NCBI RefSeq assembly: GCF_963675165.1
Contig: NC_087393.1
Span: 1,451,002 to 1,515,001 of the forward strand
Direction: 5' to 3'
Source of the DNA: Halichondria panicea
Lineage: Eukaryota; Porifera; Demospongiae; Suberitida; Halichondriidae
Length of the DNA: 64,000 bases
Shown here: positions 1 through 64,000 of the stretch, in pieces
Numbering within the stretch: position 1 is the stretch's first letter
Layout: every line of letters starts with the position of its first letter
The notes under the pieces: model-generated
Told to the model about the DNA's origin: nothing
Database searches by the model: none
What the model saw: the letters and a program-made list of their open reading frames with translations, nothing else
Program-made: the position numbers and the translations under genes

Positions 1-3000
1 CGATAAAATCTCTTGCTGCTCGGAAAGAAACTTCTCCTTGGCTTGTTCCAATCTTTCCCGCTCTGTTTCAAATTTCATTAGCGTTGTGGTCCTCTCATCT
101 TCAAAAGCATTTTGTTGAGCTGTACGTTTGGCCATGTCTTGTTGTAGCTGCCACCTCTCGTGCTCCATTTGCTTTTTTTGCTGTGAGACATGAGACTCCA
201 TTTTGGCTATGAGTGACTGAAGTTGGTCTCTCTCAGTGTTGTTCTCAGATTTTTGCTTCATCAGTTGAGCTTCCAATACTGTATTAGGTATTTAATGTGC
301 ATAAAGGCGAGCTGTACTGTACTTAGCAGACAGTACATCTATAATAGTAAAGTGAGTGCAATGTACAACACTGTACACTGGTGCAGATAAATCTATGTAG
401 TCAGTCTCACGTGCACAGAATTTACTTTTCAAGTGTTCCTCATGAGTTTTAACTCTCTGCATTCTTTCGTCAAGTTCTGTTGAGTGTGTATTCTCCAGTT
501 TTGCCTGCAACTGAGACATGTCCCTTGTAGATACCTCAACCTTACGACTGAGGTCTGAGAGCATTCTAATGTGGAAAAAAGTATACTCAAAATAAAATTT
601 GCCGCAGTATAAAAAAATAATAGCAGAAAACTAAAAAATAACACCTAACGTGGGGCTCGAACCCACGACCCTCAGATTAAGAGTCTGATGCTCTACCGAC
701 TGAGCTAGTCAGGCTTCACAGAAAACTACGACATGCTGTACACCCTTGACAGTTTCGCATGCAGAATAATTATAGTGTCATAGCACAAAAATTGCACAAA
801 TAAACAAAATGAACGCCCAACGTGGGGCTCGAACCCACGACCCTCAGATTAAGAGTCTGATGCTCTACCGACTGAGCTAGCCAGGCTTTACAGAAAACGA
901 TGACACGCTGTACACCCTCGACAGTGTTCGCATGCACAATAATTATTGTAGTATCATAGTACAAAAATTGCACAATTAAACAAAAGGAACGCCCAACGTG
1001 GAACCCACGACCCTCAGATTAAGAGTCTGATGCTCTACCGACTGAGCTAGCCAGGCTTTACAGAAAACGATGACACGCTGTACACCCTCGACAGTGTTCG
1101 CATGCACAATAATTATTGCAGTATCATAGTACAAAAATTGCACAATTAAACAAAAGGAACGCCCAACGTGGGGCTCGAACCCACGACCCTCAGATTAAGA
1201 GTCTGATGCTCTACCGACTGAGCTAGCCAGGCTTCACAGATAACGATGACACGCTGTACACCCTCGACAGTGTTTGCATGCACAGACTACTACATATAAG
1301 TATTGCATGTAATTATACTGCACTCATTCAATACACATCTTGTACTAAACGTTGTACCTTGTGTGGGAGTGGGCAGCTTTGATTGCTTCAAGCTCTTGCC
1401 TGTGTAAGTTCAATAGGTGCTGTTTGTCCAGCTCATGCTCTCTCTTCAGGTCTTCAATGGCTGAGCTGCACATGAAAAATGTCTTAACATACTGAGAGAA
1501 TAGATACAAAAACAGTTCCTTTGTCGTTTCTATACATGTAGCTACATGTATATGTGTGTGTGAAATACCGTATAGCGCAAAATGCTCGAGGCACCTATAT
1601 TTCGTGGATTAGCCTCTAAAAGCATTTCGTTGCACAATGTTTGCGGAATGACTGCTTACCGGAAGCCACGCCTTTAATGTTTGCATGTTATAGCTAATTA
1701 AAGAACAATTTTTTTGTGGACTTAATTTTTGTGTAGGATTGCTAACCCACGAAATCCGCGAAAATTTCGCGCTATACGGTAATTAAGTGCTTACATGTGA
1801 GACTAGTGCATGTACATATTTAACTGGCTACACTGTATGCAACACAACCTCAAACATTAATTTTCGAAACACACAAATAGGTCTGTAAGTTAAACTTACT
1901 AATGCACATCTTTGAGACGACCAATTTCATTCGTCTTGCTGATTTCCAATGTGTCAATCCTTTTCTTTAACGCTAAAACAGCATCTGTTTTCTCATGCTC
2001 TAAAAAAGTTAGTTTGTCTTGAAATCTTGTTGAATCAGCCACTGTTTCTTCTTTCCATCTATTTGAAATTAGCAACAAATTAAATCATTGGCAACATGGG
2101 GCTCGAACCCACGACCCTCAGATTAAGAGTCTGATGCTCTACCGACTAAGCTAGCCAGACTTAACATTAACGGCATACAGTACAGTATACAAAGTAATTA
2201 TGACCTTGCTTCTCTTCTCTGAACAGACTCTTCCAAAGCTTTCAGTTTTAACCTGAAAGTATAAGACAAAAAATAAAAATATACACACAATCACGAACAT
2301 ACTCATTCGACTTTTGTATAGATTCGATTTCCTCGCTGTGCCTATTTTTCGTTGACTCAATCGTGTGCTGTAGTTGCTCTCTCTCCAATTCAATCTTATA
2401 GAGCTGCATGTGGTAAAAAATGCAGTAACGTAACAGTAACATCAAAACCACCAAAATTCCTGACAAATTATTTACCTTCATTTTGAGTTCTTCAACTTGA
2501 GCATTCAACTTGTGCTTCACTTGGGCAGCTTCCTTATCAAGGGCATTCAGTTTGTCAGCAGTCTCTTTACATTTCTCTTCTAGCTTTAATCTGGCCTCTT
2601 TGGAAGATAAAAGTTCTTGTTCAGTATCCTTGAGGATTTTCTACAAATTTGATTGCAAAAAGAGGATTATTGTCAGTAGTTACGTACATGTACTGTACAA
2701 AGGTACAAGGTACATTGTTACTGCAGTTTAAAACGTACATCATATACATCATGTAGAAACGTGTTGTACATGTGAATGACATTATAACACCTAAATGTGC
2801 AGTGTAAGGAAAATGTCCAACATACATGCTTATCAGAGAGCTCCCCATCTTTTCTCTCCAAGGCTCCCTCCAGCTCCTTCACCCTCTCTCCAGTACTCTT
2901 CACCTCTCCCTGCAGTCTTTCAATCTCAGTTGTGGAGGTGGCCCTGGCTGTAGCAACTGCACTGTTACTCTCAGTCTGAAAACTGGCCAGCTGCTCTTGA

Positions 3001-5228
3001 AATTGTTTCTGCTGTTGGAGAAGCTGCTGTTGGAAGGATGCAAGATTGGAAGTTTGGTTTAGGGAAGGTCCATGACTGCCAGGTAACGCTTCTGCTTTAA
3101 ATGTGTTTGACTGTGGCTGCTCGATTCCAGTTGTTGTCTGCAAAGTATTTTTTCTTCTACTTGCAGAGGTCTCTGTAGATGATGATCTGCCACCTCTTTG
3201 CCAAGGGAATACAGGGTGCTTAAGTTTCTCAGTGTCCTCTGTTGTGAGTTTAGTCGTGGTGGAGTCTCTTGAGGAGGTACTGGCAACGTCGTCAGGCTCA
3301 ACATCAGCACTGGGTAGTTGGTCATCAAATAGAGCAGAGCTGGAGGCTGTTCTCCTCCTACCAGAACTACTCAGAGGCTGCTTAGACGCATCGAGAAACA
3401 GGCTGTAGTGGGAATAACAATATGGGATTACTGGATCTCCGGTGAGCACTTGAACATGATGCAATGAGTACTCCGTTGCCATCCAGATCGACCTATTTCC
3501 CCACACTCGAACTCTACTGATACATGTATCAACACTTGCTATATAGTTAGTAGGCTTAGTTAGTAGGCTAACGCTTGCTTGCTAGGCAATGGACAATTTT
3601 GAATAATCGGACAAAGTAAGTGTATGTTGTATGTAATACCTTTCATCCATTGTCAAGCTTTCAGGGAGTGTTTGATTCTCCACCCCACTGACGGTCACGT
3701 TGTCCTCCAGGGCTGGATCTCTCTTCTCAAGTTGCGGTGGCTTCTTCAACCCAAAATCGTCTTGAGATTGACTACTAGTGGACAGACCATTTTCTTCGCT
3801 CATACGTGTAGGATCAGCTGCTGAAGGAGATGATGATGGTCTCTCCAATTTTTCAGCAAAGTGTACCGATTTCTTTGTCAGGGAAGGCTCAGCGGTACTT
3901 GGTCTCGTGACAAGGCTGCTGTCTATCTCACCACTAGTTCCCCTTCTCCTTCCTGAAGGAACTTTGAGGCTACCTCTCCTTAGAGGTCCACTGGAGTTAT
4001 CTACTGATGAAGGAACATAGCTACCAAATTGAAAACTGTCACCAGGTTCGGCAGTAGTAGTCTTTGCTTCTTTCCTGTCCTGTGAGTTTGTTGATTTTGA
4101 TATAGTTTTCACTGCTGTCTTGTTCGGCTTGTTCACTCCAAGTAAATCATCAAGTCTAGAACTGGTTGCGGTTGCAGTTGATCTACTATTAGATTTTGGC
4201 TTTTCATTATCGAAACCCAGACCACCCAAAATGTCATCATCATCATCGTCAAAGGTAACAGCAGCTTTAGAATCGTTTAGTTTCCGAGGTGTCATAACCT
4301 GTGTGTCTAACTTCAGCACATCGGGGACTGGAGTGGAAGTGTCTATTGTAACGGAGTTTCCCCTATGTGCCTTATCTGTAAGGGAAGTCCCCCTGCTAGT
4401 TCCAGGTCGTTCAAGCTCCAGGGATGGTGGGTCATTGTCAAATAATGAAGTGATCGGGTTGTTGTCTGTCTTTATAGGTTCTGATTTCTTGTTCAACTTA
4501 ATTTTCGGTTTTCCCCTTTTCTTAGGAGGTTCATTGTCCCCGTCAGAAAGAATGTCCAGGATGTCATCCTCAAAATCTGGATCAGAAAATAGTAAGAAGT
4601 TGCATCTATTACTACTATACTTTCGTACCGAATTTGGGCTTGCTATTTTCAGCAGCTTTGACTTCTTTGTTTTTTCCCACATCACTTTTCTTCACCACCT
4701 CAACTCTCCTATTATTTCCTCCTTCAAGAGGCACACTTGGAGCACCCACAGATGTCTCCTGTAGAAATAGCACCATCCATACAACAAGATATCTATAATA
4801 GTTCCTTACTTTTGGTGGATTTGGAGTGGTGGTGGTTTTATTCTTCTGATTTTGAGAGTTTCTTCTCCGACTGGTTCCACTCGTTAACGAGCTGAAAAGG
4901 CTGGCATCCATGTCATCTACGTCCACCGTCTGAGCCAGATTTTTAGTATCAGCAGAGGTGAGCTTCACAGGCTGCATGGGAATAATACATTTTGGTTTGC
5001 AATTGAACAGTGAGGTTGATCACCAAACTTTAATTTATTATTGGTATGATATCTGCACTGAATGTATGAAGTGTGTCCCAACACTATCTTAGGCTAAGAT
5101 AGTGCTAAGACTTAGCCATCTGAAAATTGTTCATATCAACAACATACCTCCTCATCACTGTCATCAAAGCTGTTGTCAGCCAAACTGGCTGCAATCTGAC
5201 TGTAGAAGTTGCTGTCATCTGTAGCCAT
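1..5228 (-). CDS. FBF1: FBF1-like (Fas-binding factor 1) centriolar coiled-coil protein, partial
   Basis: FBF1 is a distal-appendage protein that anchors the mother centriole/basal body to membrane; that role is family knowledge. The start codon is at 5228 (reading MATDDSNFYSQIAAS). Joined exons: 5148-5228, 4810-4971, 4629-4758, 3640-4576, 2826-3402, then further coiled-coil exons running off the left edge, so the C-terminus is missing. The N-terminal half is acidic and Ser/Thr-rich with a DDILGGLGFD motif and a later SRLDDLLG motif, typical of FBF1. The half from about 3060 downward is Gln/Glu/Lys-rich coiled coil. The intron at 4577-4628 is only 52 bp. tRNA-Lys genes and a MITE sit in the downstream introns. 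The gene starts head-to-head with the one at 5400. Family assignment is good; terminal exon borders below 2800 were not fully resolved. Confidence 0.78.
642..714 (-). tRNA. tRNA-Lys (CUU), copy 1
   Basis: Read on the minus strand the sequence begins GCCTGACTAGCTCAGTCGG, has anticodon CTT in a seven-base loop, and a T arm GTGGGTTCGAGCCCCAC. The acceptor stem pairs, with a terminal G-U wobble. A run of six T on the minus strand (633-638) follows as a Pol III terminator. It lies in an FBF1 intron, in the same orientation as the host gene. Confidence 0.9.
814..886 (-). tRNA. tRNA-Lys (CUU), copy 2
   Basis: Same cloverleaf as the copy at 642, with acceptor GCCTGGC pairing GTTGGGC and a G discriminator. 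All stems pair. The flanks repeat those of the neighbouring copies, so this is one unit of a tandem array with a period of about 172-176 bp. Confidence 0.93.
990..1056 (-). pseudogene. tRNA-Lys (CUU) pseudogene, T-arm deletion
   Basis: Identical to the flanking copies except that six bases of the T loop and stem are missing, leaving 67 instead of 73 positions. The T stem can no longer form and the B box (GGTTCGAGCC) is destroyed, so transcription and folding should fail. Acceptor, D and anticodon arms are intact. Confidence 0.88.
1160..1232 (-). tRNA. tRNA-Lys (CUU), copy 4
   Basis: Full cloverleaf with CTT anticodon, intact A and B boxes and a paired acceptor stem. Last unit of the tandem array; its downstream flank matches copies 2 and 3. 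Confidence 0.93.
1566..1781. mobile_element. MITE, family with TACCGTATAGCG ends
   Basis: The left end TACCGTATAGCGC is mirrored by the right end GCGCTATACGGTA. The interior is AT-rich and non-coding. Related copies are at 6154, 12511, 54566 and 63094, with partial ones near 7735, 25790 and 62600. It lies inside an FBF1 intron. Confidence 0.75.
2088..2160 (-). pseudogene. Degenerate tRNA-Lys (CUU) copy
   Basis: The anticodon arm, D loop and T loop match the array copies, but the acceptor stem has decayed: 5' GTCTGGC against 3' GTTGCCA leaves the first three pairs mismatched. The flanks are unrelated to the array, so it is a separate dispersed copy in another FBF1 intron. Probably not functional. 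Confidence 0.7.
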
Positions 5229-5399
5229 ATTGTATCTGTACTTTCAATTTCACCATAGATTTCACTCTCCCTTCTTTTGAATTTTGTAAACAATCACGAG
5301 GTGTGCTACATATAGAGTCAAGTTAGTTATCAGAGGTCAAAGGACACATCAAAGGTGAGGGTACGGTGCAGGTGTTGACAGAGCCAAGGGATCAAGCAA
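5229..5399. promoter_or_regulatory. Shared divergent promoter region
   Basis: Only 171 bp separate the FBF1-like start (minus) from the start of the next gene (plus). No TATA box is evident. A bidirectional promoter is inferred from the geometry alone. Confidence 0.45.
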
Positions 5400-7086
5400 G
5401 TGGAATTTTCAGTCCGAATATTGACTATGGACGCCCTTTCTCTGGACCAAATGTTGCCAGAGTACCAACAAAGAAGAGAGGAGTTTGTGCAAGAAGTTTC
5501 AAATCTTCATACTGACAATACACCATCAATTTCTCCAAGTGCAGATGGCTCATTTATCAATGACCTTAGCAACGATACTACAGTACCAGTATCTGACTTA
5601 GAGGCTGAGCCTGGCCCTGGAATAGCTAGCAGGGCCGAGAACAATCCACCGGCAAGTATGGACTCCACCTCATCCACTTCGAGCAGTACGGATTTCAACA
5701 GGCAGTCAGCAAGTATTGGAAGCACCTCACTCTATCAGCCCGGTTACACTGCACCTAGTATAACCTACGAGAGAGACAATGAAAGCCAAAAACTTATTGC
5801 TGTTATAGGACGAGAGTTTGATTGTCCCCATGATGTATCTATGGCCCTTCAAAAACTAACTTCAAAGCAATCGAACACTGACGTGCCTGTGGCAAAATTC
5901 GTCCCCTTTACTCTGAAGAGAAAGATGTTATTGAGAGGCAGTTTTGATAACCGAGAGCTGAAGAAACATGACCTCATCTGTATGTGCTACAATGCATCAG
6001 AGGCCAGACTGCTACTGACCGGAGTGGACGGATTCTACTCTTCCCTCCTGAAATACGTGGAGGCTTATCTAGGTGTGTACCACAAGCATTGATTCATAGG
6101 ATTCATGCACACATTAATTTTATTGAGCTTATAGAGATGTAATAATGTAAGTGTACCGATAGCGGGTAATTTTCGCTGGTGCAAATTTTCGTATAAACTG
6201 CCCAATAATTATTATAAATTCGTGCAGCTACATTGTACTTATTTTAAGTTGTCGTATGATGCTCTACTATAACGATAATTTTCACCATACGAAAATAACC
6301 CGCTATACGGTATATACGGTATATACATGTAGATTTAGGTCGTAGTTGCTACAATAATTATGTGGATAATTACATCTTAACTGCATCCCAGAAGAATGTC
6401 ACTACCCTTTGTACTTTCAGATTAGAGATTAATATCAAACACTGATAAATTTTGTGACAGTGTGTGGGCGTTTTCCAAAAAAATTTCGCTCTAGATATAC
6501 ATTGGTTAAAATCTTCACCTCGTAACCTAATATAGCAAAGCTGCCTCTGATTGGCCAGGTTATGTGAATGATGAAATACTTATTATGCATTCTTACATCA
6601 TGTAACCAAGGTGTGACATATTATCAATGTATTACACGCTGTCACCTCTACCAGTGCACGGAACGATGTACTGCACTGAAAATTTTTAAGCTATCTGGCG
6701 TCCAGTGTGCAAAAACAAATGATTTTCCAGTACTTAGTAGGTTGTTATTCTCTCTGTTTATTGTGCTTTATAATTATCAATAACTAATTATGTCATCGCA
6801 TGCACACACTCACACGCACACAGGCCCCAACAAAGTTGCTTTTCTCATCTCTAACTACTCAATCCCCCACAACAGAAGTGAACCAGATGCTAGCCCTCTC
6901 ATATTCCACAGTTTAAGAACGCGACTCTACAATCAGGAGCCACTCAGACAATATCTGGACGAGGATCATGTGATGTCATGGAGTGATGCGCCCAATGAAA
7001 TGCAAGCCAAGAGACTTGTTGAAGTGGCTAGTTTGGACTGTAACCCGCAGAGCGTATTGGGAACTGCTTCATGTTGTTTGTTGTAA
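5400..7086 (+). CDS. Unrecognised protein with CaaX-like CCLL end
   Basis: Two exons, 5400-6072 and 6824-7086, join in frame to 311 residues; a second ATG at 5427 would give 302. The first ~120 residues are low-complexity Ser/Thr/Asp-rich. The rest is a compact domain beginning KLIAVIGREFDCPHD and including KHDLICMCYNAS and NKVAFLISNYSIP. The order of hydrophobic strands resembles a Ras-like fold without a normal P-loop; that is inference. The last four residues, CCLL, match a geranylgeranylation-type CaaX box such as that of RalB. The intron carries a MITE. It ends tail-to-tail with the IFI44-like gene, 147 bp away, which also ends in a CaaX-like motif. No family could be assigned. Confidence 0.8.
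6154..6312. mobile_element. MITE, TACCGTATAGCG family
   Basis: The left end TACCGATAGCGGGTAATTTTC has lost one base relative to the right end, which reads ACCCGCTATACGGTA. It sits in the intron of the 5400-7086 gene. Confidence 0.7.
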
Positions 7087-7233
7087 ATAACTGTTGGCCA
7101 TAATTGCTGATCATGTACACACGTCTTTGACTAAACAACCATGATGAACAAAATAATTAAGTGCAACTTACAGTAACACGTACTGCACAGAAATACAAGC
7201 AGTTCGACATACATTTAACAGAAAACCAGAAAG

Positions 7234-8306
7234 CTACAAAACAGTGCATTTAGGATTACCAGTGTACTTCCTCTCTATGAACCTGTCTGCCACAGTCAAT
7301 AAATCTCTACCTAAGTCAACCAGCATCTTAGTAGCTCTTTCAAAACCTTTATCCCCCGCCTCCCACACCCTGACTCCACCTCTCTTCCCCTCGTGGAAGT
7401 TGGTCACGAAATAAATACTCTGTCTTGTGAGATTGAGGTTCTCGAATGCTTGCAGGATGTGGTCTCTCTTGTGCTGTATTTGCACCTCATAGTTCTCCCC
7501 CACTCTGAGGGCCTCCTGGTAGATGAGATCCAGACATGACACCACAATGACCGGCTCATAGCCTACGTATGTTAGAAAGTGTGTGTATGTGTGTATGAGG
7601 GACAAGATGAAAGGACCTGTATTCTGATCACACATACCGTTAGCATTTTAATTGAGGCAATAAATTTGCAGATTGACCTTGAGCCTCAAAATTTTAGTTC
7701 CACTTTTGTATTGTAAAAATTTTAAGAATGTGGTAATTTGAACCTCCTCTATCCTCGAAAATAATATCCGCAAAAAATAATGTTGATTTTGAGCAATCTG
7801 CGAACTTTTTAGTTCCTCGAAAATAAAAATAAAGTGCTATACGTACTGTAGTAATAATATTATAGCTCATGGTTAGTTAGTTCAGCTGAGAAAACACATG
7901 CATAGAACCGAACCTGAGAAAACTACAGAACATGTGTTGAGTCAATGTCTTAATTGGGTTTGCCAATTAAGACTGCACAGTACATGATCCACGTGTGTCC
8001 TTAAAAATGGTAAGGACAGTTCAAACCATTGCGTACCTAACTTGGTACAGTCCTCGAAGACAGTCTTGAAGAACTCCATACTCTCTGCATCCAGGAAGGG
8101 ATCACTGGACCCATCAAACACAAAGACCACACAGTGAGGGACTTCCCCTTGCCCCCTCTCCCAGAAGAACCGCCTGGAAATCCACCAGTCACTCGAGAAG
8201 ACACTGTGAGACTGTAGCTGAGCCCCATCACGATACATCCCTCGCAGGGAGAACTCGTGGACATTTCTCTCTGATGTGTCGTACTCCTGTGGGTGTGTGT
8301 GTGTGA

Positions 8307-8346
<40 letters not shown>

Positions 8347-9248
8347 AGGAAGGGGTGTAGGGATTAAAATTGGGGCGATATTAATTTTGTTCTATATACA
8401 CAATGTGATAAAGCAAAAGCACATCAGCAATTCACAGCACAATCACATTAGCCAACATAGAGTTTGCTAATGGGGGGGAACACCTTATCTACAAAAGTGA
8501 GAACAAGAGCTAACCAAACATACAGTCATGTAGGGGGAAAACACCCACAAATGTCGTACGTAGTCAACAGCTACCAGAAACATACAAAGACATCAATCAT
8601 TAATTCACATTAGATACCAGCAGTGCTCACCTGATCTCCACGAGTGTCTTGATAAATGATGGTCCTCTTCTTGTTCCCGCAGGTCTCCATCCACTTCATA
8701 GTGCCGTGGGTGTCCTCATCAGGGTGGTTGAGGGTGAGCTGGATACGGTCAGGAAACACCGTGTCTTGGTTCACTGCTCGCCATAGACTGCCTATGAGAG
8801 ACGACTTGCCTGAACCTACTGGACCTATAAATACAATATCTGAGGGTTGAGCGTTAGGGATATTATAGTTAGTACGAGCAGCCAAACAAGTCAACTATAC
8901 GAATTTATTGCCTTTACTTTATTGCATACTTCATAGATACGCCCTCGGTATTATTAAAAACATACAGTCCCCAATGGTTTTCAGTTACACTGAAAAAACG
9001 TATTGAACGTGCACTACCATATTGTACTCAGGCCTCTATGCAGGGAGGATACTGGCATGATCAACCATAGGGACCTCAGTGTGCTCTCCAGACACATCAT
9101 CAGCGTGTGATGACCTCCACTTGGGAGGCTCGTAGTCCTGAATGTGTGCTCTCCTTGTCTCCAACCTTCCTCGCTCCTCCGGCCTCAGAGAGCCATGGGC
9201 AAAGGTGAGGCTAGGGTAGCTTGATAACACAGTGTCTGGGGTAGCCAT
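7234..9248 (-). CDS. IFI44-like P-loop GTPase with CaaX-like end
   Basis: Four exons: 9053-9248, 8631-8839, 8037-8286 and 7234-7562. They total 984 bp, 327 residues. Walker A is GPVGSGKSS at about residue 71; the next motif is YQDTRGDQ (DxxG type), and VVSCLD sits where the G4 motif would be. The short Trp-containing segment before the P-loop and the overall length resemble interferon-induced protein 44-like GTPases, a family expanded in marine invertebrates. The C-terminus KCTVL fits a geranylgeranyl-type CaaX box, suggesting membrane attachment. The first donor (A|GTATCC) is non-consensus, so the N-terminal exon is less certain; the other junctions are clean. It starts 201 bp from the kinase gene, head-to-head. 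Confidence 0.75.
7735..7848. repeat. Partial MITE relic in intron
   Basis: GGTAATTTGAACCTCCTCTATCCTCGAAAATAA and the following text match the element near 25800. The right end is a truncated GTGCTATACG. It lies in the last intron of the IFI44-like gene. Confidence 0.5.
8292..8344. repeat. (GT)n microsatellite
   Basis: Imperfect GT repeat directly beside the splice acceptor of an IFI44-like exon; on the minus strand it is a CA run ending in the acceptor CACAG. Confidence 0.9.
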
Positions 9249-9449
9249 CTGTCCAATTCAATTGATGACAGAAGTGGATTTTCTCAAATTGGAGCAGATC
9301 GTCGTATCTAGATATGTCTACAATGTACATGTAGATTTTCCTACTAGATCTAATTAGAGCCCATCACAATAATAAGCCAAGTGAGCAATACTACTCCGAG
9401 CAATACTGTACTGTATATACAATCTAGCAAATGATCAGGGCATCAGACG

Positions 9450-12418
9450 ATGGGTAATGCCACTTCAGATTTGGAGTCAAACTTGGAGTCAACAGATGGG
9501 CAGGCTCAGTCCCAGAGCCAGGGAGTCAGCCAAGATGTGGCCAGTCTGCAACTGCCTCCAGAGTTCTCAGTGAAGTATGAGGTCTTGAGCAGTGTAGGGA
9601 AGGGAGGGTTCGGTAATGTCTACAAGATCAGGGACATCAGGACTAAGGCCGTGTATGCTGTCAAGATACTTCCACTCAACGAGAGCAATCTGAGAGAGGT
9701 AGTCAAACAATCATACATATAAAACTACCTTTAGTTCGTCCCTGCTGTATTGATAATTGCAGCTGTATCATGCCATTTTAAAGGAATCATTGAATCCGTA
9801 TAATTATAGTCCTTTGCTGAGTGGTGTGTGTTATACCTATTGTGAGTACGTACAATAATAATTATGTAATAATAATAATTGTGTTAATGATCCAAGTACT
9901 AGTTGGGCGTCGCACGGTTTCTGTGAAACTTCTATTCATTCTTTCTTTGTTACTCTGCACAGGTTGAGCTACAGGCGAAGATTGATGACAAACATGTGGT
10001 CAAGATATTCGACACAGTTCAATCGCCCTCGACCAAGCAACTGTTCATCATCATGGAGTATTGTGAGGGGGGCAACCTACTACAATGGGTGGAGAGGAAC
10101 AGAAAGCACGACTTACTGAATGAGACTGTTGTACTGCAAATGCTGTATGAGATCTGCGAAGCTGTGTATAGTTGTCACCAGAAGAAGATTATTCATAGAG
10201 ATCTCAAACCAGAGAATATTCTATTGGATAGTAAGCGAAGGATTAAATTAGGTGAGTGTTGATTCTCTGTACAGTAGTGTCTGTTGCGGTCACCCTCTAT
10301 AATACAGCCAGGTTAACGGCCCCCTTACCATAAAATTAAACCTGTTAGTACTAAAACAGCCACTGCCCAACTTTAAGTAGTCGCTCTGAGCAGATTTTAC
10401 TGTACGTGATATTTTACTGTGTACCATTAATTTTGTGTCTGTGTCCAGCTGATTTTGGTGTAGCAAGAGTGCTGGAAAGAACATCAGTGGCTACATCATT
10501 CTGTGGTAGGTACTAGATAGTGAAACTTATGTTTACAGAACAATTTAATTTATGTCTGTACACCCTGTTGTTTAGGGACTCCCCCTTATATGGCTCCCGA
10601 GTTGTTTCTGAGCTACTTGTCCAGAGGGAGAGTCCCTGGTGAAGTGGAGGGGTGAGTGTGTACGCTGCAATATATAATTGTGTGAAGATGCTTTAAGGAC
10701 CTGGTGTTGTCTTCAGGTACGACTACAAATGTGATGTGTGGTCAATAGGATGTATTCTCTGGGACATGGCCAACAGCTCAAATCGTTTTGTTCATGTGAG
10801 CGCACTATAAACCAAGTGGACAACTGGCCTAATGCACCCTCTATAATACAACCAGATTATAATCCCCCACAGTCTTAATAGCTCAACTTTGTTAAAGGCC
10901 ACTTTTTTATCATAAACACTGTTTATCTGTCCAAGTGACCGCTTTAGATAGGCATCACTGTACTAAGCAAAGCACACAGCTACACCGCACAAATTACCAT
11001 ACTATACTGACATTTACGTGTATAATTATACATACGTGTGTACATGTGTACGTGTTATGTTTTCTTTGCTCACCTTAGACTCTCCAGAGCAATGTGGGTC
11101 TGAACGCGGCCCAGGCCAAGAGTGACAGCGTGGGTGTGAAGGAGATAGAGGCCTTCATTGAGAAGGATGTTCCACAGGTGAGGGAAACCATAATTATGAT
11201 ATGACAATGTACATGCTTGTGTGTTACGTACCACTATTAGCCGTCTAAGGATGACCACTGTAAACATTCAGTAGTCTCTAACTAATCCGGCTCTCTAAAG
11301 TTACAGTCACCTCAATTATTATACTGGCCATTTTCGTTCGGCACGGATTGCTAGCTTGATCTTTACTGCAACAAACTCGCCCTAAAATGCGGCCACTCGC
11401 TATTCCGTATACTGGGCTGCCCCAAACTAGATTTCCTATGTATATATTTATTACGACCGAATATAACATTTTGGGTGTGGTTTGGCAAATAAATTAAATA
11501 GAGAGCATAATAATTTGGAGACAAAACCGCAAAATTAGTCATTTATATTCAAGGTAGGATCACTTTTTAGCCGCGGCTATTTTCTGAAATACAGCCACCT
11601 TGCTCTTCCGGCCAAACTGCTGTCCTAGGGTGACCAGCTTAACGAGAGTCTACTACAGTAGACTCTCGCTATTCCGGTTCTCTAAAGTACGGCCACCTCG
11701 ATATACCGGCCATTTGGCTTGGCACGGAATGCTAGCTATAATTATGTTTACTGCACAAAACTCACCCTGAAGTACGGCCACTCGCTATTCCGTTTACCGG
11801 CCAGTGCTGGCTGTCCCAAACAAGGTTTTTAATGTAATTTTATACGTATATTACGGCTGGATATGACGTTTTGGGTGTGGTTTAGCAAATAAAATTGGAT
11901 TACACTTAAATAGAGAACAGCATTATCCTACATTATCCTCGAGACAAGAACCGCAAAAGTAGTCATTAGATTCGAGGTAAGGTCGTTTTTAAGCCGCGGC
12001 TATTTCCTGAGCTGCAGCCACCTCGCTATTCCGGCCAAGCTGCATGGTCCCAAGGGTGACTGGATTAACGAGAGTCTACTGTATATAATAGTTTTATTAT
12101 AGTTTAACAAATAGACTATTGTACATTTTAAGTTCTAATCAAAAGTGTTAATAAGTGCATTGAATTCGTTTTCACTACAATTATAGTGTTCAGCTCTACG
12201 ACAATTGTGTGCATAATATATTTTTCTCTCGTTCACAGGGCTACGTTCTCACCAAGAGGTTGCTGCACAGTATGCTCAAGAAGAACCCTGAAGAAAGAGT
12301 ATCACTGTCCGAAGTACTACAAGACACTACACTGAGAGAAGCCCTAGAGAACCCGTTAGGTGGCCATTGGTCGGACATTTATGATAAAATACATCCGGAC
12401 AGTGCACCTATAATATAG
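9450..12418 (+). CDS. Serine/threonine protein kinase, putatively N-myristoylated
   Basis: Seven exons: 9450-9698, 9963-10251, 10449-10505, 10576-10651, 10717-10795, 11079-11177, 12239-12418. They total 1029 bp, 342 residues, with no frame break. Visible motifs: glycine loop VGKGGFGNVY, YAVKIL lysine, hinge IIMEYCEGG, catalytic IIHRDLKPENILL, ADFGVAR, MAPELF, and DVWSIGCILW. All key catalytic residues are present, so it should be active. It resembles the NEK/CaMK-like end of the kinome but no subfamily is clear. The start MGNATSD fits an N-myristoylation signal (Met-Gly, small residue at position 6). Introns carry decayed pogo-like repeats. Confidence 0.88.
11270..12081. mobile_element. Two abutting copies of a pogo-like MITE
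   Basis: Copy 2 (11656-12081) starts CAGTAGACTCTCGCTATTCC and ends CGAGAGTCTACTG, with TA on both sides, as for Tc1/mariner-pogo elements. Copy 1 (11270-11653) is a diverged version whose right end touches copy 2. Both share internal blocks such as TTTTGGGTGTGGTTTAGCAAA and AGCCGCGGCTATTT. They lie in the last intron of the kinase gene. Shorter relics with CACCCTCTATAATACA lie in earlier introns at about 10285-10410 and 10836-10964. Confidence 0.75.
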
Positions 12419-12807
12419 TAACTGAATTTTTATTCTCATTCTCACTGATGTGTTTGTTTGTTATCTATGTTTTTTGCTACATTACTGGCTAATATTAAGT
12501 TGTATATAGATACCGTTATTTTGAGGGTATAAACTTTCGCGGAATCGTTAAAAAGGATTTTGCGGATGTATAGTGTTCGCGGAATAGCAGCCTTTTTGCC
12601 ATGCATGCCACGGAATAGCAGCCTTTTTGCCATGCATGCAATATTAAATTCGTGGGTGTACATGTGTACATGCTTAATCAGTGAAAACCGTGAACGTTAA
12701 TTTAAACCCTCTATACGGTACACTGCACGAATAATATTCAATCAAGGCTAAGAAAAAGATTGACTATAAAAAGGAGTAATTTATAGTCATTTCTCTCTTC
12801 TGCCTGA
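12419..12807. other. Convergent intergenic gap with a MITE
   Basis: The tails of the kinase (plus) and the coiled-coil gene (minus) meet here. At 12511-12720 lies a TACCGTTATTTTGAGGGT...ACCCTCTATACGGTA element of the TACCGTATAGCG type. Inside it, about 27 bp containing AGCAGCCTTTTTGCCATGCA are duplicated in tandem near 12587 and 12614. Confidence 0.7.
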
Positions 12808-14265
12808 CTACTGCAAATCACTATCAGCAGATTCCACTTTCTCACAGTATCTCGCGTGGAGTACTCTTGATCCCGCAGACAGTTTCGTAGAGGATGTCGT
12901 ACAAAACTCGGTATTGTTCAGCTGTTCAAATTTCTTTGTTTTCTTGAAACCGTTGTGCTGAGAATTAACAATGTTCCTTGTCCTGTAATATCTGTCGAAG
13001 TTTTTGCACTTGTAGGGATTTTGTCCTCGGATATTTTCTGTCGCACTGAAGCTAGATGGGTAAGCAGCTTGTTGCCTGTTGCCAAACGTCAACTCACGCT
13101 CAATCTTCAGTCTTTCTTTCATCATACGCTCTCCTGGTGTAATGGTGGTTTTGTCAGGGGCCAACGAGAACCTTCGAACAGCTGGGGTTGGACGACGAGG
13201 AGATATGGCAACACTAGCCGTTTCGGTGGGCTGCGGTGTGAATGAGATTACTCTTGATCCTGTTGCAGGTTTAACAAAGATTATTGGTACTTGGTCAGCT
13301 CTAGTGATCACCGTCAGGGCAGTATTTGTGTCACTAACAGCTCTGCCATCAGACTTTGTTGAGCCACTCAATTGAATAGCTGGCTTTTCAGCCACTTTAT
13401 GCTCAAGTATCAGCACTTCACTCTTCATCTTTTTTAGCTTTCTGTCAGTCGACTTGAAACTCTTGACCAATTTTTGTTTCGCAGCGTTCGAGTCTTCATT
13501 TTTGATTAGCTGTGAAATTTGTTTGTTCTTTGAATTTATTGTTAGTTCCATTTCACTGATTCTCTTGCGTAGCTCATCTATCTCAGCTATGTGTGGCGTG
13601 GCTTGGGGTGACGATTTGGTACTGTCATCTTTCCTTGCTTCTCTCTCCTTCTCTAAGCCAGTGTTTGGGATTTCACCATCAGCAACGTTTCCATTTTCCA
13701 GCAATTTGTTTAGTTTAGACATGGCTTTCTTATGGTAGACTGGCTCAATGGGAGATAGTGTCTTCATGCTCTTGTTTGGTGAAGCAGTACCGGCAGTAGT
13801 GGTTGGTTCTGCAAGAAAAAATAAGTTCGTTTGAGTATTTTAATGTTTTGCAACCCAACACTTACTTGATAGATTGTCACAAATATTATTTGGAGGTGTG
13901 GTGTTAATTCCACTTCCATCTATTCTCAGTTGAGGGCCCTCTCCAAGGCTGATCACACTAATGTCATCTCCGAAGTCAGAGTCGAAATCGACAGACATAG
14001 ACTCCATTTGGCTCACTACTGGTAGCTGCTTCCTTTGCTGTTCTGAGGTGTTAGCACTCTTTGATCGTGGCTGTTCCTGCACATGTTAATGTTTTAAATA
14101 TCATAGCAACTTTATTAATAAAACTACCTGTCTAGTACTGTTGTCAGAGTTGCTTGCACTTCCAAATTTACTCAGAAAAGCAGATCTCAGAGAGCTAAAA
14201 AGGGAAGGCTTATTTGTAACAGTTAGCCACTGGGGTTTTGAACTTCGATGAGTAAGTCTAAACAT
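12808..14265 (-). CDS. Unrecognised coiled-coil protein
   Basis: Three exons, 14128-14265, 13866-14076 and 12808-13808, total 1350 bp, 449 residues. The start reads MFRLTHRSSKPQWL. After an acidic segment (DFDSDFGDDIS) and Ser/Thr/Pro-rich linkers comes a predicted coiled coil (IDELRKRISEMELTINSKNK) at roughly residues 170-250, then a basic region with SPRRPTP and RRFSLAP motifs that could be kinase sites. There is no signal peptide or membrane segment, and I do not recognise the family. The 190 bp gap to PIGX upstream on the same strand leaves little room for its own promoter. Confidence 0.75.
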
Positions 14266-14455
14266 GGTGGTTAGAATTCTTGTCAATCTACAGATTCAAC
14301 AGTCACTTTTTGCTTATCCGCACAAGTCTCCAAGGGCGCGACGCGTTTTTCGGCAATAATCATTATTTCGACAGATCAGTTAATGATCTTTACCACAATC
14401 ATACAGACTTTCTCACATCTCTTCATGAGAAGCAGTGCACAGCATAGCATGATGA

Positions 14456-16705
14456 TTAGCGACGAGAAGCAATTGTTTGAGGCTGTACAGAACCAATAGC
14501 AATACAAATATACAGTGCTGCTAGGAGGGTCACTAGTACAGTTATTCCTACCACTAATGATACACTGTTCTGAGCACCACAAGGAATAAGTGCTATCAAC
14601 AAATCAGAATATCGAGCACAGTCTTCTTCAAAACAATACTGGTTTGACGAGTCTTGATCGAGAGTGTAGGGCATCTGATGCCAATGACAACGTTCTGATG
14701 ATGTTGAATTGCACGGTAGCAGTTTCACTGTGTCTGATATCTCTTGCTTTGAGCTGTTGTGGGGTTTGTAGAACAACAGTGGGGGAGGGATGGTCACAGG
14801 GACATACTGGGAGTCACATGGTGGCTGGTAGCGGAAGTGAATAGGAACACTGACACTCAACCTAAATGTATGATGATAACAATTAATATTGTGTACACGT
14901 GAAGAAAAGCCAAGTTTCTAGCACTGTACTTGAGTGCCCATAAATTATACAGCTCTTTAAAGTAGTCAATGCATGAAAGTATCTAGTTTGCTTAAACAGC
15001 TAATTTTTGTCTCCACACATACACACACACACCCCAATCATTCTACCCCTGCTGCGCATGCATGGGGTAGAATGCATGTTATATGCTACACTTGCAACTA
15101 TAGAGCTTCGATAGTGTAAGCTAAGTACAATATATTTATTCACCTGTTACCCTTAAGTTTGGAGTAGGCCAGTAAGACATGACTGGTGGAGAGAGAAGCT
15201 GGTTTCTCAGTGTCCATGTGCCTAGTCACTATCACCTGTGGTTCTCCAGCCATTGAGTGTAGGTTTGACAACTGCAGAAAAAGAGGGACAAGGTATACAG
15301 GATTGCTGATTACTTGAAAATCATAGAATGTTTAACCATTGGTCATAATGTACAGGTATACAGACTCCAGCAAGATGTTGTAACTGGACCTCAAGAGGTT
15401 TAAAGTTTAAATTAGCTAAAAAATAATCCACTTATTAATATTAGAATTTATGGCAATAAACCTCCGAGGACAAGGAAGGTTTACATTGCTATAAATTCGA
15501 ATGCAGTGGACATTAAGTGTCAGTGGCGGATTCTGACAGGTTCCATGGAACCCCCCCCCCCCCCGTTTCACACAAGAACACACTGGAGATCAATTTACTC
15601 GCTAGCAACTCAGCTTTAATGATCGTGATCTGTTAGTTAGCAGGCTGATGTCATGCAATTGATATGTGGGCAAGGCTCTCTAATGAGCATGCTCATTGCT
15701 TAGGAGAAGTGATTAGTAAAATTGTCACTGTTTGGAACCCCCCTCTCATTATTCCTGGATCCGCCACTGAGCGTGAATAAAAATGCCTGCTACCTAAGCT
15801 AACAGTCCCAAAAACTATTGAAAACAAAAGACAAGCTTGTGCGTATAGTTTGTAGCCAGGGCTAAGCTTCTAGCTCTACGTACTAACTTGTCCATGTCCA
15901 AGGAGTGAGCCCCACCTTTTTCCAGCTTTCCTGGTGTTTAGCGAGCTCCATTCATTTGTCCTGCTCAGTCTTGCCAACAAGTGTCTAGCTTCTTTTGGCT
16001 GTGTAGATCTAGTAGTTTTTGCCCTCAAAGCATGGGAATTCATGAGGAATGCGGAGCTTATAATATGGTAGTTAAACACCACCCAGTTGCTATAATACCG
16101 ACCCTAAGTAGGGTATATAAAGTCAGAGCCCAGATAGCGGCTTTCCACTACAACAGTTGGTGTAAATATGCCATGCCAACAGTAATAGAAAATCCAACTG
16201 ATTGAAAATACGTATCGGATCGATTGAGGTCATGTCAACATGATTCTAGAAGATGGCTGAATTATACTTATCGTAGATGAGTCAGGCTACAGTTTAATTA
16301 CCTCACCTGATCAATATCAACATACAAACTGCTGGTAATGTTCTGCACAATGATAAAGGAGGCATCACTGAGCTCTTCAGCCATCTCGTCTGGTATGGAC
16401 AACTCCGCGAGCAAAGTTCTATGGAAACCAGACTCGGAAAGGGCCCGATGCAAAGACATGGAATTGTTTGCTGGTTCATGTTGAAAGTTGAAACTGTTTA
16501 GCAAACTGGGCTGAATGTTTATAGTTGATGCTGGCAACGTTTGTAACAGGAGGAGCTACAGGAGAGAAAGGGATAGGACACTTTCTCATGAACATGATTC
16601 TAAATTATTATACAGTGATATGACCTTGAGCAGGCTGGAAGCATCCATGATCATGACTCTTACTCTTCTCTGTCCTGAGCGCTGTAGAAGACCTACCCTC
16701 TTCAT
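14456..16705 (-). CDS. PIGX: PIGX, GPI-mannosyltransferase I stabilising subunit
   Basis: PIG-X is an ER type I membrane protein that stabilises PIG-M, which adds the first mannose to the GPI precursor (family knowledge). Exons: 16625-16648 (or up to 16705 from an upstream ATG), 16307-16555, 15144-15271, 14456-14861. From 16648 the total is 807 bp, 268 residues, close to the human size. The start MDASSLLKLLLLQTLPAS is a signal peptide spanning the first junction. Family hallmarks are GFHRTLLAEL, SLYVDIDQ, VSVPIHFRYQPP and IPPPLLFY. A transmembrane helix (VVGITVLVTLLAALYICIAI) lies near the C-terminus, followed by a short tail ending ASRR. The first donor (AAG|GTCATA) is weak. A hAT-type MITE lies in the second intron. 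Confidence 0.85.
15521..15769. mobile_element. hAT-like MITE in PIGX intron
   Basis: The ends CAGTGGCGGATTC and GGATCCGCCACTG form a terminal inverted repeat. The interior has poly-C and G-rich ends (GGAACCCCCC near both ends). The CAGTGGCG start is typical of non-autonomous hAT elements. Confidence 0.7.
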
Positions 16706-16958
16706 GATCACATGACAGGGTATTCCCCTACTGAGTCAGCTATTTAAATAGAAACAACAGGCCTTTTATTTTACTTCTGCAAGGATTTTACAGTTTAACA
16801 TTTAAACTTGGTAGATCTAGCTAGTGATATGATATTAGCTCTTGCAATTGGATGCTGTATTTTTGCTGGAGACTAATATTTACCTAATCCTCAAGCTCAA
16901 GCGCAAGCTGACACTGACTGCACTCACAGACTGCATTGACTGCACTGCACCGGCTGTG
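16706..16958. promoter_or_regulatory. Divergent promoter region
   Basis: A gap of about 250-310 bp separates the PIGX start from the start of the membrane-protein gene. It contains short tandem ACTGCACTGCA words just before the plus-strand ATG. Bidirectional function is inferred. Confidence 0.4.
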
Positions 16959-18447
16959 ATGGGACCAGCTCTGCAACTGGGCATTGAAGCAATCAGGTAT
17001 TAAATAGCTTTGACACCTGATTTAGAGCTAAATGAGTACTCCACTGCATTAAGCATTGTACTTTTACTACGCTGTTTAAACGAACATTTTCCCTACACTC
17101 TACAGGCATGTGTCTGTACCATCACTACTACTGCTGGCCTTAGCCCTTCGTTTTGTACTGACTATCTTTACAACGCTGAATGTACAATTGAACTACGATG
17201 ATTTGCCCATTGACCCTCCGGTGCACGTGCACATTGAGCTGGTTGACATTGACATTGTCAGTATTGGTTTTTTGTTGTTTGCTGTACATGGTGTAGCAAC
17301 TATCGACACTCTGCTCTGCTTGTGGGATTACCTAGCAAAGAGGGAAAAACGTCAAAAGATTCGAGATTGGGTAATCTGGCGAAATGGATGCTTCATTCTT
17401 GCAGCTACGGCTGTGTGTAGTTTTTCTGCTCTGATAATGTTTGTTTTTGTGAGATCAAAGTGGACCAGTAACCTGTGCATGGTCATTCAAGTTCTCCACC
17501 TGTTCCCCACTCTGTCAGTGGTCTCTCAAGCTCTAATGAATGGTAAGCTGTTACTACATATGCAGTATAATTATATTCATCTGTCAGTGGTCTCTCAAGC
17601 CTAATGCTGTTACTATATATGCAGTATAATTATATTCATACATTACATCATCAGTATAGTAAACAAACCACAACCACTTGTGAAACAAACCACTAGTATT
17701 CGTCAGTGGTTTTAATGGTCAGAAACCACAGTATAACATGTCAAATATTTTACAGGAATCTTGATTTGCCTGACGCCAGTCCTAAAGACTGATCAGATGT
17801 TAACCCATCCCAGCTACAACAAAGCAGTTACAGCTCACAAAGTATCAAATAGAATCGTCGTGGTTTATGCTGTTCTTAATGCAGCAGCAGCAATAGCTGT
17901 CCCTGAGCCACAGAACTATTTTATTATACTCATTCCATGTTGTGTGCTGTTGGAGTTGCTTTGTCGATTTGTATTGCTATATAAACTCGAAAAAATTCTC
18001 CAGAACGCAATTTCTACCCAAGCCGAGTTAGCTGAAAATGAGAATCATCCTGCTCAGCTAGTCGAAGCAAATTGTATTCGAGTCAAGCAAGTAAACAATG
18101 AAAACATTGCAACTAACCATGCGAACAGAGGGATTACTGTCACAAACCATCAAGCGATTGCTCTTAAAACTCAGTCGTTGAAATCACGTCGAAATGAACA
18201 ACGTTTGGAGTTATCAGAGAAGGATGTCTTTAAGGAAGAAAATTCTGATAGTGATGGATCAAGCATTAGTTCATATGAAGGTAGTGATGAACATTTCCCA
18301 CTATCAACCAAGCATTCTGAAATACCTGATTCTAAACAGAGTATGAAACAGGTTGACTTGGAGTTGTATAATAGATCGAAACGGCTTCACACTGATGTGA
18401 GCACAATCAGGATGTTTAATAAGCAAGCTGAAGTGTCTGAACGATGA
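16959..18447 (+). CDS. Multi-pass membrane protein, family copy A
   Basis: Three exons, 16959-16996, 17106-17542 and 17756-18447, total 1167 bp, 388 residues. About six hydrophobic helices lie in residues 14-240 (for example LLLLALALRFVLTIF, ISIGFLLFAVHG region, FIILIPCCVLLELLCRFVLL), followed by a hydrophilic tail of ~150 residues rich in Ser, Asp and Glu (EENSDSDGSSISS). There is no cleavable signal peptide. The gene at 23801 has the same 38-bp first exon, the same intron phases and the same junction motif (N-G-[IL]-L-I-C), so the two are paralogues. No known family is recognised; a 6-7 helix receptor-like or scaffold membrane protein is possible. Topology was judged by eye. Confidence 0.8.
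17511..17639. repeat. Tandem duplication covering an exon end and splice donor
   Basis: 17511-17579 (exon 2 end, donor and start of intron) is repeated at 17580-17639. The second copy lacks nine bases, including the donor GGTAAG, so only the first can splice. Confidence 0.85.
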
Positions 18448-19390
18448 CAGCATGATTGTACACTGAGTGAACTCTTGCTCTTCTGTTAAAATTATTTAGC
18501 AAACTAATTAGCACTAGGCCTTGGCGGATTTTACTCAATCTTTTCTTTCATAATTATTTTTCCTCAATTACGCTATTTTATAATATATGTAGTCTATATA
18601 TGTTGCAGATCTATGACAAAAATTATGTTATTGTTCACTCTCTAAGAGACTTAACTTTGTATTTCTAGTAGAGTATACTGTCATTTTAGAATCAAACTTT
18701 TCTACTTAGAAAGTAAGATCGCAAAATCACCTATACATTATACAGGTACTTGTAAGACATCACGGTCCTTGCCGGATCGCAAAACTATTTACAATCGTTT
18801 GCTCGTTTGGTTCATTTGCATAAGAATTTTCACTGCACAGTGAAAGAAGATAATTATTTCTATGGAAGCATGCAACCAGTTGCTCTCCTAGCTATATAAA
18901 AACTACTGCACTCCACAGTATAGACTAGTCTAGTCTATAGTAAATGTAAAAAATAAATGAAATGCCTACTGTATTTGTTATAATAAAAATTATTATAAAA
19001 AAAGAAACTGTTTACACAAACTGTGAAGTGCCTCGAATTATGCAGTAAACAGAGTGCTGACCTCGGTACGCCACGGTTGTGACGCGAGCTGAACTAGTCT
19101 CGAATACCCGCCTCAACCTAAAAGCTACGTTGAGGCGAGTATTCGAGACTAAGCTGAACCTCTTGGCGCCAAATTTTTTTAGTCATAATTTTATGTATAA
19201 TATACATAAAATTATATAATTATAGCAGATCTATGACAAAATTGTTTACTCTCTAAGAGACTTAGCACTGCATAGTAAAATCGGATTTCTAGTAGAGTAT
19301 ACTGTATATAATTTATACTATCTATAATTTAGATATTTACCTACTATCTACTACAGTCAAGTGATATTGATTGGACCAACACATACCAAT
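18448..19390. other. Intergenic tract with direct repeat and hairpin
   Basis: No gene is seen. A block of about 85 bp starting at GCAGATCTATGACAAAA occurs at 18605-18691 and again at 19224-19313, both ending CTAGTAGAGTATACTG. A 22-bp stem with one mismatch (19096-19117 against 19129-19150, AGTCTCGAATACYCGCCTCAAC) encloses an 11-base loop. Confidence 0.75.
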
Positions 19391-20022
19391 CAGTGGCGTA
19401 GGAAGCACGGGTGCTCAGGGTGCTGGAGCACCCCCTTATCTCAAGCTACCTTACCTACTTGCTCCATGAAGTTCAGAGCAGCTAGCTAGAAGTCCAGCTA
19501 GTAGCTAGCTATTAGTTACTAAGCTAGCTATACTAGCATAGTTACGTACACAGTACAAAGGTCGGCTAGATGAACCACATCGTAGATATCTCTTATAAAG
19601 AGCAAGCACATTGCGAATCTGCAACAAGCACAAGTCTCCTCTCATTTTTGACATTAATGGTAGCCATGAACAGCTACTAAAGAGGGTAGCTAGACTATAG
19701 ATCAAGTGTAATTGGATCCTAAAATAGACATGCTGTAGTTAAAACGTTCGTTTTCTTCACTGCGAAGATTGAAACGTTCCTCCGAAGTACAATGACACAT
19801 GCAATGCAATCTTTTTTATTGTATATTCATACCCACTTAATAGATTCTATAGATTTAAAGTATATAGCATAAAAATTTTGATACTGATAATTTTGTACCA
19901 AATTTGCTCAGAATTAATCTCCGGGAATGTAGAGTGCCAAAATTTTCCTGGGGCAAGCCCCCGGACCCCCAGATTTGTAAAGCACCCCCTTACAAAAACA
20001 TCTTCCTACTCCTCTGCCAATG
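19391..20022. mobile_element. Non-autonomous hAT-like element
   Basis: The left end CAGTGGCGTAGGAAG is mirrored by CTTCCTACTCCTCTGCCAATG at the right. Sub-terminal GCACCCCCTTA blocks and GGGGCAAGCCCCCGGACCCC are typical of this group. No transposase ORF remains. Confidence 0.65.
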
Positions 20023-21568
20023 CCAATGCCAATGGAGCACCGAGGATCTCACTCACATGCACAGTTAGTGAAAAACTGTAGCTAGCAGTATAATAATTAT
20101 TATAGGCTATTTTCACTAACTGTATTAGTATGGATATATGGCTATTGGTTAGCTGCATTCAGGTTGGAAGAATGATAGGGACAAAATGAGATATTGTTAT
20201 GTTTGCAAAAATTGTCATCATGTCATCAGAAAATTAAAGCATATGAAAAAGCGCTCGACTAATCACGTGCTCTTGCTCTTCATCAAAGATCTAAGGCAAA
20301 CCCGCGCTGATCTTCTTCTCACACGCACATTGGTTTAAAGCTCCACCCTCTTGCTGCGTGTTATACCATTTTCAATATTCTTTTTCGTCTGCCCAATGGG
20401 CTACTCTTCATTAATTGGAGGCTACAAAGAAGAAGAAGAAGAAGCAAACTCTCGATGAGTCAGCACACTTGACAGTTCTTGATCTTGTGTACAGTAGCTA
20501 GCTGGCTGCTACATCAAAACAAGAGTCAACGAAACAAAAGGAAGTGCAGCAACAAAGTTTGTGACTAAATCTATAAGTTTCTGACTCATTGCTTCGAGTA
20601 CGACTCGACTATGCACTCACTTTCTATTGTCAGGTCTGGGTATTGTTAGCATCATCTGAAAGGAGGGACAATGTTGCCCAAGTGCTACCATTTGGGATCA
20701 AAATAGGGACAAAAAGCTTTTGGGCCCTGCATGTGCATTCATAAAATTAAAGTGACATCCACTTGAGCTTCCATTGTGGGAATAGCAAATTAATTCCGAG
20801 CGAAGCGAGGCTCTAATCGACATTTTTGCAATGGACGACGTCAGACACTTTCATTCTTCTAGTGGCTCTGGTTGCTGCACAGACTGTAGCGGCTTGACTT
20901 CAAAGTTGGAGGACGTGTAGTGATTGTACTAAGGACACTTAGCTCAAGAAAGCATTTTTCTGGTCATAAGCAGAAAGCTAGCTAGAAGAGTTGTGACATT
21001 TCTATACACAACCCTCTTCTGGCACACCCCAACATAGAACGTCAAAGATCTAAGCAGGTACCAGTATAGGTGAAAGGGAGACATTGGGACAGAGTAGCAA
21101 CAGTCGGGACTGTCTCGCTTTTGCTGAGTACTATAGTATAGAGTGCTACCGTGCTTCTTCTGAATCTAAACAATCTCAGCTCATTAGGAATTCCTAATGA
21201 AGGTCTTTTGTATAGACCACATGTTATGTGTATATGATCTATTATGACCAGGAGGTTCTGTAAAGGAAATCCTGATATGGTTCTTGAGGTACCATAATTA
21301 TAATTAGACTCACTGGCCAGTCCCATCATCACTTCTTGAGGATTGGGACTGGTCAACTGCCAATTTGCGAGTTGTTCTCATTACCGAAATTGGTAATGAC
21401 CAATCATAGACATGATAGACCAGACCTCGCAACGAAAATGAAGCTCCATGTGCAGCGAGGTGGTATGTGTTTGCATGTGTGTCTGTGTGTGTATACTGCT
21501 AGATGTGTTCCTTTAGGTACGACACATGCTTCAAAAATACTCACTGTGGAAAGGGGGTTAAGTCAAAT
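20023..21568. other. Intergenic, no gene seen
   Basis: Repeat-like and low-complexity DNA: an AAG triplet run near 20428-20445, a GAGCGAAGCGAGG word near 20800 (a motif also seen near 59950), and a short inverted repeat around CAGTCCCAATCCTCAAGAAG (21325-21355). No coding exon could be supported. Confidence 0.6.
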
Positions 21569-22102
21569 TTGACAGCACCTTTATCACTGAGTTTATCCTC
21601 TTTTTGTATAGTGTTTGTCAATGAGTTGATATGCCAAAATGTCTTAGTTTATCATCTCGGACATTCTAGATTGATCTGTGAAGATGCAGCTCCAGACGAA
21701 CAAGATGAAAATGAAATATAAAATCAACAGCCCAATATTCTCAAGAATGAGGAAAATCACATGATAGATGAGGACGAAGCCGCTAATGAAGATCACATGA
21801 TTAACAATCGCGAAAAACCTCTATTACATGACAAGCCGGTTGTTCCGCTTGGTGGCTATATCCAACGAGAGAAAGTCAAGGTTGACTCAACAAACACGGA
21901 TGATAGTGCCACCTCCTCTCTTGACACTAACGAGTCTTTCAAATTTTCAGTAGTTTGTTCCAAGGGTGTAGACATTCATGGACAGAACACGTTTCAAATA
22001 GTATTAAATCCACCTTTCATTACTGTCAATACTCAATTGGGTGGAGAGTCGGAGGAGCCATTAAACATATTCCCTAATATTGAACTGGATGACTGTTACT
22101 AG
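21569..22102 (+). pseudogene. Truncated pseudogene of the membrane-protein family
   Basis: From GACAGCACC at 21569 the DNA matches the last third of the third exon of the gene at 23801 (from 24888). It encodes LVYHLGHSR, then an in-frame TAA at 21719-21721 where the intact copy reads a Leu codon, then HMIDEDEAANEDHMI, VPLGGYIQREKVKVDS, PPFITVNTQ and GGESEEPL, ending at a natural stop. Nothing upstream matches exons 1-2, so five or so membrane helices are missing. It is a 5'-truncated duplicate with a nonsense mutation. A short cytosolic peptide from an internal ATG at 21761 cannot be excluded. Confidence 0.8.
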
Positions 22103-22535
22103 ATCTTAAGATCACCATGACATTTTTGTCATCTCCTTCATTCTTTCAATTGCAATGTACACATGATGAGTTATGACCACCTTGTCGTGATGGCGTTGTT
22201 GGACATGATATGGATGCACATAAAAGAGGTGTACTACATACATGTCTTTTATGTTTAATTTCGTGTAGATCTCATGTATGTCTTCATAGATGCTTTTGTA
22301 GTGTGTGCCATCAAACTCTTCATGCAAAGCAATGTGGTCATAACTGCACACAACCACACATAGGCTGAGTCCAAGGTATCTATGGGACCGGGGCTGTAGC
22401 GCCCGGGTAGATGGGCGTGGCCCGCCTCCAAAAAGGGAGACGGGTTGCAGCCCTATCTAGTTCTTGCTGCAGAAAAACATGCAGCACCAATCAGATTGCA
22501 GAGATGACACACGGATGTCGTACCTCCTCTGGGTT
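22103..22535. other. Intergenic, no gene seen
   Basis: Continues past the pseudogene stop. It contains a GC-rich patch (GTAGCGCCCGGGTAGATGGGCG) near 22393-22415. No exon could be supported. Confidence 0.5.
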
Positions 22536-22612
22536 ATAGAGGGATAGGAAACGGTTGGTACCTCGAGTAACATCCGCGCTACGCTGCGGTTTAATCGAGG
22601 CCATCACAACAA
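22536..22612. mobile_element. End fragment of a TAGAGGGATAGG element
   Basis: TAGAGGGATAGGAAACGG followed by ~60 bp nearly identical to 50390-50466, the left end of the element in the cytohesin intron. The text stops matching where a poly-T tract begins. Matching text resumes at 23216 (CATGGACTAGG..., as at 50689). Confidence 0.75.
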
Positions 22613-23218
22613 CTATTTTTTTTTTTTTTTTTTTTTTTTTTGAAAGTTTTTTTTTTTTTTTTTTTTTTAACGGAAACCGGAAACCGGAAACGGAAATGAG
22701 AGGACAGGGTTAATGTAATGAAAAAACTAAAGTCATGTAAAAGTTAAACCATGTATTTATTCATTGAAGTTTAGTTCCGAGTTGGCCAGGTCCGCTGAGG
22801 GGTGATTCTGGGACCTGGCTGGCTGTCCACGACTGGAGCGGGATCCTCTGATGCACTGAATGGCAGAGCGTAGGAGAGAGAATGTAATTCTGCTCCTTAG
22901 CCAGGACAGTGTTCTACTGTAGCTTTCATTAGATTTGATTGCCAAGTTTGAGGCAAGCCTTTTGTAGAACACAGTGGCCTGGTTGGCCATACCACCTGTG
23001 GCTGACATCACCAAAGGAGTGAATGAGGCGTGTTCGATATCTCTGACGCGTTGTTCATATTGTCTTTTCTTTTCAAGTTCATGCTTCCTGTAGCAGTTGG
23101 TGTGTTGGTTTGATTTTGCATGGGGATTAAACACTCGTACATCTAGATATGTACGTTCAAAGCGCCCACCCCAGAAGCCATTACACGCAATGTCTAATCT
23201 GGCACCACGTGGCGGCAT
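22613..23218 (-). mobile_element. 5'-truncated retrotransposon with poly(A), RT-polyprotein C-terminus
   Basis: On the minus strand a 153-codon ORF (23218 to 22757) starts MPPRGARLDIACNGFWGG and includes YLDVRVFNPHA, YEQRVRDIEHASFTPLV, ATGGMANQATVFYKRLAS and LLRSAIQCIRGSRSS. I recognise this as the tail found after reverse transcriptase in many invertebrate retroelements; D-V-R-V may be part of a nuclease fold. About 90 bp after the stop come repeated CCGGAAA words and an A-rich tail of ~50 bp (22616-22668 as poly-T on plus). The reverse-transcriptase core is absent, as expected for a truncated insertion. Confidence 0.65.
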
Positions 23219-23800
23219 GGACTAGGGGTGTTATTATAATTGCTGAAAAAGAGATGATGTCTCGAGGAAACACAGCTTTGGGTACTACCTGGCAAAAATG
23301 TGCTTCAAGGCCATGCAAAGTCAATTTGTAGTTTCTCAGGCCCTCGCGCTTGGAAATTGTAAAAAAGTTAAATATCACATGACCTCAAATTAAAGGCACT
23401 AAAAGAAAAAGGATAAATTTGTATGGTTTGGTCATGAAATAATTATGACTAAAATTAATTAGTAAAAATTATGCACTTCCGCTTATTGAGAAAGTTAGGG
23501 GTGTGTTTTCAATTAAAAAATGAGTTAGCAGAACATGTACAGGGTATCTATGGATACCGGATACAGGCATAGGCACAGCTACTCATCTCAGTATAAAATC
23601 TCTGCAAACTTGAAGCTATGCCATACTACTTGCTTTTATTATCATTATTACAAAATAGCCTGAGAAACTACAAATTAACTTTAATTGCTTGGCCTAATCT
23701 ATGGTTTGACCAGTCTACTGTTCGCCTGCAACAGTGACGGCTTGCGAGTCTATAGTTCGCTGTGCTACCTCAGTCCTGCTATATAGCAGATCAACACCAC
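23219..23800. other. Intergenic with long inverted repeat
   Basis: After the element remnant, a 26-bp inverted repeat (AATTTGTAGTTTCTCAGG; 23318-23343 against 23657-23682, two mismatches) flanks ~310 bp of AT-rich DNA. The last 100 bp are the presumed promoter of the gene at 23801. Confidence 0.65.
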
Positions 23801-25433
23801 ATGGAGCGCCGAGAAGCCCAACTATTAACTACATTCAGGTTTGTTAATACAGGTATCTTTTATGTATGCTGCATTTTAATTTCGATGGTTTTACCACACA
23901 CACACTCTTTTGCCCTGACATTGGGATTGTGGTTAGATTAGTGATTGTTTATCTTGTTGTTTGTTTCCACAGTCGGTTTTCAGGGAGGTGGAGGGCCCAA
24001 GCAATGGTTCAGCTTGTGGCAATCCTGGCCCTAGTTGTACGAGTGATCCTAACTCTCAACACAGCTCTCAACAAGGAATGGAACATCGACCCGATTTCCT
24101 TGTTGAACGTCACTGTATGTCCTCAGATGCGCATCGAGCTACTGTCTATCAATGTCGTATTTCTTGGCCTTCTGCTTAGTGTTTCGTATACGGTATCCAT
24201 TGTAAACTGCTTGTACTGGCTTAGAATTGTACAACAGCATGTTCAAGAAAACATATTTCGAGTGAGAAAATTATGGTGTAATGGATCGAATATTCTCGTC
24301 CTAGGAGCAACATGTGTGTCCGTTATTGATGCATTCTGGTTTTTCTTGTTTGTGCGAGAAGTGTGGACCTACCGTTTCGATATGGCCTTTCAAATACTTC
24401 AGTTGGTACCGAGCTTGTTCGTCATCTTCGATACTATCTTCAATGGTAATTGCATGTATGTACTATAATAACGTAATAGTCCAGACAATGATATTCATCA
24501 ACCCCCCTCCCCTCTCGTGTGTGTTCAAAAGGTTGAATTAAAATTAATGCCCTTAATTAATAGTTGTTGTTTTACTGTCAATCTCAGGCAAGTAGAAAGA
24601 CATGTAGTTGCCTATCTAGGACACTGTTACGGGCATCGTTGTTAGTGTGCCTTAATTATGCCTGATTAAATTTGTGTACATACGATGTACATGCATGTTC
24701 ATAATGAATCTTTCACCTCTCTTTGCAAGGACTGCTGATATGTGCCATGTCAGTACTGGACGAAGATCAACAAGCAGCCATTCCCCGGGGCTATCAAACC
24801 GACATCAATGCTCACATGGGCTCAAACATTCTACTTGCGATGTACGCTGTAATGAACCTTTTAGTAGCCCGCAAGTGCCATGGCCCTGACAGCACCGTTA
24901 TCACTGAGTTTGTCCCTCTTTTTGTAGTGTTTGAGTTGATTTGCCGAAATTTTTTAGTTTATCATCTCAGACACTCTAGATCAGTGATACGTGGAGATGC
25001 AGCTCTAGAAAAACCACAAGAAAATGAACTCCTAAATACACAGCCCAATTTGTCTGATAATGATGATCACATGATAGATGAAGATGAAGCTGCTAATGAA
25101 GACCACATGATCGATTGCGAGGAACCTCGATTATATGACGAACCAGTTGTTACGCTTGGTGAGCAGAACAACTATATCCAACGAGACAAAGTCGAGGTTG
25201 ATTCAAACAATCTCCAATCATCTGATGATAGTGCCACCTCCTCTCTTAGCTCGTACACTGGATCAGCTAATGAATATTTTGGCTTCTCAGCAATTTGTTC
25301 TGAGGATGCACAAATCAATGTTCGAAGAATTCGCACGGTTGTAATAAATGCACCTTTCATTACTGTCAATACTCAGTGTGGTGGAGAGTCAGAAGAGCCA
25401 TTAAAACCATTCCATATTGAACTGGAGGACTGA
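23801..25433 (+). CDS. Multi-pass membrane protein, family copy B
   Basis: Exons 23801-23838, 23973-24445 and 24730-25433 total 1215 bp, 404 residues. The start reads MERREAQLL. Hydrophobic helices include LVAILALVVRVILTL, INVVFLGLLLSVSYTVSIV, ILVLGATCVSVIDAFWFFLF, ILQLVPSLFVIFDTIF and VPLFVVFELICR. The tail is acidic with a repeated DHMID motif (DDHMIDEDEAANEDHMID) and ends GGESEEPLKPFHIELED. Exon sizes and phases match the gene at 16959, though the sequences have diverged strongly. The tail is preserved in the pseudogene at 21569. The role is unknown; the acidic tail suggests a cytosolic interaction surface, which is inference. Confidence 0.82.
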
Positions 25434-26144
25434 TCTATACGTACCCTTTTGGTTTTAATTAAAACAATGACATAACATATCATCTGAAAGTCTCATCAAT
25501 GTTGTTGCTTAATGTTCTTCATTGTATAATAGCACAATGTCATAATTACATGTGTACATGTATGTTTACATGCATTTGTTTTCCATCAATGTCCTTCATT
25601 CTGTATGCACAATGTTAATTAATGATGATCTCATTCTCAATGTAACCTCAATTCTGTCATACCACACATGGGTACGTCCATTATAGTAACTATCAGCAAA
25701 TTAAGCATGTCACCACTCATTGTAATTGCAACAAATTATCGTATAGCTGGAGGTTTTCAAGGATTGACCCAGAAACACGAAAATTTAGTTAAACTTCTCT
25801 ACTGTAGGGGTGTGGTCATTTGAACCTCTACCCTCAAATAAAATCCTCAAAATGTTTAGTTTGGGCAATCTGCGATAATGTAGTGCTTCGAAAATAACCC
25901 GCTATATGCGCGGTACGAGATGGTTGCATATAGTGATATTATAATTATACATGCATGACCATGATGAAAGCGTAGTAATGAGTATATACAGTGAGAAACA
26001 TTATATTTTAGAGATATTGGACAATTAACATGCATATGCACAAACTTCGAGCTACAGTACACATGTAAGCAGCATAATCGGATGTAGAAAATCCGCTAAT
26101 GATACTACATATAGGAAACACAGTCTATCAGTTTTGTTCACAAA
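25434..26144. other. Convergent intergenic gap
   Basis: The tails of the membrane gene and aconitase meet here. 25795-25915 is a partial MITE (GTCATTTGAACCTCTACCCTC ... ATAACCCGCTATATGCGCGGTA) like that near 7735. Nothing else is seen. Confidence 0.6.
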
Positions 26145-29100
26145 TTAAGACTTGAGGACCTCCGCCATTTTGTTCAGCGCACTACCCGCCTTGTACCACC
26201 CTATTTGTGCCTGGTTCATAGTGTGCTGGAGTTGGATCTCATCGCTGCTCCCGTCCAAGTGTTTCAGAACACACCTCACCGGCTTTGTGTGTGTGGGGGG
26301 GGGATGAGAAAAAAATTAGAATTACAAACAATACCTAAAGCTAATTGTGTACAGAACCTACATGTACGTGAGTACGAAAAGCTAGCCTCTACAATCAAGA
26401 AAAACCATCTACATGTATCCGGCAATGAGCTGTGTTATTAAGTATGAGTGTGTATACCCTCGATTCCAGGCAGAATAAAATACGGCCTGGAATCGAGGCT
26501 ATGGAGTGAGTAGTAATGGTTGTTTAATTGTCATCCCATCTCTTATACAAGTGACTTAGTTGTGTACATGAGCTTACCTTTCCTGGTGCCAGCTCTGCCA
26601 GTCCCAAGAGAGACACTCGATCGGTTGGTTGAACCTTGTCATAGTCACTAGGGTCAGAGAAGGTGAAGGGAAGCATTCCCTGCTTCTTCAGGTTGGTCTC
26701 TGCATAAGAGCACAGTAAAAAACGGTGATAAAGAGCTTTTAGCTTCCCATTCCTAGCTACTATAAGGCTTTGGAACCTAGATAAGGATGAATTTCATGCA
26801 TGTACATGTATGCACAGTGAAGCTAAAGTCTACATGGACAATATCACCCTGAGGGACGTGTTCCCCCCCTGAATACATAATCATCAGGGAACTATGATAT
26901 TCCCTTTGTTTTATTTCCACATCCTCAACTTTTGACTGCTACAATATTAAACATAATTATCATCACCTAACCACTTCCTTCTTTTGTACATTTTCTTAGC
27001 CCCAAGATGGAGAGCTTTCACGCCCCCCCCCCCCCCCCCCCCAAAACAGTGAAGCAAAGCAACTATTATGTGACTATAATATGCTGTGGTGTACTGTAAT
27101 TAGTGATTAAGCACAGGCAAACAAACTTGGGCACTTAATCACCCCACACACATTGTACCATGAATCCGAGCAAAGCTCTTGACGATGATGGCCCTTCCCC
27201 CGAGGTGCCGTGGCTCCAGAGCAGCGTGTTCTCTACTGCTGCCCTCCCCGTAGTTGGCATCACCAATGACCACCCACGGAGCTCCTTGAGACTTTATATG
27301 TGTGTGTGGGTGGGGGGGGGGAGAAGGTTAAAAAACTGTGAAACATACTCTGTAGTACTGTGTCATAAACAGGTAACAGTTGAACCTCTGGTACATGTAA
27401 AGGAGCACCCAAGAACAGGCACTGTATTACACACCTCTCTACAAAGGACAGTTCTTACCGAACCTTCAAATAAAGTACAACCTCCCTATAGAGCACAAAT
27501 CAAATGCTCAATGGTACAGTACCTCTAAATTCAACATCAATTCAACATGTACGTACGTGACTATAAAATGAATTACGTACATTTGCACTGTCAAACACAG
27601 ACACTCTGAAGCTACCGTTTACCTTGTAGTATCTGGCAGTGTCTGGCACTCCTCCGAACTCTCCAGTGAGCTGGTTCTTGACGTTGTTCAGATCCTTGTT
27701 CTCAGCATTCGTGGCACTAAAGAACAACACAAGGATAAGCAACGTGTGTGAGCACTGATACATTGAGAACTGAGTATGATGTAGACAATTTCTCTAGCAG
27801 CCAAAAACAAACAGCCAAACACATACAGATTTAATTAGAGGCAGTGAGAAAATTAAACTGTACAGCGCTGATTTTCTATCTGTCATGTATGTACAGATTA
27901 ATCAAAGGGTTAAAGATACGGTATCCACTTACGTGATGAACATGTTATTGGAGATGTTGTCCAGGTGACCTCTGTACTTGAGCCATGGCCCGGCGGCACT
28001 GATGTGATCCGTTGTGCACTTACCATGGACTTTTATAAGAACGAGGGCATCCTCCAAATCTTTACCATCCCACCGATGAAATGGGGTCAACAATTCGAGA
28101 CGATTACTACAGAAGGGGACAATATATGCCAAATTGTACAGTGCCAGTATGTGTGCTATAGCTAGTACCAGGAGCACATTACAGAAGGAGCGTCTTACCT
28201 CGGGAATCGCATCTCGTGGAAGTTTGCAAAGCATGACCTTATTTGCAAAACCACTAAGTGGGTCTGCGGGCGAGTGCTAATTGAGCTGACGGTGCACTTT
28301 TACCAAGCATAGGTCAATAAAAGTGAAAAGCTACAGCTAGCTAGCTAGCTATAGGCCTGGTAGTAAGCTCTCTCTCTAAGAACCCCAGTAAGACTCCCTA
28401 CTGCAAAAACAAAACGCCTAGTATGTGTTAGTCTAAGTCTAGCAAACTTACTCTGTACAAAGTGACTGGATATGCTCCTATTTTAGAACTTTCTGTACCT
28501 CACCGATGACAGTCTCTTCCATGATGTATACCAACATCCATCAAAGATCTAGCTATTCATTTTAGCTCTTTCTGGCTCAACCTAGCTCTCCTGCTGCTGC
28601 ACTACATACAAAATCCGTTTATAATGATATTCACAGGCTGACCGCAGTCCGTAATTTATGTACACAGTACTTACACACTTTTCTTATAAGGCAATGCGGC
28701 GTTTAGGAAAGCACACGAGATGTGATTTCCGAACCCATGCACAGTTAGACGCTCCTTCTGTAATGTGCTCCTGCTAGTACATGTACATAAAGAGTACAGT
28801 ACATGAAGTAGTTAAAGTGTGTGTATAATGTGATGCTAATTAGTAATACATTTTGTACAATTGATCATGCAAAACAGCGCCTAAAAGATTGAGGTTTAAA
28901 TTTTACACTGGATAGCCTCACCTGTTAGGGTCCACCTGGACACTAATATCAGAGCCGTCTACTGGGGGCTCCTGGTATGTGTCTTGTCCTGGGTCAAACC
29001 CCTACGCATGTATGTGAAACCTAGCTTGATGCATCATTGTGTGCATGGCAACGTCTCCACTAGTAGAGTGTACAAGTACATGCGTCTGGTCAATACTCCC

Positions 29101-29765
29101 AGGTCAAATGTTAACACCAGTATGCAAACGTACTAACATGTACCGGCTAGCTTATTGTGTCAACAGTGAGTAGTCAAACTACACACAGAAAGAGCTAGCC
29201 ATCCAACACTGACAATAACACTAGACTCCATCCACAGGCTCTATATACACCACAGCAGCTCACATTTTCTGGAAGCTCATCTCCATCAGGGCATTCCAGT
29301 TTGAAGGAGGTACCGTCAGAGCCAGTTAGGGAGTCAGTCAAGGGGTTGAAGTCCAGTCGACCAGCCAAGGCCAGGGCGGTCACAATCTATATGTACACGT
29401 GCAATGGCATGCAGTCAGATTGTATATATGCAATGGTTAATTTGAAGCATGTGTTTGCTATTTCTATAAATTTGCAAGTTATATGTAGTATACTTCACTC
29501 AAATGGTCGGTTCAAGAATGTGCTCTGTAAATCAAAAGCACGCTGTGTGCAGGTTCAATGTAAATAGCTGCTAGACTTACTTCAGGTGAGGCCACGAATG
29601 CGTGTGTTTCAGGGTTGGCATCGTTCCTTCCAGTGAAGTTCCTATTGTAGCTGGTGACTATGGTGTTCTTATCTCCCTTCTTGGTGTCCTGTCTGTTCCA
29701 CTGACCAATACACGGGCCACAAGCATTGGCCAGCACCACTCCTCCAATGTCCATAAGCGGTTTGT

Positions 29766-29855
<90 letters not shown>

Positions 29856-32800
29856 TGTGTGTGTGTGCGTGCGTGCGTGTGGGGGGGGGGGTGGGTGGGA
29901 AGGAGTGTTTGATGGCCAGTATTTACATAAGTGGCTGAGCTTGTGCAAAGATGCTATACATGCTACAGCGAAACTGACATGGCTTATAGTCATAACACAC
30001 GGGGCTGTAGTGTAGTATTGATGCTAACACAGGTGTCTATACGGAGGCTTTGGGGCTGGGTTATAATTATAAAGGATTTAAGTTGACCACAATAATAGAC
30101 AGGTTTCCCTGCATTACTATCTTCAGAGTACATGTACATGTACAGTCATGTGTTTTGCAGTAAGGGTTAGAGTACACAACACACCATTCCATCTCTCTCA
30201 ATGGTGGCCCTGATCTGCTCTGACCCAGGGGTCACGGTGAAGGCTGACCTGCAGTGCACAGTTGCAATGATCATTATTATTATGTGCAATGAGCATACAC
30301 ACATGGAATTTTTAGCAAAAGTTAGAATCTCACTTTGCTTTAAGGCCATGTTTCAGAGCTTGTTTGGCAATGCTGGCCGAACGACCCATGTCCTCATAAG
30401 AACTGTTGGTGCAACTGCCAATAAGAGCTGGAGAGAGGTGAGGGGAGGGGTGGTGTACGTGCTAATAAAACTATAATATATTACGTAGAATACACAGCGG
30501 AGCCAATACTGATGTAGCTACATGTAACTACTTGTGCAGAAACAGTCTTGCATACATGTATACAAGAAAAGGGTTGTTATAAAGGATATATGCTGACAGT
30601 ACAATACATGTAACTGACCGACTTTGATGTCCATGGGCCATCCTTTCTCCTGAGCATTCTTGCCTAGTTGTGAGATGGGGTTGGCCAGGTCAGGGGTGAA
30701 CGGACCATTGACCAGCGGCTCAAGCTGGAGGAGCAGAACACAGAGACTGAACATACACCTACATGTAACAACACTAGTGTATAGTCTCACAGAACTTACA
30801 GGCAAGCACCTCATCAAGTACCTCATTGAATACTGTATTCAACCAATTTTCTCAGTACATTCCTGAGGGTTTTAGCTTTTAGCTTTGTTCAAGGTTCACG
30901 TACACGTACGTAGTGTACACAAAGATAGGTAAAAAGTGGACTCTAACCTCATCAAGGTTGATCTCCACCAGTTGGTCGTACTGAGCACCCTCATCCGGAA
31001 CTAGGATGTTGGCATTGCGATCAGCCAGCTCAGCAATTGCTACAGGGAACACAAAATTGCTAGAATCAAAATGTGAGAGATGTATAGTGTACAAAAACTA
31101 TCCACAGAGGATCATACATGTCACTGTACCTCCTCTTCCGGTGGCTTTGAGATAGGAGCTCATGCGATGGTTGTAGGGGAACAGTGACGTGGTGGCCCCG
31201 ACCTCTGCACCCATGTTACAGATGGTGGCCATCCCTGAGAGAGAGGAGACAGAATAATTACAGAGTGTACAGTAAGTGATGTATACAATACTTCAAGAGT
31301 GAGCAGAATCCCTGGCACAAATACAGTCAAGTGTGTAAAGTCCAGAGCCACAATGGTCTGCATGTACATGTACCTGGTACACTGTATATACGGGTGTGAA
31401 TTAAGGTATGTATGTAGAGTCACGAATACACAGCACACATACATGTATATCATTGGCCCTTCACTCTAATACCAGCACTTGCAATGCTATTGTACAGTTA
31501 CCGCAACTAGCATAAAACACTGACAATCGTGTTGTGCTAGCTGGTACACTGTACAAGTATGTACACTACAACAGGATAGTAAGTCTATCTAAATAACTTG
31601 TCACTCAACGTTGGATTCAAATTCAGCGAGCAGCTACAAACACCACCCACCAGTGCAAGAGATGGACTCTGTTCCTGGTCCGTGGTACTCGATGATGGCC
31701 CCAGTGCCACCGGCCACCGTCAAAACATCAGCAACCTTGAGTATCACATCTTTGGGGGCCGTCCACCCTCGTAGCTGACCTGTGAGCTTCACACCAATCA
31801 CCTTGGGGCACTTGAGCTCCCACGGCAGACCGGCCATCACATCCACTGCATCAGCCCCGCCCACTCCTATGAGCACACCCCCAAGACCACCTGAGAGTGT
31901 GTGGGAGTGGGGGATAATGTGATTAACCTCAGAAGGCGATACATGTAATGTATGCTCACCAAACTCTACAAGTATTTCTCTCTACAAATGACAAATACCA
32001 GGAATTTACTGCCCCCTAAGTCGGAGATTTCTCTGACCACTGTACCATGAAGTATACAATGTAGAATGAGTGGTTTCATAGCTTCACAGCCCTCCATGTG
32101 TGTGTGTGCGTGCGTGCGTGTATACGAAGCTTACCTCCATTGGGTGTGTGACTGTCAGTGCCGATCAACATCAGCCCAGGGTAGGCATAGTTCTCTAGAA
32201 TGATCTGTGTACAAACAGAGCAATACAATACACACCCTGAATACTAACAGAAAGCAAGGACTGATGACTGATGACACATGCAGACACATGCAATCTACCC
32301 AATTATATCCAATATAGGCACTAGCTAAATAGAATGGCGCTCACTTAATTTGTGAAGACCAAACTAGTTGAAAACTGGTCACTATATCCAGCTGGCCGAG
32401 TGTTAGTATTATTATAGTTACAGTAGCTCACCTGATGAATAATTCCACTGCCTGGTTTCCAGAAGCCTAGTCCATATTTAGCAGCAGAAGTGGCCAGAAA
32501 GTCGTACACTTCTTTGTTGAGTTGTTTGGCTGTCTCAAGATCCTGCTCTGCCCCCAACTGAGCCTCGATGAGATGGTCACAGTGAATGGTGGATGGGACG
32601 GCCACCTTGGGCAGGCCACTGCTGATGAACTGGAGCATGGCCATCTAAGGAGTGTGTGTGTGTGTGGTGGGTGGTTAGGTGGGTTATAGCTTAAGCAATG
32701 CATGATGGATAGAGCACGGATGTAGAAGCCTATAGCCATGTACATGTACTAGCTGGTACATGTATACAATCACTCAACCTCACAGCTCTGTGAATCGATA

Positions 32801-34025
32801 ACTCTACAACTCATTATTAGCTATATACGTACATACATACAATGTCATGCACATGTACAACCCTCTAGTCAGAGCAACTATCAATACAGTATGTACAATG
32901 TACCTGTGCAGTGGCGTCCTGCATGGCCACCCTGTCTGGCCTGAGGTTGAGGTAAGACTCTCCCCTCACTAGGTCCTGAGTCTTGGGGCTGTCCAGGTGA
33001 CCGTACACTATCTTCTCGGACAATGTCAGTGGCTGCTGGAGTCTGGGGCGTAGAGGGGGGGGGGGGGTAAGAGGGGGTAAGGTAAAGGGAGGCTAAGCAT
33101 GTGGAATCTGCATGTACATGGAGAAATATAATTATATACACTTCGAGAGATTTTTACACGTTAAGTCTAGCAACATGTATATATGAAGGGATGACAGACC
33201 TTAACATAACTACAAATGTACATGTATGATAATGTATGTACTGTATAAGTACTGTACATGGCTAACCCTACAGTCATTATGAATAATTCCCATCACCAAA
33301 TGCAACTTATGCAAGTCCAGTAGACAATAGGCAGCTAGCCTCGAATACAAGAGGCCAGGATTTGAGGCTACATGTAACTCAACCAAATAACACATTTGCA
33401 ATACAGAAACAAATTTCCAAATAATAAGTCAAAATTGAGTGAGAGACCCATTCCATCATTTTCTTATGCAACACAATGTAGACACAATGAATACACAATT
33501 TTTAATGACGAAAGCCAACCATACCAATAATGAATGCTGATGCAATGTAAGCAAAACAAGTTCCCCAGAAAGTTACGGAATGGGGAAAACATGATGCAAT
33601 GACATACCTGTCCTTGACAATGGCCACATTTTCAGCCATCTTCCCATAGTCCAAGTACCTGTCCTGGTCAAACTTGCTGATGGTAACCTGTACAGGGGTA
33701 CAAGGAGTAAAAATTTATTGCGATAAATAAATGACATACATACATACATAGTGATACAGTATTTAGCTAGTACTTCGTACTTCACACTGCTTCCTTTCAT
33801 CAGAATCTATAGCTTGCTGTTCTGAAATTGCAACTAACCCTCACACATCAAACCGTTCTAGTTGAATGATCCCTCACCTTTTGCCAAACACTGGAGGATG
33901 TCGAGATCCATCTCTGTGTGTTTCCAAGTAACGCTTTGCCACCAGAAAAGTTCTGAAAATCAGAAAAATGATAAGAACTAAACTATGACAAGTTTTCAGA
34001 CCTTTGAGAGTACTTTCCACATCAT
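26145..34025 (-). CDS. ACO2: Aconitate hydratase, mitochondrial
   Basis: Interconverts citrate and isocitrate in the TCA cycle using a [4Fe-4S] cluster. Twenty exons, 5' to 3': 34002-34025, 33878-33952, 33608-33687, 32904-33042, 32432-32644, 32135-32204, 31651-31890, 31130-31234, 30948-31039, 30619-30724, 30334-30427, 30185-30248, 29581-29766, 29264-29386, 28922-29001, 27933-28106, 27623-27716, 27159-27291, 26578-26699, 26145-26282. Total 2352 bp, 783 residues, against 780 in human. Residues 1-33 ([17 protein letters not shown]) form a mitochondrial presequence. Cluster cysteines are in GSCTNSS and [11 protein letters not shown]; other motifs are [26 protein letters not shown] and [18 protein letters not shown]. 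The first donor (AAG|GTCTGA) is weak but the frame holds throughout. Confidence 0.95.
26458..26498. repeat. Short palindromic repeat
   Basis: CCTCGATTCCAGGC pairs with GCCTGGAATCGAGG (14 bp, perfect) around a 13-base AT-rich spacer, in the last aconitase intron. Similar CCTCGAATAC palindromes occur at 19096 and 33336. Confidence 0.85.
29769..29880. repeat. (GT)n microsatellite
   Basis: About 110 bp of GT repeat, followed by a run of G, next to the acceptor of aconitase exon 13, which on the minus strand follows the CA tract directly. Confidence 0.95.
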
Positions 34026-34473
34026 CTTTCAACACTTGAGTCTCGTTTGTGTGCCTGTTCAAATGGCACTACCACTTTCAAATGTATGACCTTTGTAGGA
34101 TCAGGAAATAGGTTAAGGTCGTCTTATAGAAGCTCCAAATTTCATCATCCCCGCTATTAAAATTCCTTTTGCTGAGAGGACCCCACCTAATAATATTTAT
34201 AGCAGCAAGTTTTATGATAGCATGCATGCAGCTGACTGTACTGTTCTATAAAAGTCTAGTCATAGAAAAAGTGGTCTCTAAGCTATAGTGTTCTAAGGTA
34301 AGTAGATCAACTTAGGCTGCCTAAATCAATGTTGTGTTATAATTATGCTAGGTAGATCTATCTAGATTGCATGCTAGTAGATCTGGTCGATCTAGCTCCA
34401 AGTGACATAACATACATGTAGCTATCTAGGACATATACTAATGGTGGTCTGTATCATATGCAGGTTGCACACC
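34026..34473. promoter_or_regulatory. Divergent promoter region, aconitase/PLC
   Basis: 448 bp between the two starts. It is rich in AGATCTA words (near 34354-34395), with no TATA box obvious. Shared regulation is inferred from the geometry only. Confidence 0.4.
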
Positions 34474-37400
34474 ATGGCTGCCAGTGTGATCTCTTCCGAT
34501 GCTGTAGAGATCAATGTTATTATGGACGATGACAATGAGCCCTCAACTAGACACCCTGGGATCCAGTCCTCCGACAAACACACACCAGATAAACCACAGA
34601 GGCTACCGTTCCTGAGCCAAGTCAGGTCCACCACGCCTCGTTTAGGTACGTGCATGCATTCTCTCTGTCGTGGGGTGATTTTGTAAAATTTTGTAGTTTA
34701 ATAGCTGCCTTTCTATGTGGGATGTGGGATTGGCACCTCATCGTAGTAGCTATAGCTAATAGTGCATGCCTCTGACATCATAGTGTGTGCAATGAAGTAT
34801 GCTTCTTGTCACTGATTTGCACCTTCCGTTATCACCTATCCAATTTTCACTACTGTAATTAGTTAACTACTTTCGAAGCTCACCCTGACCCCACCGAACA
34901 CACCCACCCACACACCCACCCACGCACACAGACACCCCTGACGGTACTCGTGGCACAAGAGGTCTCCCCTATATCAGAGAGCTCATCTCCAGTAGAGTTC
35001 ATCGCAGACCCTCTGCTCAGAGACAACCTTCAACAGAGCTAGCGGTCACTACCCCAACCACTAGTCGCTTGGAACTAGAGTGTATAAAAAGTGGCAAACT
35101 TTTGAAGACGTCCAAAGTAAGGAGTGATGGCGACGACGCTAGCCCTGCCAAGACAAGGAGATTCTGGAATAGACCAGAGTCGAAGTTCTTCAGGCTTACA
35201 GAGGATGCTTTGGAGTACTATCAAACATTCAATCAGGTGAGCTAGCCTAATGCCTAAGGCTCTTGGTTTGGAGCTTTGTCAGCATTAATACCATTAAGCA
35301 TGAATGTTTACTACATGTATGTGTGATACCTCGACTATAATTATGCTTATTATTATTGAGTGAACTATAAACACTGTACTGTACGTCATAATGCTTAGCT
35401 GTCAATTGTATTGTTAGTCTATCGTCTACATACAGTGAAGCTGTGTATTATTGTTTTAAGGCCTATTGGCGATAGATGCTCCCTTTAGCACTGTGTGTTT
35501 AGCAAACTAATTTCAACATGGCCAAAACAAAACAATTTGTTTTTCAAAACTGATCTGGTCCAAGGTTTAACTAGATATTTATTGTTAGCATAATGCATAT
35601 TCGGTTATGACTATGCAGAAGTTGAGTTTATATAACATTAATAATCACCTCTAGTCCATAATAAAGAGAAAGAGTATCGACAAGTACTTTGATTATGCTC
35701 ATGCTATACACAAGGCCAAACAAAGCGACTGGCCTCTTGTTTGGGTATTTATTTGACCACACAAGGTACACAGAAGCCACTAACACAGAAGCCACTAGGC
35801 AGGAAGGAAATACTCCCCATGCGTGACAACTGCATGGCAACTATTCTCAACACACAATCACTACACGTAGTTTCATAGCGCCATAGCTTTATAGCTTTAT
35901 AGCGTATTTGTTTCTTGTTGTCCTTGTGGAGATACAGTTACCATGCGTGCATGTGTGTTCTAAAATTGTAGCCTCAGGCCCAAGGGTAATATTAAACCAT
36001 TCAGTGTCTATTATATTCCGATGTCATGTAGTACGCGGAAGCCATTAGCAGAGTGTTTTGTATAACCCACAAATTAACATTTCCTGTTCGTCAACTTTCA
36101 CTATTAATTGTGTTGTTGGTTTGCCCTGGCTATAATACCCATTAAATCATTTGTCATGGTCATGGTATAGCTTAGCTGTATGCTTGAGTGTCTAGCCTAG
36201 ATCATTCCCCTCTGGAATTATACCCTATCCTGAAAAACACACTGTCATTGCTACTAGGGAGGCCTACATTGTGCAGGGGAATTTAGACCTTGCTCCCCGA
36301 GAATATAATTTTAATTAAGCCCTGGACTTTGTGCACTCTGACTCATTACGCGCTCTATGCAGACATCTGTCTAATTAGGTCATTGTTTTAGGGTAAGATC
36401 TTTACATTCATGTTTCCTCTGATCACATTCATTTTGTGGACTGCAGTACATATGTAATACTTTGCAAGTTGATCTATTCAACAGTGCCTGTATTATTATG
36501 CCTCGGTGCGCATGCGCAAGCGAGGTATACGGTAAGTGTGTTTGTGTGTGTGTGTGTCTGTCTGTCTGTGTAGACTGCTACAGCTGCACAAGGATCAATA
36601 AAGTGTAAGTAAGAGTTTCTATAGGCTTCTAGTCATGTTTTCTTGGATTTTAATTCGTGGATTTGCAAAATAATGCTTTGTTCTCGAGTTATGCCTAGTT
36701 TGCGTACTTGGAATGCCATTGCAGCCTTTTCAGAAGAGCACGTAGCCAAACTTGTTTACCGAGTGTTGCTACTCTACTTAGTAGTTAGCTCTGCACTAGA
36801 ACGCTAGCTATTGGTAGCTGCAAGAGTGAGAAGAGAGTTGCAAGGATCTGCTGACTTGCTGCCTTTAATTTTAGACTTGAACTTTTGGCATCGATCGCTT
36901 TTAACAACAATCATCGTCGATCATTTCCCACTCTTTGAGTTTCCCTGGATTTTGCATGCAGTAAAATTAATTATAATCAATGTGTGCATAAAAGCTAGCT
37001 ATAGCTTTATGTTATGTAGCTTTGGGACTTACACCGAGGCATCAGCACCTGCGGTGCTTTCATTGCACAAGCTTGAGTTTGCATGTCATAAATATGAGCA
37101 TATATCAAATTTACTACAATATTCTATTCCTTTTGTAGGTCAAAGTTCGTCGCAACTACCCGCTGACGAGTATAGAGGATATTGTGTACAACGACAATGA
37201 GCCGACCAAATTCCACCTCCTCTTCCAGAAGTACGAGATGGTGTTGGAGGCAGACAGCGAGGGAGAGGCCAAGAACTGGGCCGACTGCATCAGAAATGGT
37301 GAGTGTGTGTGGCCAGGGGTGTGGCTTGTATGAGTGGTAGTGATCATAACTGCAACTTCTGCTCAAAATGCATGCAGTTAAATGGTTATTGTGACCGTCT

Positions 37401-40400
37401 ATTGCATCCATTTGGCAGCTTTCTAGCAAGTTCTCAATATTGGAGGGTGATTGAATCATAATTATATATTATCGTCCATCACGGAAACCAAGCGTAATTT
37501 AGAGAATATCTGTCAAGTAACGGTACAACTTCCCTGTGTTAAGTCAAAATCTTTCCTGTAGTTGTTGGTTGTCTGCTTGCTTTGGAATACAACACTCGCA
37601 AAAAGTAAACATATGACACTCTTATTCAAGTAATATGTACTATGCACACACTCAGCTTGGTCAAAATGGAACACAGAACCAGAGTTCACGTTCACCGATA
37701 TAGAAGTCTCCTCCATTCCTTCCAGTCCCCAGCCCACCTCCCCCTCAGTAGAACTGCTCCCCCCTATGCCATCCTCACCTGGGTCTCTGTTGGAGGTTCT
37801 TGCAACAGACGACGAAACAACCATTGGAGAAGATCTACCAGGTAATGGCTGCTTCGAATGCAGTAATTCATATTCTATGTGTGTACGTTGATTCAAGATA
37901 CATACATGTAGCTACTGTAATATTTTTGCCTTTTTCTTTGTTCGTGACCCGAAATTTGTGTGACCTAACATCACATGTATATGCCTAATCCATCACAGAA
38001 CGTTTACGTACAGCCAAGTCAGCATCTAGTCGTTCAGTCGGATTCAAGCGTCCCCGGGCCCATTCGGACACGCCCTTTCTCCGCCGGGAGAGCACAGAGT
38101 GTGATGTGTTGACATTTCGTAGTAGCAAACGGAATAACGCCTTCAGGCTGGCTGTGAGTGAATTAGGGGGAGAAGAGATGCTCATGTAACTTATCGAGCT
38201 TGTCATGTCGCTTAGCTTGTTATACAATTGGCTGGCATATACACTGTACATGTAAGGATGATGCCTAACTTTACATAGTGTACAATAGCTATACGTAAAT
38301 TGTCATGGCTTAATTGTTACAAATGGTATGTCCACTGCATATTGACATGTCCTTGCCCCCCCTCTTCCCAGCATTTGACCCCTCGACTGGATTTGCCCCA
38401 GGCAGAACCAAGCTTCCCTGTCAAGTCCACTAGGCATCTGCTCTTTAAGGCGCACACCGTCGTGTCAGATCGTGAGTGTTGATTACCATGTTTACTTCTT
38501 GTAACCATGGTAATCGCTCGCTGTACAATAGACAATAGACTGTTATTGTTCTGTAAAATGAATAAGAGCCTCTTAATAAAATGTTACATGTACATGTGAA
38601 AGCAAACATGCATATACATGCACGTACACACTTTGATATTTATTGTATGTCTGCCGCATGCAGCTGAGAGCAAGGTGGCTGTTAATCGTCTCCACCACAA
38701 CTTTGCCATGGTGAAGTACCCTCGCTCAACACTGGGCCTGCCTCACGAGAGAGTGTTCAAGATCGATAACGATAATCTGGTGAGTGTAGGCACATACAAT
38801 TATTATACAGTAACCTGAGTAACCTGTTGGTGTACGTGTACCAATGTGTACATGTATATACACCTGCACTATAATGGTGGCCGGGGATCGAGTACGTTGC
38901 TTAATTGCTGTCTGTTTAAATACATCTCTGCAGCAAATTCTCTGGAGGAGAAACGATGCTTCGGCATTCCGTCAAAAAAGCTCTTGTACGTTGAACGTTA
39001 ACTGTAGTGTGATCAATAATTATTTGTTTTTTAAAGTAATACAAAATTATACTGTACACAAAATTCTAACACAGTGAAGTTACACAAGGTGGTGGAGGTG
39101 AGGGAGGGGCAGCTGACCGACTCGTTCAACAAGTTCCCGTATGATGAGGTCGAGAAGCAGTCATTGTCTCTCATCTTTGAGCAAGAGAGTAAGTTCAGTT
39201 TCTCTTACGTAATGTAATTCTTACGAGACTATGCATCAAGGCAATTATTGTGCTTGAGAGAATACGTAATTATGTCTTTGATCACATGCAGCAAAGAAGT
39301 ATGTACGTCTAACATCTATTGACCTTATCTGCGATCACCCTGACAACTATGACCAATGGATTGAAGGGGTGAGTATTAAAGTTGTGTATTGGTAGTCCTA
39401 AGTGTTCAGATTGAGTAAATTACGTTGGCTTTCAAGGAAGTCCCATGTGGTCTAGTGGTTAGGATCCGACGCTCTCACCGTCGTGGCCGGGGTTCGATTC
39501 CCCGCATGGGAGACCTAACTTTTTTTATTTCAACTCTGTTTGGCACAGTTTATTTTTTTGCACTTCCTTAGCAGACCTTTTGACCTTTATTCATAGAATA
39601 CCATACACGCTCATACTGGATTTATCTGTGTTTCTATAATATTATTATCTTCCAGTTGAGGTCCCTTGTGTCGGGCACCAAGTGCAGCATCTATCCTCAT
39701 CGTTATGAGACGACAGACCCACTTGTGCTGTATCCTTCCTGCACATAAGTGTGCCATTGTAATGCAAAATACGTGTAATATACGTACTGAAGCTAGTTTA
39801 TGTGGTACATGACTAATTAAGACTCTGTCAATGAGCGTAACAGTTGTACAATACCTTAACGTTTGAAAGTTGGTTGAAGCAAATCTGGACCTGTAAGAGT
39901 GATCATCACGAGATCAAGATGTCAGATGCAGTCAAACTTGTCCAGAAATTTCAGCCCCAAACCTCCTTCGAAGATGCCAAGGCCCTGATCAAGGTGAGAA
40001 CTAATGTACATAGCCACTGGCTACCCCAACAACTGGCATTTTCTAGATTGAGTGTGTATGTAACCTGCAAATAATGATTGTACCGACCTATATTTATTGT
40101 TCTGTTACTGTACGTAGCAGATCTTTAATAATAACATTTAACCTACAGTGTATATGTTACCATAGCTATGTTAAATAGTGTTATTCCACATATCTCACCC
40201 CTCCATATCCCCCCCCCCCCCGTGTGCACCTGCAGATCTCTCACTCTCATCAGTTCCGACACACAATCGGTCAGGCTGACCTTCGCTGGGACGGCTTCAC
40301 TCTACTCTATAACCTCATCTGTACCCAGGGAGCTCCTTCCTTCAGGGTAGGTACCCACGACCACCATGTGTACTGTTACAGTAACAATGTCATGCACATG

Positions 40401-41311
40401 TCAATTACGCAAGCCCTGCCTGAAACAGCCCCTGGGCCAATGATAAACACTCGTGAGATCATTCCATGTATACAGGAGTCTGTAATTATATTATGTAGCC
40501 CTCAAAATTGATGTTGGTTTTGTTCTTGTGTCAGAGCTACTGCCTAGCAGTTTTGTCTTCATGTGCTTGTACATTTCATATATACTATTATGTGCAGTTG
40601 AATGAGCTCTTCAAAAAGTACGCAGTCAAGTACCCTGCCTTGGGGCTGACAGTAGAGGAACTGAAGAAGTTTCTCATGGAGGAGTGTTTTGTGAGTACTG
40701 TTCTGTAATTCCCTTGGTGGATGGATGGATATGGATCAATGTGTACCTTTTGAGTATAATTTGTAGTATGTGGGCATACAACGACACTTGGGGTGTCTAG
40801 CACAGTTGTATATAGGTCATGCTCTATATGCCTCAAAGTGTTCGTAGTACATATATAATATTATACATTTCGACTTGTGTCAGCTAGCAGGCCACCTCTT
40901 TATTAAGGTCACTGTTAATTTTCCCAAAGTGATCGATTGCTTCTAATGACCTGCTATGTGCACATGTTTCACTGCAGTGGGATAATGCTCAGGCGTCCGA
41001 CAACAGCTTACAGTCCCTTATCAATCATCATGACTACCATCATCGTGCCTACAAGAAGTACGTGGCCAAGAACAGACCACTCCAGTACCAAATCGCCACC
41101 AAGCTCCTCTCCTATGCCGGCTTTCTCAGGTAGGTGACATAATTTTTGTGCTTAATTACAATAATGGCTTATTATTCAGTTTCCTGAGGAGTAAAGATAA
41201 CGCTGCAATTGACTTGGATCACGAGACATTGTATCAGGTGATTAACGTACACCTCTATCTGTATATACACATGTACACTAGCTGTAATTATCGACTCGAT
41301 ACCTAGGTCCC

Positions 41312-41404
<93 letters not shown>

Positions 41405-41424
41405 CACACACACACACAACACAC

Positions 41425-41479
<55 letters not shown>

Positions 41480-41585
41480 CACACACACACACACAACACA
41501 CAACACACACACACACACACACACACATACACACACACACACACGCGTGCGCACACGCACACAACACACACACACACACGCACAC

Positions 41586-41650
<65 letters not shown>

Positions 41651-44600
41651 CACACATACTCACCTCCAGCTTCAATATAACTCTGTGCTAATGATTTTCC
41701 AGATTCTTGAGCCTCACTCCTTCCCTCTACACAGGCCCACCCTTCCACACATCACTAACCTAACCCCTCCCACACACACACTCCCCACAGGACATGAATC
41801 AGCCGCTCTCACACTACTTCATAAACTCCTCCCACAATACGTACCTGGAGGCAGACCAGCTCAAGGGCAAGTCCTCATTGGACGCTTACATACGAGCACT
41901 GCTGCAGGGGTGTCGCTGTATTGAGATTGACTGCTGGGATGACAGTGAGTGTAGCAGTCATAAAGCTAAAGTTTCTGAGAGCCTGGGTCTAAAATAGCCA
42001 ATCGATCTTAATTGCTAGATTTCATGTCTTGATAGTTTCTTTTATTCTTACGGTGTCGTATCAAAGATCGCTAAGTATTACTGTGGAGCTTCTGAAGTAC
42101 ATGTATAGAACAATTTGGTAGCAGACTTTGTCGTTTTTTGACAAATGACCCTGAATCCACTGGTACTACATTGTGACTATTTTCCATGCATCTTTATCCC
42201 AGCATTTAATGTGACTGGACTGGACAGAAAAGAGCCAGTCATCTACCATGGCTACACTCTGACCTCAAAGCTACCGTTCAGAGAGGTCATCCACACCATT
42301 AAGGTAAGGACTGACAATACAGCTACTAACACTGTGTACATGTAGCTAGACAAGTCTACATCTGGGCCAGCAGGACGTGGATATTTTCGTGTATTAACAT
42401 TTATTATGTACTGGACACGTGTATATATTCTGTATATCCACACACACACACACACAGGACTATGCCTTTCGGACATCCCTCTACCCAGTGATCATCTCCA
42501 TTGAGAACCACTGCTCGGAAGATCAACAGTCAAAGATGGCCAAGATATTTCGTGCAATCATGGGAGACTTGCTCCCCTCCGAGAACCTGGTGGAGAGTGA
42601 GGCACGGGAGAGACTACCCTCCCCACAAGACCTGCAGGGGAAGATACTTCTCAAGGGGTCCTTCAAGGCTGGAGAGGTGAGTGCACTTAAGGAACCGACA
42701 ATGTTATAGCCGGAAAAGCTTATTTGCAATGCATGGTCCATCAGTATGAGGATTATAGTAATTGTGGACTTTTCTGATTTATACAGCTCAAGTATGGCAC
42801 TGCTCCCAGAACGCCCAAAATGGTAAGTCTCGTACAAAGCATGTCATATGTATCTCACACACATTCACCCACGCCTTTGATCCCACCCCACAGAGCAAGG
42901 AAACGTCTCAAGCCTCCCTCTCTTCGTTACAGGCCAATGCTGTGGCCAACCCTGCTAGACTAACATCCATGCAGAGCTCCACTTCAGTGCTGTCTACTAA
43001 CTCCATTGAGGTGAGCACACAACCTGTACAGTTCTTATCTATTGACTTGTGTTCCAAATTTATATGTCTATTATTATTGCACTAGCTGCTCAAAACGTGA
43101 CTATTTATGACAAATTGCAAATGTTCTAACTTGCCCACCACCATATGCACACATGCAGAATGAACTGCCCGAGTCTCCGGGCTCACCCGACATGAACCAT
43201 GTCAAGGCCCCGCCCACCTCTGAAGAGGTTGACGCGGGACGCAGCAGAGGGCACAGTTTTGGCAGGGGAAGGGAGAGCCGGAGATCAGTGAGTGTGGTTT
43301 TGGAGCAGTGTACAGTACTTGCATATTAGACTGTAGTCATTTCATACATTATATCGTATAATGTGCTATTAGTGACTGGAGAGTGTACATGCAGCAACTA
43401 ATCCCGTATCACATCCGTTCCAGTAATTGCACGTCGTCATTGACAGTGTGCAATTACATTTTTTTGTACCTGTCAAGTAATTGCATGCTGTCAATGACAA
43501 CGTATTGTTTTCGAATAACGGCCGCGGCTATAAAACTGCGGAAAACTTCATCATACATGACCATACTAATCCTTGAGTCACCTATTTATAATTATGTGTA
43601 TACATGTGCTGCTCATTGACAAGTGTCTCTGGCTGTAGTTAGTGTAATTCCCAATGCCATATACTATACATTTGTCAAATAGAAAACCTCCAAATCACAC
43701 AAACACACATACCACACACCCTCACACCACACAGCTCCGAGAGGTGAAACACCTTGTAGTAGAGAATGAAATGGGACAAGACGACCAGGAGCTCTTGTAT
43801 GAAGAGACGAGTAAGGGCTTGAAGAAGCTGATCGTTTATTGTCGCTCCATCTCTATCAAGCCTTGGAGCTGGAGGAAACAGAAGGCAACTTCCGTCTCTG
43901 AGATGTTCTCATTTGGAGAGCCCTTGGCAATCAAGCTCTGTGACAAGTCACAGCGAGGTGAGTGGCACCAGTAGACACAGAATTTTATCAAAGTAGGTTT
44001 GATGTGCAATGAAAATAAGCAAGTGTAGCCATGTGCAGTACTGCATCTCACATGTTCAGTATTTAACTCGAAAAAAACTTACTAGTGTATTTTCGTACTG
44101 TGTTAGAAGGAATTCCCCACCCCAACACACACCATCAGACATGTTGAAATGCACCGAGCGTCAGCTGGTGCGTACATACCCCAAGGGGAGCAGGTTCGAC
44201 TCTAGTAACTACGACCCCGTCATGATGTGGAACTGTGGTATTCAATTGGTCGCTCTCAATTTCCAGAAACCTGACCTTTGCATGCATCTCAACCAAGGTG
44301 GGCATGCATCCACGGTCTCGTTGTGTGATGTACATACAGTGTATAATACCAAGGGCGTATACAGAGAAGAGGGCATGCAACTCGCCCTATTCTCAGAATC
44401 ATCCGACTTCGTATTGAGCTATTTTTAGAACTGCCCACAAAAACGCCCACGCGTAACCTTTGACCGCACAAGGTAAATCAAAGTTTTTTTTATATCTGTA
44501 TAAGCTAGCTCGATTGCAGCATAGTAAAACTAGTTCTCAGCAGTATGGCTCGTACTAGCAGTGTCAAAGGCAAAGGCAAACCATCCAACAGTTGCAACTC

Positions 44601-47600
44601 CAAGAAGATGAAACCTAGGTACAATAAACCTGTCTTCCTGAGTCTGGTACTTCTTAACAATGCGCCCAGCACTTAACTTCCCGCTCGAAGGGGTTGTCTT
44701 GGACTAGGACTGGACTAGGACTGGTCATGACACTTCTCTAAAATAATACTGCACTGTTAGCTAGCTAGCTAGCTAGCAAAGGCAGCTCTGATGTACACGC
44801 CCATAATTATAACTCCGTAAACAACACCGCCCACTTGTTCACGTCCGTATACTGGATTCTATTTTAGCATATCCGGTCTCTGATACGAAGTCGGATGAGT
44901 ACGTAGGGTACATAGTGAGTTGCATGCCCTCTTCTCTGTATACGCCCTTGATAATACGTACTACATGTATGTCAAAGAGTCATCCTAATGTGATACCGGT
45001 AGTGCTAGAGTATACGTAAATTCTATTTTTCACTAGCTACTCTATAACCCTAACCCTATGACATATTAGTTGTATGGCGCTGAGGCTGAGTGGGTATAGG
45101 TCTATGTGCAGATGCCAATCGAGATACACACGTGGCTGAGTTGTTATACTGTTTAGGGTTCCGAATGCTTCGATTGTGTTTGCATAGGTCGCAAACTCAG
45201 AAAGCATGCATACAATTTTGCATTTTTGCATGCAAGTCGCAGTAGGAACTTTAGAAATGTAACCATACAGGCTTGTACAGTATGTGTCATTCGCAATTGA
45301 TTATAACTGTACACTGGCACTCGAAAGCCTGTGCAGTATACGGTAATTTTAAACTGATCGATGCATCAGATTAATGTTTTCAACTGTATACCCAGAGTAC
45401 ATGCATACATTACTGTAGTACACATTACGTCTGTTTTTAACTCCACCCTAAAGGCTTTTTCCGTCGCAATGGTGCATGTGGGTATGTACTCAAGCCGGCA
45501 TTGATGAGGAAGGAAGACCCGGGAGGAGCAACGGGAGGCTCCGCCCCCTATTCTCCGTACATGGAGGTGCCACACCCAGACGTACCATATATACAGCTCG
45601 AGATTGAGGTGAGAATGTGATATTGATGTAATTATACAAAGGCCTTGCTAGGCATATTGTACGAGTATTATATCGTGTTGTCATACATGTAAGTTAAAAA
45701 GCGAGATAGAAGTCATACAGTCTCATTGACACGGTCACGTACAAAATGTAGCCTCAGGGTTGTCATCATCACAATTATTATAGAATACCATGATAATAAT
45801 TATGCAGTAGTAATTATACATGTGTATATATACAAGATAGCTCGCCCTCAGGCTTGTGCCCCTTACAACACTAGGTCTCATGCTATTACTTGTTAAACTT
45901 TTAGACGATTACAGCATACACGATTTTCTAATTGTATAAGCAAAAGTATCGATTACCCAATTAAAGCTCTCACACTAAAACTTCCATTCTGTGTAGCTAC
46001 TATAGCTGTACTGCTTGTTTGTGCTTGTAAGGATTAACAGACTGTCTCCTTCCAATCCCCCCCCCCCTCTGTAGCTGCTCTGTGGCCAGAACCTGTGCCC
46101 ATGGAACAAGAAGTGTGCCCAGTTCACTGTGGAAATCCACACTTATGGCATACAGCACGACCTTGCCAAGATGACACCTGCCCCTGTGAGTGTGTGTGTG
46201 GGCTATTGTTATAGTATAATCCATGATTAGACACTAATCCCTTTCAACCTGATTTTTGTTGATTCTTAGTCAACGTCTATGCACTGGAATACCAACAGGT
46301 GGCCTAAAGCCTCCCCTCCCCCCATGACATATAAATTCTAATTTTAGTGGTTGGATGCATGTGTGATATATAATTGGCAACGCACTATATTTATGTATTG
46401 CTCTTTGTGACCTACTGCAGCACACTGAGACTCTGTGGCCGCAATGGGAGGAGGGACAGTACACACTGAGCAAGAACATTATAATGCCAGAACTGGTAAG
46501 TTAATTAAGAGTTTGATGATACAAATTAACCCACCTGCATGACCCTCATACTCACTTCATCCATTCTTCCTTGAGGTCAGTCAGAGCTCTGCTAGTGACT
46601 GCTGCCTCAGATAATACATAATACCTCTTAATGACCAACAATACAGACTAGATCTGTCCTTTATTGAAGTGTACATGTACGTATGTCGTGCAAGATATTA
46701 TAGTCTTATTCCTTTTTCGTCATGCATGCAATATAATTATTGTAGTGAAGAGGGTTGTTATTGAATATATAGCTTTTTTGCTTCGTTCTTCCTGCAGTGC
46801 CTGGTCTACTTTAGAGTTGAGGGGGACAAGAAACTGTTGGGCCAGAACTGCATCTGCCTGGTCAGCCTGCAACCTGGTGAGTTAGCACGAACAGTTTGAG
46901 TTATAGAATTCCAAAGACGCTACGTTGAAATTTCTGGAATATTACTTCCCTCAGGGAATTTGGATTATGTTCATATTTTTACTTCCTACTGGCAGCATGT
47001 CTTTCAACTTGTCACTGCATGCCAGTATTTAATCCGCTATAAAATTGTGTCATCTATACACGCTTCCATTTACAATTCCTACTAATTACTGCTGTACAGT
47101 GTTGTATCTAGTACCAGATACACTAGCTGTAATTATACCTTTCTGTCACAACTACATACTTTCTCCTCCTCCCTACACACACAGGTGTTAAATTTATACC
47201 AATGCGTACGTCCGGAGGAGAGCTAATTCCAGAGGCTGGACTGTTTGTTAAAATCAAGAAGACAGAGCAGAGCTCCCAGTTCAGCACCTCAACCATGGGA
47301 AAGGACGTTGGCCTGGAAACAATCTCTGAGGATGTAGAAGCGTCGCTAAACCCCATCCGTTTCAAGAAGTACCTCCCACGTCAAGAGGATGCACAGTACG
47401 AGGCAGACCCTGAGGACTCATTTTTGAGGCGAACAATGAGCAGCCCTCCCTCAATTACTGGCCCGGGGTGTAGCAAGACAAGGAAAAGGTCTTCAGAATT
47501 TGAGGTAATAAATTTAACACACTAACTGCATATGACCGACCGTAGAATAATTGACCAATGACAAAATCTGTTTGCATTTTGCTAAAATTAATGCTGTATA

Positions 47601-47856
47601 CTTAATAATTATAATTATCTTTTTACTTCTATGTTAATTCTTAATTCAGATTGAAGTGGAGTTGAGTCCTGACCCCTCTGAGAAGAGATCTGCATCACCA
47701 GTGAGCCTGGATGCCAACCGTGTGAGGTCTGTCACAGTACAACCCTCGTACACCACCCCTCAAAGCACTGAGGAGGAAGAGGCAGAGTTGAGTGACTCGG
47801 ATCACCTCATGGAGTTCACACTCACTGTACAGGGATCGTTCGATGAAGGACTATAA
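34474..47856 (+). CDS. Phosphoinositide-specific phospholipase C, delta/eta-like, two PH domains
   Basis: Hydrolyses PIP2 to IP3 and diacylglycerol. Thirty exons: 34474-34645, 34932-35236, 37139-37298, 37656-37841, 37999-38153, 38372-38471, 38664-38779, 38934-38985, 39075-39188, 39292-39368, 39656-39729, 39870-39993, 40236-40346, 40598-40690, 40978-41129, 41180-41237, 41791-41944, 42203-42303, 42458-42676, 42787-42822, 42894-43010, 43159-43287, 43735-43957, 44139-44297, 45454-45608, 46075-46185, 46421-46495, 46798-46876, 47185-47504, 47650-47856. Total 4134 bp, 1377 residues. PH-like domain ~104-212; second PH ~335-500; EF-hand-like ~505-660; X ~684-840 with [25 protein letters not shown] and ISIENHC, so the catalytic His, Glu and Asp are kept; Ser-rich linker; Y ~960-1085; C2 ~1105-1235 with few calcium-binding Asp; Ser/Glu-rich tail. 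Confidence 0.93.
36500..37040. mobile_element. MITE with GCCTCGGTG ends in PLC intron 2
   Basis: The left end GCCTCGGTGCGCATGCGCAAG mirrors CACCGAGGC at the right. It contains a short GT/CTGT run and about 500 bp of unique non-coding DNA. It fills most of the 1.9-kb second PLC intron together with plain AT-rich sequence (35237-36499), where I see no exon. Confidence 0.6.
39441..39512 (+). tRNA. tRNA-Glu (CUC)
   Basis: Starts TCCCATGTGGTCTAGTGGTT, ends CATGGGA, with a perfect seven-pair acceptor stem, anticodon CTC in the loop CGCTCTCACC, and T arm GCCGGGGTTCGATTCCCCGC. A T7 run at 39520-39526 is a Pol III terminator. It sits in PLC intron 10, same strand as the host gene. Confidence 0.96.
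39730..39869 (+). other. Probable U12-type (minor spliceosome) intron
   Basis: The donor after GTG CT is GTATCCTTCC, matching the U12 consensus GTATCCTT. Near the 3' end is ACCTTAAC (39853-39860), a U12 branch-site match, with the acceptor AG at 39868-39869 about ten bases on. With this intron the reading frame joins as DPLVLWLKQIW; no ordinary GT-AG donor keeps the frame with a good consensus here. Confidence 0.75.
41311..41656. repeat. (CA)n microsatellite, ~345 bp
   Basis: Long CA tract broken by occasional AACAC interruptions and a CGCGTGCGC patch near 41545. It is in a PLC intron. All Cys/Val ORFs across it are artefacts of the repeat. Confidence 0.97.
44350..44950. mobile_element. MITE with 34-bp TIR and 7-bp target duplication
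   Basis: The ends CAAGGGCGTATACAGAGAAG... (44350-44383) and the mirror at 44917-44950 pair perfectly over 34 bp. A second inner pair CATCCGACTTCGTA (44400-44413 against 44884-44897) follows. ATAATAC flanks both sides (44343-44349 and 44951-44957). It lies in the PLC intron after exon 24. The interior has a chance 43-codon ORF at 44545-44676. Confidence 0.88.
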
Positions 47857-48166
47857 CATTTTAGTAATCATTAGTACATTGACATGGACATGTAAATTTT
47901 TTACATCATTGAAGTCAGTGTTGTTTTTTTATACGACTGTAACTGTTTTGGACCTTTGTAATACATGATTGTGAGGATAATTATAATAATTATGATGACT
48001 GCATGGTGTACGTGAATTAACGAAAAAAAAACAAGTCTATACATACATGCATCACTCAAAATTAAGTTTTGCTCCTAATTATAATTATTTTACTAGTTTA
48101 TATCCAATAGATTGTGCAAAGGTGCTCCTTACAAAGACATATCATTATTATATCATAATTATGCTG
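47857..48166. other. Convergent gap between PLC and RAG1-N-like ORF
   Basis: AT-rich 3'-flanking DNA; no exon is seen. Confidence 0.5.
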
Positions 48167-48553
48167 TCACTGTGAGGTTTTTGCCGGTCTGCCAGGTGCG
48201 TACACTTGTTTCCTTGGTCTCCCACCAACTTTGCGAGTGCTCTCACTTGAACAAACTGAGCAATTTATATCACTGTGTGCAGACCATGTTGCAATCACTT
48301 TCATTGGGTTGTATTTTCTCCCGTCTCTTGCTTTTTTGAAGGTATGATAAATTATGTTGTTGCATGGGGGACAATATAATTGGGGATGAATTGCTTCCAC
48401 GTCTTCGTTGATGTCTATCCCAAAAACCTCCAAGAGAGCAACTTTTCTGTCCGAGCAGGAACGCCTACAACCTTGAGGGCCTTTCTTGTTCCTGAAAGGA
48501 GATCCGCACACCCGACAGTGATGGGAGAGTGCAACAAGGTGCTCTTCACTCAT
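48167..48553 (-). CDS. RAG1 N-terminal-like zinc-binding protein
   Basis: A 128-residue ORF starting MSEEHLVALSHHCRVCG. Pairs of cysteines in CRVCG, CRRSC, YCPPC and CSVCS, plus His in IHP and WSAH, follow the order seen in the N-terminal zinc-binding region of vertebrate RAG1 (CRICG..., F.ID...DV..IHP, C..C, then W..H....C..C). Family knowledge: this region lies upstream of the catalytic core and also exists as separate 'N-RAG' proteins in some invertebrate mobile elements. No RAG1 core, RAG2 or transposase is next to it. The tail GGRPRKQ...GRPAK is AT-hook-like. An acceptor-like CAG directly before the ATG hints at an upstream non-coding or short coding exon. It lies between PLC and cytohesin. 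Whether it is an active gene or a mobile-element relic is open. Confidence 0.7.
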   Translation of the reverse strand: MSEEHLVALSHHCRVCGSPFRNKKGPQGCRRSCSDRKVALLEVFGIDINEDVEAIHPQLYCPPCNNIIYHTFKKARDGRKYNPMKVIATWSAHSDINCSVCSSESTRKVGGRPRKQVYAPGRPAKTSQ

Positions 48554-48980
48554 TCCTGAATGTATATAGACTCTACTATTGAGTACAAAGTCAATGTACG
48601 TACATATGTACACGTACACGTATGTTTAGTTCTATTTTTCAGGTCAATTTTCCTTCCCAATTTTTGAAAATTGGGACCTATTAATAAAAATAAAAAGTAC
48701 CTTTTAAAATAGTAGCTTTACAGCAAGAACAGGCATGCACTTCCTTTGAAACTTCCAGCTGTCAGTGTCAGATTTAGATGTCAACCGAGCTAGGTCAAAA
48801 CATCTGCAGTTTCCAGGTGCGCATGCGCACACGCAGCCAGAATTAATTGTCAACCTTCAAAATCCCTCCCCCTAGCTTGTGAGGTCACACCCTTATCTTA
48901 ATTTATTGCCTTAGAGATGATGTAATTTCAGACCACAACTTTTATATTATTACTGTACGTAGCTAGAATCTTTTTTTGTG
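48554..48980. promoter_or_regulatory. Divergent gap, RAG1-N-like ORF/cytohesin
   Basis: 427 bp with no exon. A short inverted repeat (CCAATTTTTGAAAATTGG, 48657-48674) and a GTGCGCATGCGCAC palindrome near 48817-48830 are visible; the latter resembles an NRF-1-type site, a common metazoan promoter element. Confidence 0.45.
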
Positions 48981-51900
48981 ATGGCCTCTGAACAGTTGAC
49001 TAGATCAGCAGAAGAAGATAAGCTTCTCAAAGATATCAGAGACGAGAAGGAAAAGTTGTGGTTGGAAATACAGGTAGAGCCAATATTAATAGTATGCCAC
49101 CATGTCTTTAATATTTTATAGCTAATACCATTGACCTAGTTAGATTAGTTAGTGTGACTGGTTGTGTGTGCCATACAGGAGCTAAGACGACAGGTGATTG
49201 ATATCGACAATGAGCTAGCCGCCCTGGATGAGGCAAATGATGAGTAAGTGTATTAAATAGTCATATCTATCTATACCTACTCAATTATCGGCAGTAGCTA
49301 GTTAAACATTGCCACTCTGTCTGTGTAGAGAGATCAGACAAGAGAAAGAGAAGATGAGGATCATCAGAAATGGCAGGAACAAGTTCAACGCAAAACCGAA
49401 AGACGTAAGTATTTAATGTACCTACAGATGTGTAATGATCATCTACGGCCGGCTCAGACCATACACTCACCCCCTATAAGCTATAAGCATGTTCTTGTAC
49501 AATAGCGATTATTCTCACTAAAGTCTAAAACAACATGAATGTGCTCTTGTATAATTGTAGTTGTGAAGACAATAAGAACTGAACAACATTATGTTTGTCT
49601 GTATATACCCCCAGGGCATAAAGTTCCTACAGTCCAACAATGTCCTGGGGGAATCCTCCAAGGAGATTGCCGAGTACCTGATGAAGGGAGAGCTACTCAA
49701 CAAGAGGGCCATTGGAGACTACCTGGGAGAGGGGTGAGTGGTTCTTGTCGTGGTGGAATAAAGTATCATTCAGTATTGTGCACAGTCCATGTATAATGGT
49801 CATAAGATCATTAACTAAAGATGGATTCTGTATGGGATACCATTGTTGTTGTTTTTACTCATTTGACAGTTAGGTACAGTACTACTTGTATAGCATTCTA
49901 TCCTAATTGGTAAGTGTACACATTACAATGTGCCCACAAAAAAACAATTAAGCTCCCAGCCAAAGTCTATCGTAATCAATGTATAGAAGTTACCTGCCAG
50001 GTTTCTTAATGGCACAACTATTCGATTCCATTAATTGGCTCTAGTCTGTGTAATACTATTATGTTCATGTACGTAATTGTGTTTGTTGCTCTCCACTGCA
50101 GGAAGGACTTCAACATTGAGGTGTTAAAGAGTTTTATTGACCAACATGACTTTGTAGGGAAGTCTCTAGTGGAGGCAATCAGGTGAGCTAGAACCAAACT
50201 CCATCTTTTGAACCATTTCAGAAAATAAAGCATATTTGTATCAAGAATGTGTCCACAACTGGTCGGTTGTGGTTGGTACGAGCCACCTCTAGACAAAAAT
50301 AACCACCACTATAGACAAAACTCTTAAGCCTCGTTTACCACAAAATAGTCTAAAAGGCAAAGTGTGTGTTGAATCATAGATTGAAGAGTTAGAGGGATAG
50401 GAAACGGTTTGTATCTCGAGTAACATCCGCGCTACGCTGCGGTTTAATCAAGGCCATCACAACAATATCTATTTCTACACTCAGTGCATAATAAACTACA
50501 AGTAACTGTGCTTAGTCCGTGCAACTCACTTATATTTCAAGGTCTATACCTATTGTAGTAGTCATAACCAGCACGCTTACACGTTATATGTTCCAATAGC
50601 TCTAAAACAGCCTTGGGAACATATAACTTTATTGGAAAGTCTCTTTTTACTGGGTGTGGTCAGACATTAGCAAGTACTACACGTGGCTCATGGACTAGGC
50701 GTGTTATAAATTGCTGAAAGAGATGATGTCTCGAGGAAACACAGCTTTGGGAGTTACCCGGCAAAAATGTGCTTAATAGCCTCGTAACGCGGATATTTTT
50801 CGAGGCTCCACTGCAGATTCAATGTAAAATCATCACGTGCACCACTCCGTTTCCTATCCCTCTAACTCTTCAATCTATGGTTGAATTGAGATTGAGGATT
50901 GAAAATTGTTACCACCTTTTTGAAAAATGGGTACATCCAGGGTGTCATACAGGATTTTGAAGTAGAGGGGGGAATAAGAAAAGTAACTAGAAAATTTTGC
51001 TAAAAAAAGGTACCTGAATGCAAATTTTAGGGGGGGGGGTATCCCCCTTTTCCCCTGTATGACACCCTGACATCATTGCATAGTGTATTGCTAGCAAAAA
51101 CAGTAACAGTACATTTGGTCTATTGATCTAAGCATACAATAGGACTTCGTAAGAGCTACAAACTATTTTAAAGTGGGTTCTCTAGACTCGTTATGATCGT
51201 TCAATGCCCTTGTATGTTCTGTTTTATACCAGAGCCTTTCTGTGGAGCTTCCATCTCCCTGGAGAGGCACAAAAGATCGACAGAATAATGGAACTATTTG
51301 CCAAGCGCTATCTTTCCTGCAACCCAGGGCTTGCTCTTGACAACACAGGTGAGTGAGAGTGGTCAGATAATGGGCAGGGTTTCATACAAGATTTGTTGCT
51401 GGGAGGGGGAAAGGTTTAATTCAGGGGGGTCTGGAGGTCGTTCCCCGGAAAAAAATGTTATCTATTTCGAGGAGAAAAATGACATTTGACTCGAGGTATG
51501 ACTAACTAGGCACTTTAATGCCAGCCTCTGACAAACTTTAGCCTCTTTCTCCATTAAATTAGCCAGCAATAAGTTGTGTCCCGTTAGCTACATGACATTG
51601 TACGATTGTGTTTATTTGCACCTTACATGTAGTTGCATGTCCATTGATTTCTCTACTCCACCTGCAGACACTGCGTATGTCCTCTCCTATGCAATCATCA
51701 TGCTGCATACGAGCATCTACAATCCGAGTGTAAGGGACAAACCCACTCCAGAGCAGTTTGTGAAAATGAACAGAGGTATCAACAATGGGAGCGACCTACC
51801 ACGAGAGTTTCTGGAGGTAAGGGACTTAGGTGTTAATTAATACAGGTTCTGCTGTGTCAGTATGTATATCACCTATTGGCTTGTACGATCAAAACATGTT

Positions 51901-53493
51901 GTGTTTTTGTGAGTTCAAAATTCCTTGTGATTACATGTCATTGTATAAACTAGGTTTGCACCTAAACTTCAAAAGATATGCAACAAACTGTGAAAAAATT
52001 GTAAAAAAAAAAATCTACTCTCTTTGGTTGTTGCACTATAAAAGATTGTGGTTTTGATTTTTGTTGTTACATACATGTACACATGTAACTAGCCTATAAT
52101 ACCCGTTATTGATGGAATAGATAAATTATTGGTTTATACTTTCCTCCCACTTATACCTCTACTCTCTACCCCACACCAGACCCTAGCAATGTGATCTAGA
52201 AGCCCCAGGCACTAGTCATGTACAGAAGTCCGTTTGTGCTAGTTTAAACTCTACTACAATGTTTATAACCATGCACTATAATCATATATGTCTCCCCTCT
52301 CTACACACACACACACAGGACTTGTACGAGCAGGTAAAGAAGGAGGAATTCAAGGTTCCTGATGGTGAGGGTGGTCTGGCAGAGACATTCTTTAACCCCG
52401 AGAGAGAGGGTTGGCTAATGAAGGAGGGGGGCAAGTACAAGTCCAAACACAAACGCTGGTTCATCCTCAAGGAACGCATGCTCTACTACTTCAAGCAGGC
52501 TAATGTATGTACACGTATAATTTAATGATAACACTGTTGATGATGGGGGTGCATTAAATTGTTACGTATGTTGTAGCGACATTATTCGTACATGAAGTTT
52601 CCTTTCAGGCCATGTTTTTCAGACTGTAGCAGGACAATGCATCACTTAATCGTGAAACTCTTTGGAGGTCACTAGATACACGTAAATGTATATTTTAGAC
52701 AGCATCATCATCGAGAAACATAACGTACAACTGTTGTCTAATGAATGACTTTTGTGTCTATTACAGGATGATGATTTGATTGGCAGTATTCCATTAATGG
52801 AGCCCCACCTCAAAGTGAGACTAGTCACTGACCCAAAGTTTCCTCCTCACTGTTTCGAGATTTACTCAGAGGATGGTGTCATCAAAGCGTGGAAGAAAGA
52901 CTCGGATGGGAAACCAGTACCAGGTGTGTAGTGTGGTGTGTGTTGCCGTGTACTGTGTCTCAATGGATGTGAGGGAGTGTAGTATGTGATTGGATGTGGT
53001 GTAGTTCCTTTATAGCTTATTATCATACGTAGCTGCATGTGTACTGTTACAACTGTACGTACATGCATGTATCAATATTATTATCAATCGAGACGAATGT
53101 TGATATACTCTACCATTATAATAATTATTATGGTGACCTAGAAACCCCTCCCCCTCCACACAAACATGCTAGAACAATTATACAGCTAGCTATGAAAGAT
53201 CTCCTTAGAAATGCGTATTTGATTGGGTGTGTGTGCCAGATTTTTGATCGACACTGGTATCAGACATCCCTATATAATAATTATTTATGAATTAATTATA
53301 CCCTCTTTTCAAACACACACGGCTAGGGAACCACGAGTTCTACCGTTTGCAGACTGGTGGTCCAGAGGAAGCTGAGTCGTGGGTGCGGTGTATCGAGGCC
53401 AGTATAGGACAGGACTCTGCCTATGACGCCTTTCAGCAGCGTAAGAGAAGGATCACCTGCGTAACAGGGTTAGAGTTGCCGGGGTTCGACTGA
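48981..53493 (+). CDS. CYTH: Cytohesin, ARF guanine-nucleotide exchange factor
   Basis: Activates ARF GTPases at phosphoinositide-bearing membranes. Ten exons: 48981-49073, 49179-49243, 49329-49404, 49615-49733, 50102-50182, 51233-51348, 51668-51816, 52319-52504, 52767-52923, 53327-53493. Total 1209 bp, 402 residues, the usual cytohesin length. Domain order: N-terminal coiled coil (1-60), Sec7 (~65-250), PH (~265-380) and a short polybasic tail (QQRKRRIT). The catalytic glutamate is in [12 protein letters not shown]. Motif 2 reads [16 protein letters not shown], where cytohesins usually have MLNTSLHNP; the second Asn is kept, the first is His. The PH domain begins [20 protein letters not shown]. 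Intron 5 holds two MITEs. Confidence 0.95.
50375..50879. mobile_element. MITE with perfect 33-bp TIR and 7-bp target duplication
   Basis: CATAGATTGAAGAGTTAGAG... (50375-50407) mirrors 50847-50879 exactly. GTTGAAT flanks both sides (50368-50374 and 50880-50886). No ORF. Internal parts are shared with 22536-22612 and 23216-23330, and in reverse near 57278. Confidence 0.92.
50939..51068. mobile_element. Short MITE with AGGGTGTCATACAGG ends
   Basis: Perfect 15-bp inverted ends around a G-rich 100-bp core. A second member is at 56990-57206, and a decayed left part (GGGTTTCATACAAG) at 51376 onward. Confidence 0.85.
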
Positions 53494-54022
53494 GACTGCG
53501 CGCATGTGCATAATTATAACTGAGATAATAATTATGTTAGTAGGATGTGTACAATAATTAATCACTCATGCACTAATTTTTATCTCATTAATTTTCTGTA
53601 CATTAATTATAACATGGTGTTTAGTTCGTTAATTTTTATCGTTGTAAATAAATAATTATTGTTCATTGATAGTGTCACAATTATAACAACATAGGGAATG
53701 GTATGAAATGATTGATGAGTCAGACATACATTATATGCAAATCAGTTTTGATTTCGTATAAATAGCAATTGTCTGGCATAGCATGAGCATAATTGGTCTG
53801 CCACGCAGCAGTGAGATGAGTAAGATATTATACAGCCATACTGCTTGCTGTCCACATAATAATGTTCAAATCTTGCTACGTGATAGGCTGTTGTGTGTGT
53901 GTGAAGGGGAGGGGGGTACATGTACGTGAAGGAAAGAAAGAGTCAGAGTGACTGCTGATGACCATAATAATACATAATTAAGGTAAAGCGCACGTGTACA
54001 GTGAACCTATCTATGACATCGA
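53494..54022. other. Convergent intergenic gap
   Basis: 3' flanks of cytohesin and the phosphatase. TAAATAAATAAT near 53645 could serve cytohesin as a polyadenylation signal. No exon seen. Confidence 0.5.
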
Positions 54023-56470
54023 CTATAATGACTCATTAACAGTACTACACAACACAGCATGAAAACACGAGACATGAAGACTATTATTATTATAGGGTAA
54101 CTTGGCTGAAGTATAGAGGGTGACCTACTTACACAGAATGTGTGACCACAACACTCATAATGTAAGAAAGTAAGAACACACATACTGTCACATAAACTGT
54201 ATTTGCTGGGACTCACTGGTATGATAGAGAATGAGCAGGTGAGCTGTTTCGAGACGTTAAGCATCCCCCCAGCATTATCAAAATCTCCACAGTAGTTCGG
54301 AGCACTGAAAATAGTCACCAGCTGTATAATGAAAACTCTCTAAAACAATTAATTTATGTACAGTACTTTAGTACTACTGTTTAGTATTCCTAACAAGGCT
54401 GCATGTATGGACTAATCATTTTGAATCGAGTACCTGTACGTATTACAACATGTACACCACTTGTAGTTACTCCATACGCTTTTGGTTGCACTTCACAATC
54501 TGCTCTGTACCCCAAACAGTAGTTACAGACAACTCGGTTTTCTTTAATTTATGACTTACCCAGTATACCCTATAGCTGGTAAATCCGGGGGGGGGGGGCA
54601 AAGTATTCGTGGTTTTCGTAGTTGAACTCAGGAGCATGAATATTAATTTTACCTACAAATGAAACAACCTTGCTACCTTTACCTGCGGTGCAAATAGCAA
54701 CCACGAAAATAAGATTCACGAACTTACTAAAAATTGCTCAACCACGAATATTTCGCCCCCCCCCCCCCCACGAAAATTACCCGCTATACGGTATATACAT
54801 GTAGTGCCAATAATGATTATTTGTACCTGTCTCTTACTGAAGAACTCGTATCCATCCTCCACGACTTGATGGGCCCTGCAGATGAGGCTCAACTTGTTGG
54901 TCTCCATAAACTCTTGAACTATGTCCCTACCAAAGGTGTAGGACACACCTCTGTCACTCTCACCCCAGCCAAGAATGTCCTGTGGGTAGCAATGCGTACT
55001 CTATTAAGTTATGAAAAGTGATTTCTCGTATTGTACCGTAAGTTCAGGAGAAAACTATAATTATTGCTCGAAATTATGTGCTGGGTTATAGTCTCAACAA
55101 TGCTCACACTTTATCGCTATTACTACAGTACATGCAAAATGTTATGTACGTATAACTATAACACACTGTTAACAGATACTGGAATATCAAGTTTTGTTCA
55201 CGTACGTACCTCATCGGGATCGGACCACATGAGATCACATACAAGTCCTTCGCTGAGCCCATCCAGCGGTCTCTCTATCTCCTTCAACTGTGTGGACAAT
55301 ACAACGTGTAAAGGATCAATGACAAAAGTTAAGTGATCTCACTTGGTCTAGCGATTTCAGGTCGGGGGACAGTCCACCATGCATACACAGTATATTGTTC
55401 TCAACCACTGCGGCTACAGTGAATAATGAGGAGAGTTAAATTTAACCACACACAAAATTACGATGGCTTACTCAGAGGTAAGCAGTTGAAGCAATCAGAG
55501 AATGTTTTCCACAACTTTATGCTGTATCTTCTCTTGCACTCATCATAGAAACCATAAATCCTACAGACAAGAAGATTCATTATAGGAACAACACACGCTT
55601 GATAACCATGTGGATATGTCTGATGTTACCTGTTGATGCTGGCAGTCTCGTGATTTCCACGCAGTAGGAACACGTTCTCAGGATACTGAATCTTGTACGC
55701 AAGCAGCAAACACACACTCTCTATAGACATACTCCCCCTGCAATTAACACGTGTTTTATTATGGCTTTTTAAGGAAAATTATGTATCAGTGCTTACAAGA
55801 TGGGTCACTGACAATTAATTTTCTTAGTGAAACTATTTCTCAAGTCATTTTAAAATACGTTACAGCATTGAACCATGTACCTATCAACATAGTCCCCTAA
55901 GAAGAGAAAGTTGGTGTCTGGTGGGTAGCCAGTCTTGTCAAAGATCCTGAGCAGGTCAGCGTATTGTCCGTGAATGTCCCCCACTATAGTAATGGGGGCA
56001 TCTAGCTCCAGGAGAGACGGCTGGGAGAGGAATATTTCTCGAGTCTTACTGCACAACTGATGAATTTGGTTCTCAGGCAATAAAACCTACGTAGAAGAAT
56101 TGCTGTGACTTCAGGTATGTTTTCCTACTCCTACCCTCCACCATGCCAGCCAACCAAGCAATTAACAAGGAGAGGTAGTGGGCGTATGGACGATCGAGGC
56201 TATAAACTGATCAACCATACTCTCTTCATAATAAACTGAGTAAATTATGAACGCATAGTAGAATTTCAATTTTTAGTTTACTCTACGCTATATGTAGCTA
56301 CGACTGAAATTTGAAATAAATCATTGAACCTGTGTTCCTGGGTTATCTTTGAGGGCCAAAAGTTTATTTATCATGAGGTCCACATCCAGGGTGAGCCCTG
56401 GGTCATCACAGTCAGTGTGTGCAGTAGGTCTAGGGCTAGGAGCAACAACAGCGATGCCTTCATCCGCCAT
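54023..56470 (-). CDS. PP1-family serine/threonine protein phosphatase, catalytic
   Basis: Nine exons: 56330-56470, 55881-56086, 55630-55737, 55472-55560, 55343-55413, 55210-55287, 54827-54979, 54217-54321, 54023-54124. Total 1053 bp, 350 residues. Metal and catalytic motifs [29 protein letters not shown] and [15 protein letters not shown] are intact, as is the [14 protein letters not shown] loop. It is closer to PP1 than to PP2A or PP4, but diverges: the N-terminus is ~25 residues longer ([16 protein letters not shown]) and [10 protein letters not shown] replaces the usual GNHECASINR. The last exon is low-complexity and weakly supported; the true C-terminus may differ. A TACCGTATAGCG-type MITE is in the intron before exon 8. 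Confidence 0.88.
54566..54792. mobile_element. MITE, TACCGTATAGCG family, with G/C-run subtermini
   Basis: The left end TACCCTATAGCTGGTAAA and right end ACCCGCTATACGGTA form imperfect TIRs. Inside, a G10 run and a C13 run lie at mirrored positions, with TTCGTGGTT and AACCACGAA words making it nearly palindromic. Confidence 0.75.
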
Positions 56471-57779
56471 TTTATGTGTGTGTCTGTCTCCATGGAAATA
56501 GATCTACATTTTTATGACGATTGGCCGACAATTTTTGTGTATAGTAAAGCATCAAGAAGACACCATTGCATTGCGCAAGTAATGAATCCTGTGAGGGCGA
56601 GTTTTAACTGGCTCAAGTTTACTTGGGCCACTCAACCAGTGCTCTTTCTGTCCTGTGTCCTAGGAGGGCTTGGTGAGGACAGACAAGTTTGTGGGTGTGT
56701 GTTATCTAGAATTATGTAGGTCCATTGTTTGTTGCCTTTGGTCCTGGGTCACAGAAAGGAGAACAGGAGAGATTAAACTGGCCGACTCATTACAAAAGAA
56801 GTAAGTTGAGGGTATCATTTTAAATTGCATGCCTTGTAATGATTATACACTCACTGCGTTAGTATCGTGGTCAGCGTTTAATCATAGAATTGGCAACAGA
56901 TCACATGCTCACATAAGCGGCACATAAAATTCTATTGTTTGTAAGTAGCTAGAGGTACATAACGTTCTTATATACTCTTTTGTACCCAATGTGTCATACA
57001 GGGGTGAGGGGATATCCCCCCTCTGGCTCTAACCCCCCCCCCCCTAGAATGTGCATTCGGGTACTAATTGTATGACTGAGTGTCCAATAGCCGGCAATGT
57101 TACATACTGACAGGGTATTGAATTAAGAGTTGACCTTTTTTTTAGCAAAATGTTCTTAGAAGCGTGTCTTATTCCCCCCTTTCCTTCAATATCCTGTATG
57201 ACACCTTGGTACCAATAATAAGTAGTGTACTGTGTCTTATAATTACGGTAAATGGAAATGCAAATTCAGCAGCAGGCAGCCTCGATTAAACCACAGCAAA
57301 ACGCAGGTGGTTATTTGAGGTGCTTAGGTTGCCAATCCATTTATAATTTTTTAGAAAATGCACTCTATTGTGTGAGTCTAGAGTATCTGTGTACACGTGA
57401 TACATTGCTAGTTTTATACGAAATACTGCAGCATTACACACTAGCTGTTGTTATTATTACCTTCCTTACACACCTACAGAATCAGTCAGACAACCTGCTA
57501 CCGACAGCTAGTACGTATGGGCAATTGCTAGAACTCTTTATCGTCTTCGTATGTGTTAAACTTTTATGCACTAGGCATCATACATTAAATGATCGTGTGA
57601 ACACAATTTCAACATCACCATTATTAATTTAAAAACATGTTGAGATGACAATTATAAAAGTGCATATGCAGCCACAATGGCCAATAAACTTGATGATGTC
57701 ACTGCACGGTACCGGCCAGGTAGTGAACGAAGCCAGCTGTCACATGTGAAGCGTATATATAATTATATATGCTCTTAGA
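56471..57779. other. Intergenic gap with MITE remnants
   Basis: No gene is seen. 56990-57206 is a MITE with TGTCATACAGG...CCTGTATGACACC ends and an ORF-less core. 57278-57300 matches in reverse the CTGCGGTTTAATCGAGG segment of the element at 50375. The first ~150 bp are the phosphatase promoter side. Confidence 0.65.
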
Positions 57780-60700
57780 CTAGCTGAAATGATAGTAATC
57801 CTCTCCCTCTGTTAGTTTCAGAGAAGCCAGGTTTTCCTCGAACTCACCACCAGTTAGATCCTACAGAATATGCTCGAGTCTATCATAGACATTATGATTG
57901 TGTACAAAACTTACCCATTTCACACACAAAATGAAGGGTGGTTTAGCGGCAGTGAAGTGTACAATAGGCACACGGGGTTTGGGTAGTCTCTGGGAAAATT
58001 GTCATTCCTCACATAAAATTAATATGCATTTAAGACAATAATTATTATAATTATACTGCATGCAAATGAAAATATGTACACGTACAGTAATACATGCCAT
58101 GATTAATGATTAATTGGTGGCATGCATATGAACTGTGAACTAATGTACATTGTATAATTATACGAACCTCACTTTTCTCATAAATGTAGACACCTTGAGA
58201 TATCTTCTTTTCATCAACATCACAGAATGCATTAACCTTTGTATTTGTGGAGGAAATTGATCTGATAAAGCAAATTACTATAATACATGTACACAGAAGA
58301 GAGTAAGATCACTTGCCTTGGCCTGGTTTTCAGGACGGAGAGAGCGGTAGAACCTCCTTCCTTGCTTACCAGCATTCCAAATGGTGAAAGACGGCCACTT
58401 TGTCAAGACAGCGCCTTGAATCATCTCCACCCTCAAGTCCCATATTGTCTGTCTGGATAAAAGTTAGACCCTGATAAATTATGCTGTTTTTTCACTCATT
58501 ATTCTGAAAAATATATATTCCCAAAAAACGTGGCATAATAATAAAGATGTAGACATAAACACATAGACATAAACACAGCACACAACTGACACAAGACATA
58601 ATTAATTATAATCATGACTCTCACGGGCTTGAACTATAAGCATTTTTTGTCATGATAACGTCGTTATGCAAAACTTAATGTAATGATCTTTACCAAAAAT
58701 GGACATGTATCCCTTTACACACCTGCGCTTAAAATTATTTATCAGGATCTAATAAAAGTACAGCCATCAATATATACAGTGCATCTCTCCATGATACTAG
58801 TCAGCTAGCTCAACTACAGTGGAACCCGGCCCCCATACAAAAGAAAGGCAAACTAGACATCTCACTGAAAATACAGTGACAGAAAAAATAATTGAGATAA
58901 GAAAGCAGAATTCAATCAGTTAATCACGACGTACAGGGCTTAGAATATGACTAACCTGTTAACATTGAATGATTCGCAATCTTGATGGTAACGATAGACC
59001 AAAAGAGGCCGCTCAATCTTCAACAACTTTCCTCCTTCAGAGAGGTGCTTATAGAAGAATATTAAATCCTCTGGAGTACCCTAAAGAAGAAAATATCGGC
59101 TACGCCATTAAAAGAAATTGCATACATTAACTACATAACTTACCCTTCCTTGCTCCGAGAAAGGCCCCAGTTTGTCAACAAGTTCTCGACTACAGAACCA
59201 GGTTGGTTGTATGAGTGTAGGACCAAACGCAGTAAAAGCCTGCAAGAGTCAGTGGGTGGTGAACAGTGGGTGTGTGTGGTTGGGGAGGGGGTAAATGTCA
59301 CCTGTGTGTGGAGCTGTGTGGGAGAGAGTGTGTTGCACCATCTTGTGTACCTCTCTGTAGAGCCAGCTGGGGTCCTCGTAAAGCAACTGCCAACCAACTG
59401 AGATAAAAAATAGACAGAAATTTGTGCAAGTATGTACGAGTGATTTGTAGCATTCACATATTTTTGAAAGAGACTTACTGTGTCAGTAGGATTGTCTATG
59501 GCTGTTCTGAGCTGGAGCTCAACTCTGTCGGTAGCCATGACATCATCCTCAGAAGTAGCCACACAATGACACACAATAGGTGGGTACCATGGGCACACTC
59601 ACTGCATCAAAGAAGCACAGGTACCTCCCAGAGCTCTGCTTGATAGCTTGATTCCGACCAAACCCAGCTGCAATGAAAACACAAGTCTTTACTTTTGGTG
59701 CTACAATGTCATGCCATGCACGTATGACCATTGAAGTAAAATTGATACTCGTGGAGATTTTATGAACTTACTTCCTGCAGGTTGTCCATGATGTCCACCA
59801 ATAACCATGGCGATGTCGCGTCTCTCAAGCCTCTCTCTCCATGACTCAAGTACGGTCACAGAAGAGTCCTACAAAGGAAATTAGAAGCACCAAGCTTTAG
59901 ATAGGCACTACATGCATTGGTATTGTGTAAGCTGCTTGAGGAACTGATTGGGGCAAGCGAAGCGAGTCCCTTACTTAGTCTTCAACGTTGGTCCGTGGTA
60001 TGTATGTATGTAGTGGACTGGCATGATAATTTGCTTTTATACCAACTTTACGTGAGTCAATACCATTAGATAGAATGTATGTGTATAGCTAGCTAGCTAG
60101 GCAGCTACGATTAAAGAATAAAGATGAATAGCGACAAAGAAATAGCTGAAAAGAGGGGAAGGAGGCTTGCTAGACGCAGAGAAAGATGCAGGGCACAAAG
60201 GAGTTCGAGTGAAGGTAATTTTGTGAAGAAACTGCACAAGCTCTACAGGCACAAATGGATGCCAATAAAGTAACCCAGCAGCTCAATACAGGACACAGAG
60301 GCAGAAAGGTTAGCAAGAAGGAGAGAGAGAGAGCGACAGGCAAGATCCCAAGAAACAGAGGGAAAGTAGGCTTCGATCAGGTAGATGTAGAGAAAGATAT
60401 AGGGAACACAGGAGTGAAGGTAACCAAATCAAAGGGTTCTGCTAGCATAAATTCGTGTAGAAACTCGACAGGCACAAATGGATGCCAATAGAGTAACCCA
60501 GCAACTCAGAGACGCTTAAGGCCAGACAAGCACGCCTACAACAAATGGCTGCTTCCACCCAAACCAGCAGAAAGTGGCCAAATGTTCATTACAGATACTC
60601 CAGAGGCCACACAGGCACGCTTGGAACAACACAGGCAGAGGCATACAGATGTGAATCCAGATATGCCTCTTTTCGAACAATCTGCTGTTCAATCCAAGAT

Positions 60701-61177
60701 GCTAAGGAGATGTATATCTGCAGTCATGCCAATAATGTCCATCTATCGATTACCACTGGGCAATATGGATACACAGGCCATGTCATCAACCTGCCACAAG
60801 ATGTGGTGTCATTTGCACAATATCTTCCCAGACTTCCAGCAGAGTTGGATGCGTCGCTTGCCCCCATGGCGCTTACGTCACCCTAGTGATTATAAGCTGC
60901 ACCTACGTATCTGGCCTTTAATTAATAATCGACCAACGGGCCAGTTACATGTAACGATGCATGCATGCTTACAGTGGAGGCATCGTTGAATACAGACAGT
61001 TCCATGGTCCCAGTGAAGGTCTGCTCCAGGACTGAGCTGAGAGCCTCATCCAGCCAGGCGGCTCCGTTATGCACTGGCATCACGATCGACTGCATGGGAT
61101 GGGTACACAGGCTCATCACAAACATAGATCTATGCATGCCAACTTACCACTTCAATTTCTGACTTCTGTATAGCCAT
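57780..61177 (-). CDS. B3GNTL1: B3GNTL1/QTGAL-like glycosyltransferase (family 2)
   Basis: In vertebrates this protein has been identified as the galactosyltransferase acting on queuosine in tRNA-Tyr (QTGAL); that function is family knowledge. Twelve exons: 61148-61177, 60973-61089, 59772-59868, 59603-59667, 59479-59547, 59302-59397, 59144-59239, 58956-59080, 58317-58452, 58168-58236, 57915-57989, 57780-57860. Total 1056 bp, 351 residues, near the human 361. GT-A fold motifs: [17 protein letters not shown] at residue 11, FNDAST, then YLCFFDADDVM as the DxD site, [41 protein letters not shown] and FCDVDEKKI. The C-terminus [14 protein letters not shown]...GEDYYHFS is diagnostic. The exon 9 donor appears to be GC (AAG|GCAAGT). 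A Helitron relic lies in intron 2. Confidence 0.9.
60120..60895 (+). mobile_element. Decayed Helitron N-terminal coding relic
   Basis: Arg/Gln/Glu-rich repeats ([19 protein letters not shown] at ~60155; [20 protein letters not shown] at ~60617) lead into [20 protein letters not shown] and PRLPAELD in another frame. This order is typical of the region before the helitron-like N domain in invertebrate Helitrons. Frameshifts and stops break it, and no Rep or helicase remains. A 50-60 bp block with GGCACAAATGGATGCCAATA is duplicated at 60249 and 60471. It is antisense in intron 2 of the glycosyltransferase gene. Confidence 0.65.
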
Positions 61178-61440
61178 TGGATCGAACAGTCACAATCACA
61201 GCTTCAACACTAAAAAATAGGTTGGTAGGGATCGATCTAGATCTAAGGTGGATTGGTTCATAGACATAGTTCAAAGGGCAAGTCATCAGTTGAAACAGTT
61301 TAACACTTGCTTGAGTCAGAGATCTCTGCTTGAGCACAGCAGGTAGTCTAGATTAGATGAGTGTTGGTGGATCTATGTGATAATTGATGAATTCTAATTC
61401 TCTCTACATGTAACTGCTCAGCTAGTCTACCTCTGTAGCA
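61178..61440. promoter_or_regulatory. Divergent promoter region, glycosyltransferase/PEX10
   Basis: 263 bp between opposite start codons; rich in AGATC words; no TATA box evident. Bidirectional function is inferred. Confidence 0.4.
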
Positions 61441-62394
61441 ATGTCAATGTCGCAGTTACACCTTCTACCAGCCGGTGCTCCAGAACTAGTTCGAAGCAAT
61501 CAGAAGGACAGATTCTACATTGACCGCATCTCGGCACTCCTCTCTGAAATATCACGACAGCTGCTCCCTCTTCGATCCTGGATAAAATGGCAGAGAGAGC
61601 TCCACCTACTCACTGAGCTCGGTTACTATGGACTCACCACCCTCCTCGATAACCAGACCTTAGGAGAAGAGTATACAAACACCATACAGGTTAAATCGCA
61701 CATCGAGGGAACTTCTACTCAACCTTTGTACACTCCAGCTGGTTTGGTATCGCGAACATTGGCCATACTCTTACAAACTGTGGGGCCTTATATTATTGAG
61801 CGTGCATTGGAGGAAATATACAAGAGACTTAATGAGCGCAGTCTGGATTCCCTAAATGTAACGGAACAACAGTACCAGGTTTTGGAAAAGACTGTAGAAT
61901 TTCTTGAAGAACTCGTGTCAACGTTTAACAAACTCCACTTGTCTTTGTTCTATCTTAGAGGTATTTTCTACCATTTTGGAAAGAGATTCACTGGTATTAA
62001 CTACGTAATGGTTCGATACAAAACCACCACCCTAGCAGATGTTACTGCATCGCGGAATACTTACTGTATTCTCAGCTGGATCATCTTTGCTCAAATAGCA
62101 TTCAGAGTGTTGAAATGGATCTGGGACTATTTCAAATCAAGAACAAAGAAAACAACTCACTCAACAGTAAATCGGATACAAGAAGAGTCGCAAAGAGATG
62201 ATATTATGGTGTCTACGAGTTTGAAATGTCCGCTGTGTCTGGAGATGTGTGAAGCACCGACGACTACTCTTTGTGGTCACGTGTTTTGCTGGGACTGTGT
62301 GTGTGAGTGGGTTAGTGAAAACATAGCATGTCCAGTGTGTAGATGTAGCGTTGAGCCTCAGCAATTGGTCTGTTTACAGCACTTTGAGAGCTAA
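61441..62394 (+). CDS. PEX10: PEX10, peroxisomal E3 ubiquitin ligase
   Basis: PEX10, with PEX2 and PEX12, forms the retrotranslocation channel that ubiquitinates and recycles the import receptor PEX5. A single 954-bp exon encodes 317 residues. The N-terminal half carries the Pex2/Pex10/Pex12 region: PAGAPELVRSNQKDRFYI, ELGYYGLTTLLDNQTLGEEY and the FYLRGIFYHFGKRFTGINYV block near residue 175. Hydrophobic helices follow (residues ~205-225, ILSWIIFAQIAFRVL). The C-terminal RING is C3HC4: CPLC, C, CGHVFCWDC, CPVC, residues ~261-302. The gene is intronless, unlike every other complete gene here, which could reflect intron loss or a retrocopy; it has no poly(A) tract and a full, intact frame. Confidence 0.95.
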   Translation: MSMSQLHLLPAGAPELVRSNQKDRFYIDRISALLSEISRQLLPLRSWIKWQRELHLLTELGYYGLTTLLDNQTLGEEYTNTIQVKSHIEGTSTQPLYTPAGLVSRTLAILLQTVGPYIIERALEEIYKRLNERSLDSLNVTEQQYQVLEKTVEFLEELVSTFNKLHLSLFYLRGIFYHFGKRFTGINYVMVRYKTTTLADVTASRNTYCILSWIIFAQIAFRVLKWIWDYFKSRTKKTTHSTVNRIQEESQRDDIMVSTSLKCPLCLEMCEAPTTTLCGHVFCWDCVCEWVSENIACPVCRCSVEPQQLVCLQHFES

Positions 62395-63796
62395 TATTTA
62401 CTTTCCTTTCTTTGTTTGTGTTATAATTGTACCCAATTTTGGGCAATTTCTTTTGCGTAATAAGATATCGAAATACAGTACACTGTATACGTGTTAGATC
62501 AACCGTCTTCCATCATGCATGCATATCATATAAATATGCATGTGATAATTTTCAAGAAAAAACCAAGCCATTTCAGTGCTAATCATAATGTCATTGAGAT
62601 ATGATAATTTTCGGGGGACAAATATTCGTGGTTCAGCAATTATAATATTAGACATTTCGTGGATAATATTTTCGTGGTTGCTGATTGCATGCAAGGATCT
62701 CCCCCGAATGTTTATTTGTAAACTAGCAAACTAAGGAAAGACTATGCGAACGAGTATTTGAAGCTCATCTTCTAAGACAGCAAAAACTTCAGCATAATTA
62801 TACACTGAACTATAGCCCAACCTCACTTGGAGTATGCAGCTCCAGTCTGGTCTCCACACAAATTGTGGGACATCAGTAAACTAGCAGCAAGGTGGTTAGC
62901 GGCCAAATGGATAGAATACAGTGGGATAAATCATACGAGGAGCTAGTGCAGACAAAATCTTAACTGGTTAAACGTCATGAGTTTATAATCTACTGTTAGA
63001 CGTAATGGACTACCTTCCATTTTACTGTTACAAATACAATGTACTCGTTCGCACAGTACTTTCTTAGTTTGTAAATACTAATGAAAAGGTATATACGCCG
63101 TATAACAGGTTATTTTCGTATGGTGATATTTTTCGTATCAACCTACGAAAATTAAAACTGCGAAAATTTTCTGGCACAATAGGTTCAACGTCACTATCCT
63201 GAGCTGTACAAAGAATGGGTATAGTTCGTATGAAAATTACCTGCTATACATACAGTAATCTAAAATTATAAGCAACATTACTAATTACATATTATAATAA
63301 TAGTGAATAAGTAAAGGCACAGGTAATGAGTTCCATAGGAAAATATTATTAACAAAAAAGGAAAACCTAGTAAATTTATAATTTGTGTTTTGTTTGTGTA
63401 ATGGAAGCATCTTTGTAAGGCAATGTTGCCTATATATATGTGTGACCCTTTCCCCTGTGGATAAACTTATTCAATTCCAATAAACAACAGAAGCGCTAGA
63501 AAGCAAAGGTCATGCAAGAACCTAGAACAAGAATGTTTAATCTTTCATTAAACGTGACACCCTATATTGACCCTAATTTCTCTGCGTTTTGCTCAAACAC
63601 CCGTGAACATTCATACCCACGAATTACGAATTTAATATCACATGCAAAAGGCACTAATGGTCTCATTGACTAAACACATGTCACACGTAAGTAATTCAGT
63701 TATTGTCACTGCGCTAATAAAATGTCAACAAGTGCATGAAGCAATTAAAACTAGCTATAATTATATAAAGATCTATAGTGATCAAGCTATTATTCT
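62395..63796. other. Intergenic with retroelement and MITE remains
   Basis: No intact gene. 62590-62710 has mirrored ATTCGTGGTT/GATAATTTTCGGGGG words of the MITE type; 62812-63044 is a LINE relic; 63094-63252 is a TACCGTATAGCG-type MITE with diverged ends. Confidence 0.6.
62812..63044 (+). pseudogene. LINE reverse-transcriptase C-terminal relic
   Basis: Frame 62812 reads QPHLEYAAPVWSPHKLWDI then AARWLAAKWIEYSG, a stop, LNWLNVMSL, another stop, and VRRNGLPSILLLQIQ. The first block is a hallmark of the thumb region of CR1/L2/Jockey-type reverse transcriptases. Two in-frame stops show it is dead. Confidence 0.7.
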
Positions 63797-64000
63797 TTAG
63801 GTGTCTTTATTCTCATTTAGTGCCTCAATCTCCTCCTGAGCTGTAAAATTTTTGTCGCTAAGAGCCTGTTGGTCGTGCTTGAGATCAACGAGAAATTTTT
63901 CTGCCAGCTCTTTGAGATTTGAACGGGACTCTTCGTACGATGGATTCTCAGCAATGTAGCGATAGAGATCTTTCTGTGTCAGCTTGATCTGCTCCATGTA
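63797..64000 (-). CDS. C-terminal exon of an unrecognised helical protein, partial
   Basis: The reading frame is open at the right edge and runs ...MEQIKLTQKDLYRYIAENP to LNENKDT and a TAA stop at 63797-63799. About 67 residues are visible, charged and helical with heptad-like spacing (NLKELAEKFLVDLKHDQQ). The start and function are outside the window. I do not recognise it. Confidence 0.55.
   Translation of the reverse strand, partial: YMEQIKLTQKDLYRYIAENPSYEESRSNLKELAEKFLVDLKHDQQALSDKNFTAQEEIEALNENKDT

Follow-up and report, generated by a model that had tools for sequence, protein, structure and literature searches.

The frame of 128 codons in the window (the whole stretch of 64,000 nucleotides that was analysed) is very probably the first domain, named Chapa, of an old and doubly truncated copy of a Chapaev-type cut-and-paste transposon, the family being set by published hallmarks. 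It is most likely a leftover piece and not a new gene. Elsewhere in the genome, copies exist in which terminal repeats enclose the domain together with a RING finger and a Chapaev-type transposase core, so the solo state most likely reflects loss of the rest. Two parts of the original prediction are not supported, namely that the frame is a natural stand-alone unit and that it might be an ancestral partner module of RAG1. A third part, descent from an N-RAG-like mobile element, is borne out. The frame itself, with its strand, length, start and stop, lies exactly where it had been placed (see the table).

The RAG1 connection had been proposed from the order of cysteines and histidines and from an F-G-I-D...D-V-E-A-I-H-P core, both of which are present as described. 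In a Pfam profile search, the 128 residues match the family RAG1_imp_bd with 53.3 bits (E 4.1e-14, for a curated cut-off of 23.3), while the remaining eight families listed for the frame are all under their own cut-offs. A PDB search with the same residues returns RAG1 chains at 1.1e-9 to 5.1e-8. Therefore, the homology with the RAG1 N-terminus is real and well beyond chance, as first thought. A search of NCBIfam gives nothing over cut-off. In an alignment of ten copies, C13, C16, C33, H56, C61, C64, H93, C98 and C101 do not vary. The AT-hook-like tail noticed earlier survives as a weak resemblance, but its Pfam score (13.6 bits) stays below the cut-off of 17.4. An RSS heptamer at 48168, at the 3' end of the frame, was taken as chance, with 15 occurrences of the heptamer in the window on both strands together.

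The two genes named earlier as flanks, a phospholipase C gene and a cytohesin-type gene, are both recovered by domain matches (PI-PLC-Y, and Sec7 with PH). By reading, the last exon of the former ends at ~47856 and the start codon of the latter lies at ~48981. The claim that no catalytic core lies nearby is likewise upheld: at the locus, tblastn with the transposase of L036 (the full-length element described below) matches only residues 1-126 of this protein, and neither RING nor core is left beside the frame. Elsewhere in the window, the same search gives one RING-region match and three matches with E above 2. The RING-region match (62191-62430, E 3.8e-4) probably belongs to an unrelated RING gene. 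As to terminal repeats, the window holds 14 matches with at most three mismatches versus 15.87 expected by chance. A long CA/TG-type simple repeat at 41250-41690 creates spurious open frames on both strands.

Features of the window around the Chapa frame, with coordinates counted from the first base of the window
Feature	Position	Strand	Evidence
PI-PLC-Y domain exon, flanking phospholipase C gene	44003..44428	+	4.7e-23
Chapa / RAG1 N-terminal zinc domain frame, truncated copy	48167..48553	-	128 codons, ATG to TGA
3' breakpoint	48173	-	DNA similarity to eight element copies ends at 48173 or at most 8 bases before
Residual 5' leader of the element	48554..48683	-	DNA similarity to other copies
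Stretch from the fragment to the cytohesin start	48684..48980	.	at most faint traces of the element 5' end
Sec7 and PH exons, flanking cytohesin-type gene	51532..52525	+	8.2e-18 and 8.2e-7

Both ends of the window copy are gone. On the 3' side, DNA comparison with eight copies places the end of similarity at 48173-48179 in seven of the eight loci and at 48181 in the eighth, and the stop codon of the frame falls two codons beyond the breakpoint. On the 5' side, the reach of similarity depends on the copy compared. It extends to 48662 against L031, L032 and L038, to 48683 against L033 (which shows one further, chance-level match at 50019-50084), and only to 48554-48567 against L034, L036, L037 and L040. 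A 5' terminal repeat was looked for upstream of the fragment and none was found. Alignments of 48684-48990 with four element 5' ends score 17-21, versus shuffle maxima of 21-23, and the scores are reached by 6, 2, 21 and 4 of 200 shuffles for the four copies; as a control, the 5' parts of other copies score 199-289 among themselves. The alignment of the window 5' flank with the element contains a 13-base identical patch, and faint element traces may persist in 48684-48990. The distal 5' flank is kept in copies with more diverged coding sequence and is at most faint in the window copy. What is left measures ~500 bp, with terminal repeats and core both missing, and is therefore a fragment, not an element. 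Having lost its two ends and all sequence beyond the first domain, the piece can no longer move autonomously.

Copies of the domain are numerous in the host genome (131 Mb in 39 contigs). A search with the 128-residue protein gives at least 43 matching stretches; the 33 with E <= 1e-3 were clustered into 29 loci, leaving out 10 weaker ones. At 14 of the 29 domain loci, a transposase core is present on the same strand no more than 6 kb downstream. At the other 15, window locus included, 'no core' stands for none found, because on the core side 85 of 151 candidates were scored (135 stretches, 50 of which were typed, yielding 35 core loci). Two of these 15 loci have core sequence at other places, C6:6944084 with a core ~4 kb off on the opposite strand and C14:3892215 with core pieces 6-8 kb off. 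The closest relative of the window copy is L002, which is the L031 locus, with 77% protein identity. The objection that the frame could be a plain repeat with many near-identical copies thus holds for the number of loci, but not for near-identity, given so distant a nearest relative. Beyond the host, none of 165 pattern matches in viral contigs encodes a relative, and the 28 pattern matches in bacterial and archaeal genomes include one short match (residues 38-74, 37% identity, E 2e-5 as calculated among these candidates alone).

Fourteen longer stretches were taken for the study of whole elements. In the longer copies, the Chapa domain precedes a RING finger, another zinc finger and a core that bears Chapaev motifs; the complete copies have CAC...GTG terminal repeats at their borders and are flanked by 4-bp target duplications. 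L036, the full-length element, has 4450 bp, with ends at oriented positions 1718 and 6167. Its 11 predicted exons join into a frame of 976 amino acids with no internal stop. The splice sites were picked by visual inspection, guided by GT/AG borders and by what other copies show, and hence the exon borders are predictions. The protein runs from a RAG1-like N-terminus through a RING to a core carrying the C(2)C, LH and H(4)H motifs, and no second gene was noticed inside the element in the list of its open frames. In Pfam, the protein matches RAG1_imp_bd at 5.3e-11. In its core region, residues 352-550 match DUF1280, a family of unknown function, at 3e-15, so that DUF1280 may derive from Chapaev transposases. 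In PDB, RAG1 chain residues 152-398 are colinear with L036 through the RING (whole-sequence E 8.4e-8, best stretch 1.2e-5), and RING-type chains match residues ~142-209 weakly (best 0.0017).

The core carries motifs at C585-C588, L652-H653 and H896-H901. Candidate DDE residues, assigned by motif reading, complete the order D496, D566, C585-C588, L652-H653, H896-H901 and E918/E922, which fits the published order of Chapaev motifs. Among nine core-bearing rows, C(2)C is kept in 9/9, LH in 6/9 (missing in L033, L039 and L040) and H(4)H in 8/9 (missing in L034); D496 is found in eight rows, D566 in seven and E918/E922 in all nine. L034 has E in place of D496 and R in place of the second H of H(4)H. 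All rows besides L036 are chained tblastn pieces with noise, so a departure from the motifs may reflect either true damage or an error in the row. The spacing between the second D and the first C is 19 residues, the same as in RAG1. Searched against PDB, the core profile has no RAG1 among its results; its four matches (designed repeat proteins and helical chains, best 1.5e-4) were taken as chance. Functionally, the transposase presumably binds the element ends and moves the element, and the N-terminal zinc and RING part may assist, as in RAG1, with assembly or with ubiquitin transfer.

The proposed genome search for more copies with terminal repeats proved productive. CAC...GTG ends with matching 4-bp duplications (GGTT, TTGT, ACAT, ATGA, TAAC, ATGG and CAGC) occur in 7/7 loci with both ends visible, a set taken from the 14 long loci and picked because the ends had already been seen. 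Ends are incomplete, altered or outside the stretch in L032, L033, L035 and L040, and the count leaves out L039, L043 and L044. Insertion at L031 is documented by two paralogous empty sites on the same contig, L046 and L047, which have a single GGTT versus two at L031. Besides these loci, L048 (C4:4177364-4179093) and L049 (C5:2680558-2682287) are 98.4% identical, internally deleted copies of ~1.53 kb that have kept the Chapa domain's first codons along with parts of the C-terminus. L048 has CAC...GTG ends and a 4-bp duplication, AACT; the exact end pattern was searched in L049 and not found.

The length of the duplications bears on whether the frame could be a fragment of a true RAG1-like element with RAG2 (TransibSU / ProtoRAG), a reading that the RAG1 N-terminal homology would suit. 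It is extremely improbable, since the duplications are 4-bp and not 5-bp in all seven loci, and the Pfam RAG1 core family (PF12940) is unmatched in the host genome, in a search with no positive control. A search of the genome with zf-RAG1 gave nothing either, its controls yielding one match, below cut-off. Kelch ORFs near L031, L032 and L041 (contig C1), considered as possible RAG2 partners, were discarded, as their positions fall beyond the element ends and close to protein-kinase ORFs. The ORFs around L032, the one neighbourhood run against Pfam, match Kelch at 8.7e-44 and kinase at 5.7e-37. Together, the Kelch and kinase ORFs near these three loci look like a host gene family.

L031 is the copy that comes closest to a mobile element without a core, with 982 bp and terminal repeats that enclose this domain alone. 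It has empty sites, and core sequence was not found near 15/29 loci, as would be expected if the window frame were the remnant of an independent mobile module of the N-RAG-TP kind that never had a transposase core. However, over query positions 2-961 of 1025 (the query took in some 3' flank) L031 shows 98% identity to L038, which bears a core, and it has the same ends. L031 thus derives by deletion from a core-bearing element, and 14/29 loci do have a core. Descent from such a core-less module is thus very improbable, and a truncated Chapaev copy remains the preferred reading. According to the part of PMC8355894 available, the N-RAG-TP of Aplysia, known here by description, is made entirely of RAG1 N-terminal-like sequence and has been proposed as a RAG1 building block. 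L031 resembles it as a mobile element of such sequence alone, but derives from a core-bearing element of the same genome. The pair L031/L038, 98% identical, illustrates internal deletion as a way in which an N-RAG element can arise, a simpler route, with the deletion of this type observed in one copy only. In the same part of PMC8355894, RAG1 is proposed to have been assembled via fusion of a separate N-RAG transposon with Transib, a proposal on which the Chapa-RING-transposase family bears. The family fits the alternative given in the accessible passages of PMC4411706, in which an older transposon already combined the core with the N-terminal and RING parts.

Domestication was the remaining claim of the original prediction. 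It would make the frame a solo gene, a 128-residue zinc protein retained by the host and read head-to-head with the cytohesin-type gene; one conceivable role is that of a dimerising decoy that restrains the Chapaev transposase. Several features are compatible with such a role: the frame is open, an acceptor-like block (TTCAG/GAATG) is retained at its start codon, each of the 34 columns that do not vary among the nine other rows is preserved, and dN/dS between the window copy and L031 is 0.326. Yet L031, L035 and L036 also keep 34/34 of these columns, and the domain is open in L033 and L034 though their core rows depart from the motifs (L033 being without LH). An eight-row codon model assigns the window branch an omega of 0.44, the highest among the seven branches tested; neither 1 (2dlnL 1.97) nor the common value of 0.22 in the one-ratio model (2.41) can be distinguished from it. 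The rows are those of the ten-row set minus the near-duplicates L032 and L035, with L038, L040 and L041 outside the ten-row set, and support at the inner nodes of the tree is poor (16, 52, 12 and 44). Furthermore, the 567 bases downstream of the frame contain no AATAAA or ATTAAA; the variants AGTAAA, TATAAA and ACTAAA occur. Domestication is thus possible, though quite unlikely. In neutral simulations with assumed indel rates, the frame stays intact with a probability of 0.0009 to 0.03 when the whole branch is neutral and of 0.17 to 0.40 when a quarter of it is neutral. An intact frame is unlikely under a wholly neutral branch, so some constraint is possible. For a doubly truncated transposon copy, an open frame would most likely reflect chance and limited age, not function.

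The ends of the elements have a geometry of their own. The genome was searched for the pattern CACCGCTGTTTCA, a gap of 1 to 30 bases and CACTTAGTT, which gives 30 exact matches (nine of 28-29 bases and 21 of 39 bases) versus 0 for the reversed pattern used as control. Read as seven terminal bases, a spacer and the nine-base block CACTTAGTT, a split chosen with the RSS in mind, the spacer is 12-13 or 23 in 30/30 matches; the pattern detects well-kept ends only, and the matches represent related copies, no independent events. In each of the six complete core-bearing elements measured (L034, L036, L037, L038, L041 and L042), the spacer has 12-13 bases at the 5' end and 23-24 at the 3' end. L041 and L042, which form a far-diverged subfamily with CACAGGT as terminal bases, have spacers of 13 and 24. 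The 5' block of L038 is TACTTAGTT. In L031, the 3' block is missing and may have been lost after insertion.

In V(D)J recombination, the 12- and 23-spacer signals differ by about one helical turn. The two ends of the Chapaev elements show about the same difference, but the CACTTAGTT block differs from the RSS nonamer. It could be speculated, though this is unlikely, that the Chapaev ends in this animal are a bipartite asymmetric signal, made of a terminal seven-base block beginning with CAC and the CACTTAGTT block, and that a 12/23-like geometry is an old property of the Chapaev-Transib-RAG superfamily, not a late V(D)J invention. No description of such a geometry for Chapaev was found in the literature passages searched, and invertebrate RAGL complexes are expected to respond rather little to asymmetry of the ends, as stated in the accessible portion of PMC7204232. 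Because of the asymmetric spacing, the origin of the 12/23 arrangement can be tested across other Chapaev families. The family around the window frame and the geometry of its ends are worth specialist attention.

The elements described here are another member of an already known Chapaev kind, and the earlier interpretation was too generous. Chapaev hallmarks are duplications of 3-4 bp, CAC/GTG termini, and C(2)C, LH and H(4)H motifs (PMC4079192, in the part consulted), and some subgroups carry a RAG1-type Chapa domain plus RING (PMC4411706, likewise in part). The same features occur here, with Chapa, RING, core, CAC...GTG ends, 4-bp duplications and the three motifs, but the window copy retains the Chapa domain only. 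A literature search for Chapaev in sponges found no report in the passages covered; co-mentions exist, and absence is not claimed. The family exposed by the frame, a Chapa-RING-transposase element in an animal genome, is more useful than the frame itself, which is most likely a fossil fragment. The vertebrate RAG1 N-terminal region is homologous over the zinc domain and, in L036, also through the RING. In contrast, the window locus has no RAG1 core, and kinship of the cores is undetected by sequence and distant according to the literature. Transib, TransibSU and ProtoRAG are related at the level of the superfamily, as far as the available part of PMC4411706 describes it, and are set apart by their 5-bp duplications, compared with 4 bp here.
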